In this document: in pieces, positions 1 to 43,116 of the stretch
Layout: each line of letters starts with the position of its first letter
Numbering within the stretch: position 1 is the stretch's first letter
DNA from: a virus
Virus record (IMG/VR): IMGVR_UViG_3300042934_000203
Coordinates: 1-43,116 of that record
Strand: one strand, 5' to 3'
DNA length: 43,116 nt
Notes under the pieces: model-generated
What the model saw: only the letters and a program-made list of their open reading frames with translations
Databases searched by the model: none
What the model was told of the DNA's origin: nothing
Translations under genes and position numbers: made by a program

Positions 1-127
1 GATGGCTCAAAGACTCCTTTTCATATTTACATGACCAACAATTATCAATCACTCTCTACCCCTCCATTTTCTGCACCGTTTGCATTGCACAAATTCATAA
101 GGTGGAAAGTTGTGACCAATCAGCAAG
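1..127. repeat. Left copy of the 127-bp terminal direct repeat
   Basis: Bases 1-127 are identical to the last 127 bases (42990-43116). Genes read straight through the join: the 51-codon frame at 42886-43041 also starts inside this left copy (GTG at 52-50). A length of 127 equals a common maximum assembly word size, so this is most simply the overlap left when a circular or circularly permuted genome is assembled, giving a unit of 42,989 bp. A true packaging repeat is possible but less likely. Confidence 0.93.
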
Positions 128-153
128 CAAATCAGCCGTTTTAGTGCAACCAT
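49..153 (-). CDS. 34-aa zinc-knuckle-like small protein (possible DUF1660-type prophage protein)
   Basis: A short frame beginning MVALKRLICLLIGHNF and ending in a CKRC pair followed by KWRGRE. The ATG (153-151) is preceded by GGGAGGA at good spacing. It overlaps the end of the 68-aa gene upstream by 13 nt, and its own stop overlaps the GTG of the next gene in GTGA, so three genes look translationally coupled. The pattern of a hydrophobic start, GH, then CxxC near the end recalls small prophage proteins of the DUF1660 kind; that match is from memory only. Function unknown. Confidence 0.55.
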   Translation of the reverse strand: MVALKRLICLLIGHNFPPYEFVQCKRCRKWRGRE

Positions 154-347
154 TTTTTTATCCTCCCAACCAATGAGTCTTTTTCTGGTTGTGGCTTTTT
201 GATCGTGTCCTCTATTACGTGCCAGCCATCAGATAAGCGCAACACTTGCAAATGGCACACTTGACACTCTGCTCTAACTGGTCTACCGCCAATGATTGTC
301 CATGCAACCGCTTTACATTGCGGACACTCCATTTTGTGTATACTCAC
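141..347 (-). CDS. 68-aa zinc-ribbon small protein
   Basis: Small early protein with two Cys pairs (CPQC near residue 8 and CQVC near residue 28) spaced as in a zinc ribbon, followed by a charged tail. The start is GTG at 347, overlapping the TGA of the upstream membrane peptide as GTGA and preceded by a GGAGGGG site. The downstream 34-aa gene begins inside its last codons. It probably binds zinc and is part of the early operon. No function can be assigned. Confidence 0.7.
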   Translation of the reverse strand: MSIHKMECPQCKAVAWTIIGGRPVRAECQVCHLQVLRLSDGWHVIEDTIKKPQPEKDSLVGRIKKWLH

Positions 348-439
348 TCTCTACCCCTCCTCATCGCCCACCAAATCCCTATCTTTGCTGATATGATTAT
401 CCCTGCTATCAGTAGAAAAGCTATCTGTAGCAGTTTCAA
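344..439 (-). CDS. 31-aa single-TM small protein (TTG start)
   Basis: Too short for routine callers. A TTG at 439 lies just after TGGAGGG and opens a frame starting LKLLQIAFLLIAGIIISAK, a clear transmembrane stretch, then a basic tail ending RRGRE. The stop overlaps the GTG start of the 68-aa gene (GTGA). It is nested out of frame in the 55-aa gene at 351-518, so one of the two may be spurious. The hydrophobic run and coupled stop/start favour expression. Role unknown. Confidence 0.4.
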   Translation of the reverse strand: MKLLQIAFLLIAGIIISAKIGIWWAMRRGRE

Positions 440-518
440 TTTTAACCCTCCACATCTCAGTTAATAGTTTGTACTTCTCGCGTTTTCTGGCTTGTGCTGT
501 TTTTGACCGTCTACCCAT
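351..518 (-). CDS. 55-aa charged hypothetical protein
   Basis: ATG at 518 follows the stop of the HTH gene at 522 by three bases, with GAGGTG as ribosome site. The product begins MGRRSKTAQARKREKYK, is basic at its start and acidic at its end (DRDLVGDEEG), and has no recognisable domain. It overlaps the 31-aa membrane frame in another reading frame. It may be a small DNA-binding protein or the out-of-frame partner of that gene. Confidence 0.5.
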   Translation of the reverse strand: MGRRSKTAQARKREKYKLLTEMWRVKIETATDSFSTDSRDNHISKDRDLVGDEEG

Positions 519-521
519 TAG

Positions 522-728
522 CTACACCTCGCCATGCTTGCACACATAACTTGTCCTAGTGAATATTGGCATGCCACCTGTTAAGTATTTAGATTTTATG
601 CCTTGTGACTTTAGCCAATCTTTTACAGTCGATTTGCCAACTCCGATCATATTTGCTATCTCACCGCTAGACATTCCGCTTCTGTGCATACTTAAAATCC
701 TTTCGTGGTCAATGGGTGTTAGCTTCAT
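522..728 (-). CDS. 68-aa helix-turn-helix DNA-binding protein
   Basis: Residues 10-40 form a resolvase/homeodomain-like HTH (I..MHRSGMSSGEIANMIG, then VGKSTVKDWLKSQG). An AAAGGAGG site five bases before the ATG supports the start. It lies downstream of the antirepressor and a Cys-rich gene in the early leftward operon, so it probably regulates early or middle phage genes. The target is unknown. Similar short HTH proteins recur at 34.2-34.5 and 42.4-42.8 kb. Confidence 0.72.
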   Translation of the reverse strand: MKLTPIDHERILSMHRSGMSSGEIANMIGVGKSTVKDWLKSQGIKSKYLTGGMPIFTRTSYVCKHGEV

Positions 729-761
729 CCTTGCCTCCTTTGCTGGCTGTTACTGTGTAGA

Positions 762-1094
762 TCATTCGGCCTTCTCGTTTCTGCAGTCGCAATTGCCTTT
801 TGGTAATGCTGGATCGTTATTTAACGAACAGTCTGATTTGTGTTCTGTTTGCACCAAAATCTTGCAAAAATCGTGTTTGTTACAAAACTTTCCATAACAC
901 TCATATCCGTTTAACCTTCCTTTACATGGCATGAACCGAAACTCCTTAATTGCGATTTCGATCATGTCACACAGTTCGATGATGGTTTGAGGATTTGCGA
1001 TATCCCAATAATTTGTCAATGCAGCCCAGTCGCCTGAACCTTGCTCTATTAATCTTTCAGCCGCTTCTCTCAGCTTTTTGAGGTCAATGTTCAT
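762..1094 (-). CDS. 110-aa early protein with Ea22-like start and Cys-rich end
   Basis: The N-terminus (LKKLREAAERLIEQGSGDW) resembles the opening helix of ead/Ea22-type phage early proteins. The C-terminal half is Cys-rich (about ten Cys from CKG to CDC), suggesting metal binding. The ATG overlaps the antirepressor stop as ATGA, with AAGGAG nine bases upstream, so the two are coupled. Function unknown; the Ea22 comparison is weak. Confidence 0.68.
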   Translation of the reverse strand: MNIDLKKLREAAERLIEQGSGDWAALTNYWDIANPQTIIELCDMIEIAIKEFRFMPCKGRLNGYECYGKFCNKHDFCKILVQTEHKSDCSLNNDPALPKGNCDCRNEKAE

Positions 1095-1828
1095 GCTGTC
1101 AACTCCTTGCTAAGAAACTTGTTAACAAAGTAAACTTGACCTTTACCAGTCAATTTTGGCGTTTTGTTAATGGTAATGTGACCGTCTGAGTGGTTGACTG
1201 TCGTTTCCTTGATTGTGAACAAGCCTAATTCCATTGAATACTGAGTTGGCATGTTATAGTCTGAGCCGTTACGGTTGATTAAGTAGCCATTCTTTCGCAT
1301 CCAATCAAACAGGCGATTCTGACCAATCTCAACACCGTTCTGCTTAAGGATTTTTGCCAGTTCACCGATGAGGATTGATGTTTTGCTGGCTTCAACTGAT
1401 TCGGCGAAGATGACTTTAGGCTTTGCGGCTTCAAGCAGTGCTGTTGTTTGGCTGTGTGCTTCAATCTCTGTTGCATAGGCTCTGAGAGCATCAGGGAGGG
1501 TTTTGGGTAGTGCTACGCTGTATGTACCTGTTTTGCGGATCGCTGGAAGAATCTCATCAGCTACCTTTGCTTGGAACTTTTCTGCTGTTTCATTCTTGGC
1601 TTTCATGGCTAGGCGATAGAAGATGTTTTCTGGGATGAACTCAGCCCTTTCTCCACAAGTGGAGAATCCAAATTCGGATAGGTATCCATCTACCCTTTGC
1701 CATCTGATGTAATCGCCTTTTGTTTCAGTAAACCCTAGACCTCTCGAAACATCTTCAAGGTTCAACTGTGCTGTACCGTTGCTGTCTATGTAACCGCGCA
1801 CGCCGTTGATTGTGATTAAACTATTCAT
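1091..1828 (-). CDS. Phage antirepressor (BRO-N-like plus KilA-C/ANT domain)
   Basis: 245 aa. Residues 1-100 look like a BRO-family DNA-binding head (NGVRGYIDSNGTAQLNLEDV, later AEFIPENIFYRLAMKAKNE and FQAKVADEILPAIRKTG). Residues about 125-245 match the KilA-C/ANT domain (SILIGELAKILKQNG, RLFDWMRKNGYLI, KTPKLTGKGQVYFVNKFL). Such proteins inactivate prophage repressors or control early genes. It sits downstream of the Cro-like gene and its start overlaps the preceding 33-aa gene as ATGA, so it would be made as soon as the leftward promoter is derepressed. Confidence 0.92.
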   Translation of the reverse strand: MNSLITINGVRGYIDSNGTAQLNLEDVSRGLGFTETKGDYIRWQRVDGYLSEFGFSTCGERAEFIPENIFYRLAMKAKNETAEKFQAKVADEILPAIRKTGTYSVALPKTLPDALRAYATEIEAHSQTTALLEAAKPKVIFAESVEASKTSILIGELAKILKQNGVEIGQNRLFDWMRKNGYLINRNGSDYNMPTQYSMELGLFTIKETTVNHSDGHITINKTPKLTGKGQVYFVNKFLSKELTA

Positions 1829-1926
1829 TGGTTGTCCTCCCTATGTAACTGTTTACACTTGCCAAACATTTTCTGGCAAAGACAACACAGTTGTCGTGGT
1901 ATTCCAACATCGCAATAATCGTTCAT
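1825..1926 (-). CDS. 33-aa Cys-rich mini-protein
   Basis: Begins MNDYCDVGIPRQLCCLCQK and has five further or nearby Cys including CCLC and KC pairs, compatible with one zinc site. GGGAGG lies before its ATG (1926). The start overlaps the stop of the 48-aa gene and its stop overlaps the antirepressor start, both as ATGA. This unbroken coupling is the main evidence that it is real. Function unknown. Confidence 0.55.
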   Translation of the reverse strand: MNDYCDVGIPRQLCCLCQKMFGKCKQLHREDNQ

Positions 1927-2069
1927 TGCTTGCCCTCCCTATAAACTGCGCATTGCTCTTGCCATTTGCAGTAGCAACTTCCACGCTCACAGATAGCATC
2001 ACAATCTCTTCCCATCTGTTTTTCTACTTCTGACGCTGTTTCAAAATTTATGTTTCTTGGATCAAACAT
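1923..2069 (-). CDS. 48-aa Cys-rich small protein
   Basis: Begins MFDPRNINFETASEVEKQMG and contains a cluster C..IC...SCYC......C, likely metal binding. GGGAGG lies ten bases before the ATG. It is the first gene after a roughly 100-base gap below the excisionase-like gene and is coupled by ATGA to the 33-aa gene. No family is recognised. Confidence 0.6.
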   Translation of the reverse strand: MFDPRNINFETASEVEKQMGRDCDAICERGSCYCKWQEQCAVYREGKQ

Positions 2070-2171
2070 TTGGCTTGTCCTCCCTTTTTTTATTTTTCAA
2101 AATTATGAATATTAGGCTTGCGAATTGGATATGTTAGAATGGGGGAGTCTGCGATTGAGTGCGGTAAAAAA

Positions 2172-2408
2172 TTAAACAGCCTTAGAGGTTTTGTTGAACC
2201 ATTTAACATAGTCCGACTTATGCGCTCTAACTGGCTTGCCGATCTTGAAACTTTTAATACCGCCAGCATCTTCTGACGTTCTTAACAAGATATAGGCCTG
2301 TGTTACTGATATTCCTAAATGACCGCCAATGTGTTGCGCCGTAATAACGTCAGGCATTTCTTCAATGCTCATCCCCTTATAGGGGTTTTTCTCTACAGCC
2401 GCTGACAT
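2172..2408 (-). CDS. Excisionase-like HTH protein (HTH_17 type)
   Basis: 78 aa with a MerR/excisionase-type winged HTH: ITAQHIGGHLGISVTQAYIL, then the wing FKIGKPVRAHKSDYVKW. AAGGAG before the ATG supports the start. Proteins of this fold bend attachment-site DNA to help excision or act as small regulators. Being second in the early operon, well separated from int, it could be the Xis of this phage or a regulator. The family is clear, the role is inferred. Confidence 0.8.
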   Translation of the reverse strand: MSAAVEKNPYKGMSIEEMPDVITAQHIGGHLGISVTQAYILLRTSEDAGGIKSFKIGKPVRAHKSDYVKWFNKTSKAV

Positions 2409-2412
2409 TTTT

Positions 2413-2610
2413 TCACGCTCCTTCCGATTCGGTTATTCCAAGAATTCCGTTTATCTTGCCTCTCTGCGCAACGCCTTTTCTTGCCCCTCTGAAAATGTCT
2501 GATATGTACGAAACCGAAACATTGCACTCTTTAGCGATAAATGTCATTGTAATATCTTTTTCTAGCATTGCTATTCTTGCTTTGCGACCATAGTCTGATA
2601 AAATTGCCAT
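2413..2610 (-). CDS. Cro-like XRE-family HTH regulator
   Basis: 65 aa from the ATG at 2610, chosen because a perfect AAAGGAGGTGAT ribosome site sits just upstream (a longer frame to 2631 lacks one). The HTH is visible as KDITMTFIAKECNVSVSYIS. It is the first gene of the leftward early operon, divergent from the repressor at 2910 across about 300 bases, the position of Cro. It probably binds the same operators and helps set the lytic/lysogenic choice. Confidence 0.82.
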   Translation of the reverse strand: MAILSDYGRKARIAMLEKDITMTFIAKECNVSVSYISDIFRGARKGVAQRGKINGILGITESEGA

Positions 2611-2629
2611 GTAATCACCTCCTTTAGTC

Positions 2630-2647
2630 ACGGGACTTTTGTCCCGT
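2630..2647. promoter_or_regulatory. Hairpin immediately upstream of the cro-like ribosome site
   Basis: A 7-bp stem (ACGGGAC / GTCCCGT) with a TTTT loop lies directly before the ribosome binding site of the Cro-like gene in the roughly 200-base leader of the leftward transcript. It could modulate translation or be a regulator target; no long U-run follows on the leftward strand. Confidence 0.4.
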
Positions 2648-2683
2648 ATTTACTGGAATGCAGGAAAACTTTCAGCTAAAATG

Positions 2684-2712
2684 TTGACAAGCAGTATAAA
2701 ATATTCTACTAT
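2684..2712 (+). promoter_or_regulatory. Candidate rightward promoter toward the repressor
   Basis: TTGACA (2684-2689), 17-bp spacer, TACTAT (2707-2712). It points toward the repressor gene at 2910 and would give a leader of about 190 bases. The -35 is perfect and the -10 matches 4 of 6. Alternatively the repressor is read from a TATAAT at 2886-2891 that lacks a good -35. Confidence 0.4.
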
Positions 2713-2826
2713 TAGCACATTGAGCAACAATAAACACAAGTCGTTCCCCAACGATTTTTTCAAGGGTCTTGTCCACCCTCTGGTTTTTTGTTGCCATTTT
2801 CCGTCGATGTTTTAGCTGTTAATGTA

Positions 2827-2855
2827 AGTATAGAGTAAAATTTTCCTCTTGTCAA
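2827..2855 (-). promoter_or_regulatory. Early leftward promoter
   Basis: On the minus strand TTGACA (2855-2850), exactly 17 bases, then TATACT (2832-2827): a near-perfect vegetative promoter reading toward the Cro-like gene. The spacer contains one operator-like repeat (2832-2849) and the -35 is flanked by a perfect 26-bp palindrome, so repressor binding would occlude it. This is the likely start of the whole early leftward transcript. Confidence 0.85.
2832..2849. promoter_or_regulatory. Operator-like imperfect palindrome inside the early promoter
   Basis: AGAGTAAAATTTTCCTCT, an inverted repeat with one mismatch pair. It shares the half-site AGAGTAAA with the 26-bp palindrome, and the two centres lie 30 bp apart, close to three helical turns. 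It fills the -35/-10 spacer of the leftward promoter. Binding is inferred. Confidence 0.65.
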
Positions 2856-2857
2856 GC

Positions 2858-2883
2858 AATCAGAGTAAATATTTACTCTGATT
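2858..2883. promoter_or_regulatory. Perfect 26-bp palindromic operator
   Basis: Half-site AATCAGAGTAAAT followed by its exact reverse complement. It lies between the leftward promoter and the repressor start (2910), the expected place for the main repressor operator controlling both directions. It shares AGAGTAAA with the second site at 2832-2849. Confidence 0.8.
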
Positions 2884-2909
2884 CTTATAATAATATTGGA
2901 GGAGTTAAA

Positions 2910-3254
2910 ATGAGTATTGTTGAAAGGATTCAACGCCTTTGCGATGAAAACAATATTACGGTTGGTATTCTTGAAAAGAACCTTGGTCTTAGTAAGGCGG
3001 CTATATACAAGTGGCACAAAAGCTCTCCAAATTCAGACACGTTGCTTAAAGTTGCAAGATATTTCGGCGTTCCGATGGAGTCATTGCTGGCTGATAGTTT
3101 TACAGTTGAAGATTTCGGAAAAGATGATGCTGCGTTAAGGGAATTTATTAAAAGCAAAGAAAATAAACCATATATAATAATGAGTGCGAAAGCAAAAGAA
3201 AAAGGTATGTCACCCGAAACGTTAGAAAAGCTAATTGAACTTTACACAAAATAA
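2910..3254 (+). CDS. CI-like repressor, XRE family
   Basis: 114 aa with an N-terminal XRE HTH (residues about 5-60: ITVGILEKNLGLSKAAIYKW, then DTLLKVARYFGVPMESLL) and a short C-terminal part, without a LexA-type Ser/Lys protease domain. Induction is therefore probably by the antirepressor rather than self-cleavage. GGAGGAG lies before the ATG. Divergent from the Cro-like gene and followed by a terminator, it is the likely prophage maintenance repressor acting at the palindromes at 2832-2883. Confidence 0.87.
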   Translation: MSIVERIQRLCDENNITVGILEKNLGLSKAAIYKWHKSSPNSDTLLKVARYFGVPMESLLADSFTVEDFGKDDAALREFIKSKENKPYIIMSAKAKEKGMSPETLEKLIELYTK

Positions 3255-3281
3255 AAAGGGATAGCACCTCGCTATCCCTTT
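3253..3281. terminator. Bidirectional terminator between repressor and 42-aa gene
   Basis: An 11-bp stem, AAAGGGATAGC / GCTATCCCTTT, with loop ACCTC. Read leftward it is followed by TTTTTATTTT, a strong tail; read rightward the tail (TTTACATT) is weak. It separates the convergent repressor (ends 3254) and small gene (ends 3313). Confidence 0.8.
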
Positions 3282-3312
3282 ACATTATAAAACATTGTTT
3301 ATTTCAAACGCA

Positions 3313-3441
3313 TTACTGTAAAACTATTTGCTTAAATTGTTCTAAATATAATGGATCAACAATAAATGATCCGTCCCTTAACTCTACCCAGCATATAAAT
3401 CCTTGAAAATCAACAACCTCATATTCAATTTCATCTGGCAT
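3313..3441 (-). CDS. 42-aa acidic hypothetical protein
   Basis: Starts MPDEIEYEVVDFQGFICWVE. The ATG at 3441 is chosen because GGAGGGG lies seven bases upstream; a longer frame from a TTG at 3519 lacks a good ribosome site. It lies downstream of the small XRE gene and ends at the shared terminator. It may be expressed in lysogeny. No domain recognised. Confidence 0.55.
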   Translation of the reverse strand: MPDEIEYEVVDFQGFICWVELRDGSFIVDPLYLEQFKQIVLQ

Positions 3442-3541
3442 ATATACCCCTCCATAATCGAACGTGTGTTCTATTGTTGGATTTCTATATACTCCATGAA
3501 AATCCTTTATTGGAAACAAAAAAATATCCTATCCTAACACC

Positions 3542-3727
3542 TCACCGATACAGATCATTGACTGGAACCCCAAGAGCCTTCGCTATCCTTTCTAAATACT
3601 CCGGCCTTGGAAGTCTCATATGTATCTCTATCTCGCCAAGTGTGCTTCTAGGGACTCCAGCCAACTCTGCTAATTTTTTCTGAGACAAGCCTTGTGCTAA
3701 TCTCAACTCCTTAATTTTTAGTGTCAT
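3542..3727 (-). CDS. Small XRE-family HTH protein
   Basis: 61 aa, almost entirely one XRE HTH (IKELRLAQGLSQKKLAELAG, then VPRSTLGEIE, then LERIAKALGVPVNDLYR). The start at 3727 has GGGGAG upstream; the frame extends to 3832 but the extra 35 residues are not HTH-like. It is divergent from the integrase (3892), so it may control int or act as a second lysogeny regulator. Confidence 0.75.
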   Translation of the reverse strand: MTLKIKELRLAQGLSQKKLAELAGVPRSTLGEIEIHMRLPRPEYLERIAKALGVPVNDLYR

Positions 3728-3891
3728 TGCTCCCCGTCCGTGCGCTACCCATGAAGATAATTGTAACATTTTGTCGAAGCGTAAAACAATGCACAAATCT
3801 TGGCAAAACAATAGTTCTTCTGAGGTGATCATGTAAAATCCTGCTATTTATTTAAAGAATATTACGACATATAACAGCAAGGAGTGACAAA

Positions 3892-5052
3892 ATGCCAAAC
3901 CCATATAAGCGCGGAAGCGTGTGGGAATACAGACTTGAACTCGGAACAGATAAAAACGGAAAACGAAAAAAATCAACGAAGGGAGGGTTTCGGACTCAAA
4001 AAGAAGCAAATGCGGCGTATATTATAGCGCAAAATGAATTATTACAAGGAACATTTATTATTGAAAAGGATATTCCATTTAGCGACTTTTCTACCGAATG
4101 GCTTGAACGGTATGCCAGGGATGTAAAAAAAAGTACAGTCAGAGTCAGAAAACATGAAGTCGCTAAACTGCTTCATTACTTTGAACAATATCGCCTAAAA
4201 GATATCACTAAAAAGCAGTATCAGGACGCTTTATACGATATGCAGAAACAAGGATTTGCCGCCAACACGATTGCAGGTGTTCACGGAACAGCGAAGATGA
4301 TATTTAAAAAAGCAATTGAGCTTGATGTTACTAAAAACGACCCCACACAACACGCTAGGCCTCCACGCAAACAAGAAACGTTAGAAGATATAGAACGCGC
4401 CGACGATGTTCCAAAATACCTTGAAAAAGAAGAATTGGTAACATTTTTACGCATCGCAAGAGACGCAGGATTGACCGCAGACTATACCATATTTCTAGTA
4501 TTGTCCTATACCGGAATCAGAGCAGGTGAATTGTGTTCCTTGAAATGGCCTGACATTGATTTTGAAAACAACACCATCAGAATTGCGAGGACATATTATA
4601 ATCCAACCAACAACCTAAAAAAATATGAATTACAACCGCCAAAAACACCTTCATCGCGTCGAACGATTGAAGTTACTGCCAATGTTATTGACGAATTAAA
4701 GCTTCATCAAGCGCGACAAGAACAGGAGAAAAAACGTCGCACTGATTGGCACAAAGAAAACTTTGTATTTTGCGTTGAGTCGTACCCCGGCTACCCTCTA
4801 TATATCAAAAAAATTGAGAATCGCATGACTAGGCTATTAAAGATAGCAGGACTTCCAGAAGAACTCACACCGCATTCATTGCGCCATACCCACACTTCCC
4901 TATTAGCAGAAGCTAAAGTAGGCTTAGAAGAGATTATGGAGCGTTTAGGACATATTGACGACGACACCACTCGCAAGGTTTATCTACATGTTACACAAAC
5001 AATGAAAAAAGAAGCTGCCCACAAGTTCGCTCAACTCATGGACAGCCTCTAA
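3892..5052 (+). CDS. int: Tyrosine-recombinase integrase
   Basis: 386 aa. Residues 1-55 form an AP2-like arm-binding head (RGSVWEYRLELG..NGKRKKSTKGGFRTQKEA), 60-160 a SAM-like core-binding domain, and about 170-380 the catalytic domain with R210 (TGIRAGEL), K251, H328-x-x-R331 (PHSLRHTH), H354 (RLGH) and Tyr364 (KVYLHV). AAGGAG precedes the ATG. It catalyses site-specific integration and excision between attP and a host site. The arm-type repeats directly downstream identify the attP side. All key residues are present, so it should be active. Confidence 0.97.
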   Translation: MPNPYKRGSVWEYRLELGTDKNGKRKKSTKGGFRTQKEANAAYIIAQNELLQGTFIIEKDIPFSDFSTEWLERYARDVKKSTVRVRKHEVAKLLHYFEQYRLKDITKKQYQDALYDMQKQGFAANTIAGVHGTAKMIFKKAIELDVTKNDPTQHARPPRKQETLEDIERADDVPKYLEKEELVTFLRIARDAGLTADYTIFLVLSYTGIRAGELCSLKWPDIDFENNTIRIARTYYNPTNNLKKYELQPPKTPSSRRTIEVTANVIDELKLHQARQEQEKKRRTDWHKENFVFCVESYPGYPLYIKKIENRMTRLLKIAGLPEELTPHSLRHTHTSLLAEAKVGLEEIMERLGHIDDDTTRKVYLHVTQTMKKEAAHKFAQLMDSL

Positions 5053-5364
5053 ATTTTTTTAACTAATTTCGTCCGCAAAATGTCCGCAAATCAGTTTTTA
5101 CAGCTATCAGACCCGTGTATTTACTGGGTCGGAAGGCCGTTTCTACATCATGCCGCCCCTATAAGTGTTTTTGTATATTAAGAAAAACAACAAAAACAAG
5201 CGGTAAAAACAACTTTCTTCCTATATATAAGTAAAAATATCTATCATAATTAAATTGGCAAAACTAACCATGTCCGCAACTCGTCCGCAAATGTCATTTT
5301 TAGCGTTTTGCGGACACGAATGTTATTCAAGCTAGTAATCGTATGGAGATAAGGAGAATCGCGA
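5053..5364. other. attP region with integrase arm-type repeats (non-coding)
   Basis: The 312 bases after int hold no convincing gene. GTCCGCAA occurs at 5071-5079 and 5082-5090 (11-bp period), again at 5272-5279 and 5283-5291 (same period), inverted at 5307-5315, and once more at 5393-5399. Pairs of phased repeats on both sides of an unrepeated centre are the layout of lambda-type arm sites around an attP core. A short inverted repeat (GACCC / GGGTC, 5110-5130) lies in the centre. Confidence 0.8.
5143..5157. other. Candidate attP core resembling the 3' end of groEL
   Basis: On the minus strand this 15-mer reads GGC GGC ATG ATG TAG, that is Gly-Gly-Met-Met-stop, the typical last codons of bacterial groEL. 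It lies between the two pairs of arm-type repeats. Many integrases use the 3' end of a conserved gene and carry that end in attP. The sequence match is direct; that the phage inserts at groEL is a hypothesis. Confidence 0.4.
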
Positions 5365-5373
5365 ATGTCTATT

Positions 5374-5580
5374 TTATCCCTGTATCTTCATTGTCCGCAT
5401 TTTTGGCTTGTTCGAGTTAAACAATACACTTCGCGCCTTGCCGTATATTTCTGGTGTTTCATCCGGAGCATATTCTTTCACTTCAATATCACCGATTTTT
5501 CCATAAATACAGAGCAATGGAACCTCTTCGCGCTGACACATTTCGGCAACCTCGTTAACTAAACGTGTGATTTTTTCCAT
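5374..5580 (-). CDS. 68-aa hypothetical protein next to attP
   Basis: Soluble, mixed-charge protein (starts MEKITRLVNEVAEMCQREE, contains GKIGDIEVKEYAPDETPEIYG). The ATG has AAAGGAGTG upstream. It is the last leftward gene before attP and so would lie at one prophage end. A rightward frame over the same bases with its own ribosome site has an unlikely composition and is rejected. Function unknown. Confidence 0.65.
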   Translation of the reverse strand: MEKITRLVNEVAEMCQREEVPLLCIYGKIGDIEVKEYAPDETPEIYGKARSVLFNSNKPKMRTMKIQG

Positions 5581-5639
5581 TCAAAACACTCCTTTTATTT
5601 TATACTACACGAAACGAAACCTAGTAGGCTAACAATAAA

Positions 5640-5678
5640 CCGTCAATTAACTGGCCTGATGACGTTTTTTTGTTAGTT
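5640..5678 (+). terminator. Weak hairpin with T-run
   Basis: An imperfect stem (CGTCA / TGACG) with a long loop, followed by TTTTTTT around 5669-5675, reading rightward. It could end rightward transcription from int or simply separate the 68-aa gene from the membrane-protein genes. The stem is short, so confidence is low. Confidence 0.3.
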
Positions 5679-5710
5679 CAGAAGTATGTAGCTTCTATAT
5701 ACTTTCTATA

Positions 5711-6043
5711 TTAAACGAACAACTTAATCAACTCATTCAGTCCTAGTACGACTCCAACAAAGTAACACATCTTAGCTGTCTTTTTGTCAACTAAAAATCC
5801 AAACAGCCAGCAAATAGAAACGATTGTAAATATCTCTAACATCGTAGACAAGAAGGATTTTGCTGCAGCTTTTATGTCCTTTTTGACTTGATGCGTCTCC
5901 TGTCGTATCTTACTTAGCGCATCGTCTACAGCATTATTAGTGTTTCGCCTGATCGTGTCACCAGCCGTATCTACAGGATTTTGCCACGCCATACAGATGG
6001 GCATGATTGCCAGTATCAGGAGAACAATAACTAGCGTTTTCAT
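5711..6043 (-). CDS. 110-aa secreted/membrane protein of the FtsK cassette
   Basis: The N-terminus (MKTLVIVLLILAIMPICMA) is a signal peptide or anchor. A polar helical part (NNAVDDALSKIRQETHQVKK) follows, then two hydrophobic segments near residues 65-85 and 90-108. The ATG overlaps the upstream stop as ATGA, so it is coupled to the 94-aa gene. It is the last gene of the cassette XRE / FtsK / winged-helix / membrane proteins. It may anchor or form part of an envelope channel. No family recognised. Confidence 0.68.
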   Translation of the reverse strand: MKTLVIVLLILAIMPICMAWQNPVDTAGDTIRRNTNNAVDDALSKIRQETHQVKKDIKAAAKSFLSTMLEIFTIVSICWLFGFLVDKKTAKMCYFVGVVLGLNELIKLFV

Positions 6044-6324
6044 AGTCCTAGCAGGTTAAAAGCGGTATTAATCAAACCATAAACTGAAGCTATCACTATT
6101 CCGACTTGCGCCGTTTTGATGATGTAGTTTATCCACTTGATTTCACCATGACCGCACACACTACAAACTGTGGTTATAATCCAGCCACCGACAGATAATC
6201 CGACTATCCAAATAACCGCCCTTCCTGCGCCACCTGGCCCGAATACTTCACCAATTACGCTTGCTATCCCAGCATAAGCAATAGCAGGAAACATCGCAAA
6301 CAAAACAATTAATGGGATCCGCAC
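6040..6324 (-). CDS. 94-aa VirB2/TrbC-like small membrane protein (topology only)
   Basis: Has a signal peptide ending AIAYA, then a mature part of about 76 aa with two hydrophobic helices (WIVGLSVGGWIITTVCSV, and TAQVGIVIASVYGLINTAF) joined by a short polar loop with CGHGEIKW. Size, signal peptide and paired helices resemble VirB2/TrbC pilins or small phage coat proteins. This is similarity of shape, not a proven homology. The start is GTG with GGGGG seven bases upstream, overlapping the previous gene by 16 nt. Confidence 0.65.
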   Translation of the reverse strand: MRIPLIVLFAMFPAIAYAGIASVIGEVFGPGGAGRAVIWIVGLSVGGWIITTVCSVCGHGEIKWINYIIKTAQVGIVIASVYGLINTAFNLLGL

Positions 6325-6728
6325 TTTAATTCCCCCTGTATTTTTTCAACCGATGGCACATTAAGATCAAATAAACAGTACTCTTTGATTGTTCCTGTGA
6401 CCGTATTTTTGACAGCATATATTTTATAGTCGTAGCTGACAATTTGTTCCCATGATTTCAAGCTCTTAATTATCCATAGACGCGCCCAGTTTTCATTTAC
6501 TCGCTTGATAATGTCCGGCCTTTTATCATCTATGTAGTAGCAGTAAGGCATGACCTGTTCGTATCGTTTAATCCGTTTCTTTTCCGTCAATTTTAATAAT
6601 CTTCTTAGACAAACCGCGTATGACGGAAATAATAGTAGGCAAATTTGATCCGTCGACATTACTCCCCATTCGCGAATCGTCGATACTGTCAGCGCGTCTC
6701 TGGCTAAACATTTTTGATGGTTGTTCAA
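6309..6728 (-). CDS. Replication-relaxation-like winged-helix protein
   Basis: 139 aa. Residues 10-60 look like the winged helix of the replication-relaxation family (TIREWGVMSTDQICLLLFPS, then CLRRLLKLTEKKRIKRYE), followed by a beta-rich part. The start is TTG at 6728 with GGAGGTG six bases before it, giving an unusual 161-nt out-of-frame overlap with the end of the FtsK-like gene. In plasmids and integrative elements such proteins are often encoded beside FtsK-like ATPases. A DNA-binding partner of the ATPase is the likeliest role. Confidence 0.72.
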   Translation of the reverse strand: MNNHQKCLARDALTVSTIREWGVMSTDQICLLLFPSYAVCLRRLLKLTEKKRIKRYEQVMPYCYYIDDKRPDIIKRVNENWARLWIIKSLKSWEQIVSYDYKIYAVKNTVTGTIKEYCLFDLNVPSVEKIQGELKCGSH

Positions 6729-7776
6729 GGTACACCTCCGCTATGTCGGGATCAAGGTAAGGAGTCTGTACTTCTATTGATTCGCCTAGTTTCCATATCG
6801 CACGACCTGGAATTTTGGGTAAACTGGCTGCTTCTGTGCTATCAAGAATGATTTTGCTGTTGATAGAGTCTGAGACTTGGAAACAAAGCCTTCCAACTAA
6901 ATTAGCTTTGCACGCACCGAAAGACTTCTTGCCAAATATCTCACAGTCTGGCCTTTGTGTCGCTAGAATAATTCTGATCCCCGGCGCACGGCCTAACCGT
7001 AACAATGTTTCTAAATCCTCCTGCGCCTGTTTATCCTTTAACTCTGCTAACTCATCAATAATCAAAACTATGTAGTCCATGCCGCCATAACGCTCATTAT
7101 ATTTCTCGATATTGACACACTTAGCTTGCAGGAGTATTTGTAGCCTGTTCCGCATTTCAACCACAATTCTAGTTAATGCCATTCGCGCTGTAAGTTGTTC
7201 TGTGACCAGTAAAACACGCTTGGACAAGTAGTCATACTCAACAACTTTGAGATCAACCATGACGATTTTAGGCGGTTGTGGCAGGTGTAGCAATGTGTTA
7301 GTGATAACATGGATAATGTTAGATTTTCCACCTCCAATGTAACCGCCAATCAGCATATTATAGACCTTGGCTAAGTCTGCATATACTGCTCCTTCATGGT
7401 TATAGCCGATGAGCATAGGTAGTATCATATCGCTCATGCATGGGATATGATCAAAGCTAAAAATGATCTTTTTAGGGATTTTCTTTTCAATTACCTTCAA
7501 TAAAGCCAGTTTGCCAATATGTTGTACTTCTGTCGTTATATCGCCTATGCTGTCTCGAAAATATTCTTCTCTGTTGGCAAAGTCTCGATATGACATTCCA
7601 GGCGGTAAAGCAAACTTAAATTCCCATCCATCCTGAGTCTTTCGCTTCTCATATAACTGCGGACGCTTTGACTCTGCCCAAATCGCTTCAACTGTACTGA
7701 TGATTGCCAATGGTATCTCCTGCCCTGTGTGGCTCATGATGAATGACCGCACGTCTTCTCTGACTCCCAAACCCAT
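6568..7776 (-). CDS. FtsK/SpoIIIE-type DNA-translocating ATPase
   Basis: About 402 aa with one FtsK/HerA motor: Walker A GGYIGGGKS near residue 145, Walker B YIVLIIDELAEL near 236-246, and the family signature RAPGIRIILATQRPD near 265-278. It lacks the N-terminal membrane domain and the C-terminal gamma domain of chromosomal FtsK, and matches in size the coupling or translocase proteins of Gram-positive ICEs and plasmids (ConQ/TcpA/TraB-like). It is neither terminase nor tail protein, so it is foreign to a standard podovirus. It probably moves DNA at the membrane with the small membrane proteins downstream. Confidence 0.88.
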   Translation of the reverse strand: MGLGVREDVRSFIMSHTGQEIPLAIISTVEAIWAESKRPQLYEKRKTQDGWEFKFALPPGMSYRDFANREEYFRDSIGDITTEVQHIGKLALLKVIEKKIPKKIIFSFDHIPCMSDMILPMLIGYNHEGAVYADLAKVYNMLIGGYIGGGKSNIIHVITNTLLHLPQPPKIVMVDLKVVEYDYLSKRVLLVTEQLTARMALTRIVVEMRNRLQILLQAKCVNIEKYNERYGGMDYIVLIIDELAELKDKQAQEDLETLLRLGRAPGIRIILATQRPDCEIFGKKSFGACKANLVGRLCFQVSDSINSKIILDSTEAASLPKIPGRAIWKLGESIEVQTPYLDPDIAEVYLEQPSKMFSQRRADSIDDSRMGSNVDGSNLPTIISVIRGLSKKIIKIDGKETD

Positions 7777-7895
7777 CACCTCTATAAGCTTGTTATGTGG
7801 TTGCTATATTCGCCTCCTTGCTGTTTTTATTTATAGATATGTAGGTTGTAGGAATAAGTTGTATGTCCATAGGAAAAAATCATAAAAAATATGAC

Positions 7896-8093
7896 CTACT
7901 CGATTATTTCGAATAGGTCATTAACAGTACAGCCCAATTTATCACTTATCTTTAATGCCATAGCCAATGATGGTTGCCCATGTTGAAGTTCCCATCGGTT
8001 GTACAGCTTATCATTCACACCCAAAAACGTTGCAAATTCAGTCTGATTCATTCTCTTGTCGTGACGCTTGTTTTTCAATTTATTTTTAAGCAT
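7896..8093 (-). CDS. XRE-family HTH regulator of the FtsK cassette
   Basis: 65 aa from the ATG at 8093 (GGGTGAT five bases upstream), nearly all one XRE HTH (MNQTEFATFLGVNDKLYNRW, then ALKISDKLGCTVNDLFEIIE). It is first in the leftward group leading into the FtsK-like gene, with about 115 bases between that hold no clear gene. It probably controls its own cassette. Confidence 0.8.
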   Translation of the reverse strand: MLKNKLKNKRHDKRMNQTEFATFLGVNDKLYNRWELQHGQPSLAMALKISDKLGCTVNDLFEIIE

Positions 8094-8151
8094 ATTATCA
8101 CCCAAAGTGTAATATACTGTTAATTATGGATAATTCCTGCATATAGGCAAA

Positions 8152-8174
8152 AGAAAATCCCTGCTAGGCAGGGA
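8152..8174 (-). terminator. Terminator of the small-gene unit
   Basis: Read leftward, TCCCTGC, loop CTA and GCAGGGA form a 7-bp stem followed by TTTTCTTTT. It begins right after the stop codon of the 50-aa gene and closes the unit that starts at the promoter at 9432-9460. Confidence 0.75.
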
Positions 8175-8327
8175 CTAATCTTCGTTATATGGTTTATATA
8201 GGTCTGCTGGCATCCAAGTCCACCGCTTCATATCATAGATTAAAAAATTGATTTCTCCATGAAACTCTGTAACCGCATAGACTTCTCTTATTATTTTGTT
8301 TTCATTGATTGATATTACTTTGAACAT
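8175..8327 (-). CDS. 50-aa hypothetical protein
   Basis: Starts MFKVISINENKIIREVYAVT and ends in an aromatic-rich part (MKRWTWMPADLYKPYNED). The ATG at 8327 has GGAGGGGGAGAGG upstream and overlaps the previous gene by 13 nt. It is followed by a terminator. No family recognised. Confidence 0.65.
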   Translation of the reverse strand: MFKVISINENKIIREVYAVTEFHGEINFLIYDMKRWTWMPADLYKPYNED

Positions 8328-8617
8328 CCCTCTCCCCCTCCACCTTCGCTTATCAGTTTGTGCAGCCAGCAGTCAGGCTTGTGGCCTACATTATGCACCC
8401 ATGTTCCACCACATACAGGACATTGCTGTCCATCATCACATACCCACTCTATCCCCTTCAAATTCTGCTTTAGAGTGGCTAATTGTTCTGCTTCTGTAAT
8501 CAAATCATCAAACGCCAGCAACTGATCGCCGTAAACATCTTCCGTACCCCATGTTTTGCAGTCTTTCCGCATTTTGGCATGAATACGTTTAATCTCTGCA
8601 AGTCTTTCAGTTTTCAT
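8315..8617 (-). CDS. 100-aa protein with C-terminal zinc ribbon
   Basis: The N-terminal half is helical. The C-terminal half carries CPVCGGTWVHNVGHKPDCWL, a zinc-ribbon-like set of Cys/His, and ends in a Gly/Glu tract that also encodes the ribosome site of the next gene. GAGGAA lies before the ATG. It is a typical phage early-type protein of unknown function. Confidence 0.72.
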   Translation of the reverse strand: MKTERLAEIKRIHAKMRKDCKTWGTEDVYGDQLLAFDDLITEAEQLATLKQNLKGIEWVCDDGQQCPVCGGTWVHNVGHKPDCWLHKLISEGGGGEGCSK

Positions 8618-8649
8618 TTCCTCATCCTCCCATCTTTTCGCCGATTCGA

Positions 8650-8796
8650 CTACCGCTTTAGCATTTCGATATAACAGCTTTTATGAGCGATGTATGTGAT
8701 TTCAGGTTTACAACCCTTTTCCCATCGCTCATGAATAATTACTTCTGCTGTTACTTCTACAATTTCTTTCCCACACTCTGAACAAATTTTCATCAT
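8650..8796 (-). CDS. 48-aa zinc-finger small protein
   Basis: Starts MMKICSECGKEIVEV and ends with IAHKSCYIEMLKR, so CxxC plus H..C could bind one zinc. GGGAGGAAGA precedes the ATG pair at 8796. Function unknown. Confidence 0.65.
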   Translation of the reverse strand: MMKICSECGKEIVEVTAEVIIHERWEKGCKPEITYIAHKSCYIEMLKR

Positions 8797-8833
8797 TCTT
8801 CCTCCCTCTCTGCCAGCCCTACCAAATACCGAA

Positions 8834-8992
8834 TTATCTTTTTCTTGCCTCTTCCGCTTCTACTCTGTTGTATGTTGCCCAAAATTTAGCCCTGTCCTCA
8901 TCGCTTGTTTTTTCGTCTATTGTGTATTTTGATCCATCCTCAGATAAGTTTAATACAACCTTTGTGCCGTCATCACAAATATAAACACCCAT
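8834..8992 (-). CDS. 52-aa hypothetical protein
   Basis: Starts MGVYICDDGTKVVLNLSEDG, with a charged helical tail (AEEARKR). The ribosome site GGGAGG is formed by the last codons of the upstream ribbon-helix-helix gene. No domain recognised. Confidence 0.62.
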   Translation of the reverse strand: MGVYICDDGTKVVLNLSEDGSKYTIDEKTSDEDRAKFWATYNRVEAEEARKR

Positions 8993-8993
8993 T

Positions 8994-9173
8994 TCATTCT
9001 TCCTCCCTACACATTTTTACCAAATACCGCCCTATGCTGAGTTTGTGGCGAGTGGCTTTAGCCTTAATCATCGCCTTTTCTGATGCTGTCACTCTGATTG
9101 CTATTGTTTCTGTGATTGGCTCATCACCTGCTGGCTTTAGTCCTGCGTTGACACGCTTACCACCTCTAGGCAT
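8994..9173 (-). CDS. Ribbon-helix-helix-like DNA-binding protein
   Basis: 59 aa starting MPRGGKRVNAGLKPAG, then TIAIRVTASEKAMIKAKA and LSIGRYLVKM, a pattern seen in small RHH/MobC-like proteins. The ATG at 9173 overlaps the stop of the upstream gene; the frame extends to 9230 without a ribosome site, so the shorter form is preferred. It may autoregulate this unit. Confidence 0.68.
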   Translation of the reverse strand: MPRGGKRVNAGLKPAGDEPITETIAIRVTASEKAMIKAKATRHKLSIGRYLVKMCREEE

Positions 9174-9420
9174 TTCTTGGCCTATAAGGATATTCGTCAA
9201 CAATATTTTGACCACAAGAGAATGATCCATTGGTTGCTGTTAGCCAAGCAATTTTATATCCGTGATTTCTAATTTCCCTTTTAAGATTGATAAGTGAATC
9301 TGATGCTAAGATGAATTGCCCATTTCCTAACGACCCAGGGTCAGCCATTTTTGCTTGATATTCGTAATTCCACATCGTGGTTGTATCGACTTCAACAACT
9401 GGCTTTTTAATAAAAACCAC
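9166..9420 (-). CDS. 84-aa hypothetical protein, first gene of its unit
   Basis: Contains GSLGNGQFILASDSLINLKR and YKIAWLTATNGSFSCGQ. The start is GTG at 9420, only a few bases after the predicted transcription start of the promoter at 9432-9460, so the message would be nearly leaderless. An ATG at codon 16 is an alternative. It heads the unit running to the terminator at 8152-8174. Function unknown. Confidence 0.55.
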   Translation of the reverse strand: MVFIKKPVVEVDTTTMWNYEYQAKMADPGSLGNGQFILASDSLINLKREIRNHGYKIAWLTATNGSFSCGQNIVDEYPYRPRNA

Positions 9421-9431
9421 CTCTTACCAAT

Positions 9432-9460
9432 ATTATACTCCTATTGTTTTGATTAAGCAA
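9432..9460 (-). promoter_or_regulatory. Leftward promoter of the small-gene unit
   Basis: On the minus strand TTGCTT (9460-9455), 17 bases, then a perfect TATAAT (9437-9432). It lies just after the terminator of the late region, so the 9.4-8.2 kb unit is separately transcribed. Confidence 0.7.
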
Positions 9461-9474
9461 TACCTAATCGAAAT

Positions 9475-9501
9475 AAAAAAAGCCCCACCTTTCGGCAGGG
9501 C
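9475..9501 (-). terminator. Terminator after the metallophosphoesterase gene
   Basis: Read leftward, GCCCTGCC, loop GAAA and GGTGGGGC form an 8-bp stem with two wobble pairs, then TTTTTTT. It closes the late leftward operon about 40 bases after the stop at 9544. Confidence 0.82.
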
Positions 9502-9543
9502 GAGTGGAGGGGAGGCATAGTCAACCTGTTTCCAGGTTATGAG

Positions 9544-10572
9544 CTAATAATCTTTTTCTATCATTGTATAGAAAGGAACAAATTCGCCCTTGATGCGCTT
9601 GATAGTTCCCTCATTGTCAACTTTAGCTTCTATAATCCAACCGCCAACATGAGCAGACAGTCTTTTACCCTGCATCCATTTAGTCTGACGTTGGAATGTT
9701 CCTGCTTCAAAGGCAGCTATATTGCGGTAAACAGGAAGCATAAAGGCTTTGTGATGGTGGCCGATAAACAAAATACGGCTTTTTTCTCCACCAATAAGCG
9801 AGTCTATATATTTTTGTGTTGCATAGCTGATTGCATAACTAGCACCATCGAGAGGATGCACTAAGTCCATTGAGCAATTAGGCGTAATCATAACCCTTGC
9901 TGATTGCTTGCCAAGATATACAATATCGTCCCTGCTATTGCTAATTATTTTGCCAATATCAACGCCAGCCGACTTTATGCCTGAGTGGTCATGGTTGCCT
10001 GTTATGTAGTATGTTTTAAGTCCTTCTCTGCGAGGATACTTGTCTATGATGTATTCAGCCTGAGAATCAACACCATGCCTAAACACTTCGTATTCATGCC
10101 CTGTACGCATATTCACGCCCTCTGACAGATCGCCAGCGTGATAACATTCGGTTATACCATCATCAATAAGCATATCGTAAAATGTGTTTAGGTGTGTTAG
10201 TTGCTGATCTTTAGAGCAAAGGTGAGTATCAGAAATAACGCCGAACTTGACAGTTGTGTTTCCTGTCCAGTCGGCGTTGTGTGTGTTATCTTCTGGAATC
10301 AATATTTTAGTGAGTAAGTAATTACCGTTAACCTCTGCTATCTGATATCCTGCTTCTCGATAATCGTCAATCTGTGCTAACACCATTCTTGCAGACATGC
10401 CGGACTTGTCCGACAGTTCAGCAAGTGAGTTCTCTTTCTGCAACAAGTCAAGCAATGGTTTATACTCGACTTTCTTCTCTGGCTTTTCACTATTTGGATT
10501 ATATCGTAAATATCCCCTGACCTGAGTATCCTTAATTTCTTCGTCAAATTCTTTACTTAGCATTTTTGCCAT
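9544..10572 (-). CDS. Metallophosphoesterase with N-terminal winged helix
   Basis: 342 aa from the ATG. A calcineurin-like phosphoesterase domain carries all metal motifs: GVISDTHL (about 112), HAGDLSEG (about 146), GNHDH (192) and GHHH (271). It is preceded by a winged-helix-like segment (LLDLLQKENSLAELSDKSG, MSARMVLAQIDDYREAG). It may act as a nuclease or phosphatase. The reading frame stays open and protein-like for 19 more codons upstream (to 10629) but holds no ATG/GTG/TTG, although GGGGAGGG sits in front of it, so the true start may be a rare ATC. Confidence 0.88.
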   Translation of the reverse strand: MAKMLSKEFDEEIKDTQVRGYLRYNPNSEKPEKKVEYKPLLDLLQKENSLAELSDKSGMSARMVLAQIDDYREAGYQIAEVNGNYLLTKILIPEDNTHNADWTGNTTVKFGVISDTHLCSKDQQLTHLNTFYDMLIDDGITECYHAGDLSEGVNMRTGHEYEVFRHGVDSQAEYIIDKYPRREGLKTYYITGNHDHSGIKSAGVDIGKIISNSRDDIVYLGKQSARVMITPNCSMDLVHPLDGASYAISYATQKYIDSLIGGEKSRILFIGHHHKAFMLPVYRNIAAFEAGTFQRQTKWMQGKRLSAHVGGWIIEAKVDNEGTIKRIKGEFVPFYTMIEKDY

Positions 10573-10644
10573 TGTAGACCATTGATTAGGGTAATCCTTT
10601 TGTAGTTCAATCGCTCGATTGTGCCAGATATAAAACCCTCCCCT

Positions 10645-11028
10645 CTATCTAACCAACAAATAGCCAATTCCCAATAAAAGTAGGTTGCGCTCAAACTTTA
10701 GTTTATTTCTCTCTGCCTTGACTTCTTTTTCGTATATTGCTAAGGATTGATTTGCCTTCTGTAATGAGTTCTGCGCTTGACTGATTGATTGTTCTGCTAT
10801 CGTCAACTTCTCTGAGAGCATCAGAATTTGTTTTTCCGACTTCATCAGCAAGTCGCTTGCTCTCTGCAACTTTATTTCCTGCGTCTTGTTGTTGCTCTCC
10901 AACTGTTGAAAGATGGATTCTAGTCGGCTCAATTCCGCTTCTGTAATCTCTGCTGCCATACCAATACACGGCAACGAGAGCAAGAATAACAGCAAGAGCA
11001 ATGTAAATATATTTTTTGCTTTGGTCAC
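10645..11028 (-). CDS. Spanin-like coiled-coil envelope protein (outer or single-component type)
   Basis: 127 aa. A signal sequence with a possible Cys acceptor (FLLSLPCIGMAAEI) is followed by about 80 residues of coiled coil (LESIFQQLESNNKTQEIKLQ, then QSISQAQNSLQKANQSLAIY) and a hydrophobic C-terminus (NLLLLGIGYLLVR). This is the plan of phage spanins, which join inner and outer membranes at lysis. It overlaps the 109-aa gene out of frame over almost its whole length. GGAGGGG lies nine bases before its GTG. The lipobox is not canonical. It lies downstream of holin and amidase. Confidence 0.6.
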   Translation of the reverse strand: MTKAKNIFTLLLLLFLLSLPCIGMAAEITEAELSRLESIFQQLESNNKTQEIKLQRASDLLMKSEKQILMLSEKLTIAEQSISQAQNSLQKANQSLAIYEKEVKAERNKLKFERNLLLLGIGYLLVR

Positions 11029-11032
11029 TCAA
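10703..11032 (-). CDS. Inner-membrane spanin-like protein in an overlapping frame
   Basis: 109 aa from a TTG at 11032, five bases after GGAGGGG (a GTG at 11038 is inside that site). An N-terminal anchor (KYIYIALAVILALVAVYWYG) is followed by a long polar coiled-coil-like part rich in Q, D and S. It is encoded in a different frame from the 127-aa gene that begins four bases later and spans it. Embedded pairs of this kind are characteristic of Rz/Rz1. Both frames look coding. Confidence 0.58.
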   Translation of the reverse strand: MSDQSKKYIYIALAVILALVAVYWYGSRDYRSGIEPTRIHLSTVGEQQQDAGNKVAESKRLADEVGKTNSDALREVDDSRTINQSSAELITEGKSILSNIRKRSQGREK

Positions 11033-11053
11033 AATCACCCCTCCTAAAATGCT

Positions 11054-11117
11054 CTAGATTAAGAGAAAAAATGTTCCGCTTACGTTTTTACCTTCAACAT
11101 CCTTTCTCTCAATCTAG
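11054..11117 (-). ncRNA. 22-bp RNA hairpin in the spanin leader
   Basis: Arms at 11054-11075 and 11096-11117 pair over 22 bp with no mismatch when read as leftward RNA, because the three non-Watson-Crick positions are G-U. On the rightward strand they would be A-C mismatches. The loop is 20 nt. It lies just upstream of the spanin ribosome site (11038-11044). It may be an RNase III site or a translational control element. Confidence 0.6.
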
Positions 11118-11145
11118 GCATGGTTTTGGACTAAATAACGCTATT
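11106..11145. repeat. Intergenic motif copy 1 (CAATCTAGG ... GGACTAAATA)
   Basis: Shares CAATnTAGG, about eight variable bases, then TGGACTAAATA and GCTATT with 33654-33693 (17 of 19 and 11 of 13 in two blocks at identical spacing). A shorter version is at 30551-30574. All lie in gaps upstream of leftward genes. Confidence 0.6.
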
Positions 11146-11308
11146 TAAGCACTAGAACAGCAATGACAATAGCGACGACAGTATAAACTGACCATTTCAG
11201 CCAAACTTTCCACTTTGATTCATTATGTTTTATGGCTGATGCTTCAACTTTATCGTCAATGGCATGACCGATTTCATTTACTTTGGTTTTTATTTGATCT
11301 TTATCCAT
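11141..11308 (-). CDS. 55-aa C-terminally anchored membrane protein
   Basis: A polar helical start (MDKDQIKTKVNEIGHAIDDK) is followed by one C-terminal TM helix (WSVYTVVAIVIAVLVLK). GGAGG lies ten bases before the ATG. It sits between the amidase and the spanin-like pair, so it could be an accessory holin or antiholin. No family recognised. Confidence 0.65.
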   Translation of the reverse strand: MDKDQIKTKVNEIGHAIDDKVEASAIKHNESKWKVWLKWSVYTVVAIVIAVLVLK

Positions 11309-11400
11309 TTTTACATTCCTCCATTTATTTTCTTTCGTTCCGCACCCATATAAAACAGAATATAGAAATTACAATTTTAGCGAATAGCCTTTTAATCATC

Positions 11401-11922
11401 TTAATCATAAATTTGCACTCCCTTTACAATCGCTTCTGCGCATTGTTTCTGAAAATCAGGTGATGCTAACAATGCTTCTTCATCAGGATTAGTTATAAAA
11501 GCCAACTCGACTAGACAGGCAGGGCAATAAGTATGTTTAAGCACATACAGACCGCTAGATTGTTTTACTCCCCTGTCAGCTAGTCCTGTTGCTTTGACTA
11601 GTTCGTCTTGGATGCATCTAGCTAGATAGACAGATTGAGCAGAGCCTTCATATGCCCATGTCTCTGTTCCGTGTGCTTCTGAATTGGTGTGGCCGTTGCA
11701 ATGGATGGAAATAAAAATATCTGCTCCCCATTCGTTTGAGATAGAGCAGATTTCGTCAAGGTCGTTCGACTGAATAAACTGGTCTTGATGACCTGATGCC
11801 GTCAATAAATCATGGACAATTAACGCTATATTTCTGGATACGTCTGCCTCTTGTAATCCGTTAGGGCCGATTGCGCCAGGGTCGGATCCGGGGAAATGAC
11901 CTGCGTTTGTGGCTGTCCTCAT
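11401..11922 (-). CDS. N-acetylmuramoyl-L-alanine amidase endolysin (Amidase_3)
   Basis: 173 aa forming a single Amidase_3 domain: NAGHFPGSDPGA with the first zinc His, ISIHCNGHTN with the second His, and VELAFITNPDEE with the catalytic Glu. There is no signal peptide and no binding domain, so it needs the holin upstream to reach peptidoglycan. Its ATG overlaps the holin stop (TAATG). The first zinc Glu would lie in the early part (LQEADVSR). Confidence 0.93.
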   Translation of the reverse strand: MRTATNAGHFPGSDPGAIGPNGLQEADVSRNIALIVHDLLTASGHQDQFIQSNDLDEICSISNEWGADIFISIHCNGHTNSEAHGTETWAYEGSAQSVYLARCIQDELVKATGLADRGVKQSSGLYVLKHTYCPACLVELAFITNPDEEALLASPDFQKQCAEAIVKGVQIYD

Positions 11923-12158
11923 TATTCACCTCGCCTCAGTTCATCAATGTCCTTTTTTACTTCTCCAACATCAGAACGCACACTAGCCAGCGTTTCCGTC
12001 ATGTCCCGGAGAGTCCCTTCTATAATTCCTGTTAACCGTTCTTCTCGCTTGCCGTTCTGATACATGACATAGATTAGTAAGAGGATGAACACCAATGCCC
12101 AAGCTGAATTTGGATTTGAGAGGATTTCTTTCCAGGGAATGAGTTGTACTATTTCCAA
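11922..12158 (-). CDS. BhlA/UviB-type holin
   Basis: 78 aa from a TTG at 12158 (AAAGG upstream), a normal length for the family; the frame extends to 12290 with a non-coding-looking part. One N-terminal TM helix (SAWALVFILLLIYVMYQNG) is followed by the typical charged helix (KREERLTGIIEGTLRDMTET, KKDIDELRRGE). It permeabilises the inner membrane to release the amidase encoded next. Confidence 0.85.
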   Translation of the reverse strand: MEIVQLIPWKEILSNPNSAWALVFILLLIYVMYQNGKREERLTGIIEGTLRDMTETLASVRSDVGEVKKDIDELRRGE

Positions 12159-12243
12159 TGTGCCACGACCTTTCTCGTTCTGTTGTTGAAAAATTATAGG
12201 AATTGGATTATGATGTGGGTAAACAAAATTTGGGGGCGTAAAT

Positions 12244-12432
12244 ATGAATCGGTTTGTTTGTGATGCGGTTGACATTGCGATTGTTATCATGCTTATTTTT
12301 ACCTTGTCAGTAATGGCAGTGTCTAAGATTGAAAATACAAGCCGTTTCGAATTAATACAACCATCCTTTGACTATCACGGGACTTTTTTCGATGCTAAGC
12401 AAGAACCCCTTCGGCAACCCATTGCACAGTAA
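12244..12432 (+). CDS. 62-aa rightward single-TM protein (possible moron)
   Basis: Reads against all its neighbours. GGGGGCG lies seven bases before the ATG. The product has one TM helix (AIVIMLIFTLSVMAV) and a polar tail. It fills the gap between the tailspike stop (overlapping its last 38 bases) and the holin start. A TTGTTG...GATTAT pair upstream is a weak promoter. It could be a lysogenic-conversion gene, or a chance frame with a good ribosome site. Confidence 0.45.
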   Translation: MNRFVCDAVDIAIVIMLIFTLSVMAVSKIENTSRFELIQPSFDYHGTFFDAKQEPLRQPIAQ

Positions 12433-13951
12433 CAACGCCGCCGCTAGTTATTCCAAAGGCGCGGATAGTTGCACCAGTGGTAGAAACTGAATCATATCCT
12501 GCAGAAACACCGCCTGCGCCTCCACCAACAACGCATAGTTTTAATGCAGGTGCAGACGCATACGGCTTAGGGAACGTGATCGAGGCAGTTCCAGAAAACA
12601 ATGATCCATATCCACCGCTAGTAGTACAGGAAACCGCTCCGCTTTGCTGTGTGGTATAGACATTGCTAGAGGCAGAGACATTGTATATTTTTGTTGCTAC
12701 GTTCTGGAATGTGTTTGGCCCAACATCTACGTTTTGCGCTGTTGCCGCAAGCGTTATTCCTACACTAGCACCGCCTGTGCCAGTAAAATTGTTGCCTGTT
12801 AGGTTAACGCCAATGCCGCGATTGAGAGCAATGCCTGTCCCGCCAGAAGGCAATGTAAACGTGTTATTTGCTATGTTAACGTTTTTAAGCCAGTCAAACG
12901 TCCCTGCTGTCGCTATTCCAATTGGAGCAGTAGAAAACTCGTTACCACTTATGACTACCATTAGGAACTCACCAGCCGGGCCAGTCGCGTCTAGTTCGAT
13001 TCCTTTTCCTGTTTGCATTTCAATAGAGCAATTAGAGATAAGGAGTATTGACGTTGCGGCAGCATTATCGAGATTCATTTTATACCCAAAAGTGTGGCGA
13101 AATATCTTTGTATTTGCGACTTTTACTCCACCTGCGGATTTCTGATATATGCCGTAAGTTGTCCCTGGTTGGACACTGTCAAATGTACAGTTAACTATAG
13201 CACCATCGCCGTTATCTGCATTGAGAGTGTTTTCTACCAATGCGCCAGCAAACCGACTATTAACAATATAACAACCATTTAAGCACCATGAAACAGCGGT
13301 AAGGAAATGTATCCCCGAGTATTGCCTAGTAATAGAAACACCATCCAATGTGCTATTTGCGTTTTGTTGAGTTGCAGGAGCGGTAAACAAGATTCCCGCC
13401 CCTGCCGTTTTTGTTACACTGGGAGAATCAATATTTATTTTTTCAAAGTGTACCGATTCGGAAGTATTAACAACAAAGCCGTTTTGCGTAGGATTTGACA
13501 ACAGCAAGTATGTTGCGTCTCTCCCATCGCCGTAAATTGTAGCGCCACAAGTAATAGGAATTTCAGCAGTTATTTTTGGAACACCTTCTGGGATATACAG
13601 CCGAGCATTTACAGATGGATTATTCAAATCGGCAGAAGCATCTAGAAAAGCCTGTGTATCGTCATCTACGCCGTTAAGGGTCGCGCCATAATCCCGAACG
13701 TCGAGACACAAGTTTCCTTTTTTAACCACGATAGATAGTTCAGTTGTTGCTTGTTCGGCACTTGCTGCTGCTGCCGTTGCCGATACTTCTGCTAACCCCT
13801 GTGCTGCTGCTGCCGCTGTTGCTGCCGCCGATGCAGTATTCTGTGCGCCTAACGCCAAATCTTTTGCCGCAATAGTATCAGTTTTAGCTTTTTGAACGGC
13901 AATTTTAGCCGCTTCTGTAGATCCGACTTTTACTACATAAACATTGCTCAC
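12395..13951 (-). CDS. Tailspike with beta-helix (pectate-lyase-like) domain
   Basis: 518 aa from a GTG at 13951. Residues about 10-75 are an Ala-rich coiled coil, then LDVRDYGATLNGVDDDTQAF opens a right-handed beta-helix of the pectate-lyase fold (repeated N/G-rich turns such as NNTFTLPSGGTGIAL). A glycine-rich C-terminal tip is probably for trimerisation or binding. Spikes of this kind bind and often cleave surface polysaccharide. It lies between the small tail protein (13956) and the lysis genes. The substrate is unknown. Confidence 0.87.
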   Translation of the reverse strand: MSNVYVVKVGSTEAAKIAVQKAKTDTIAAKDLALGAQNTASAAATAAAAAQGLAEVSATAAAASAEQATTELSIVVKKGNLCLDVRDYGATLNGVDDDTQAFLDASADLNNPSVNARLYIPEGVPKITAEIPITCGATIYGDGRDATYLLLSNPTQNGFVVNTSESVHFEKINIDSPSVTKTAGAGILFTAPATQQNANSTLDGVSITRQYSGIHFLTAVSWCLNGCYIVNSRFAGALVENTLNADNGDGAIVNCTFDSVQPGTTYGIYQKSAGGVKVANTKIFRHTFGYKMNLDNAAATSILLISNCSIEMQTGKGIELDATGPAGEFLMVVISGNEFSTAPIGIATAGTFDWLKNVNIANNTFTLPSGGTGIALNRGIGVNLTGNNFTGTGGASVGITLAATAQNVDVGPNTFQNVATKIYNVSASSNVYTTQQSGAVSCTTSGGYGSLFSGTASITFPKPYASAPALKLCVVGGGAGGVSAGYDSVSTTGATIRAFGITSGGVVTVQWVAEGVLA

Positions 13952-13955
13952 CAAA

Positions 13956-14288
13956 TCACTCCCTTACAGGTATTCTACCTTCCATATATTGGTTGATTTC
14001 TGCGTTGGCTTCGGTTATATTAAGTTTGTAAATCATTTCGCCGACAGGGTAGGAAGTAGGAACGACATCAATGTTAATCAAAATTGTTCCTGTTGTTGTG
14101 TCTACTATTATGAAATCAGAAGTTGTAAGAGTGGCTACTGCTCCATCAATATTAGATAGCTCGATTTCCACCGTGCAACCTGTTAAATCTTTAGGCGTGT
14201 TGTGGTAATCGGTTTGCATTAAAAAGGCATACTCGTAATCTTTGCCGTGAAACATTGTTGGTAAGTCGTGATCCCCGGAGACTACCAT
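13956..14288 (-). CDS. 110-aa tail fibre/baseplate adaptor-like protein
   Basis: The start at 14288 has AAAGGGGTGAT upstream. The sequence (DYEYAFLMQTDYHNTPKDLTG, then VEIELSNIDG, then a beta-rich part to the end) resembles short BppU-N-like adaptor domains that link fibres to the tail. It directly precedes the tailspike gene, which fits. The family match is from memory. Confidence 0.65.
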   Translation of the reverse strand: MVVSGDHDLPTMFHGKDYEYAFLMQTDYHNTPKDLTGCTVEIELSNIDGAVATLTTSDFIIVDTTTGTILINIDVVPTSYPVGEMIYKLNITEANAEINQYMEGRIPVRE

Positions 14289-14304
14289 AAAATCACCCCT
14301 TTCA

Positions 14305-14329
14305 AACAAAAATAGAGCCGTTTGGCTCT
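14305..14329 (-). terminator. Small leftward terminator after the plus-strand gene's antisense side
   Basis: Read leftward, AGAGCC, loop AAAC, GGCTCT, then ATTTTTGTTTG. It lies between the giant internal protein (ends 14507) and the adaptor gene (starts 14288), so the tail-tip/lysis genes may need readthrough or their own promoter. Confidence 0.55.
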
Positions 14330-14343
14330 GAGGGAGGAAAACT

Positions 14344-14493
14344 GTGCTTATATCAAAACATGATATTGTTTTTGTCGGTGCTATCCTTTTATTAACCCTG
14401 TATTTGTACTTCTCGCCAACAGAAAAAATTCCGCAATGGCAACATGAACGCGAACAGCAACAACAGGAAAGAAGCGGACAGGGAAGGTTTTAG
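14344..14493 (+). CDS. 49-aa rightward membrane mini-protein (moron)
   Basis: GTG at 14344 is preceded by GGGAGG at six bases. One TM helix (IVFVGAILLLTLYLYF) is followed by a charged, Gln-rich tail. The stop codon TAG lies in the loop of a perfect 10-bp terminator hairpin reading the same way, giving a compact complete rightward unit inside the leftward late operon. Function unknown; lysogenic expression is likely. Confidence 0.6.
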   Translation: MLISKHDIVFVGAILLLTLYLYFSPTEKIPQWQHEREQQQQERSGQGRF

Positions 14494-14506
14494 CCTTCCC
14501 TGTTTT
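14478..14506 (+). terminator. Strong rightward terminator
   Basis: ACAGGGAAGG, loop TTTTAG and CCTTCCCTGT form a perfect 10-bp stem followed by TTTTT. The loop holds the stop codon of the 49-aa rightward gene. Leftward there is no U-run, so it would not stop late transcription. Confidence 0.85.
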
Positions 14507-17500
14507 TCATTTCCCTAATAAAACTGTTTTATAATAAGTTGTTGCCTTTTCTAATTCCTTTTGCTGCTCTACTGTCAGGCCCTGCTTGAATTTTTTTACC
14601 TCATCGCTCTTAATTCCAGCCAAGGGATCAAGCGATTCGAGCGACTTTTGCAAACCTTTCTTTGTACCGCCTAGCTTTTTGTATTCCGTTAAATAATACC
14701 CTGCGCTTTCTGTATCTTTTAACCGCAACGCAATTTTGTAATTCCGCAAAGCATCACTTTTAGGAGAGCTAAATTCACCATCTCCACCCTTGCCAATACT
14801 TTTAAGGAATTCTCGCTTTTTGTCCTGTATGCTGTAGTAAGCAGATTGGTTAGGCTCTGCTTTGTAATAAAGTAAGTTGCCAGCGATCTCAGGCGAATAT
14901 GGCTTTGCAGGTCTTGGGGCAATGCCAATTTCTCTAGCGGTTTCCGTTTTAGATATAGCTTTAAACTCATTGCCAAGACCTAGACTTTCAGCGATATACT
15001 GTGGATTGTCTTTGATTGAACGAGCATTAAACACATCGGGGAATAACCGCTTGCCTGTTGCTATTTCAGCAGGTGTTTTGATAAGCGGAGAAACGCCTTG
15101 CGCTAATTTATTGACAGGGCTTTTACCCATATCTTGTGCAATTTCTTTCATTGTACGAGTACCATCAAGGAAGTCCTTAACATCACGAACAGGCGTATCT
15201 AATCCAAACCATTCTAAGAAGTCAGGGAATGAACCAAGGCGAGAGAAATATTTAACCTTACCATTCTCATCACGCCCTAATACTAAGTGAGGTCTAGCTT
15301 GTTCCTCGACAGGCAATTCCTTTTCTTCATTTGGATAAACCAGATTGTTATATGCCTGTAATGCCGCCCACAACGCCCCTGCTTTTACAGTAAAAGAGCC
15401 TAAAGAGTAAGCATAATATGGACTTCTTATCAGCACATTGCCAACTAATTTACGCGATAATGCTTCTCCGATCGAACCATCGTTGGCCTGGTTGCGAAGG
15501 AATTGAGAATAGCGAGTAAAGTTGGTTTCATACCATGACCAGAAAGGAATGACAGAAGTTCTAATATCCTTACCCAATGCGCTCACATTGTCATAGGCTC
15601 CTAGCACTTCGTTAGACAGTTTGAACGCTCTATCGCGAATGTCAGGCAAGGACATAACATCATCCGGAACAGATGCGCCAAAGTTTCGCGGCTTACCACC
15701 ATTCTCTTGCATCTGCTTTAAGTAATCGCGATACGTGGCATAGCGGAATATTGATTCGCGGAATTGTGTTGCTGTTCTCGCTTTATCCCAATAACTAATC
15801 CATGCCCGTTTAATATAATTAGAATCTTTGTCAGCAAACTTTTCAAACATGCGAAGGCCGTTAATGTCAGGCAATTCCTGCACTTGTAAAGTCGTTTCCA
15901 TGCCACCACGCCTAAACCATTCGCCCATCTCAGAAGTCATTGCCTTGTCGCCGTAAACGGTCTGATAAAGTTCCTTTACAGCGTTGGGTACTTCCTTAAA
16001 TGCGCTACGGTTCATGGCGAACAAAGCATCAGCATCACCTGTAATGTTACGCAGGTTATACTTGATTGCTCTTGTTGGCCCCATCAGCACCCATTGTTTC
16101 CATGCGCCAGTAATCGTCTTTGCACCTTCAATAATAGCGTTAGGGTTTGGTGGAGTGCTGATTCTGTTTAGCGTGTCAGCGACTTCCTGCTTAACAACTA
16201 ATTCTTTAAACGGCGCACCCTTGGCTAACACTTGCTTAATTTGCTCTGCACCTACTCCAACCTCTTCTAATGCGCCACTTAATACTTGAGTTGCCAGTTT
16301 TTCCGGAATAGCATTAGCAAGATAGAATGAAGTTCCTTCTCTTGGCTGCCAAGTCGTATAGCCTTCTGGAATATTTTCGCGCCACTGTTCGCCAAACTGC
16401 TCAAACAATTTTGCACGAAGGCTGTAATTTTTCTCTACGCCAGCAATGGTTTTTGCTAGTTCAACGTCATGTAGCATCTGCGCCATAACCTCAAATTCAG
16501 CTTGCAAGTAATTAGCGTTTATATCTTTCACTGAACCTTCGCGCCCTTTAAGAAAAGCGCGACCTGTAGGCGACTTTAACCGTTCTCCAGAACCGGCAAC
16601 TGCGCGAAGATTTGCGTATTCTAACACTTGATGACGGAAATAGTCTTGTCTGCCAATCCGATCTTCTACATTGAAACCGATTGACTTCATGGCGGTTGTA
16701 TAGTCCTTCTTTAATGCATCCCATACGCCACGCCTAGTTTCAATAGCCTTTGCAATGGCAGGACTTTGAGTAATTGCTTGATCGACACTAGCCAAGTCTT
16801 TTGCCAACTGTTCAGCATTAAGTCCAAAAGGTAAGTCGCCATTAGTCTGCGCTAAGTCATCTAGCACAACCTTGCGAGTGAACAGGTCAAGCGCGGGCTT
16901 ATCTTTAATCTCAAGCGTTATTCCCTGCAATAGTCTGTTTGTCCGATCTGCGGCAACTGATTTCTGTTTTTCAAGTTTCAGTAAATCGAATTTTAGCTGT
17001 GCAAATTCTGGCACATTAGGCAAGTCCTCATATACCCTTGTTGCTTTATTCCAAAGGCTATTCGTTGCTTCTCTCAAACTATCAGCAATGCTCTGTTTCT
17101 GTATGCCTTTAGAAGCTTCTTGCCAACGTGATTCTGTGTCTGCGTTTTCAAACTTTATTTTTGGGGCTTCTATGCGCTCGGCTGGAAGTTTAGTTGTTTC
17201 TTTAACAGACATACCGATTGCAGGAGTTACAGGTTCAATGGCTAGGTTTATTTCATCAGCTAACGCTTGTTCTACCTTGCCAATTGCGCCTAATTCTTCT
17301 GTGATAGCTCGATTAATCGCTAAGTCGGGATAATCTTTTAGCACCTCGGCAGGAACTTTTTTTCCTTCTTGTAATGCTTGCTCGACATATTGCTTATGTG
17401 TTTTGAATCCTAAGGCCAATCCTTTTTCTTCAGACCCTAAAGGCGCATTAATAACTCTTTGTGCCGCTTCTTTTGTTATTGAAGCTATTGCACTATCATT

Positions 17501-18631
17501 GCCGTTAGCATCTACATACCTTGTTACTTGCAAGCCACGGTTTTCAGCTTCGCTTATCCAATTATTCAAAGCTAAATCATCACCGGAGTAATCGGGGATC
17601 GCTGCAGGTTTATTGCTGGATTTAACAAGGTCTAATTCTTTTATCTCTCTAGCAGTAACAATCTCAGGAGCAGTAGTTTCAAATCTTGTTCCTTGTGGCA
17701 AGTCCCAATCTTGCGGAATACTCGTATCAAACTGTCTTGCCCCCAGAGTGTTTCTATGCTCTTCTCTGGTCATCTGCCAAGCCTCTTTAGGCTTTTCAAC
17801 CTCTTCAACAGCCTTAACAAACTCTTCCCTACTGCCTTTAATCTCTTCCCCTGCCGCTAACTTCTGCTCTTTCCACTTGCCAAATTCTTCGATATTTATC
17901 TGCGGTCTGGCAGGAGTAGCATTTTCAGTAGGAATGATTTCTTCTAGCTTCACAGCCACCTTTTCATTGACTTTACCCTTGGCAACCTTTGCGCCCTTAT
18001 AAAGTCCAGCAAGAGGCAACACCGCTTGACCTACGCCAAGGATAGCATTAACTGTTGTTCTAGCAGGGGTTTCTTCAAACTTTTGCGCTAACTCAGGATC
18101 ATTATACATTTCTTTTGCAGGGCCATAAGTAGCGGCTTCGATTGCACCGCCTATAGTGCCTGTCTGATCATAACCCTGTTTAGCCATGTAAGCCGTTCCT
18201 GCGGCTAATGTGGTGATAGGCGCAATAGCAGAACCAACTATCATAGCAGCAGGTAAAGCGGTTTCTTCACCAAAGGTTGCTGCTGCTTTTTTGTTATATT
18301 GAACAGCTTGTAGCTTCTCATCATCTGTAGCGTTAGGATCAAGCAAGACTTGATTAGCGTACTCGGCAGACCGTTGCCATTCTTGATATCCTTGCGCCGC
18401 TCCCGTGCCGTAATCCTTGACGGCTCCAATCGCATCAGCAGTGAAGCGTTGAATAAAATTAGTATCAGGACGTTCAATGCCAAGGGCTTGATCTACAGTC
18501 GAATAAACATCTGTTCCGGCCGCGGGCGTGCGTCCTTCTGACACAGCTTGATATTCTTGCGCCTCTGCTGTTTTTGCATCAACGGAATTGCGGTTTTCTC
18601 TCCATGCCGAAAACTCATCAGCTAAATCCAT
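14507..18631 (-). CDS. Giant internal virion/ejection protein
   Basis: About 1374 aa, the largest product here. It is predominantly helical with coiled-coil and Ala/Gly-rich hydrophobic parts (LPAAMIVGSAIAPITTLAAG, and NAILGVGQAVLPLAG), as expected of a podovirus core protein that is ejected to form a channel (T7 gp16-like position). It lies downstream of the transglycosylase-bearing internal protein. An ATG four codons into the frame with AGGTGG upstream is the preferred start. Function is assigned from position, size and composition. Confidence 0.8.
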   Translation of the reverse strand: MDLADEFSAWRENRNSVDAKTAEAQEYQAVSEGRTPAAGTDVYSTVDQALGIERPDTNFIQRFTADAIGAVKDYGTGAAQGYQEWQRSAEYANQVLLDPNATDDEKLQAVQYNKKAAATFGEETALPAAMIVGSAIAPITTLAAGTAYMAKQGYDQTGTIGGAIEAATYGPAKEMYNDPELAQKFEETPARTTVNAILGVGQAVLPLAGLYKGAKVAKGKVNEKVAVKLEEIIPTENATPARPQINIEEFGKWKEQKLAAGEEIKGSREEFVKAVEEVEKPKEAWQMTREEHRNTLGARQFDTSIPQDWDLPQGTRFETTAPEIVTAREIKELDLVKSSNKPAAIPDYSGDDLALNNWISEAENRGLQVTRYVDANGNDSAIASITKEAAQRVINAPLGSEEKGLALGFKTHKQYVEQALQEGKKVPAEVLKDYPDLAINRAITEELGAIGKVEQALADEINLAIEPVTPAIGMSVKETTKLPAERIEAPKIKFENADTESRWQEASKGIQKQSIADSLREATNSLWNKATRVYEDLPNVPEFAQLKFDLLKLEKQKSVAADRTNRLLQGITLEIKDKPALDLFTRKVVLDDLAQTNGDLPFGLNAEQLAKDLASVDQAITQSPAIAKAIETRRGVWDALKKDYTTAMKSIGFNVEDRIGRQDYFRHQVLEYANLRAVAGSGERLKSPTGRAFLKGREGSVKDINANYLQAEFEVMAQMLHDVELAKTIAGVEKNYSLRAKLFEQFGEQWRENIPEGYTTWQPREGTSFYLANAIPEKLATQVLSGALEEVGVGAEQIKQVLAKGAPFKELVVKQEVADTLNRISTPPNPNAIIEGAKTITGAWKQWVLMGPTRAIKYNLRNITGDADALFAMNRSAFKEVPNAVKELYQTVYGDKAMTSEMGEWFRRGGMETTLQVQELPDINGLRMFEKFADKDSNYIKRAWISYWDKARTATQFRESIFRYATYRDYLKQMQENGGKPRNFGASVPDDVMSLPDIRDRAFKLSNEVLGAYDNVSALGKDIRTSVIPFWSWYETNFTRYSQFLRNQANDGSIGEALSRKLVGNVLIRSPYYAYSLGSFTVKAGALWAALQAYNNLVYPNEEKELPVEEQARPHLVLGRDENGKVKYFSRLGSFPDFLEWFGLDTPVRDVKDFLDGTRTMKEIAQDMGKSPVNKLAQGVSPLIKTPAEIATGKRLFPDVFNARSIKDNPQYIAESLGLGNEFKAISKTETAREIGIAPRPAKPYSPEIAGNLLYYKAEPNQSAYYSIQDKKREFLKSIGKGGDGEFSSPKSDALRNYKIALRLKDTESAGYYLTEYKKLGGTKKGLQKSLESLDPLAGIKSDEVKKFKQGLTVEQQKELEKATTYYKTVLLGK

Positions 18632-18632
18632 A

Positions 18633-20516
18633 TTAGCCACCTGCCTGTTTAATCTTCTCCGTTAAGAATTGATAAATCTCTTCATCTGGAACGCCAGGAT
18701 TTTTCGACTTGATCTCTTCAAACTGTTGGCTGTACCATCGAGAATTACTTTCCTGTATCAGCGAAGAAGGAGTAATATCATTGTTAGCCTGTTCCGGTTT
18801 GGCTCCATATGCACCTCCAGAAGAAAAAGCCCAATATGCTTGTAACCTCTCAGAAGCAGTATTGTATTTTGTCTGCTCTTTCTCTTCTATTTCTTCGCTA
18901 TTTGCCGACTTAAATTCATACTCTTGCATTTTTTTCAAGTCGGCGTACAGCCCAGATTTCTCGTATTTACTAAAAAATAGTTGTTCGGAAGTCGGCTTTC
19001 CGGCCAATGCCTTAAACTTGGTTTTAACGGAATTGTATAGCGTTTTCTTTTGTGCAAGAGTAAGCTTTGCGCTGTCAATCAGAGCATTAGCAATGTTTAG
19101 CGTGTCGGCTGAGTTGATCTGTTCAGCCAAACTTTCTCTATACCGCTTATCTTCTTCCGTCTTGGCTCGGTTAATATCAAGTATTCTAGCATCAACCATG
19201 CGGCTAACCGCTTCATGCTTGACAGGGTCAACGGCAGATTTTGTTTCATCCTGTATGTTGCTTATTGCGTTTTGGACGTATTGATTAACAGAAGGGTATT
19301 CTCTGCCATTAGTATACTGTGGCGCATCTGCTGAGTATTCATTGCCGTTATCTCCAACAAGCGGCAATCCTTTGGCATAGCGTTCAGCGTTGCCATCGCC
19401 AGCATATACAGCAACCAAAACACCTTCAATGCCATATTTATTAAAGATTGGCCTGTAGTGCTCAAACGCCTTTTCTTGATTCTCAGGAGTCTTTTCTGCA
19501 TCACCCATAATGCGTTGCCAAGTATCATCAGTAAACTGATATTTGCCTGTAGCGCCTGAATCAGCATTGAACGCACTATAATCACCGTTTGACTCATTTC
19601 CAGAAACAAGTGCTTTCGCTTGTTCCCATGTAACACTTCCAGAGATAGTCTTTTTTGAGCTAACACCAAAAGAAGCGTCAATAAGTTGGTTAGCTTTCGC
19701 CCTGTCCACTGTGCCGTCTGGCAACATAGACTGCTTGATAATATCGTCAGCAGTTTTGAACTCAAAAATTTTGTCCTGTACTTTTTGATAAGCCGCTTTC
19801 ATTTTGCCGAACACACTAGGGTTAACCTTGTCTTTATATGCCTCAACAATCTTGCCAGCAGAGGTATAATCCTGCAAATCCATTGCCTGATTAAACGCTT
19901 GGCGTACTGTGTCTGTGACTTCTTTGTCTTTGTTTGACTTGACCACATCAGCAGAATAGCCGTTTCGTGAACCTTCAAGTCCAACAGAAGTAGTAATGTC
20001 ATTAATAGCATCATCAAGAGTTGGCATACTATTGTAGTTAGCTACGCCACGCTGTTTAGCGATCTCCCTTGTGTTGGCTATGTTTTGTTGGAAGGCTTTT
20101 GCCGATTCTGACCGCTCATGAGTCATTGCATCGCTAAGAAATACGCCAGCAGTTTGGCTGTAATGTTTTAGAAAAGCGTTCTTTTGCCTGTCGTTTTGCA
20201 TGAATGATGTATATTTAGTGATAGTATCGTCGTTAAATTTCTTGGCTTTGTCCATCGTACCGGTTGCATTGTTGCCTTTTTGAGCAAATAGACCATTTTC
20301 ACCGTTATAAAACTCCATAGCGTCAAGTTTTGCGCTGTTTAAAGCCTGAACAACGGTATCCGTATCCTGCTTTTCTTGGTATTGATCTAAGCCAGTCGCT
20401 AATGCACTGACTCCATTAAATGCTGCTGCAGATTCGCCGCCACCGGTTTGTGTATATTTAACGTCAGGCAATGCTTGTGGAGATACTTGGCGAGAATATT
20501 TAGGAATTATAGCCAT
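18633..20516 (-). CDS. Internal virion protein with lytic transglycosylase domain
   Basis: About 627 aa; the ATG at 20516 has GGGGTGAG upstream. The middle (about residues 295-400) carries a lysozyme-like/SLT domain: ALVSGNESNGDYSAFN, then ATGKYQFTDDTWQRIMG and VLVAVYAGDGNAERY, with the likely catalytic Glu in NESNG. The flanks are coiled coil. Such virion enzymes open peptidoglycan locally for DNA entry. It lies between the gp14-like and giant core proteins. Confidence 0.85.
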   Translation of the reverse strand: MAIIPKYSRQVSPQALPDVKYTQTGGGESAAAFNGVSALATGLDQYQEKQDTDTVVQALNSAKLDAMEFYNGENGLFAQKGNNATGTMDKAKKFNDDTITKYTSFMQNDRQKNAFLKHYSQTAGVFLSDAMTHERSESAKAFQQNIANTREIAKQRGVANYNSMPTLDDAINDITTSVGLEGSRNGYSADVVKSNKDKEVTDTVRQAFNQAMDLQDYTSAGKIVEAYKDKVNPSVFGKMKAAYQKVQDKIFEFKTADDIIKQSMLPDGTVDRAKANQLIDASFGVSSKKTISGSVTWEQAKALVSGNESNGDYSAFNADSGATGKYQFTDDTWQRIMGDAEKTPENQEKAFEHYRPIFNKYGIEGVLVAVYAGDGNAERYAKGLPLVGDNGNEYSADAPQYTNGREYPSVNQYVQNAISNIQDETKSAVDPVKHEAVSRMVDARILDINRAKTEEDKRYRESLAEQINSADTLNIANALIDSAKLTLAQKKTLYNSVKTKFKALAGKPTSEQLFFSKYEKSGLYADLKKMQEYEFKSANSEEIEEKEQTKYNTASERLQAYWAFSSGGAYGAKPEQANNDITPSSLIQESNSRWYSQQFEEIKSKNPGVPDEEIYQFLTEKIKQAGG

Positions 20517-20529
20517 TCGCTCACCCCGT

Positions 20530-21018
20530 TTAAGGTTTCTTTTTCCATTTAGGATTGACGCTTTCAAGTCCAGAAAAATATTGACCGGTTGCGCCTAAAA
20601 TGCCACCAGCTAATGCTGCTTGACCCGCTTTTTTTGCCGATTTTGCTTGATTGCGGTAGTTTGCAGCCTTAACTTTATATCCCCAACCTTGTTTTGTAGC
20701 GTTAAATTCCGTTTCGTTTTCATCCTCTTGCGCTAGAAACGCTGCATCTGTTAGAATCGACAATCCCGAACCATAAGATGAATCAACGCCACTAGCCGCC
20801 ATTGCTGCACGTTGCGCTCCCTGAGTCTGCCTTTTCTGCTCGTTAATCTGCTTTATCTGTTGCTGTTTCTGATATTCCACATCAGCAACTTTGCTTTCAG
20901 CCAATTTAGCGTTCTGATTGGCAACATCAGCTTGCGCTCCTGCCGCTTGATATTGTGAAACAGCCGTGCCGACAGTAGCAACAGCTTGAATAGTGGCGAT
21001 TGTTGCAGGATCACACAT
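20530..21018 (-). CDS. Internal virion core protein (T7 gp14-like)
   Basis: 162 aa from the second ATG (MCDPATIATIQAVATVGTAV), which has GAGGG six bases upstream. Ala/Gln-rich helices (NQNAKLAESKVADVEYQKQQ) and a glycine-rich hydrophobic end (AGQAALAGGILGATGQYF) match small podovirus core proteins located before the lytic internal protein. Confidence 0.75.
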   Translation of the reverse strand: MCDPATIATIQAVATVGTAVSQYQAAGAQADVANQNAKLAESKVADVEYQKQQQIKQINEQKRQTQGAQRAAMAASGVDSSYGSGLSILTDAAFLAQEDENETEFNATKQGWGYKVKAANYRNQAKSAKKAGQAALAGGILGATGQYFSGLESVNPKWKKKP

Positions 21019-21454
21019 TTGCATCCCTCATTTCAAAACGATAAAACGTTTCATTATTAACAGTGACAGGCTCTAAAATGGAAAAACCTAGCCATTTTAG
21101 CCAGCGAATCGACAATGTGTTTTCGGAGTGTACATAGTTTTCAAGCACTCCAAATTCTTTCAGCCATTCAGAAACATAACCGCGAGAGCGCATAATAAAG
21201 ACGACACCTATCTTTTTGATGTCGTCTGTCGATAACAACCAAGGAACACCAGGAGAGCAGCCAAATAAAATAGCCGGAATACCGTCTATATGAGCGCACA
21301 GGCACACCTTTTGCTGTAGGCATATTGCTATAGCCTCTTGCGGAGTGTGCCTGTTAGAAGCCCATATTTCGCGTCTATCAGCTTCTCGCATATTAGAGGC
21401 AATATACTCTCCATCTTCTAATGTTGCGTTGTGAACCTCAATATTACTTTCCAC
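21011..21454 (-). CDS. GNAT-like protein (T7 gp13/DUF2833-like)
   Basis: 147 aa starting at a GTG. The pattern (ATLEDGEYIASNMREADRRE, then HIDGIPAILFGCSPG, then HSENTLSIRWLKWLGFSILE) is that of the GNAT-fold DUF2833 proteins, which include T7 gp13 and sit between tail nozzle and core genes as here. A morphogenesis role is known for T7; acetyltransferase activity is not established. Confidence 0.85.
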   Translation of the reverse strand: MESNIEVHNATLEDGEYIASNMREADRREIWASNRHTPQEAIAICLQQKVCLCAHIDGIPAILFGCSPGVPWLLSTDDIKKIGVVFIMRSRGYVSEWLKEFGVLENYVHSENTLSIRWLKWLGFSILEPVTVNNETFYRFEMRDANV

Positions 21455-23729
21455 CGATATTCACCTGCGGCATTAAAGTAGTCAAGTGAAACGGCAAAGT
21501 TCCTTCACCTTTAATGACTACTTGACCTGAATAATCCCAACCAGTAATGAGGGTTATGTCGTGCAAATCCCCAGAGTACAATGCTGTTTGACTTAATGGA
21601 TACGGTAAGGAAACAAACGGCCCGCTTTCGCTTGTGCTGATATGACCACCTTGTGAGCCAAGGACTGTCAATGAAACACCATTAATGCTTTTCTTTCGGT
21701 CTGTTGTATTGCCTAAATCTACCTGTAATGATTTAAATAGCCAATCAAATCCTAACCCTACAGTAACTAGCGAAGCGGCTTTGTCGAGGACAATAGATCC
21801 GCTAGAAACTGTTTTAGTAGAGATAACACCGTCGGCTAAAACCTTAACCTGTTTCCCTTCTAGCCAAGTTAATCCGCTAACCATAGATGTAGGCGTTTCA
21901 TATGTCTGTGATGCGCCACAATCAACGCCAAAAAACTTCGCATTGCTCGTTACGTCCCTGCTAGCAAATATTTCTACAAAGCGTTTATCCGTTCCGCCGA
22001 TTGTCCGCTTGACAACGAAATAAATGTCATCTTGTTTGTCGCCAGGAATACAGGCAACACTTTCAAATATTCCGTCTGTGTAATGCTGCGCCCAAGCCCA
22101 AACGTCATGTTCTTTATGAAAAGTAAAAGACAGTAACGCACCGTCAGATCGAACAGCCCAAAGAATAGGAACAGGAGTTTGCTGAAACGACCAATCAAGA
22201 ATTTCGTAACCGTCAAACAAATGTTGAGCCATTACTGATAAGTCGCTTCCTGTGTAACCATCAACAGAATAATCATAGCCAATCGACCGAACCTGTCCGC
22301 TATTACGCTGTGAAAAAACAACCGAATTGCCTAGCACAACAGGCTCAACTTGTTCGTTTGTACCCCAATATGTCTGCTGATCCAGTTTCATGGAATCATA
22401 TGTTAATGAGCCATCAGGGCCTGTCTGTATTGTCCACTCGGAAGAATCGGTCAGGCATACTAATGCTTTAATTGGAACTAGCCATTTAACCGCATTAACC
22501 TGTCTACCTACTAGCCGTTGATAAATAGCATTGTCATCAACCTGCGGAATATCGCGCTGGAAATTCTCGTAGTCATCAATAACAGAAGGCCATATTCCGT
22601 TAGGCTCGTGTTTAGTCCCTGCAAATACTAGCCTGTTTTGGAAGAAGCAAATTGCTCCAGGCCAGCCGCGATAATCAGACCAATTACCTTCTGCCCACGA
22701 CTTAAAATTTGTAATAGGTTTATTAAAGTCTGTTTGCATAGTGGCGGTTACAACAGTAGGCGAAGTAAAACCAGAAACCTTGAAACACGCCCATGACTCT
22801 TGTCCTGATATATTGACTGTAATGTCTGCAGCATCAAGCGTGTTTGGTCTTGTAATACGTAAATAACAAGGCGAACTTTCTGAACCGGTTACGGTTCGGG
22901 TAGACGTGTCACTTGCAGTAGGCGCAATAGTTTTTAACTTAAACCAGGTAGTGCCTTCATCAACCGATTTTTCAATAAATACATTTGCTTCATCTAAATA
23001 GCCATTAGGGTTAACGATTATTTCCCAATCGCCATATGTTTTATAAGAGTCTGAAATAAAAGCTATACCGGCAACAAAGGAAGTTGTATAGGTTGCCGCA
23101 TAGGCTACATACCGAATCCCCCATATTGAACCAACATGAGAGGCATTAAATAACGCTGCACTTGCCGTTGCTATTGTACTTTCGTCCTTTAAAACCCATC
23201 CATTAGAATCAGCATCCGACAGCGTAAGCGTTATATCTGTCGTGTTCTCGTTCATTAGTGGGCCGTTGGTAAATTCGCACAGCTCCAATGTCCAGGCAGT
23301 ATGTCCTGTTCGAGTTAGCTTTCTCGGAGCATGGTTATTATGGACGATATAAAGCGTATCGGCTGATTGCTCAAAGCGCAATCCCCATATGTCAGCCAAA
23401 GGATAAGGCGTTATAACTTCATAGGCACTTGCGCCACTTGTTACTTGCCCACCATCTTTATAAAATCGAATATAATAATCACCAAACTCTAACATGTACG
23501 CCTGTGTAGTAGAAAAAACAAACTCCACAAGCCTAGATGCTTTTGTGGAGTCCTTTGTACTTGCTATGTATTTTGTTCCTGTTCTTGACCGTAGCCCACC
23601 GCGCGGCAAAACATACATATTTTTTATCTTCGCCGCGCCGATAGAGTATTTTTGCAGGTCAACCCTATGCCCTAATTCTGGACTTAACTCGCCAGCAGCA
23701 AAAGAAGGTTGAAATGTTGTTTGACTCAT
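21444..23729 (-). CDS. Tail nozzle protein (T7 gp12-like)
   Basis: 761 aa. The N-terminus (FQPSFAAGELSPELGHRVDL, then NMYVLPRGGLRSRTGTKYI) is the hallmark of the large podovirus tail tube/stabilisation proteins. A mostly beta propeller-like body follows. GGAGG lies before the ATG. It lies directly after the gp11-like gene, as in T7-type tails. Confidence 0.88.
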   Translation of the reverse strand: MSQTTFQPSFAAGELSPELGHRVDLQKYSIGAAKIKNMYVLPRGGLRSRTGTKYIASTKDSTKASRLVEFVFSTTQAYMLEFGDYYIRFYKDGGQVTSGASAYEVITPYPLADIWGLRFEQSADTLYIVHNNHAPRKLTRTGHTAWTLELCEFTNGPLMNENTTDITLTLSDADSNGWVLKDESTIATASAALFNASHVGSIWGIRYVAYAATYTTSFVAGIAFISDSYKTYGDWEIIVNPNGYLDEANVFIEKSVDEGTTWFKLKTIAPTASDTSTRTVTGSESSPCYLRITRPNTLDAADITVNISGQESWACFKVSGFTSPTVVTATMQTDFNKPITNFKSWAEGNWSDYRGWPGAICFFQNRLVFAGTKHEPNGIWPSVIDDYENFQRDIPQVDDNAIYQRLVGRQVNAVKWLVPIKALVCLTDSSEWTIQTGPDGSLTYDSMKLDQQTYWGTNEQVEPVVLGNSVVFSQRNSGQVRSIGYDYSVDGYTGSDLSVMAQHLFDGYEILDWSFQQTPVPILWAVRSDGALLSFTFHKEHDVWAWAQHYTDGIFESVACIPGDKQDDIYFVVKRTIGGTDKRFVEIFASRDVTSNAKFFGVDCGASQTYETPTSMVSGLTWLEGKQVKVLADGVISTKTVSSGSIVLDKAASLVTVGLGFDWLFKSLQVDLGNTTDRKKSINGVSLTVLGSQGGHISTSESGPFVSLPYPLSQTALYSGDLHDITLITGWDYSGQVVIKGEGTLPFHLTTLMPQVNIGGK

Positions 23730-23731
23730 AG

Positions 23732-24361
23732 CTACCTCCGCGCCGCCATAAAGCGATTCCCTAGATTAACAGGCTTATTGTTTTGCAATGCTTCCATGTG
23801 TTTAGCGTTTCTAACTGTAACATCATACATTTGTCCGCAATATTGAGCAACGCGAGTATCTTTTGCTAATCCTACAGCTATCATAGACGCTAATTTCCAC
23901 GCTATAGCTTCAATAAATGTAGAAGAAAACGCATTCGCGTCTTCGACATCGACAATATACTCGGCTTTTGCGTCTTTAATGTCACAAACTATGCGCTTTG
24001 CTGGCTCTCCATCAAGCACATAGACAATTTCAAACTCATTGGTCATGCCTTGCGATTCTGCGCCGTATTTAACAGAAATAATCCGCAAAGCATCATCAGG
24101 AAAAAGATACACATATCCATATTTAGCGTGTGTTTCCGGCGTTTCTTCGCTAGTTACTGCATCGATTATTACTGCCTGTTTTAAGGCTACATACGATTTT
24201 TTAGCAAAACTCCAAGGGAATTCTGCGAGAATAGATTCTCTAGCTATATTGTAAAACCGATCACAGAGAATAGATTCGGTTGTGTTGTCGGCAAAAGAAG
24301 TGATTGGTCTGGTATTTCCAATAAACGATAAAGCCAAGTTGCAAATGTCAAAATTATTCAT
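23732..24361 (-). CDS. Tail tubular protein A (T7 gp11-like adaptor)
   Basis: 209 aa. The opening (DICNLALSFIGNTRPITSF, then RFYNIARESILAEFPWSFAK) is diagnostic of the T7 gp11 gatekeeper family, which connects portal to nozzle. AAAGGGGTG precedes the ATG. It lies between cement and nozzle genes, the normal order. Confidence 0.92.
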   Translation of the reverse strand: MNNFDICNLALSFIGNTRPITSFADNTTESILCDRFYNIARESILAEFPWSFAKKSYVALKQAVIIDAVTSEETPETHAKYGYVYLFPDDALRIISVKYGAESQGMTNEFEIVYVLDGEPAKRIVCDIKDAKAEYIVDVEDANAFSSTFIEAIAWKLASMIAVGLAKDTRVAQYCGQMYDVTVRNAKHMEALQNNKPVNLGNRFMAARR

Positions 24362-24385
24362 ACTGCACCCCTTTATAAAGGATTA

Positions 24386-24405
24386 GGGAGGGTTTTACCC
24401 CTCCC
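24386..24405. terminator. Possible weak terminator after the cement gene
   Basis: Inverted repeat GGGAGGG / CCCTCCC with loop TTTTAC just downstream of the cement stop (24419). No proper U-run follows leftward, so it may be an RNA-stability hairpin instead. Confidence 0.35.
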
Positions 24406-24418
24406 ATCCCTGTTTTAC

Positions 24419-24826
24419 CTAGACAATCATGTTTGTTTGAATGGCAGTATCAACATAGGCGTTGAACTTGCCAGCGGTCAGGTCTCCAACAGCCGGAGTG
24501 ATAAGCACACGCACAAAACGCTTTACTGTAGCAGGAAGAGTAAACTCTAGCACCTGATAGCCAGCAACAAGGGTAGCTTTGCCAATGGCGGCAGTAGTGA
24601 ATAGGCTATTCGGGCTAGTAAAAGCGGCATCAACAGAATCTTGCACCGCAAAAGTTACTGTAGCTGCCACACCAGAAGTAACGGAGGCATTAACACTAAC
24701 AATCACCTTTTTGTCTTTTCCAGCACCGGCAACTCCAAAATCAATGATATCTGTTGAAGGAGTTGCCGCTGCAGTAGTAACAGCCTGAGCATTGGACATA
24801 ATCATTTCACGATCAAGAATAGCCAT
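24419..24826 (-). CDS. Capsid cement protein (Bbp16-like)
   Basis: 135 aa, Ala/Thr/Val-rich beta protein starting MAILDREMIMSNAQAVTTAA, then STDIIDFGVAGAGKDKKVIV, matching the Bbp16 cement family of Bordetella phage BPP-1. It is encoded right after the major capsid gene. AAGGAGG lies before the ATG. It should decorate and stabilise the capsid shell. Confidence 0.82.
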   Translation of the reverse strand: MAILDREMIMSNAQAVTTAAATPSTDIIDFGVAGAGKDKKVIVSVNASVTSGVAATVTFAVQDSVDAAFTSPNSLFTTAAIGKATLVAGYQVLEFTLPATVKRFVRVLITPAVGDLTAGKFNAYVDTAIQTNMIV

Positions 24827-24839
24827 TTATACTTCCTCC

Positions 24840-25847
24840 TTACGATACTACTGCTTCAGCAGAAGTAATTTTGTCAGACATGAATACTTGCCAGCCGTTG
24901 AGATATAACTCAGGAGCGCCGCCCATAACGTCACGGATGCTCAACTGATAACCAGCTTTATCACGCGCCATACGCTCTAGAACTCCGTAAGTCGCTTCAT
25001 TGCAATACCAAGCAAATTTATAGCCGTTTTTGTATTGCAGACGGTTTTTAACGGTAACAACAAAATCAAGCAGTTTCGGTGAAGTGTCGGTTCCGGATCC
25101 GAAAGAAGCCAGCGCAACAGTGTCAATATTGGCAATCCGGCCTAACATACGGTAATTTTCTACCGCAAGGCCAACCTGCCAGTTCACGTTTGAACAGTAA
25201 GCATAGTACGGATTTCCGTCGCCATCGGTAACACGTTGGCGCGGCGTTACAATGCGGTCAATACCTGCTTGCGAACCTTGCGGATAGAACAGGCTAGCTC
25301 CACCTTGTCCCCAACCGGCAAGATACAGCGAAGTAAGATTAGTAGAACCGCCAGCACTAACAATTTGATATCCTTTGTTGGTTTTAACAGAAGATAGCTT
25401 ATTGAGGCGAGTAGCCAGTCCGTCAATTGACAGAATGGATGCTTTTTGGTCGCCGTAGAAAAAGTCGTTTTCAAAGTCTTCCGTCATGGCGGCAATAGCA
25501 GCGTTTTCTTGACCAGTCATATAACCGGCTTGGTTTGGGTATTTTTCCAATAGGCGAAGGTCGATCTCAACGTTTGCTTCAAACATCGAACAAAGATCAA
25601 CAACGGGAATGTCAGTCTTTTTAGACTTGGCAACGCCGCTGTTATATGTACGCTTTGAAGCAGTTCCCTTTGTGGCTTGTTGGTTGGTTTGGTTGCCATT
25701 GGTCATATTGCCTTGCATGACAACAGAGGACTTTACAACAGGGCAAGACAATTCCAGGATAGGGATAATCTGAGCAGCAGAACCGTCAGGATTTAAGGAA
25801 TTTTTAAGGTCGCTCCAAGATACAGCTAATGCGTTATTAGTGGCCAT
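24840..25847 (-). CDS. Major capsid protein
   Basis: 335 aa, of the BPP-1/Bbp17-like podovirus capsid type (FENDFFYGDQKASILSIDGL, GASLFYPQGSQAGIDRI, DPK-type end with YLNGWQVFMSDKI). It lies between scaffold and cement genes and has no transmembrane or enzymatic features. The ribosome site GAGGAG lies 13 bases before the ATG. It is expected to be the most abundant virion protein. Confidence 0.9.
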   Translation of the reverse strand: MATNNALAVSWSDLKNSLNPDGSAAQIIPILELSCPVVKSSVVMQGNMTNGNQTNQQATKGTASKRTYNSGVAKSKKTDIPVVDLCSMFEANVEIDLRLLEKYPNQAGYMTGQENAAIAAMTEDFENDFFYGDQKASILSIDGLATRLNKLSSVKTNKGYQIVSAGGSTNLTSLYLAGWGQGGASLFYPQGSQAGIDRIVTPRQRVTDGDGNPYYAYCSNVNWQVGLAVENYRMLGRIANIDTVALASFGSGTDTSPKLLDFVVTVKNRLQYKNGYKFAWYCNEATYGVLERMARDKAGYQLSIRDVMGGAPELYLNGWQVFMSDKITSAEAVVS

Positions 25848-25866
25848 TTTTACAATTCATCTCCTC

Positions 25867-26502
25867 TTATTTAAGTCCAGGCCAGCGGTTATCTCCGTTG
25901 GCTTGCCTTGGAATACCTAGAACCGTTGTGTCATCTGCCGCATCGCGTGCAATCGCAGCAAGGGCAGTAAAAAACGGCTTAACAGCGTCCTTGTCGAATC
26001 CGGCAAGGGCAGTTAGAGCCGTGTGAAGATGTTCAGATTCGCCGCCATATTTTTTAAGCATGGCGTTGATCTGGCCAATGGACTTTTCGCCAATATCTTT
26101 GTCTTTCTTGATCTCGGCGAAAATTTCATCATAGTTCTTTTGGCAAGTGGCGTTTATGTCCTCGACAATCCTGTTCGCTACCCCTTGCACTGTCTGAGCG
26201 TGAAGATTTATTAGCTTGTCGGCCTGTTCGGAACTAACGCCCAATTCTTTCAATATTGGCATTGCCGCTTCAAAAGCTGCTTGATCAAGTTCCACGCCTT
26301 CAGGAAGTGTAGGTTTGTAGTCTGCAAGAAGGTCTTTACTTGCCTCTGTGTTGGCTTCTTTGGTTGTGGCGGTTGATTTATCCGCAGTTGCCGCTTCCTT
26401 TTCTCCTGTGGCCTCCTGCGCCGTTACAGTTGTATCTGCGGTTTCGCTTGCAGTTGCCGTTTCGGTGTTATCCTGTACGGCGACTGTATTTTCTTCTAAC
26501 AT
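25867..26502 (-). CDS. Capsid scaffold protein
   Basis: 211 aa. The N-terminal 55 residues are low-complexity Ala/Thr/Glu; the rest is helical and acidic (GVELDQAAFEAAMPILKELG, LINLHAQTVQGVANRI), ending in a basic tail (ANGDNRWPGLK). Position before the capsid gene and composition are typical of podovirus scaffolds. Its start overlaps the previous stop by one base. Confidence 0.8.
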   Translation of the reverse strand: MLEENTVAVQDNTETATASETADTTVTAQEATGEKEAATADKSTATTKEANTEASKDLLADYKPTLPEGVELDQAAFEAAMPILKELGVSSEQADKLINLHAQTVQGVANRIVEDINATCQKNYDEIFAEIKKDKDIGEKSIGQINAMLKKYGGESEHLHTALTALAGFDKDAVKPFFTALAAIARDAADDTTVLGIPRQANGDNRWPGLK

Positions 26503-26735
26503 TATTTAATCCCCCTCATATTTTTTAAGGTTTGAAACATATCCAACAGGATTTCGTCTGTTTGCTGATTAATCCACTCGTAGTCCCAAACCCAGCTTGG
26601 ATTATCTCGATCACTATTGTTTCGGTCTTGTCTAAGGACTCCACAATCTTCTAAAACAACACATTGTTGCATTGAAAACGGTTTATAATTATAGACAAGT
26701 GATTTCAAATCTTCCCTATCGAGATTTACAAACAC
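26502..26735 (-). CDS. 77-aa hypothetical protein upstream of scaffold
   Basis: The start is GTG at 26735 with AAGGAGG nine bases upstream. The protein is acidic, with Trp-rich middle (SWVWDYEWINQQTDEILLD). It follows a terminator hairpin and is the first gene of the scaffold-capsid group. No family recognised; a morphogenesis role is suggested only by position. Confidence 0.7.
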   Translation of the reverse strand: MFVNLDREDLKSLVYNYKPFSMQQCVVLEDCGVLRQDRNNSDRDNPSWVWDYEWINQQTDEILLDMFQTLKNMRGIK

Positions 26736-26763
26736 GACCTTTTGCCTCCTTAAATTTGAGCAT

Positions 26764-26789
26764 AAAAATAGCTGGGTGATTAGCCCAGC
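26764..26789 (-). terminator. Terminator between portal and capsid groups
   Basis: Read leftward, GCTGGG, loop CTAATCA, CCCAGC, then TATTTTT. It divides the packaging/portal genes from the scaffold/capsid genes, so capsid expression needs readthrough, antitermination or a second promoter. Confidence 0.65.
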
Positions 26790-26809
26790 GCAGATAAGAT
26801 CACCCCTTT

Positions 26810-27112
26810 CTATTGATACAACTCTGCTTCTTCCTCCATTTTGAGGATCAATTCAGGACAGGTTTTCTTGATTTCCTTAACAATGTCGTTAGCAACAGCC
26901 TGTTTCGCTGTTTTGCCATATACAGAAGCGTTTGTGTCGGCAATATTCTGGTTGTAAAGTAGCTTTTCAAGGATATAAAAAACAAAAGAACGCCCTGTTT
27001 GGGTGTCCATCTGCTTCTTAATCATGTTATCGAAACGATCCTGCGCTAACTGCGCTTGTTTTTCCTTAACATCAGCGTTTTTGTCGCTGATTTTCATAAA
27101 CGGATTAGCCAT
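26810..27112 (-). CDS. Bbp19-like small morphogenesis protein
   Basis: 100 aa, helical (RFDNMIKKQMDTQTGRSFVF, then YILEKLLYNQNI), of the size and position of the Bbp19 family encoded beside the portal in BPP-1-like phages. Its ATG overlaps the portal stop (TAATG). The exact role is unknown. Confidence 0.75.
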   Translation of the reverse strand: MANPFMKISDKNADVKEKQAQLAQDRFDNMIKKQMDTQTGRSFVFYILEKLLYNQNIADTNASVYGKTAKQAVANDIVKEIKKTCPELILKMEEEAELYQ

Positions 27113-28767
27113 TATTGCACTACCCCCAACACTTTAGACATTAGATTGTTAGTGTCAGTCGGTATATTGCCAGCTTTCTGAGCGATTTCAGCCATCGCAA
27201 GCCCTGTTTGTCCAATCTGCGCTGCTTGCTGCTGTTGCTGTTGTTGCGCTACCGCTTCTTGATAAGCTTCGTTTGAGCGCATCATGCTTGAAGGCGCACC
27301 AGTCAACTCAACCACTTCATCTAGCGTATTAGGAAAGTCAACTTTCAGTAAAATAGTAGGATCATATTGCGCCATCATACCGACATATTCCAGCGTTTGA
27401 CGAATAGGGCTGAGACCTACCATTTTTTGCGCTTGTGCTAACAGGCTGATATAGTCAGTATTGATTTCTTCTCCTTGAATCTCTTCCGGCGCTTCCGGAT
27501 ATACGCCAGCTTCTGCCGCATAGTCAAAAAGAATATCATCCAACTCGCCTAGCAACTCGGTATGAATGTTTTCGAGCGCCGCACCAAGAGCAAGCATTCT
27601 TTCACTTGCTATACTTCTGACTTCCTCTGCTGTCATATCCTTGTCTTGGCGCATACTAACAGCCATAAACAAATCAACAAAGAATTTGCGGCTAATCTGC
27701 TCTTTCTTGTCTTGAATAGATTGCCACATACTAGCCAAGTCGGGATTAACCGCAAATAACGCTTCAATTTTATTGTTCCCAACAGAGGAATTAGTCGGAT
27801 TAAAAGCACCAGGAGAACCATCTATTTGATTGTTTTCGAGAAGGTTACTGTCGCCTTGAGTTGGAGGATTAATGACCTTCTGCAATGCTTCATGATAGTC
27901 ATAAACCATCGTTTGAAGCTGCATACAGTCGCCTAATGCGTTACGCCCCGGGTTAAATTTTCCGTATGTTTCGCCACTGTTGACGCCCCATCGATAAGCA
28001 GCAAACGGCTTTCGCTTATAACCTCTAACCTGTAAGAATGTGTCGTTATTGCCTTCTTGTAAGTAGTAGGCAGACACATACTCCTTTTTGAATGGCGCTA
28101 TCTTTTGACTGTCAGGCTCGATAACGTGAATAACTGTGTGCTTGCCGCCTAGAGGATTGTCTTTAGTGATTGTTTTTATGACTGACTCAGGCAGTTTGTC
28201 CTCACCGAACTTGTCTTTCAGTTGAGCCGCATTGTACTCTAACTCGCGAAACAGCGTATCAACCTTACCCCTGCCATTAACACCAAGCCAATATTCACCA
28301 ACATTCAAGCAGGTATAGTGAACAACTGTGTCATAATCAAGATCGCCAATCACACAGCAAGTGCCGATAGTAATGGCATGTAGATAGGCAGAAAAGATGG
28401 ATTGATAGAAGTTAGAAGCTTGCAGTATATCGTAGTCAGTCTCTGTTACTTCATCTGTCCATACTCTAGCTTCTTGGATCTCATTCAATTTGCGTTTGCG
28501 AAGTTTGCGCCGTTTCCAAGGTCTAGAGGGAGATGAAACAGATGACCATATGCCAGTAGCGCATATCATGGCATAGTCTACAGGATTGCCATCATAAATC
28601 ACATCGTCAGTACGTGCGCCATCATCCTTAGTGTCTGTATTGAGATAACCCTTTAAGTCAGGAGCAATATGGTCCATGATTGCTTGCCAAGTAGGTTCAT
28701 AGGACTTTCGTATGTCCTTGAGTTGAGTTAGTTTGTTATTGTAATACTGAATTGCTTCTTTACTCAT
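27112..28767 (-). CDS. Portal (head-tail connector) protein, T7-like
   Basis: 551 aa of the T7-type head-tail connector family: YYNNKLTQLKDIRKSYEPTW at the start, IWSSVSSPSRPWKRRK, then KNFFVDLF-like and MTAEEVRSIASERMLALG. A Gln-rich tail (QQQQQQQAAQIG) precedes the end. It forms the dodecameric DNA gate at the capsid vertex. It lies between terminase and capsid genes. Confidence 0.92.
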   Translation of the reverse strand: MSKEAIQYYNNKLTQLKDIRKSYEPTWQAIMDHIAPDLKGYLNTDTKDDGARTDDVIYDGNPVDYAMICATGIWSSVSSPSRPWKRRKLRKRKLNEIQEARVWTDEVTETDYDILQASNFYQSIFSAYLHAITIGTCCVIGDLDYDTVVHYTCLNVGEYWLGVNGRGKVDTLFRELEYNAAQLKDKFGEDKLPESVIKTITKDNPLGGKHTVIHVIEPDSQKIAPFKKEYVSAYYLQEGNNDTFLQVRGYKRKPFAAYRWGVNSGETYGKFNPGRNALGDCMQLQTMVYDYHEALQKVINPPTQGDSNLLENNQIDGSPGAFNPTNSSVGNNKIEALFAVNPDLASMWQSIQDKKEQISRKFFVDLFMAVSMRQDKDMTAEEVRSIASERMLALGAALENIHTELLGELDDILFDYAAEAGVYPEAPEEIQGEEINTDYISLLAQAQKMVGLSPIRQTLEYVGMMAQYDPTILLKVDFPNTLDEVVELTGAPSSMMRSNEAYQEAVAQQQQQQQAAQIGQTGLAMAEIAQKAGNIPTDTNNLMSKVLGVVQ

Positions 28768-28771
28768 AGCA

Positions 28772-28966
28772 TCATGTTCCTAACTGTGTTTTCTTAGTAG
28801 GCGCAGCATCTGTAACACCCATACCGCTAGTTGCAATGGTAGATGTAAAGCCTTTTCGCTTCTTCTGCTGTTCTGTGACGGTTGAATCCTCTTTACTAAC
28901 TGCTTCTTCTTTTGTTGGCATTGCTACCTCTTTTACCTTTGGAGTTTTGAATAATGCACCACACAT
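28772..28966 (-). CDS. 64-aa conserved-type small protein between portal and terminase
   Basis: Polar, Lys/Glu-rich N-terminal half and a conserved-looking end (KGFTSTIATSGMGV, then KKTQLGT), a pattern seen in tiny virion proteins next to portals. GAGGTGATTAAAT precedes the ATG. Function unknown. Confidence 0.72.
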   Translation of the reverse strand: MCGALFKTPKVKEVAMPTKEEAVSKEDSTVTEQQKKRKGFTSTIATSGMGVTDAAPTKKTQLGT

Positions 28967-28972
28967 ATTTAA

Positions 28973-30256
28973 TCACCTCACACGTTTAAATGGGTTATAT
29001 CGTGACTTAGCACGACTCTTTACATCATAGGCTTGCTTTGTCTTGCCCATTTCTTGTTCTAAGCCATAGCGAATAGAGTCAATAATATGATTATTTTTGT
29101 CTACAGGCTCAGGCAATACATTACCATCTTTGTCCTCTCGCCATTTATAGACTGTAAACTCATTGATAGCATCTTTGAGTCGGTAATCAATGACGATTTG
29201 TAATGTCTGCAACCACTGTATTCCAAAGTTAACGCTGTCCTTGCCTTTGGTGCATGGTGTAGCTGTCACTCCATATTGCCGCAACTCTTGTATATTAAGT
29301 GGAGCAGCACAATCGCAAGTAATTACAGCACGGCCTATCAGATTCTTGATTTCTGTGGCCAGTAAATCATTGGTCATGCCATAACAATACTTAGCATCTA
29401 GTAGATAAAGAGTCATAGATTGACGGTCATAGTGCATATGCGTTATCGCTGATGGATCTGCCGCAAAGCCAAAGTCTAAACCATTTTGGAACGTAGAAAA
29501 AGACTTAGCTTTTTCGGCTAAGTCCTCAATACGCCAATTAGTGAATATTACTTTGCCCAATGTGCCCCACATGCCCAACAGGTAAACATCGCGATAATAC
29601 TTATCTTTAGTAGCTTCTAACCGCACAATATCATCAGGCGTTAAGAATTGATTATCCTTATATGTAGTCTTTAAGATTGATATATTTTCATCTTTGTAGA
29701 ACGTAACATTATCTGTCCATCTGCCTCTAAAGTGGTTTGTATATATCCAATGTGTCATATAGATAGGGTTGAATGATAGGATAATGCGCTTCTTAACTTT
29801 GCTTTGCCCTCTAAGGCGTTTGTCTAATTGTTGTATATCCTCGTATTCTGATTCCGTTGCTTCTTCAAACCAAATATCAGTTATAACGCCTTGTGAAGGA
29901 GTTATTGACTTAACCTTCTCAGGATCATCCAGGCCACAGAAAACAATCTGATAACCATTAGAACAAGTGATAATTAAGTCAGTCATGTTAACCGTGAACA
30001 GTTTACCAACCTTGAAGAATGATATAGCCTTCTGTATTTCATTGAACACTGACCGCTTTAATGTATTGGCGACCTTACGAATAACTAAGTAATTATGACC
30101 ACCTTTGAGCATATCCAGCACGCATCTTTGAGCTAAGAAATATGACTTACCAGAGGATGAACCGCCATAATATATCTCTAGCGGTGCAATCCAGCCAAGA
30201 TAAGGCTTGTAGACAGGGTTAAATACTTTAGGATCTATTGTTAGGTTGACTTTCAT
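28973..30256 (-). CDS. terL: Terminase large subunit (PBSX-type)
   Basis: 427 aa from the ATG at 30256 (GGAG eight bases upstream); the longer frame to 30289 starts inside a terminator hairpin and is unlikely. The ATPase carries Walker A GGSSSGKS (about residue 31) and Walker B ITDIWFEEAT (about 145). The nuclease carries GLDFGFAADPSA (about 277) and NHIIDSIRYGLE near the end. It packages DNA with the small subunit at 30.8-31.2 kb. Confidence 0.95.
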   Translation of the reverse strand: MKVNLTIDPKVFNPVYKPYLGWIAPLEIYYGGSSSGKSYFLAQRCVLDMLKGGHNYLVIRKVANTLKRSVFNEIQKAISFFKVGKLFTVNMTDLIITCSNGYQIVFCGLDDPEKVKSITPSQGVITDIWFEEATESEYEDIQQLDKRLRGQSKVKKRIILSFNPIYMTHWIYTNHFRGRWTDNVTFYKDENISILKTTYKDNQFLTPDDIVRLEATKDKYYRDVYLLGMWGTLGKVIFTNWRIEDLAEKAKSFSTFQNGLDFGFAADPSAITHMHYDRQSMTLYLLDAKYCYGMTNDLLATEIKNLIGRAVITCDCAAPLNIQELRQYGVTATPCTKGKDSVNFGIQWLQTLQIVIDYRLKDAINEFTVYKWREDKDGNVLPEPVDKNNHIIDSIRYGLEQEMGKTKQAYDVKSRAKSRYNPFKRVR

Positions 30257-30272
30257 CTGATCAACTCCAAAT

Positions 30273-30302
30273 AAAAAGCCAACAGGCATTTACCTGCTGG
30301 CT
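30273..30302 (-). terminator. Terminator just upstream of terL
   Basis: Read leftward, AGCCAGCAGG, loop TAAATG, CCTGTTGGCT, then TTTTATTT: stems of 5 and 4 bp around one mismatch. It ends the short transcript carrying the 53-aa gene, 17 bases before the terL start, so terL needs readthrough or antitermination. Confidence 0.72.
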
Positions 30303-30335
30303 GAGTCATATATTCTACTAGCCGAAATTCACTCG

Positions 30336-30363
30336 CCCTGCTCTATAGTCGTAAGGAGCAGGG
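30336..30363. terminator. Hairpin downstream of the 53-aa gene
   Basis: CCCTGCTC and GAGCAGGG (8 bp) with a 12-base loop; the following TATTCTTTT suits rightward termination, while leftward there is no U-run. It may be a stability element. Confidence 0.4.
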
Positions 30364-30374
30364 TATTCTTTTGT

Positions 30375-30536
30375 TCATTTCTTACTCTTCAGCTCATTCA
30401 CAACATCAGTCAGTTCATTAACCTTGTCAATTAATACATTGCATATCATCGCTAAATTTCTGCAATCTCTACGCGAGTCGTGGAAGATACTAGAGGCAAC
30501 ATCAAGATTAAGCTTCACACTAATATTCTTTATCAT
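30375..30536 (-). CDS. 53-aa helical small protein
   Basis: Starts MIKNISVKLNLDVASSIFHD, then a helical end (VLIDKVNELTDVVNELKSKK). The ATG at 30536 has a weak GGGGATG upstream, and the intergenic motif copy 3 (30551-30574) lies directly before it. It resembles short ribbon-helix-helix or leucine-zipper-like proteins; not recognised. Confidence 0.5.
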   Translation of the reverse strand: MIKNISVKLNLDVASSIFHDSRRDCRNLAMICNVLIDKVNELTDVVNELKSKK

Positions 30537-30550
30537 CTAAACAACATCCC

Positions 30551-30574
30551 CAATCTAGGCATAAGAAAAGGACG
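30551..30574. repeat. Intergenic motif copy 3 (CAATCTAGGCAT ... GGAC)
   Basis: Shares CAATCTAGGCAT exactly with copy 1 (11110-11121) and GGAC at almost the same spacing. It overlaps the terminator at 30566-30592 and precedes the 53-aa gene. Confidence 0.45.
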
Positions 30575-30592
30575 CAACCAACAGTTACGTCC
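30566..30592 (-). terminator. Terminator after the terminase small-subunit unit
   Basis: Read leftward, GGACG-TAAC and GTTG-CGTCC form an imperfect hairpin followed by TTTTCTT. It separates terS from terL, giving terS its own transcript end. Confidence 0.55.
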
Positions 30593-30686
30593 GATAATAT
30601 TCATTATGTTCTACTAACAATCCAGTCAAATCAATGCTTGCAGGGTTTTAACTATTTCATGTTAACAATAATTAAGGTTTAGTTTA

Positions 30687-30755
30687 CTATAACAGTAAAA
30701 TATATAGCCAAAAGAAGAAGAATGCAGGCCATAAAATATAGTTGTTAGGACTCAT
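30687..30755 (-). CDS. 22-aa hydrophobic peptide (tentative)
   Basis: GGGAGAG lies seven bases before an ATG encoding MSPNNYILWPAFFFFWLYIL plus two more residues, almost all transmembrane. It lies in the 240-base gap after terS. It could be a leader peptide or membrane microprotein; its shortness makes it uncertain. Confidence 0.3.
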   Translation of the reverse strand: MSPNNYILWPAFFFFWLYILLL

Positions 30756-30779
30756 TATACTACTCTCCCTCGCTGATTG

Positions 30780-31211
30780 CTATTCCTCACCAACGCTGAC
30801 ATTGATCTCTATTGCTCCACCGTTTGCACCTGTGAGCTCTGTTTCTGTTTTGTCACGCCATTCATAGTTGTTTGTCAGTGAGAATTTAGCACCGCGATCA
30901 TTACCCTCAAATAGCTGTGATTCAGTCCAAGCTTCACATTTTCGTCGCGCACGCGCAATAGTGGGGAAAAACTCTTCTTGATGTCCATAATTAACAATCG
31001 TCTTTCTATCACAATCTAACCAAACAGCTAATCCACTAATAGTATGCGGTCTAGGAAATGGCTCTTCAACCCTATCTCCACTTTTAGTTATCACAATGCG
31101 CTTACGTTCATCACACCATGCAAAATAAGCATCTATCTTCTGTTGCAATTCTTCAACAGTCTTAAACTTCAACGGCCTTCCACCTGGATGTTTCATCTTA
31201 GCTTCACTCAT
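30780..31211 (-). CDS. terS: Terminase small subunit
   Basis: 143 aa. The ATG at 31211 overlaps the upstream stop as ATGA. The sequence MKHPGGRPLKFKTVEELQQK, then ISGLAVWLDCDRKTIVNYG (HTH) and ARARRKCEAWTESQLFEG is the DNA-packaging small-subunit family with an N-terminal DNA-binding helix pair. It recognises the packaging start on phage DNA and recruits the large subunit. Confidence 0.9.
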   Translation of the reverse strand: MSEAKMKHPGGRPLKFKTVEELQQKIDAYFAWCDERKRIVITKSGDRVEEPFPRPHTISGLAVWLDCDRKTIVNYGHQEEFFPTIARARRKCEAWTESQLFEGNDRGAKFSLTNNYEWRDKTETELTGANGGAIEINVSVGEE

Positions 31212-31363
31212 TCTCCCCACTTCCTTTCATGTTTATCACAAATACAGTCTGCTCCTGCGATAATCTTATCATTCAGTAAGCAATCTCCATATTCATCATC
31301 TTCTAATTCATCTTCTAGTTTATCCCTAAAAGAATTGAAGTATTTGCAGTCAAGGCAATCCAT
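31208..31363 (-). CDS. 51-aa acidic Cys-rich protein
   Basis: Starts MDCLDCKYFNSFRDKLEDEL and ends DCICDKHERKWGE, with CxxC and CxC pairs suggesting a zinc site. GAGGTG lies five bases before the ATG and the stop overlaps terS (ATGA). Function unknown. Confidence 0.65.
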   Translation of the reverse strand: MDCLDCKYFNSFRDKLEDELEDDEYGDCLLNDKIIAGADCICDKHERKWGE

Positions 31364-31372
31364 GTTAACACC

Positions 31373-31873
31373 TCAAACATACATCTTCATTTCCTCATCG
31401 CTCAATCTCACAGCAAACTGATTCTTACCTGATCCTATAATCCTGTAGTTTATCAGCTCGTTATAATCAATTTCACTTTCCTTATGGTTATCTATGGTTA
31501 TTGGTGTGGTCATTTTGTCTGTATCCATATGGACAATTTGTCCTAATGGTTTATTTACTGGCTCGGAAGGGATTTTTTCATAATTTATGCTATACCAAAG
31601 CGTCTTGTCAATCTTCATTTTATTGTAATTGCCTTTGCTGATTAAGCCCTGATCGACAAGTGATTTTATGGTTCGCTGAATGGTTTTTATACTCCAAAAC
31701 GGAAACTGCTGTTGCCATTCATCATGTGTGTTGTATATCCACTTCCTTCCTTGTCTAGTCTTCCCCGACTTCTCAATCCAAAAGTGAATCTGTTGCAACA
31801 CAATAGCCTCGTTCAATCCTATCCTGGTTGCCAGCTTTGGATAAATTAACAAAGGATATTCTTTAATCAACAT
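31373..31873 (-). CDS. Winged-helix replication/regulatory protein
   Basis: 166 aa. YPLLIYPKLATRIGLNEAIV, then THDEWQQQFPFWSIKTIQRT and IKSLVDQGLISKG form a winged helix like the N-terminal DNA-binding part of phage replication initiators. The C-terminal part is polar. It overlaps the HNH gene end by 11 nt. Lying next to terS, far from the replication genes, it could be a regulator instead. Confidence 0.65.
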   Translation of the reverse strand: MLIKEYPLLIYPKLATRIGLNEAIVLQQIHFWIEKSGKTRQGRKWIYNTHDEWQQQFPFWSIKTIQRTIKSLVDQGLISKGNYNKMKIDKTLWYSINYEKIPSEPVNKPLGQIVHMDTDKMTTPITIDNHKESEIDYNELINYRIIGSGKNQFAVRLSDEEMKMYV

Positions 31874-32303
31874 AGACATAACCTGCTTTTATTAATTCAT
31901 CCATAACTACAGAAGGGACAGAATCAAAATCAACTTCTACATCACAGTGCAATGCAGCCAAAACACCTTTTGCAGACCACGAAATACTTTCATCTCTAAA
32001 CATCTCTATTTTAATTGTCTTATACTCTAAACTAGCAGGACTAAGATGTTTCTTTAATTTTGGTGCATTATCAATAGCAAACTTTCTTCTATGTGTCTCT
32101 TCGTGGCAATTCAAACAGAGAACCATTACATCAGTTTCTAATTCCTCGGTAAATCGTTCATAGGTTAAATGATGTACTTGCAATTCTCCTGTGTCTCCAC
32201 AGTTCTCACACTTATTTCTCTTGCCCAATATTTTCTTGCGAAACTTTCTCCATTCTTTACTAACCATATAATCTTTGTACCTTTGGTCAACATGGTTAAA
32301 CAT
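31863..32303 (-). CDS. HNH endonuclease with an extra C-terminal winged-helix-like domain
   Basis: 146 aa from the ATG at 32303 (AAGGAG upstream). The HNH core: CENCGDTGELQVHHLTYERF and VLCLNCHEETH with two zinc Cys pairs. The C-terminal 65 residues (SISWSAKGVLAALHCDVEV, then VVMDELIKAGYVYVD) look like part of a winged helix, so it is a fusion. HNH nucleases next to terminase genes often assist packaging. A 370-base structured non-coding block precedes it. Confidence 0.8.
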   Translation of the reverse strand: MFNHVDQRYKDYMVSKEWRKFRKKILGKRNKCENCGDTGELQVHHLTYERFTEELETDVMVLCLNCHEETHRRKFAIDNAPKLKKHLSPASLEYKTIKIEMFRDESISWSAKGVLAALHCDVEVDFDSVPSVVMDELIKAGYVYVD

Positions 32304-32335
32304 TTTTATCACTCCTTTTTATTAACTCCTAAAAT

Positions 32336-32545
32336 AAAATAAGCACCGGAAGGGGGAGTTGTCCCTTATCGACAGGTTAATTACTCCTGTCTATCCGATG
32401 CCGTTGACCTCACAATCAGCAGGTAATTATCCTGTAAAACCTCTATCATAATCAATTTGCCAGCCCAGGAATAAAGTCTGCACCCAGGCGGCAACTCATT
32501 GGCTGAATACAGCCATTAGCGGCTACAGCAGACATACGCCGCGAA
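32336..32545 (-). ncRNA. Structured non-coding block upstream of the HNH gene
   Basis: The 370 bases between the HNH gene and 32675 hold no gene. Read leftward, two folded units are visible. One is closed by CATCGGA/TCCGGTG (32344-32400) around hairpins GACAGG/CCTGTC and AGGG/CCCT, a three-way junction. The other is closed by GTCTGC/GCAGAC (32476-32533) around the perfect hairpin TGGCTG-TATT-CAGCCA (32500-32515). This may be a leader RNA or regulator site. No known RNA family is recognised. Confidence 0.45.
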
Positions 32546-32575
32546 AACAAAAAGCCTCATGCAATCGCACAAGGC
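32546..32575 (-). terminator. Leftward terminator upstream of the structured block
   Basis: Read leftward, GCCTTGTGC, loop GATT, GCATGAGGC (with a mismatch), then TTTTTGTTTT. It closes transcription from the right, so the structured block and HNH/terS genes are likely a separate late unit. Confidence 0.7.
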
Positions 32576-32645
32576 ATAATATCTCAACCCCATAATATCA
32601 CCTTTTACCCCTGTCAAACTATCATCTTTTTATCATGTTAAAACT

Positions 32646-32669
32646 AAGACCGCCCAGAAAGGCGGTCTT
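32646..32669. terminator. Terminator after the RinA-like gene
   Basis: AAGACCGCC, loop CAGAAA and GGCGGTCTT form a perfect 9-bp stem. It lies six bases past the regulator stop codon. The U-rich tail is better rightward (TTTCTCTT) than leftward (AGTTTTAA), so it may work both ways. Confidence 0.7.
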
Positions 32670-32674
32670 TTCTC

Positions 32675-33082
32675 TTACCCAACCAACCCCATTTCCTTAG
32701 CCAATGCAAGCAGAATCCCATCTTTCCACCTATAATAAGTCATGATGCTACAGTTAATCGCCATTGCAATGCCCTGATCTGTCCTGGTCTGTGGCCTTGT
32801 CCAGTATTTTAGTTCCACCAACTTATATTTATCCTCTGGCAACGCCTCAACCACCCTCTGAATCGCCCTACAAGTGTCCTCCATCCTCCGAATCCGCTTG
32901 TTAGTCATCAACTGCACAGCCTTATTGTGTGTTGGATTGCTAATATCCGTACCTCTGATACCCGAATCATCAGGACAATGGCTAGATAGTATCAACTCAT
33001 TTTTATCCTCGCCAATTTGCCGTAGAGTGTCGTTGTAGTCTTTGAGTTCTGCCTCTATGTATGCCTTTATCTCTCTACGCAT
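32675..33082 (-). CDS. RinA/ArpU-family late transcription regulator
   Basis: 135 aa. VVEALPEDKYKLVELKYWTR, then TDQGIAMAINCSIMTYYRWK is the sigma-like HTH of RinA/ArpU-type phage activators, which switch on packaging and structural genes. It is the last gene of the early region and lies directly before terminators and the late genes, the classic position. It may act at the repeated intergenic motif or at the structured leader at 32.3-32.5 kb. Confidence 0.82.
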   Translation of the reverse strand: MRREIKAYIEAELKDYNDTLRQIGEDKNELILSSHCPDDSGIRGTDISNPTHNKAVQLMTNKRIRRMEDTCRAIQRVVEALPEDKYKLVELKYWTRPQTRTDQGIAMAINCSIMTYYRWKDGILLALAKEMGLVG

Positions 33083-33092
33083 TTACGCCCTC

Positions 33093-33374
33093 CTATTCGC
33101 CGATAGAATCTATAATGCTCAACAACCGTTCTATTTCTTCCAACAGAGCAGGAATGTCTTGTCTAGCGTTGGCTATAAATTCAGCATCATTCATGTTGCC
33201 AACATACTTATTAATTGTAAGTAGGTGACCATAACCAACATATCCCCTTTTTATGTCTGTATTTTGTGGATTATCAACCGTAACCCCTGGACGAATATCA
33301 GCGATTGACACCCATGATCCAGGAGTAGCTTTTTCGCATCTATCCTTGATCGCTTGTAATTCTTCTTTAGTCAT
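33093..33374 (-). CDS. Ea22-like early protein
   Basis: 93 aa from the ATG at 33374 (GGGAGGGTG upstream). The start LQAIKDRCEKATPGSWVSIA and the end NDAEFIANARQDIPALLEEI-ERL are typical of ead/Ea22-type early proteins of temperate phages. Function is unknown in the family. Confidence 0.75.
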   Translation of the reverse strand: MTKEELQAIKDRCEKATPGSWVSIADIRPGVTVDNPQNTDIKRGYVGYGHLLTINKYVGNMNDAEFIANARQDIPALLEEIERLLSIIDSIGE

Positions 33375-33412
33375 ATTAATCACCCTCCCCTAAAATCCTC
33401 TCTACCAATCTC

Positions 33413-33577
33413 TTAGTTCTTACCCTCGTGATATCCAGCAATATCACAACAGCCTTCTATAAATTCATAAGCGTTCTCAATAACATGATCGCATTGATAA
33501 ATACATTCATCACAAGTTATTTCTTGTTTTTTTATAAACTTCTTAACGTATTCCATTAGTTGCTTTTCTTTTGTCAT
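33413..33577 (-). CDS. 54-aa Cys-rich small protein
   Basis: Starts MTKEKQLMEYVKKFIKKQEI, then CDECIYQC and later GCCD, a likely metal site. AAGGAG lies about ten bases before the ATG. Near its end a second frame could encode 23 residues ending in LVERILGEGD after an AGAAGG site, too weak to annotate. Confidence 0.58.
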   Translation of the reverse strand: MTKEKQLMEYVKKFIKKQEITCDECIYQCDHVIENAYEFIEGCCDIAGYHEGKN

Positions 33578-33653
33578 TTATCATTCACTCCTTAAAATCG
33601 TTTATATCGCAAAAAACGCTTTCTTAGATAAAACTCTCCACCCAATCAAATAT

Positions 33654-33693
33654 CTTTCAATGTAGGTGGCAAAATGGACTAAATACGGCTATT
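33654..33693. repeat. Intergenic motif copy 2 (CAATGTAGG ... GGACTAAATA)
   Basis: Matches copy 1 (11106-11145) in two blocks at identical spacing. In both places the motif follows the stop of a small membrane protein and ends about 100 bases before the ribosome site of the next gene. Confidence 0.6.
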
Positions 33694-33700
33694 GTGGAGG

Positions 33701-33826
33701 TTAACTAAACACATATTTCCATAGTGCCATGATCTGCAAAGCACCAAAGAATAATCCTATAATCGCAAATACGGCGATGAATAACATATAGCCAACAAAC
33801 CAAACTAAACCTTTATCTATTCTCAT
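33701..33826 (-). CDS. 41-aa single-TM small protein
   Basis: Starts MRIDKGLVWFVGYMLFIAVF and stays hydrophobic to residue 35, one or two close TM helices. GGGAGG lies eight bases before the ATG at 33826. It follows RusA directly. Function unknown. Confidence 0.6.
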   Translation of the reverse strand: MRIDKGLVWFVGYMLFIAVFAIIGLFFGALQIMALWKYVFS

Positions 33827-34240
33827 TTATTCAACCTCCCTTATATCCACTTCTGCCCTTGGAGTATCCGAATACTCTTTGCTTATCGTCAGTTCTACAA
33901 TCTGTGAATCATCTTTCCACATCAAGCCTTTGAGTGAATCTAAAATTCCCTTTGCAAAATTATCACAATCGGGACGACCTGTAGGCTTTTGTCTGCCTTT
34001 CCTTGCTTCTTCCTGCTTCTTCTTTGACCATGAAGCAGGGATTTGTATGTAAGCGGTTATTTCTACGCACAGAGGGCAAACTAGAGGGCATACAGGCTTA
34101 TATGGCAATGCAGCAACATAGACAAGCTGTTTGTATGACAGGCTTTTCTCCGGGTCATATGCCACAACATTTTTACCACGCCTTGCAAACTTTGGTCTGC
34201 CCTGTGCAACTGGTGAACCGAATACGGTAAAGCTAATCAA
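33827..34240 (-). CDS. rusA: RusA-type Holliday junction resolvase
   Basis: 137 aa from a TTG at 34240 that overlaps the previous stop as TTGA, after GGAGGTGGGG. Family features: FTVFGSPVAQGRPKFARRG, then PTGRPDCDNFAKGILDSLKG with the catalytic Asp cluster, and WKDDSQIVEL. It cleaves recombination or replication junctions before packaging. It lies with the recombination genes of the early operon. Confidence 0.9.
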   Translation of the reverse strand: MISFTVFGSPVAQGRPKFARRGKNVVAYDPEKSLSYKQLVYVAALPYKPVCPLVCPLCVEITAYIQIPASWSKKKQEEARKGRQKPTGRPDCDNFAKGILDSLKGLMWKDDSQIVELTISKEYSDTPRAEVDIREVE

Positions 34241-34452
34241 TTCCCCACCTCCACCCACGGCCTACTTGTCCCATTCCTGCGATACCCACCCCAGCCTGTA
34301 CCACCCCAAGCCTTTAGCTTCTTCCACTTTCTCCAGTCCCTGACTGTGCATTTTGATACATGAGCTTCTTTCCCAATAACACTATCTATCTTTTGCTGAT
34401 CGTATAATTCTTGAAGCCTTGCTGATAGCTCTGGCTCTTTGAATATTCTCAT
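34237..34452 (-). CDS. 71-aa HTH-like protein
   Basis: From the ATG at 34452 (GGAGG seven bases upstream). LSARLQELYDQQKIDSVIGK, then EAHVSKCTVRDWRKWKKLK is HTH-like, resembling the 68-aa protein at 522. The C-terminal part is Gly/Trp-rich. Likely DNA-binding regulator. Confidence 0.65.
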   Translation of the reverse strand: MRIFKEPELSARLQELYDQQKIDSVIGKEAHVSKCTVRDWRKWKKLKAWGGTGWGGYRRNGTSRPWVEVGN

Positions 34453-34517
34453 CTGCCGTCCTCCTTTGCCAGTTTTGCGTTCTACCATCTGATAAGTTGC
34501 CTTTGATGATGCAACAG

Positions 34518-35063
34518 TTACGCATTAGGCTTCACCTTGTCTGCCAGTAATTCATTTAACCAATCAACCGGGATATGCACCGTAACACCATGACACAGCG
34601 ACTTCAATTGCTCAGTATCACGGTCAGGGTCGTAAGCGTAATATGGGCAATAATCATCTAATGACTTTGAATTAGCCGCACTTAATGCCATATTTAGCAG
34701 TTTGTTTTTATGTTCAATCTCTTTGTATGCATCGGCTAAGTTATTTAACTTAAATTTTGCCGTTTCAAGCTCCGTTTCACGGGCGGCGAGTTTATCTTTA
34801 GCTTTACGCCACGATTCCTGCCAGTTATCACCGTTGTTGATAGCAATTTGTAGCGTATCTTTTAATCCATCTAGTTCAAGGTCACGAGTTTGTAATTTCA
34901 ATTGTTGATCTATAAGTTTTAATCGCAGTTCATCAGCCTTTGCCGCTAGGGATTCTATTAGGTTGGCTATCTGCCGATATTGAGGATACAGTTTTTCTTT
35001 TCCAACCATCTCAAAGTTGTCTGCTTGTTGATTAAGCCATTCACGCGCTTGTTTACTGTCCAT
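34518..35063 (-). CDS. 181-aa coiled-coil protein
   Basis: From the ATG at 35063 (AAGGAG upstream). A long heptad region (ADELRLKLIDQQLKLQTRDL, later LAARETELETAKFKLNNLAD) is followed by CPYYAYDPDRD and a C-terminal domain. No recognised family. Its start overlaps a 36-aa membrane frame. Confidence 0.7.
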   Translation of the reverse strand: MDSKQAREWLNQQADNFEMVGKEKLYPQYRQIANLIESLAAKADELRLKLIDQQLKLQTRDLELDGLKDTLQIAINNGDNWQESWRKAKDKLAARETELETAKFKLNNLADAYKEIEHKNKLLNMALSAANSKSLDDYCPYYAYDPDRDTEQLKSLCHGVTVHIPVDWLNELLADKVKPNA

Positions 35064-35163
35064 CCCTCTCACTCCTTCCCCCACATACCACACAAGCCAC
35101 TACCACAAAGCCCACACAACCGCCAAGCATAAACGCTAAAGGGATTAGCCACCAACTAACCAT
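35053..35163 (-). CDS. 36-aa membrane mini-protein (DUF3789-like)
   Basis: GGGAGG lies six bases before an ATG opening MVSWWLIPLAFMLGGCVGFV, one glycine-rich TM helix, then a short charged tail. Small one-helix proteins of this kind (DUF3789) are common in Firmicutes phages; the match is by appearance. It overlaps the coiled-coil gene by 11 nt. Confidence 0.55.
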   Translation of the reverse strand: MVSWWLIPLAFMLGGCVGFVVVACVVCGGRSERDGQ

Positions 35164-35193
35164 GATTGGCCTCCCGCAAGGCTTTTGTGTCAA

Positions 35194-35352
35194 TCATGGT
35201 TGCGCCTCCTCGTAGCAAACATAATAATCACTGCTGACAAGTCCGCAACGCCTAACCTCTTTAATCCATACGCGATAGCCCAATTCAACCATGGCAGAAA
35301 CTAATCTCATTCTTGCGTTGTAATCTTGAGCTTTGATTTGTTGATACATCAT
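35194..35352 (-). CDS. 52-aa hypothetical protein
   Basis: Starts MMYQQIKAQDYNARMRLVSA, then VELGYRVWIKEVRRCG. GGAGGGTGAGAG precedes the ATG pair. It overlaps the end of the nucleotide kinase gene and its stop overlaps a tiny frame in ATGA. No family recognised. Confidence 0.62.
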   Translation of the reverse strand: MMYQQIKAQDYNARMRLVSAMVELGYRVWIKEVRRCGLVSSDYYVCYEEAQP

Positions 35353-35882
35353 CTCTCACCCTCCAACACTTTCTCAACCAACTCCACAACCTTCTGCCGA
35401 TATTCCTCCAACGTCCCATCATTGCAAATCCGATAGTCAAAGGCATAGTCATCTAATGCTGTCTCGCTGATGTGGTCAGGTCTGTTGCTTATATGCCCTG
35501 GTCTGTCAATGCGGACTGTGACAATGCGACCAGTTATCCAGGATAGGGATTTGATGCGCTGGATCTCGTTGGGGTAGCGGCAATCGGTGAAGCAGATGAT
35601 GTCCGTTTCGTTCATCGCTTGGCTCAAAAAACGCAATTCCGGTATTGTTTTATCAACCCAAAAATCTTCATTGTTATTACGAACAATAGAGCCTAGGTCT
35701 TGTAGGAACTTACCACCTCGCTCATCTTTTTTACCGTCCCATCCAAGACGCCGAGCATAAGCTTTTAATTCATCAGCAAATGCTATCCGTTCACTATTTA
35801 CAGAATGAATTTTAGACCATATTGTTTCATAAAACGTATCCTTGCCACTCTGCGCCTTTCCGCTTAAAAGTATGACTATCAT
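35349..35882 (-). CDS. Deoxynucleoside monophosphate kinase-like P-loop protein
   Basis: 177 aa with a P-loop near the start (LLSGKAQSGKDTFYET), an RIAFADELKAYARRLG segment, DIICFTDCRYPNEI and RIDRPGH, as in phage dNMP kinases (T4 gp1-like fold). It would phosphorylate dNMPs for phage DNA synthesis. Its ATG overlaps the MazG stop as ATGA, linking two nucleotide-pool genes. Confidence 0.82.
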   Translation of the reverse strand: MIVILLSGKAQSGKDTFYETIWSKIHSVNSERIAFADELKAYARRLGWDGKKDERGGKFLQDLGSIVRNNNEDFWVDKTIPELRFLSQAMNETDIICFTDCRYPNEIQRIKSLSWITGRIVTVRIDRPGHISNRPDHISETALDDYAFDYRICNDGTLEEYRQKVVELVEKVLEGER

Positions 35883-36214
35883 TCTTTTCTCTCCTTGCTT
35901 GCCTGTTCGCTGAATCCGTCAGGGTAACGCCGTTGAAGTTTTGCAATGTTATGTTCTGCAATGTATGCTAGTGGTATATTGGCTGTTGTCGCTATCGTTG
36001 AAACGTACCAAAGCACGTCACCCAATTCTTTAATTAGTTTTTCTTTATCTATTTCATGACCATGAAAAACAACTTTTTTTAGCAAGTCACAAACTTCACC
36101 TGCTTCACCCGCTATACCCATGCCAAAATTTGCATATCTGCGCTCAATTGTATCGTTGTCACCACGTATTGCTGTTCTTTCTGCTGCTGTTTGATATTCG
36201 TCAAAATTCATCAT
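35879..36214 (-). CDS. MazG-like nucleotide pyrophosphohydrolase
   Basis: 111 aa with the all-alpha NTP-PPase pattern: GIAGEAGEVCDLLKK (ExxE), then KELGDVLWYVSTIA (ExxD), and RYPDGFS near the end. It hydrolyses NTP or ppGpp-type nucleotides. In phages it may alter nucleotide pools or starvation signalling. GGGGAGG lies upstream of the ATG pair. Confidence 0.88.
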   Translation of the reverse strand: MMNFDEYQTAAERTAIRGDNDTIERRYANFGMGIAGEAGEVCDLLKKVVFHGHEIDKEKLIKELGDVLWYVSTIATTANIPLAYIAEHNIAKLQRRYPDGFSEQASKERKE

Positions 36215-36260
36215 AATTCTAAATTTCCTCCCCTATCTAATCCTCAAATCAACCTTGCTT

Positions 36261-36947
36261 TTAATCTCCCATCTTTCTCAAGCTATCGCCTTTGAAGTTA
36301 ATAACCTTTGATGTACTACGCAGCCTGTCTATAATTCGCTCTGCATACTTGCCCTTTAGGTCTGCATTGCTCAAATTAGTTGTGCAAATAATCGGCCTCA
36401 TTCGGTTGTATCGTTCGCTAATAATCGCATCGACTTTTGACAATACCCATTCTTGGTGATACTCGGCTCCCAAATCATCAAGCACTAACAAAGGCGTATC
36501 TCTTAATGCTCGTTCATACCGAATCCATTCTTCCATGTTGCTTGCCTTCATGGTAAAGATGTTGTCTAACAGGCTAGGCATAGGCACGAATTGACAAGCA
36601 CCGCCACTATCTATATAGCTTCTGATGATCGCAACAGCAAGAGTGGTTTTCATTGTGCCAACTGGCCCTTTGAGAATTAAGCCGATTCCATCAGCGATAT
36701 TGTTATGTATGTTTCTGCTGTACTCTTTCAACTCTGCCATTTGTTCTGCTACCTGCGCCGGGACACCACGTTTTTCTATTTCCTCAAAGGTACAATGCCA
36801 ATATCGCTTATAGATACCACGCTTTTCTAAGACTATGTAATCATAAGGCTTTTCACAGGGTGTCTGGTTCGTTGTCCCAATCGACTTCTGAGGGACGTTT
36901 TCCAAAACTCGGTTTAGTAAATTGGCTAGTTCTGGGTTTTCTATCAA
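36261..36947 (-). CDS. DnaC/IstB-like helicase loader ATPase
   Basis: 228 aa from a TTG at 36947, eight bases after GGGAGG; longer forms lack a site. Walker A LKGPVGTMKTTLA near residue 93, Walker B LLVLDDLGAE near 154, and the sensor part PIICTTNLSNADL. It overlaps the initiator gene by 95 nt out of frame. It loads the host DnaB helicase at the phage origin together with the upstream protein. Confidence 0.9.
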   Translation of the reverse strand: MIENPELANLLNRVLENVPQKSIGTTNQTPCEKPYDYIVLEKRGIYKRYWHCTFEEIEKRGVPAQVAEQMAELKEYSRNIHNNIADGIGLILKGPVGTMKTTLAVAIIRSYIDSGGACQFVPMPSLLDNIFTMKASNMEEWIRYERALRDTPLLVLDDLGAEYHQEWVLSKVDAIISERYNRMRPIICTTNLSNADLKGKYAERIIDRLRSTSKVINFKGDSLRKMGD

Positions 36948-37629
36948 ATAAGTTTCCTCCCTCGATATAGTCTTTGAAATGCTTGTCCCTACCAAGAAAA
37001 GTAGCTGGCAACTTAATAAAAACCACTTCTTTCCCTCTGCATGTGTTTGCGTAGTTTTTTGATCCGGTAATCATTTCAGCAGGAGCAATCTTTTCTTTCA
37101 TCCTTGCTTGCCATTGTCGCCACGCTGTCGGCTTTGCTTCTTTTCTTGGATATGCTAGCCAAAATTCTTCAAAGTCTGAACTATATATAATCTCTTTTTT
37201 ATCATTCTTCTCTTTATTACCATTCTTGTTTGTGTCGGAGCGTGGTTGCTTTGCTGTTGCTTTGTTGTCGGTTTCGCTGTCGGATTTAACTGTGCTAACT
37301 TGATATTGATCCCAATTTACAAGGGTTATAACACTTTTTTGGTTGTCGGATTCGATGTCTAAACTTTGGTTCTCTTTAAGCCATTGAATATAATCCCAAA
37401 ACGTAGAAGGTTTCATTTTTAATTGTTGCGCTCCGGCATTTCGCCCTGTGATAAATTGCCCTGGTTTTAAAGTTATCTTTTGTAATCCGACAAGCTGTGT
37501 GTGTTCTTTATGGCTTGCTTTCATTAAGCACCATATCCAAACTTTCAAAAGTTTTTCGTTCTGAAATATTGGCTTGTTTAGCAAGCAGCGTGCAAGCTTT
37601 ATGTATCCATCCGTTGCCATCCCCTCCAT
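36853..37629 (-). CDS. Phage replication initiator (DnaD-like replisome organiser)
   Basis: About 258 aa; the start is uncertain among in-frame ATG/GTG codons at 37620-37638. The N-terminal winged helix (GYIKLARCLLNKPIFQNEKL, then AGAQQLKMKPSTFWDYIQWL) has a Lys/Asn/Asp-rich linker and a C-terminal part with FEEFWLAYPRKEAKPTAWRQ, typical of phage replication proteins paired with a DnaC-like loader. The origin is often inside this gene; the repeated T/G-rich run at 37.2-37.4 kb is a candidate. Confidence 0.82.
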   Translation of the reverse strand: MEGMATDGYIKLARCLLNKPIFQNEKLLKVWIWCLMKASHKEHTQLVGLQKITLKPGQFITGRNAGAQQLKMKPSTFWDYIQWLKENQSLDIESDNQKSVITLVNWDQYQVSTVKSDSETDNKATAKQPRSDTNKNGNKEKNDKKEIIYSSDFEEFWLAYPRKEAKPTAWRQWQARMKEKIAPAEMITGSKNYANTCRGKEVVFIKLPATFLGRDKHFKDYIEGGNLFDRKPRTSQFTKPSFGKRPSEVDWDNEPDTL

Positions 37630-37760
37630 TCCCACCACATCAACCCATCAATCCATTGCCCTGTCCACCAAATCCTATACCCATCTGCCACATCATCAGG
37701 TATCTGCTCAACTGCTTGCTCGATGGATGATGCTGCTATGCGACCGGAGAGGTTAATCAT
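37599..37760 (-). CDS. 53-aa Trp-rich hypothetical protein
   Basis: From the ATG at 37760, which overlaps the previous stop; a GTG at 37799 would overlap further and lacks a ribosome site. The sequence MINLSGRIAASSIEQAVEQI ends in a Trp-rich stretch. It overlaps the start of the initiator gene. Function unknown. Confidence 0.55.
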   Translation of the reverse strand: MINLSGRIAASSIEQAVEQIPDDVADGYRIWWTGQWIDGLMWWEWRGWQRMDT

Positions 37761-37929
37761 TGGAAACTTTGCCACTACATATAGATACTTTTTGACCACA
37801 ATCGCAAGTATGACTTAAATCCGTGTCATAATGTGCAAATACATACATAGTCCATTTATGCTCTTTGTCGCATTTAGGACAACAATGCCCAATGACAAGA
37901 CCTCTATCATTTGTTATTGTCTTAATCAA
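37753..37929 (-). CDS. 58-aa zinc-ribbon protein (TTG start)
   Basis: TTG at 37929 follows GGAG by four bases, right after the stop of the upstream gene. The product contains HCCPKCDKEHKW and TCDCGQKVSIC, two Cys pairs about 28 residues apart, a clear zinc ribbon. This pattern is the main evidence that the gene is real. Function unknown. Confidence 0.65.
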   Translation of the reverse strand: MIKTITNDRGLVIGHCCPKCDKEHKWTMYVFAHYDTDLSHTCDCGQKVSICSGKVSND

Positions 37930-37930
37930 C

Positions 37931-38134
37931 TTACTCCATCCCTCTCAACACCCTCATAGCCTCTCTATGCTGCTCTATCATCGTCATCCCTCTAAACCTC
38001 TCAGGCAACTGCTCAAAGTCCAACTGCATCACCTCTGCAATGCCTGTACGCTGCTTGCATATGTCACCTAATCCTGTAGTTTGTGACTCTGGACGATGTA
38101 AGGGCTTATGACAATGCAAACAGCGTGCATACAT
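37931..38134 (-). CDS. 67-aa zinc-binding protein (DUF6011-like)
   Basis: From the ATG at 38134 (AAGGAG nine bases upstream). RCLHCHKPLHRPESQTTGLG, then DICK is the pattern of DUF6011-type small zinc proteins found in phages and plasmids; a helical tail follows. The match is from memory. Confidence 0.68.
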   Translation of the reverse strand: MYARCLHCHKPLHRPESQTTGLGDICKQRTGIAEVMQLDFEQLPERFRGMTMIEQHREAMRVLRGME

Positions 38135-38152
38135 GGTGGTCAACTCCTTAGA

Positions 38153-38638
38153 TTATCCTGTTATTTTTAAGGCAATCATCATATTAACCAATGTCCTTAT
38201 TTGTTCTGCTTTAGATGATTTGCCCAAATGATAATTCTTGTGACATACAGGGCATAACCAAATTACAGTTTTGGTAAGTTCATAATTAAAATGATGCGCC
38301 TCGGTTTTTACTTGGATTCCGCACGCTTGGCAAGTGTTAGACCGTTGTATTATTCCTGCTGAAATTGCCCTTAGAATTGCATTATGCGAATTCTCATATC
38401 CGGCTACTTCTTGTCTTCGTCTTTTCGTGACAGCCGTTTTCTGTGGTTGACGGTCTGGATTTTTTCCTCTTTTTCTGTCATATTCTCTAATTCGTTCAAC
38501 ATTAATCTCTCTATGTAAAGACACTCTGCCTTTAACGCAATCCTTGCAATGGTTTAAATGACCGTCTAACATTTCTTTATGCACATAAAACTCATCAATC
38601 GACAAATTTCTGTTGCATTTCCTGCATGTTTTCGTCAA
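38153..38638 (-). CDS. HNH-type endonuclease with N-terminal zinc ribbon
   Basis: 161 aa starting at a TTG six bases after GGAGG. The N-terminal CRKCNRNLSIDEFYVHKE, then HCKDCVKGR is a zinc ribbon common in phage HNH proteins. The C-terminal CQACGIQVKTEAHHFNYEL, then WLCPVCHKNYHLGK is a degenerate HNH fold. It may be a free-standing homing-type nuclease in the replication region. Confidence 0.75.
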   Translation of the reverse strand: MTKTCRKCNRNLSIDEFYVHKEMLDGHLNHCKDCVKGRVSLHREINVERIREYDRKRGKNPDRQPQKTAVTKRRRQEVAGYENSHNAILRAISAGIIQRSNTCQACGIQVKTEAHHFNYELTKTVIWLCPVCHKNYHLGKSSKAEQIRTLVNMMIALKITG

Positions 38639-38648
38639 TTTTTACCTC

Positions 38649-39062
38649 CTAAAAAGGTATTTGCTCGTCATCTGGAAACACTTCTCTGCCACCAAACGCC
38701 TTTGCCGCATCTGCCTGTCCTGCGCTCTGTGCGCCTCTCTGCGCTGTCTCAAAGTTCTGTGCCACTATATCTGCGACAATCTCGCTAACCTTGCGCTTCT
38801 GACCGTCCTGTGTCTCATATGATCGAATCTGCAACCTGCCCTGCACGAACACGCGACTACCTTTTGCTAGATTGTTACCGCACATTTCCGCAAGTTTCTC
38901 CCATGCTACAACAGGGATAAAGTCAGCAGGTTCTCGTTCACCTTCGTTTACATTGCCGCCACGATTAACCGCTACGGTAAAATTGGATACGGCTTTGCCT
39001 GTTTTGGTGTAACGGACTTCCGGGTTTGCCGCCAAGCGACCAATTATAGTGCATTGATTCAT
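38649..39062 (-). CDS. ssb: Single-stranded DNA-binding protein
   Basis: 137 aa. The OB-fold start MNQCTIIGRLAANPEVRYTK, then SNFTVAVNRGG and DFIPVVAWEKLAEMC is followed by a flexible Gly/Gln tail and the acidic tip DDEQIPF that binds partner proteins. GGAGGG precedes the ATG. It protects ssDNA and works with RecT and the replication proteins next door. Confidence 0.97.
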   Translation of the reverse strand: MNQCTIIGRLAANPEVRYTKTGKAVSNFTVAVNRGGNVNEGEREPADFIPVVAWEKLAEMCGNNLAKGSRVFVQGRLQIRSYETQDGQKRKVSEIVADIVAQNFETAQRGAQSAGQADAAKAFGGREVFPDDEQIPF

Positions 39063-39065
39063 TAA

Positions 39066-39857
39066 TTACCCTCCTATAGCTGAGTAGTGAAGAATCTTTC
39101 CGACCTGCTTAGTCTTGCGGCAATAAGCGCAAACCTCGCACCTTTTAGCTGTTTCCGTCCCTGCCTTAACTGCTAGGATTCTTGGAAGATTAGCTTTGAC
39201 AGTATCCAACTCATAAGCAAACCGATCTTCGTCGTGCAGGTTAATCAGCGCAACGTCAGGAGGATCTTCCTTACTGACCGCTAACATGATTGGCTCTATG
39301 TATCCATCCCTACCTGTTGCCAACCGTTCAACCTCTGCATAAATCGCCGCTTGTGTCATGTAGCCGTACACCTCGATAAAACTTGACTTGCATCTGTCGG
39401 CCTCTGACCAAACCAATTCGTTAATGCTCTTGGTACTCTTGATTTCAACGAAAATACCCTCTTCTTGATGATAAACGTCCAGCATGATACGCCACATAGC
39501 ACCAAACATTTCAGCAGTAAGAATTACCTCTTTTTGACCGTTTAGAGCCGTCATGCACATCGGTTGCCGCTTGACCGCTTCAATCATTTCCTCGACTTTG
39601 ACAAACTGAGATTTCAGCTTACCTTGCTTGGTAAACATTTCTTCGTGTTCAGCAATAAACTCAGTTTGTGTTCCCTCTGACCAAGCATGAAGGTAACTAC
39701 CTGCCAACATTGCATCTGTCGGCTCTTCGCGGTATTCTCCTTTGACTTTGGCGAGTGCGGCCGCTTCACAGCAGAGAAAATCTTCATACTGGCTACGGCT
39801 CATATAATCCTGATTGGCTTCTGGCGAATGGTAGTTCTCTCTATTTAGCTGTAGCAT
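39066..39857 (-). CDS. PD-(D/E)XK exonuclease partner of RecT
   Basis: 263 aa from the ATG at 39857, overlapping the recT end. MLAGSYLHAWSEG (motif with His), RIMLDVYHQEEGIFVEIKST (D...E-x-K catalytic core), a Gln/Tyr helix (VYGYMTQAAIYAEV) and a terminal Cys cluster CEVCAYCRKT are as in DUF3799/RecE-like phage nucleases. It resects DNA ends so RecT can anneal. Downstream position next to recT and ssb fits. Confidence 0.88.
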   Translation of the reverse strand: MLQLNRENYHSPEANQDYMSRSQYEDFLCCEAAALAKVKGEYREEPTDAMLAGSYLHAWSEGTQTEFIAEHEEMFTKQGKLKSQFVKVEEMIEAVKRQPMCMTALNGQKEVILTAEMFGAMWRIMLDVYHQEEGIFVEIKSTKSINELVWSEADRCKSSFIEVYGYMTQAAIYAEVERLATGRDGYIEPIMLAVSKEDPPDVALINLHDEDRFAYELDTVKANLPRILAVKAGTETAKRCEVCAYCRKTKQVGKILHYSAIGG

Positions 39858-40659
39858 TGGCCTTGTCCTTAAACAATGCTTCAGCTTTTGGCGGCTCAAC
39901 TGGTTCGGGAACTATTTCCGCATCAATCGTGTTACCGTCAGGATAGCCAAATTCGATTTCGCCATCATCGCCCATTGTCGGCGCGGATTGGTCTGCTTGT
40001 ACTGCTCGTTGCATATCGATGGACAATATTCCAAACTTGGACAGTAGCAACTTCATGACGGTTTTCAAGGCCATAGCGTGGAAGTCTGTTGACCACTTGC
40101 TGGAATTGCGGACATATTCTTTCGCGCTTTTATATGTCTGACTGTATTTCTTGGCGTGCTTGTTTACTTGTTCCGTTGTCATATAAAGGTACTTTTCAAA
40201 GCCGTTTGTCAGCCGGAAGTAAGCGACATAGCCGATAATCTTGTCAGATGTTTTGGCGTTGAAGTCGAATGTAAAATCTCCGGTAATGCGGTTACTGCTG
40301 ATTAATTCACCTTCATAGACTTCTGAGCAGTTCATGGTCTGATATTGGCCTGTCCGCATAGCAAGCTGGACAAATCCCTTCCAACCCATTTGAAAAGTCG
40401 CTACGCCGCCATATGGAACCATGTGAGCGAATCCAAGTCCAGGAACTAGCGGCAAATCAAGCATAGCGGCAACAACCGCAGATGATAGCACGCTCTTAGG
40501 ATCACATTCTGCAAGCGCCTTATTGTTATTGGTTATCGTGGTAACGCTGGACATAAACCCTGCTGCCTTTTCGCCTAAAATGTCCTCAAACCGTTTTCTC
40601 ACATTGACGTTTTGCATTAATGCTCTAACATCGTTGTTCTGAACCTGTATGTTGCTCAT
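39841..40659 (-). CDS. recT: RecT ssDNA-annealing recombinase
   Basis: 272 aa. MLDLPLVPGLGFAHMVPYGG, then ATFQMGWKGFVQLAMRTGQY and MALKTVMKLLLSKFGILSID are the RecT/Redbeta-family core. Its ATG overlaps the preceding stop as ATGA. With the nuclease and SSB it forms a phage recombination module used in replication and repair of phage DNA. Confidence 0.95.
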   Translation of the reverse strand: MSNIQVQNNDVRALMQNVNVRKRFEDILGEKAAGFMSSVTTITNNNKALAECDPKSVLSSAVVAAMLDLPLVPGLGFAHMVPYGGVATFQMGWKGFVQLAMRTGQYQTMNCSEVYEGELISSNRITGDFTFDFNAKTSDKIIGYVAYFRLTNGFEKYLYMTTEQVNKHAKKYSQTYKSAKEYVRNSSKWSTDFHAMALKTVMKLLLSKFGILSIDMQRAVQADQSAPTMGDDGEIEFGYPDGNTIDAEIVPEPVEPPKAEALFKDKANATAK

Positions 40660-40952
40660 TTCTCTACCTCCATAAGTACAAAATAATCAATCCCATTTAT
40701 CAGCTTGTGGCTTTCGATATACTTGTCATTGTGTTCATGTTGGCAAACTGTCGGCTCGCCTTCCAACTCATCAAACAGCCTTTTGTTCACATGAACCTTG
40801 CCACCATGAGAGCCTAGGACACCGAACCGCCAAGCCTCTTCAACCTGCTTTGCATATTGCTCTGCACACATTTCATTTGACATTGTTTTGCCTAATCGCT
40901 CGACTTGGCATTGATGGAGTATGTCGGCGAAAATTGGGTGTGTGTTGTTCAT
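40656..40952 (-). CDS. 98-aa hypothetical protein upstream of recT
   Basis: Starts MNNTHPIFADILHQCQVERL and contains GGKVHVNKRLFDELEGEP. It is coupled by ATGA on both sides, to the 73-aa gene before it and to recT after it. No family recognised; a link to recombination is suggested only by coupling. Confidence 0.7.
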   Translation of the reverse strand: MNNTHPIFADILHQCQVERLGKTMSNEMCAEQYAKQVEEAWRFGVLGSHGGKVHVNKRLFDELEGEPTVCQHEHNDKYIESHKLINGIDYFVLMEVEK

Positions 40953-41170
40953 GGTTGCACCAACTCAATATAGTCAGTCCAATTATCATCAAGCCACCTG
41001 TTGTCTAAAACCCAAGGCCCACAATGACCTTCGACATAAATGTGTGAGTCAGTAACTTTGAGAATCTTTGTTCCTGTGCCACCACAATACGAATAATCTT
41101 GATGACCATTTTTAAGGTCTACCGGTTTTGTTCTCAGGGCTTTTTGTCCTACCAATTCACTTGCTTTCAT
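40949..41170 (-). CDS. 73-aa hypothetical protein
   Basis: From the ATG at 41170 (GGAGGAAGAGAAAT upstream). MKASELVGQKALRTKPVDLK, then GTKILKVTDSHIYVEGHCGP is a small beta-rich fold of unknown function. It overlaps the end of the 34-aa frame before it. Confidence 0.7.
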   Translation of the reverse strand: MKASELVGQKALRTKPVDLKNGHQDYSYCGGTGTKILKVTDSHIYVEGHCGPWVLDNRWLDDNWTDYIELVQP

Positions 41171-41261
41171 ATTTCTCTTCCTCCCCCTCCGCCTCATCAG
41201 GCGCACCGCTATATGTTTTTTGGTAGAAATAGGGCATTTGGGTGATGTCTAGGTCAGTCAT
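41157..41261 (-). CDS. 34-aa acidic peptide
   Basis: The ATG at 41261 overlaps the previous stop as ATGA. It opens MTDLDITQMPYFYQKTYSGA, and the Glu-rich end (EAEGEEEK) is produced by the ribosome site of the next gene. It is supported by coupling only. Confidence 0.45.
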   Translation of the reverse strand: MTDLDITQMPYFYQKTYSGAPDEAEGEEEKYESK

Positions 41262-41407
41262 AGTCTTTTCCGTGAGTAAAACTTGTGACCGCAACTATTG
41301 CACTCGTAATAATACAAGTATTCAGCATCGCTATCATCAATCCACAAAAGGCGTTGTCCGGAATTGCAATCGCACCTATCCGTAGTGATACTCATAGTGA
41401 TAATCAT
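41258..41407 (-). CDS. 49-aa zinc-ribbon protein
   Basis: Contains CDCNSGQRLLWIDD and ECNSCGHKFYSRKRL, two Cys pairs about 23 residues apart. Both ends are coupled by ATGA overlaps. It is a clear small zinc ribbon of unknown function, one of many in this genome. Confidence 0.65.
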   Translation of the reverse strand: MIITMSITTDRCDCNSGQRLLWIDDSDAEYLYYYECNSCGHKFYSRKRL

Positions 41408-41529
41408 CTTCCCACCCTCTCAAAAACTACTTCAACCAACCCGCCATTCCAATGCACAGAGCCAAGCAATCTAAACTTCTTGTTATGGCTGAGCTTTGCA
41501 ACCCTGCGACCACTAACGATGATTGTCAT
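41404..41529 (-). CDS. 41-aa basic hypothetical protein
   Basis: Opens MTIIVSGRRVAKLSHNKKFR. It starts in an ATGA overlap with the 66-aa gene and ends in another with the zinc-ribbon gene. No family recognised. Confidence 0.52.
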   Translation of the reverse strand: MTIIVSGRRVAKLSHNKKFRLLGSVHWNGGLVEVVFERVGR

Positions 41530-41726
41530 GCCCTATGCTCCTTCCTCCATGCCAATTCGCTGCACGCTGCACCCATGCCATAATCGCTTGATGTGTTTAG
41601 GCTTTCATGAGCCCTGCCTAGTTCACGCAGTTCTCGCGGCGACATTGCTTGCAGGATTGGATTGTTCATGCCTGTGTCATATCCCTCACGCCATAAGCCG
41701 TAGTTAAAATTGAAGTCGCAAAACAT
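41526..41726 (-). CDS. 66-aa hypothetical protein
   Basis: From the ATG at 41726, eight bases after AAGGAGG. MFCDFNFNYGLWREGYDTGM, then MSPRELRELGRAHESL has a helical middle. It follows the methyltransferase gene. No family recognised. Confidence 0.68.
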   Translation of the reverse strand: MFCDFNFNYGLWREGYDTGMNNPILQAMSPRELRELGRAHESLNTSSDYGMGAACSELAWRKEHRA

Positions 41727-41739
41727 TTTTTTGACCTCC

Positions 41740-42321
41740 TTATTGATTGGCTTCAAAGAACGCCCTGGCGAAGCCTTGTGGAGTCATAGACCGCAACCGC
41801 CATCTATCGGGACCAGGCGGCAGTCTGTGCATCTTACTTCCTTCCGTTGGCTTGACAGGTGTTTGTTTTGGAACATTAAACTTTCCCCAAAGGCAGGTTC
41901 TCTTTGTGTACGGATCGCCATAATCGCAAGGATTAAAATACATTACTGGATTGCCTATATATTTTTTAAGTCTGCCTATCGGATTCTCTAAAGCCCAAAA
42001 TACTGGCTGAGTGACCGCTATTATTCGCAGACAAGCATCTACAACAGACAAACCTTCTTGCAGCGCTTGGCTGCCCTTTCCCGGCCACCACCTGGCTCCG
42101 CTAGAAGCAAAGTGAGTGCATGGCGGCGCGGCTAAAATGCCATATATTTTTTCATTCATCAATTCAAATGCGCTTATTTCAAACAGCCTTACATCTGTTC
42201 CATCATGTAATGGGTCAATCAGACGCACATCATATCCAGCATCTTTGTATGGCTTTGACCAAGAGCCTGTACCGCCGCAAAGGTCTAAAATAATCCTGCT
42301 AATTTCTATCACCTCATGCAT
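41740..42321 (-). CDS. Phage DNA cytosine-methyltransferase-like protein
   Basis: About 193 aa. IILDLCGGTGSWSKPYKDAG is the SAM-binding motif I, AAPPCTHFASSGARW the PC catalytic loop (PPCTHF), WALENPIGRLKKYIG motif VI-like ENP, and SMTPQGFARAFFEA motif X-like. It is shorter than restriction-type C5 methylases, as are phage Dcm-like proteins that protect phage DNA. The start is uncertain (ATG at 42321 without a good ribosome site; TTG at 42351). Confidence 0.82.
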   Translation of the reverse strand: MHEVIEISRIILDLCGGTGSWSKPYKDAGYDVRLIDPLHDGTDVRLFEISAFELMNEKIYGILAAPPCTHFASSGARWWPGKGSQALQEGLSVVDACLRIIAVTQPVFWALENPIGRLKKYIGNPVMYFNPCDYGDPYTKRTCLWGKFNVPKQTPVKPTEGSKMHRLPPGPDRWRLRSMTPQGFARAFFEANQ

Positions 42322-42394
42322 AATCCGAATAATCTTTGTGTATACTAGCAATAAGTCGGAGTCTGTGGTAAAATCAGGTTAAGCAATTTTTTGT

Positions 42395-42421
42395 TAGCTG
42401 TCTTAATTGACAGCTTTTTTT
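42395..42421 (+). terminator. Strong rightward-oriented terminator in a leftward region
   Basis: AGCTGTC, loop TTAATT and GACAGCT form a 7-bp stem followed by TTTTTTT. It overlaps the stop codon of the HTH gene at 42403. Leftward there is no U-run, so by shape it would end rightward transcripts, although no rightward gene is visible here. Confidence 0.6.
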
Positions 42422-42762
42422 AATGACATTTCGCCTTTGTTGATTAACTCCAAGGCTTCTATGATGATCTGACCTGTTGGCAAGTTGGTTTTTGCCTTAA
42501 CGCTTCTAACTAGTTTTAGCAGTTCTGACAATGCAGCTAAATGCTCTATTGGTGGATTGTAACCGCTTGCCCTGGTTCCTCTGCCTCTGCCTTTTTGATC
42601 TGCTACTGTGAGACCAAGATTCAAGACTCGGCTGTTAACTGTGTGGTCACAGCACCCTAATGCTCTGGCTGTGGCTGCTCTAGACATTCCTCGATTAATC
42701 ATTTCCGTTATTTTAGGATCTAGTGTTGAGTAGTCATATATAGGTTTTCTTCCGAACTTCAT
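42403..42762 (-). CDS. 119-aa HTH DNA-binding protein
   Basis: From the ATG at 42762 (GGTGGTGATG upstream), overlapping the previous stop by one base. ITEMINRGMSRAATARALGC, then CDHTVNSRVLNLGL is an HTH; a helical C-terminal half (LAALSELLKLVRSVKAKTN) may dimerise. Likely regulator of the early or middle genes. Confidence 0.72.
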   Translation of the reverse strand: MKFGRKPIYDYSTLDPKITEMINRGMSRAATARALGCCDHTVNSRVLNLGLTVADQKGRGRGTRASGYNPPIEHLAALSELLKLVRSVKAKTNLPTGQIIIEALELINKGEMSLKKAVN

Positions 42763-42914
42763 CACATCACCACCCGGACATAATAACCGCACCAACCACC
42801 TGCAACCATTAATGAGAGGATGAGTAGCAGACCGCCTAGCAGGTGAATGTTTTGCTGTGTCCGCTGGCCGAAGAATCTGACGTTTTTAATCTCTGTCGTC
42901 ACGGATTTTGTCAA
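42762..42914 (-). CDS. 50-aa single-TM small protein (TTG start)
   Basis: TTG at 42914 lies nine bases after AAAGGAGG. The product has a polar start (LTKSVTTEIKNVRFFGQ) and one TM helix (LLGGLLLILSLMVAGGW). The stop overlaps the HTH start. It also overlaps the end of the 51-aa zinc protein. Function unknown. Confidence 0.58.
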   Translation of the reverse strand: MTKSVTTEIKNVRFFGQRTQQNIHLLGGLLLILSLMVAGGWCGYYVRVVM

Positions 42915-43041
42915 GGCCTGTGACCTCCTTTGGTTGCCAGTTGTCAGGTCTATTTTTACCTAGCTTGTTCCAACAGCTACAGCAAGAATGATGGCTCAAA
43001 GACTCCTTTTCATATTTACATGACCAACAATTATCAATCAC
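42886..43041 (-). CDS. 51-aa zinc-ribbon protein spanning the artificial junction
   Basis: GTG start after GGAGGGG, overlapping the stop of the 34-aa gene as GTGA. It contains CWSCKYEKES and SCCSCWNKLG, two Cys pairs 12-15 residues apart, then a polar tail. In the circular genome it is one gene; in this linear copy it is whole only at the right end, and its start is duplicated at base 52. It links the two halves of the early operon. Confidence 0.65.
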   Translation of the reverse strand: MIDNCWSCKYEKESLSHHSCCSCWNKLGKNRPDNWQPKEVTGLDKIRDDRD

Positions 43042-43116
43042 TCTCTACCCCTCCATTTTCTGCACCGTTTGCATTGCACAAATTCATAAGGTGGAAAGTT
43101 GTGACCAATCAGCAAG
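42990..43116. repeat. Right copy of the 127-bp terminal direct repeat
   Basis: Identical to bases 1-127. One copy should be removed to obtain the 42,989-bp circular map. Confidence 0.93.

Follow-up and report, generated by a model that had tools for sequence, protein, structure and literature searches.

We asked why a podophage should carry genes for an FtsK-type motor and small membrane proteins beside its integrase. The window, that is, the whole stretch of viral DNA analysed (43,116 nucleotides), is a complete, circularly permuted phage genome whose final ~127 bases duplicate its opening bases. Its portal and tail genes are of podovirus type, consistent with an earlier note on this DNA that had called the phage a podophage. 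The cassette comprises five overlapping or adjacent genes on the minus strand, for an XRE regulator, an ATPase, a winged-helix protein and two small membrane proteins, and lies between the integrase (plus strand) and the early genes. All of these genes had been named in the note, and all were confirmed as real minus-strand ORFs.

3892..5052 (+): tyrosine integrase, adjoining the cassette (Phage_integrase, 3.9e-28)
5050..5400 (no strand): putative attP region with repeated TGTCCGCAA integrase arm-type sites (direct and inverted repeats)
5374..5580 (-): 68-aa ORF at the cassette end (a 40%-identical ORF lies beside the cassette of contig L013)
5711..6043 (-): membrane hairpin 2, 110 aa, with signal peptide, amphipathic spacer and two helices (hydropathy, gene order)
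6040..6324 (-): membrane hairpin 1, 94 aa, with signal peptide (cleavage given as AYA/G), FGPGGAG motif, two helices and GHGEIK loop
6309..6728 (-): short winged-helix protein of the Replic_Relax family, 139 aa (family alignment)
6568..7779 (-): predicted DNA translocase ATPase of TcpA/FtsK type, 403 aa, GTG start (PF01580, 9.2e-12; phrog_1358, 1.4e-61)
7896..8093 (-): XRE/Cro-type regulator, 65 aa (HTH_3, E=3.9e-8)

The note had also placed the cassette next to attP. The integrase does adjoin it, whereas attP itself is putative, being proposed from the repeated arm-type sites.

Our preferred reading, to which we assign a probability of roughly 55%, is that the cassette is a recurring three-part unit of Firmicute phages and plasmids, an FtsK/SpoIIIE-like DNA pump split into genes. 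Hexamers of the ATPase would drive double-stranded DNA, anchored or lined at the membrane by one or both of the two-helix proteins. The winged-helix protein, for its part, would recognise a site in the DNA of the element itself and load the motor or set its orientation; the parts would presumably associate physically. FtsK and SpoIIIE share with the cassette the motor domain and the plan of membrane part, motor and winged helix; in the window, by contrast, the three parts are separate, virus-borne genes.

A predicted DNA translocase of the TcpA/FtsK class

The ATPase scored 45.3 bits against FtsK_SpoIIIE (curated cut-off 24), and its Walker A (GGYIGGGKS), Walker B (IIDE) and ATQRP motifs are conserved across the ATPase family alignments. 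When a profile of the ATPase and its close relatives was compared with solved structures, the best matches were TcpA (6o1z, 3.6e-44) and FtsK (2ius, 1.8e-39). Judged by these profiles, the protein is a DNA translocase of the TcpA/FtsK class, which bears out the note's assignment to the FtsK type. It has neither a predicted membrane segment nor a gamma domain of its own. Hexamer formation and DNA pumping would follow the family pattern; the TcpA hexamer has been likened to FtsK more than to the coupling protein TrwB, and transport of double-stranded DNA by it has been suggested (PMC12857230).

A packaging ATPase, which the note had named as a possible grouping, or a remnant of filamentous-phage extrusion might be proposed from a weak match of the ATPase to a terminase family (3.4e-7). 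Since the phage encodes its own large terminase (28973-30289) and FtsK families score far better (1.4e-61), the ATPase is not a packaging enzyme; as for extrusion, neither a coat nor an assembly gene was found. The probability of either origin is close to nil.

The winged-helix partner lacks the nuclease-like half

Alone, the winged-helix protein of the window matched Replic_Relax at 0.008 (16.7 bits, below the 25.3-bit cut-off); in its family alignment, by contrast, each of the 11 members matched this family (PF13814, N-terminal winged-helix part; best 1.7e-12). The high-confidence model of a full-length relative (pLDDT 96) shows a winged helix and, after it, a PD-(D/E)XK-like core; its best, modest structure matches were PD-(D/E)XK-fold nucleases and MecI/MarR-type winged helices. 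This fits the classification of PF13814 with the MOBC relaxases (PMC5357655, PMC12857230). The window protein shares the N-terminal winged helix of MOBC relaxases such as pAD1 TraX and CloDF13 MobC, but the PD-(D/E)XK-like C-terminal half, the catalytic half in these relaxases, is missing from it, as from the short relatives in contigs L011-L016. Full-length relatives carry Q or D where lysine is usual. On its domain content the window protein is not a relaxase; it is predicted to bind DNA and, because it ends before the catalytic region, should not nick it.

These relationships bear on mobilisation, in which a TcpA-type coupling protein and the DNA-binding remnant of a MOBC relaxase would carry the element between cells, either alone, like Streptomyces TraB, or by using a host type IV secretion system. 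The nearest solved relative of the ATPase is indeed a coupling protein, TcpA of the Clostridium perfringens plasmid pCW3, which is FtsK-like and acts at oriT with a winged-helix protein, TcpK (PMC6137059). Replic_Relax is moreover the MOBC relaxase family of streptococcal elements (PMC5357655), and one relative additionally encodes an M23 wall peptidase (E=1.5e-31). The missing nuclease-like half and the Q or D of the full-length relatives argue against mobilisation, however, and TcpA sits in an 11-gene conjugation locus (PMC6137059), none such being present at the window. No other transfer gene was recognised near the window cassette or near five cellular copies, as inspected by eye over ~10 kb, the type IV secretion search in the window covering the part of its ORFs that was searched with profiles. 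For the transfer device that the earlier note had named among its options, neither a relaxase nor VirB4 or channel proteins were recognised in these searches, and we consider mobilisation unlikely.

Gene order recurs in viral and cellular loci

Overlaps chain the cassette genes: 161 nt between the ATPase and winged-helix genes (6568..6728, minus strand), 16 nt between the winged helix and hairpin 1, and 4 nt between hairpin 1 and hairpin 2. The ATPase/winged-helix overlap is 140-173 nt in L011-L014. Because the genes overlap one another, the arrangement suggests a single, translationally coupled operon.

Single-sequence searches of viral contigs with the ATPase, the 94-aa protein or the portal found no relative, and viral relatives of the cassette were recovered only through a search with the ATPase alignment. 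The arrangement of ATPase, winged helix and then two-helix membrane protein is preserved in seven closely related IMG/VR contigs: L011-L016 each encode a 97-107 aa protein with a signal peptide and two helices directly after the winged-helix gene, and L017 has two hairpin-type ORFs after it. A search of genome contigs was dominated by housekeeping FtsK/SpoIIIE; five cellular loci (L176-L180), retrieved with the short winged-helix alignment, have one or two hairpins in the equivalent place. A neighbourhood survey placed a Replic_Relax gene directly after the ATPase in 84 of 90 homologous loci, mostly overlapping it, and motor, winged helix and membrane partner occurred together in all 12 cellular loci sampled (two orders). 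The set is therefore not unique to this genome: further prophages, and plasmids as well, have the unit, an outcome that the note had left to such a survey.

The cassette genes of L015 and L016 are under strong purifying selection, with dN/dS values of ~0.04 for the ATPase and the winged helix, 0.09 for the hairpin and 0.19 for the second hairpin. Recurrence in seven viral and five cellular loci, together with this selection, shows that the order did not arise by chance.

The XRE protein is presumed to control expression of the cassette, probably in the lysogen. Many copies have an XRE regulator of their own and several adjoin integrases; in L012 a homologue 70% identical to the window regulator occupies the equivalent place, and further homologues are found in L013 and L014.

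Membrane hairpins and a transitive connection to SpoIIIAC

The earlier note had compared the 94-aa protein with VirB2/TrbC. The pilin-like plan, a signal peptide plus two hydrophobic helices, is present, and the AlphaFold model places helices at residues 3-28, 33-56 and 63-92 with moderate confidence (pLDDT 71). Homology is not supported: one of eight family members matched VirB2/TrbC, at E=0.015, and no pilin was among the PDB matches of the model, the best of which had an E of 6.5. The 94-aa protein had no match in plasmids and only chance matches in phages. Family searches with the 110-aa hairpin 2 gave no match above chance; this protein is specific to the window phage, and L015, L016, L176 and L177 have a second hairpin in the equivalent position.

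A profile was then built from six hairpins of other cassettes, with the window protein left out, and searched against 8,321 ORFs. It recovered the 94-aa protein at E=8.7e-16, and the remaining matches at E<0.1 were all membrane genes beside a cassette ATPase, including 65-76 aa proteins upstream of the ATPase in Paenibacillus-type elements. SpoIIIAC is a component of the sporulation channel. Some cassette partners belong with SpoIIIAC/SpoIIIAD (PF06686), with which the hairpins share the two-helix form: the partner in L009 passes the family cut-off (3.9e-13), as does that in L022 (8.3e-6, above the curated cut-off), whereas the window protein has no match. Paenibacillus-type partners aligned with SpoIIIAC in hhalign at E=1.6e-6; the score was 34.7, and 60 local shuffles reached no more than 16.4. 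When the 8,321 ORFs were ranked with a SpoIIIAC profile, cassette hairpins came first. Direct comparison of the window hairpin group with SpoIIIAC was weak (E=0.0055), and the tie of the window protein to the L009 and L022 partners runs via intermediates. At the level of profiles, its connection to SpoIIIAC is supported, though transitive.

A third class of partner, in Andromeda-type and Sporosarcina-order elements, gave weak TrbC/T4SS pilin scores, which for the downstream partners in Bacillus phages count in favour of mobilisation. An IPFRxFMxG motif is common to the upstream SpaA1/Geobacillus-type and the downstream Andromeda-type partners and is absent from the window membrane proteins.

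Membrane proteins and a DNA motor beside an integrase would also suit cargo that acts at the membrane on DNA entering the cell, whether for superinfection exclusion or for defence against phages. In the PADLOC library the ATPase domain matched SspH and mad8. These matches are confined, however, to the generic FtsK/HerA ATPase domain (with HTH) and make up no full system, and the other components had no defence match. Defence also leaves the plasmid occurrence and the SpoIIIAC link unexplained; we regard it as very unlikely.

Distribution among phages, plasmids and hosts

Bacillus phages already described, podophages of the Pony group among them, have the ATPase/Replic_Relax pair, which is also common on Priestia plasmids. 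The B. megaterium podophages Pony, Page, Pookie, Pascal, Palmer and Pavlov carry it like the window phage, but with a full-length winged-helix partner and in a different host. The note's statement that no podovirus role explains the cassette was too strong, because podophages already carry the pair. It also occurs in apparently lytic Andromedavirus phages, which, like the typing of 381 of 549 ATPase-matching plasmids as non-mobilizable, speaks against mobilisation.

The same phages raise the question of a helper in the lytic cycle, where the motor would pull in the injected genome, or separate or position replicating phage DNA. The pair in apparently lytic Andromedavirus phages and in Pony and Page favours such a role, as do the DNA-injection function suggested by the authors of the Pony genome (PMC3853050) and the location of plasmid relatives near ParM or ParA. 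Yet the XRE regulators and adjacent integrases described above are as in lysogenic cargo, non-phage plasmids carry the cassette, and phage 268TH007 has it while a 96%-identical sister phage of B. subtilis is reported without it (PMC9476937). A lytic role, too, is improbable.

Among cellular genomes, the winged-helix partner was found in 19 of 200 of the Sporosarcina order and in about 12 of 151 of the Paenibacillus order; it was present in none of 150 Staphylococcales and, at full length, in none of 199 Lactobacillales, where there was one weak partial match. All 19 Sporosarcina-order carriers were SpoIVA-positive, against a background of 144/200 (P=0.0014, uncorrected for phylogeny and genome size). 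In the Clostridia phylum, five genomes had the cassette, all with SpoIIIAC/AD; SpoIVA was detected in four of the five (G761 was negative) compared with 206/291, an uninformative association. The cassette is concentrated in spore-formers, a bias for which phylogeny or genome size may account. A few cassette phages are labelled as infecting Staphylococcus or Stenotrophomonas. The few Spo0E- or SinI-like neighbours found near cassettes were not counted as sporulation support.

Possible delivery of element DNA into the forespore

Such a pump might serve to pass the DNA of its element across a membrane or septum into a daughter compartment, with the forespore of a sporulating host as the foremost candidate. 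We rank this first among the purposes considered, ahead of mobilisation and a lytic role, with exclusion or defence lower, and hold it as a tentative and unproven possibility. The more specific proposal, which is doubtful, is that of a dedicated machine, carried by phages and plasmids of endospore-formers, in which a site-specific winged-helix loader works with a SpoIIIE-like motor and with two-helix membrane subunits, SpoIIIAC-like or other; it would pump the element's own DNA into the forespore and so let the virus or plasmid survive inside the spore. Entrapment of phage genomes in spores (virospores) is established (PMC9429907). Against a forespore purpose, an integrated prophage would reach the spore with the chromosome anyway; the weak direct hairpin/SpoIIIAC comparison, the uninformative Clostridia and the Staphylococcus- and Stenotrophomonas-labelled carriers also weigh against it. 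Phage FtsK has been suggested as a controller of sporulation (PMC4197329), seemingly citing work on B. anthracis lysogens; a related paper does not mention FtsK (PMC2716549).

Relation to previously annotated genes

Joint annotation of the ATPase with Replic_Relax, and even with "TrbC", is not new. In the Andromedavirus-type phages Eoghan, Novomoskovsk, Bolokhovo and 276BB001, which share the motor family, the partner and a downstream two-helix membrane protein with the window, genes for FtsK, Replic_Relax and "TrbC/VirB2" were already annotated and read as a remnant of plasmid replication and segregation (PMC9658697). Their ATPase is about 26-28% identical to that of the window; unlike in the window, the nuclease-like half persists in their partner, and the N terminus of their membrane protein bears a PFREFMAG-type motif. 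With its nuclease-less partner and its signal-peptide hairpins, the form in the window constitutes a new variant. In the literature searched, no paper described the hairpin family, the link with SpoIIIAC, or the three parts as one system.

FtsK-like genes of Firmicute phages have been annotated for years, with injection, replication and sporulation as passing explanations, and in the literature searched we found no test of any of these. The three-part unit, its SpoIIIAC-family partners and its concentration in spore-formers turn scattered annotations into one testable system. If element DNA is delivered into the spore, the cassette would be a machinery by which virospores form and plasmids are inherited through sporulation; if DNA passes between cells, it would be a minimal device for double-strand DNA transfer.

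The window integrase is 47% identical to that of Geobacillus phage GBSV1, in which the cassette likewise adjoins the integrase, and the structural genes of the window phage resemble those of phages of Gram-negative bacteria. This combination would suit a double-membraned Firmicute host.

Genes around the cassette in plasmids, viruses and a cellular relative

In the Thermoanaerobacterium plasmid locus (L009), a gene of the SpoIIIAC sporulation-channel family (3221-3412) was found two genes ahead of the FtsK gene. A gene annotated as Spo0E-family lies downstream in the same plasmid. The cassette of the Priestia plasmids L173 and L175, one of which has a record size of 5.3 kb, is adjoined by a sinI-like anti-repressor gene.

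Among the related viral loci, L015 and L016 carry two genes immediately upstream of the cassette (about 2109-3291), one ParM/actin-like and the other small and CopG/RHH-like. This arrangement suggests a plasmid-like prophage that has a partition system. A gene for a Ku-like DNA-end-binding protein is close to the cassette in a third viral locus (L012:2004-2816).

The cassette of one cellular relative has an additional membrane protein, in which an M23 cell-wall peptidase domain was detected (E=1.5e-31):

L180:146-871 (also L188:7914-8639), extra membrane protein with M23 domain

Bacillus-type cassettes were also present in the records of Stenotrophomonas phage TS-12 (MW302330) and Staphylococcus phage MVC_VPHSA1 (OR670591); either these host labels may be wrong or the phage ranges may be unusual.

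Ends and other ORFs of the window

Positions 1-127 of the window are repeated at 42990-43116. This repeat of ~127 bases at the two record ends means that the genome is complete, being either circular or circularly permuted. By eye, a 203-aa ORF (41740-42351) is DNA-methyltransferase-like in appearance.

Follow-up and report, generated by a model that had tools for sequence, protein, structure and literature searches.

The window analysed here is the whole of a 43.1-kb virus record, a temperate siphovirus with integrase, RecT, terminase, portal and head genes. Its minus strand carries a lysis cassette in which a BhlA-family holin-like gene (Holin_BhlA-like, 11922–12290; Pfam PF10960, 26.9 bits against a cut-off of 22.6) is followed by an N-acetylmuramoyl-L-alanine amidase endolysin (Amidase_3, 11401–11922; Pfam PF01520, E = 3e-45), a gene for a 55-residue protein with a single, C-terminal transmembrane segment (11141–11308) and a pair of nested genes, in agreement with a first-pass annotation that had placed the pair after holin and amidase. 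The 55-residue reading frame has a near-identical copy in one related locus (L002) and a look-alike in another (L003); its product is possibly a second holin or antiholin. A metallophosphoesterase gene lies directly downstream of the pair (9544–10572) and is near-identical in a further locus, L005, where the pair is only 65–76% identical and the endolysin belongs to another family, indicating strong mosaicism. An open reading frame similar to that of a small window protein with a NikA-like mobilization domain (8994–9230; Pfam E = 1e-7) comes after the phosphoesterase in L005, and what appears by eye to be an HNH-type endonuclease gene (L005:3570–3974) sits between the endolysin and the nested pair of that locus.

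The nested pair consists of an i-frame gene encoding 109 residues (10703–11032, minus strand; TTG start at 11032, stop at 10703) and an o-frame gene encoding 127 residues (10645–11028, minus strand; GTG start at 11028, stop at 10645). The two starts are 4 nt apart behind one Shine–Dalgarno sequence, GGAGGGG (11038–11044, minus strand; CCCCTCC on the plus strand), as had been read at first pass and is confirmed in the sequence. An alternative in-frame GTG at 11038 for the i-frame overlaps the Shine–Dalgarno sequence. The frames overlap over 326 bases (10703–11028, minus strand), with the o-frame in +1 relative to the i-frame and extending 58 bases beyond the i-frame stop. Among relatives the commonest start spacing is +4 nt (31 loci), followed by –2 nt (14 loci); because starts were picked by a script that rewards Shine–Dalgarno matches, single start positions are approximate.

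Relatives were taken from viral contigs, one human-fecal phage record and Negativicutes genomes, and 82 related loci were chosen by the o-frame alone. The i-frame is open in the same +1 register in all 82, and the spanin criterion of overlapping or adjacent genes with o in +1 or –1 of i is satisfied throughout (+1 in 82/82). Codon shuffling that preserves the o-protein introduces a mean of 3.0 stops per locus into the i-frame, and shuffling that preserves the i-protein introduces 2.0 into the o-frame; none is observed in either case (42 loci each). For the window alone, the i-frame stays open in 7% of o-preserving shuffles and the o-frame in 40% of i-preserving ones, often enough that the proof of dual coding rests on the relatives. 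In 31 held-out loci, which were not used for building the profiles, the real i-frame exceeds all 100 o-preserving recodings (31/31; median z 6.4), and the same holds for the real o-frame against all 100 i-preserving recodings (31/31; median z 7.6). The loci share ancestry, and neither the 82-locus nor the held-out counts represent independent trials; i-frame identities down to about 15–20% nevertheless make an inherited idle frame untenable. Selection on both frames is thus confirmed. The first-pass annotation had judged that both frames look coding, had proposed a synonymous-site comparison across relatives as the check and had named conservation of only one frame as a refutation; the comparison found both conserved, and the refutation failed.

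The 109-residue product looks like an i-spanin. It has a predicted N-terminal transmembrane helix, a periplasmic helix and a basic C-terminus, and AlphaFold2 places helices at residues 3–28 and 30–108 (pLDDT 83), consistent with the N-terminal anchor and coiled coil suggested earlier. The N-terminal hydrophobic segment is present in 78/78 relatives, with the positive charge on its N-terminal side. The i-spanin criterion (N-in/C-out, N-terminal transmembrane segment, periplasmic helix) is met, with the caveat that the topology is predicted and not measured. A PHROG search with the i-frame returned only weak matches, to Rz-like spanins (E = 0.005).

The 127-residue product begins with a signal peptide (residues 1–25; 10954–11028, minus strand) with predicted cleavage between GMA and AE. 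A signal peptidase I-type site is found by rule in 67/78 relatives, 53 of the 78 having Ala at –1, and most of the remaining sites look similar by eye. AlphaFold2 predicts a single helix spanning residues 30–126 (97 residues), with pLDDT above 95 over most of its length. The protein ends in a hydrophobic tail, RN-LLLLGIGYLLV-R (10648–10686, minus strand), encoded past the i-frame stop. Such a tail, typically of 11–16 residues with a K/R end and preceded by a segment of net charge +3, is present in most of the 82 loci; with few exceptions its codons lie past the end of the i-frame. In three loci (L109, L114 and L116) the i-frame reaches the o-frame stop or further, so that the tail is overlapped too. 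The signal sequence, long coiled coil and hydrophobic C-terminus noted at first pass were all recovered, but the lipobox prediction proposed alongside them came out negative: none was detected in the 127-residue protein or in the window's other reading frames, and a strict lipobox occurs in only 4/78 relatives, within or beside the hydrophobic core. The o-spanin criterion of an outer-membrane lipoprotein with a lipobox is therefore not met, and the product is not an outer-membrane lipoprotein of the Rz1 type. Periplasmic cysteines are absent from the window pair and from 37/78 pairs. Pfam and NCBIfam matches to SMC, DUF745 and similar families were rejected as coiled-coil noise.

The location in a lysis cassette holds in the window and for most of 57 upstream genes scanned. 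The nearest gene upstream of the pair is an endolysin drawn from unrelated families (17 Amidase_2, 15 Amidase_3 and 12 GH25 among the 57), and holin-type genes precede these endolysins in the relatives' cassettes. That several unrelated endolysin families occupy this position argues that the pair tracks the host envelope rather than any one endolysin.

The nested pair was verified in at least 68/380 Negativicutes genomes, including Sporomusa silvacetica, and o-frame matches at E = 1e-8 or better occur in about 80/380. Both the o- and i-profiles were also run against 398 evenly sampled Bacillota genomes, 13 of them Negativicutes. Nested pairs were found in 4/13 Negativicutes versus 0/385 other Bacillota when the top hits were inspected (Fisher p = 7e-7), and the only loci in which both profiles match nested frames (G153, G249, G348 and G355) are all from Negativicutes. 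Whether the sample includes Halanaerobiales is undetermined. Weak profile matches outside Negativicutes are mostly reading frames of about 380–430 residues or single frames of 150–240 residues; none of them has a matching nested partner, and they were accordingly rejected as coiled-coil noise. The strong outside matches lack such a partner as well. Homologues confined to monoderm hosts would have refuted the earlier proposal of a diderm Firmicute host; instead they are found in Negativicutes and in none of the monoderm Firmicutes sampled.

The same proposal is supported by the terminase. A scan of genome contigs gave no close o-frame relative in named genomes, and the terminase was therefore used to reach the host. 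Its closest match among the named genomes reached, in a scan limited to two short peptide patterns, is in S. silvacetica DSM 10669 (69%), and the 100,654-bp contig that carries this terminase also has, in the same prophage and on the terminase strand, a nested pair some 21 kb further downstream. A 52% match to the portal protein lies within the order of S. silvacetica. Among 50,697 named phage records, five o-frame queries found one relative only, an unannotated human-fecal record, and an i-frame query found none. The closest annotated phages by terminase (28973–30289) are viruses of Marinitoga camini (51% identical), a cross-phylum link to the Thermotogota; terminase similarity also extends to Marinitoga virus MCV1 and Thermoanaerobacterium phage THSA-485A, neither of which has the pair. 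One 73.8-kb contig, IMGVR_UViG_3300042922_000250, carries two different nested pairs (L004 and L020) about 27 kb apart, which suggests that two prophages lie in tandem or that the contig is chimeric.

Spanins carry out the last step of lysis, destruction of the outer membrane, and those described of the o- and u-type are lipoproteins of that membrane (PMC6139136). Phages in which no lipoprotein is detectable are often called spanin-less; in the same survey this applied to 91/677 phage genomes, many of them from phages of cyanobacteria and Thermus, and Kongari et al. anticipated spanins with other anchors without giving an example (PMC6139136). Negativicutes are reported to lack LolA and LolB, and outer-membrane lipoproteins have not been identified in Veillonella (PMC5007114, PMC5491611, PMC10665443). 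Our own search found LolA in 0/120 Negativicutes genomes, with working controls, in agreement with two of these reports (PMC5007114, PMC10665443). In the absence of a Lol pathway a lipoprotein o-spanin would scarcely get to the outer membrane, making a protein anchor the expected solution. A search of the open literature, which left out subscription journals, turned up no description of Negativicutes spanins or of such a pair.

We consider it probable that the pair is a two-component, lipid-free spanin-like system for an outer membrane without Lol, with one helix based in the inner membrane, a tail in the outer membrane and zippering between the two products. The starting points are computational observations: dual coding, cassette position, restriction to Negativicutes in the sample, absence of a lipobox, the long helix and the tail. 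The lytic function, the outer-membrane location of the tail and the zippering are inferred only, without any experiment. The pair would act as the last module of the cassette, breaking the host outer membrane once holin and endolysin have done their part. Its N-terminal helix would hold the i-product in the inner membrane, with a 12-nm helix pointing outwards. The o-product would be exported by Sec and cleaved by signal peptidase I, leaving a single long helix; the short hydrophobic tail at its end may take the place of the Rz1 lipid anchor and most likely lodges in the outer membrane. The acidic N-terminus of the o-product could then contact the basic C-terminus of the i-product in mid-periplasm and, once the peptidoglycan is gone, antiparallel zippering would draw the outer and inner membranes together. 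Charges are –2.7 for the mature o N-terminus, +1.1 for the i C-terminus, +2.8 for the segment preceding the o tail and –0.9 for the i juxtamembrane segment, a pattern that favors antiparallel i–o pairing in 65/78 loci; this evidence is indirect, and there are no binding data. Counting against the proposal are the negligible sequence similarity to known spanin families and the 37/78 pairs that, unlike most two-component spanins, have no periplasmic cysteine. Helical outer-membrane anchors are also rare.

The alternative that we take most seriously, although we judge it unlikely, keeps the same lytic role but makes the o tail an inner-membrane anchor at the C-terminus (type I, N-out); both products would then reside in the inner membrane and only their distal parts would reach the outer one. 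A tail that is often only 11–16 residues long and ends in K/R could be a stop-transfer sequence, the antiparallel charges would fit a complex wholly in the inner membrane too, and the weak NCBIfam matches include TIGR04211, a family with a coiled coil and a C-terminal anchor. A type I protein has also been called a conceivable unconventional i-spanin (PMC6139136). Such a complex would, however, be without any outer-membrane anchor, and the net charge of +3 on the periplasmic side versus about +1 on the cytoplasmic side would be contrary to the positive-inside rule, which thus mildly favors an outer-membrane location. A conventional Rz/Rz1 pair in which an unusual lipobox (Cys 21 in LSLPC; G-T-C in relatives) makes the o-product a lipoprotein seems very improbable. 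A Cys two residues ahead of the predicted signal peptidase I site is present in many relatives and novel lipoboxes such as AWAC are on record among spanins (PMC6139136), but this Cys is not conserved (it is Ser in L003 and missing in many loci), position –1 holds P, T, I or L instead of G, A or S, and the hosts' class has no LolA (0/120 genomes).

Two further readings depart from a spanin altogether. Two membrane proteins with coiled coils inside a lysis cassette could form a lysis-timing or holin/antiholin-like system with no role in outer-membrane disruption; we think this quite improbable, since the pair stays constant over different endolysins and none of the 385 other Bacillota genomes has it, a distribution that links it with the diderm envelope rather than with either the holin or the endolysin. 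That there is a single true gene, the other frame being passively open, would draw on the 40% of i-preserving shuffles that leave the window o-frame open, but it is practically ruled out by the held-out loci, all 31 of which beat the 100 recodings in each frame, and by the register and start spacing kept in 82 loci.

A stronger form of the lipid-free spanin proposal is that phages of Negativicutes use a spanin whose outer-membrane subunit is a tail-anchored helix processed by signal peptidase I, without lipid, precisely because the host lacks Lol; we advance it tentatively, stopping short of a preference. If true, this would be the first o-spanin that is not a lipoprotein and would add a rare helical outer-membrane anchor. 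The use of a protein anchor by phages of diderms without Lol, which the data suggest, would supply a search pattern for missing spanins elsewhere. The pair also provides a phage-borne marker of diderm Firmicutes hosts and a handle on how proteins are placed in the Negativicutes outer membrane without lipoproteins.

By inference, the pair works like a two-component spanin, its lytic function being untested. Like lambda Rz/Rz1, it has two genes in one stretch of DNA after holin and endolysin, with o in +1 of i, and an i-product that combines an N-terminal membrane anchor with a periplasmic coiled coil. The Rz/Rz1 plan put forward in the first-pass annotation stands in its dual coding and in its place behind the endolysin, but not in the o-product, which is one long helix with a hydrophobic C-terminal tail in place of a lipobox protein, nor in the starts, which nearly coincide, with o outlasting i. 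Embedded o-genes start inside i, most of them at about 0.4–0.5 of its length (PMC6139136). Periplasmic cysteine, present for intermolecular disulfide formation in 507/528 known two-component spanins (PMC6139136), is often missing here. Because both the lipobox and the cysteine criteria fail (the latter in the window and 37/78 pairs), the pair should not be filed as Rz/Rz1. It shares with the T1 gp11 u-spanin export and a C-terminal hydrophobic membrane segment, but the T1 type is an N-terminal outer-membrane lipoprotein acting alone, whereas the pair lacks a lipid anchor and includes another, overlapping protein; with no lipobox and a second selected frame always present, the unimolecular criterion is not met. 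Among PHROGs, phrog_18860 matches the i-frame of 9/78 relatives (best E = 3e-52) and has no assigned function; no PHROG family covers the o-frame. The MlaD of Veillonella parvula offers an analogy, though no homology, in that this Negativicutes protein substitutes for a lipoprotein-based system by means of a periplasm-spanning helix and a second membrane domain (PMC10665443); MlaD is a host lipid-transport protein and its outer-membrane domain is a beta-barrel. The pair appears to differ from all described spanins in missing a lipid anchor, and in this respect appears to fit hosts seemingly without outer-membrane lipoproteins.
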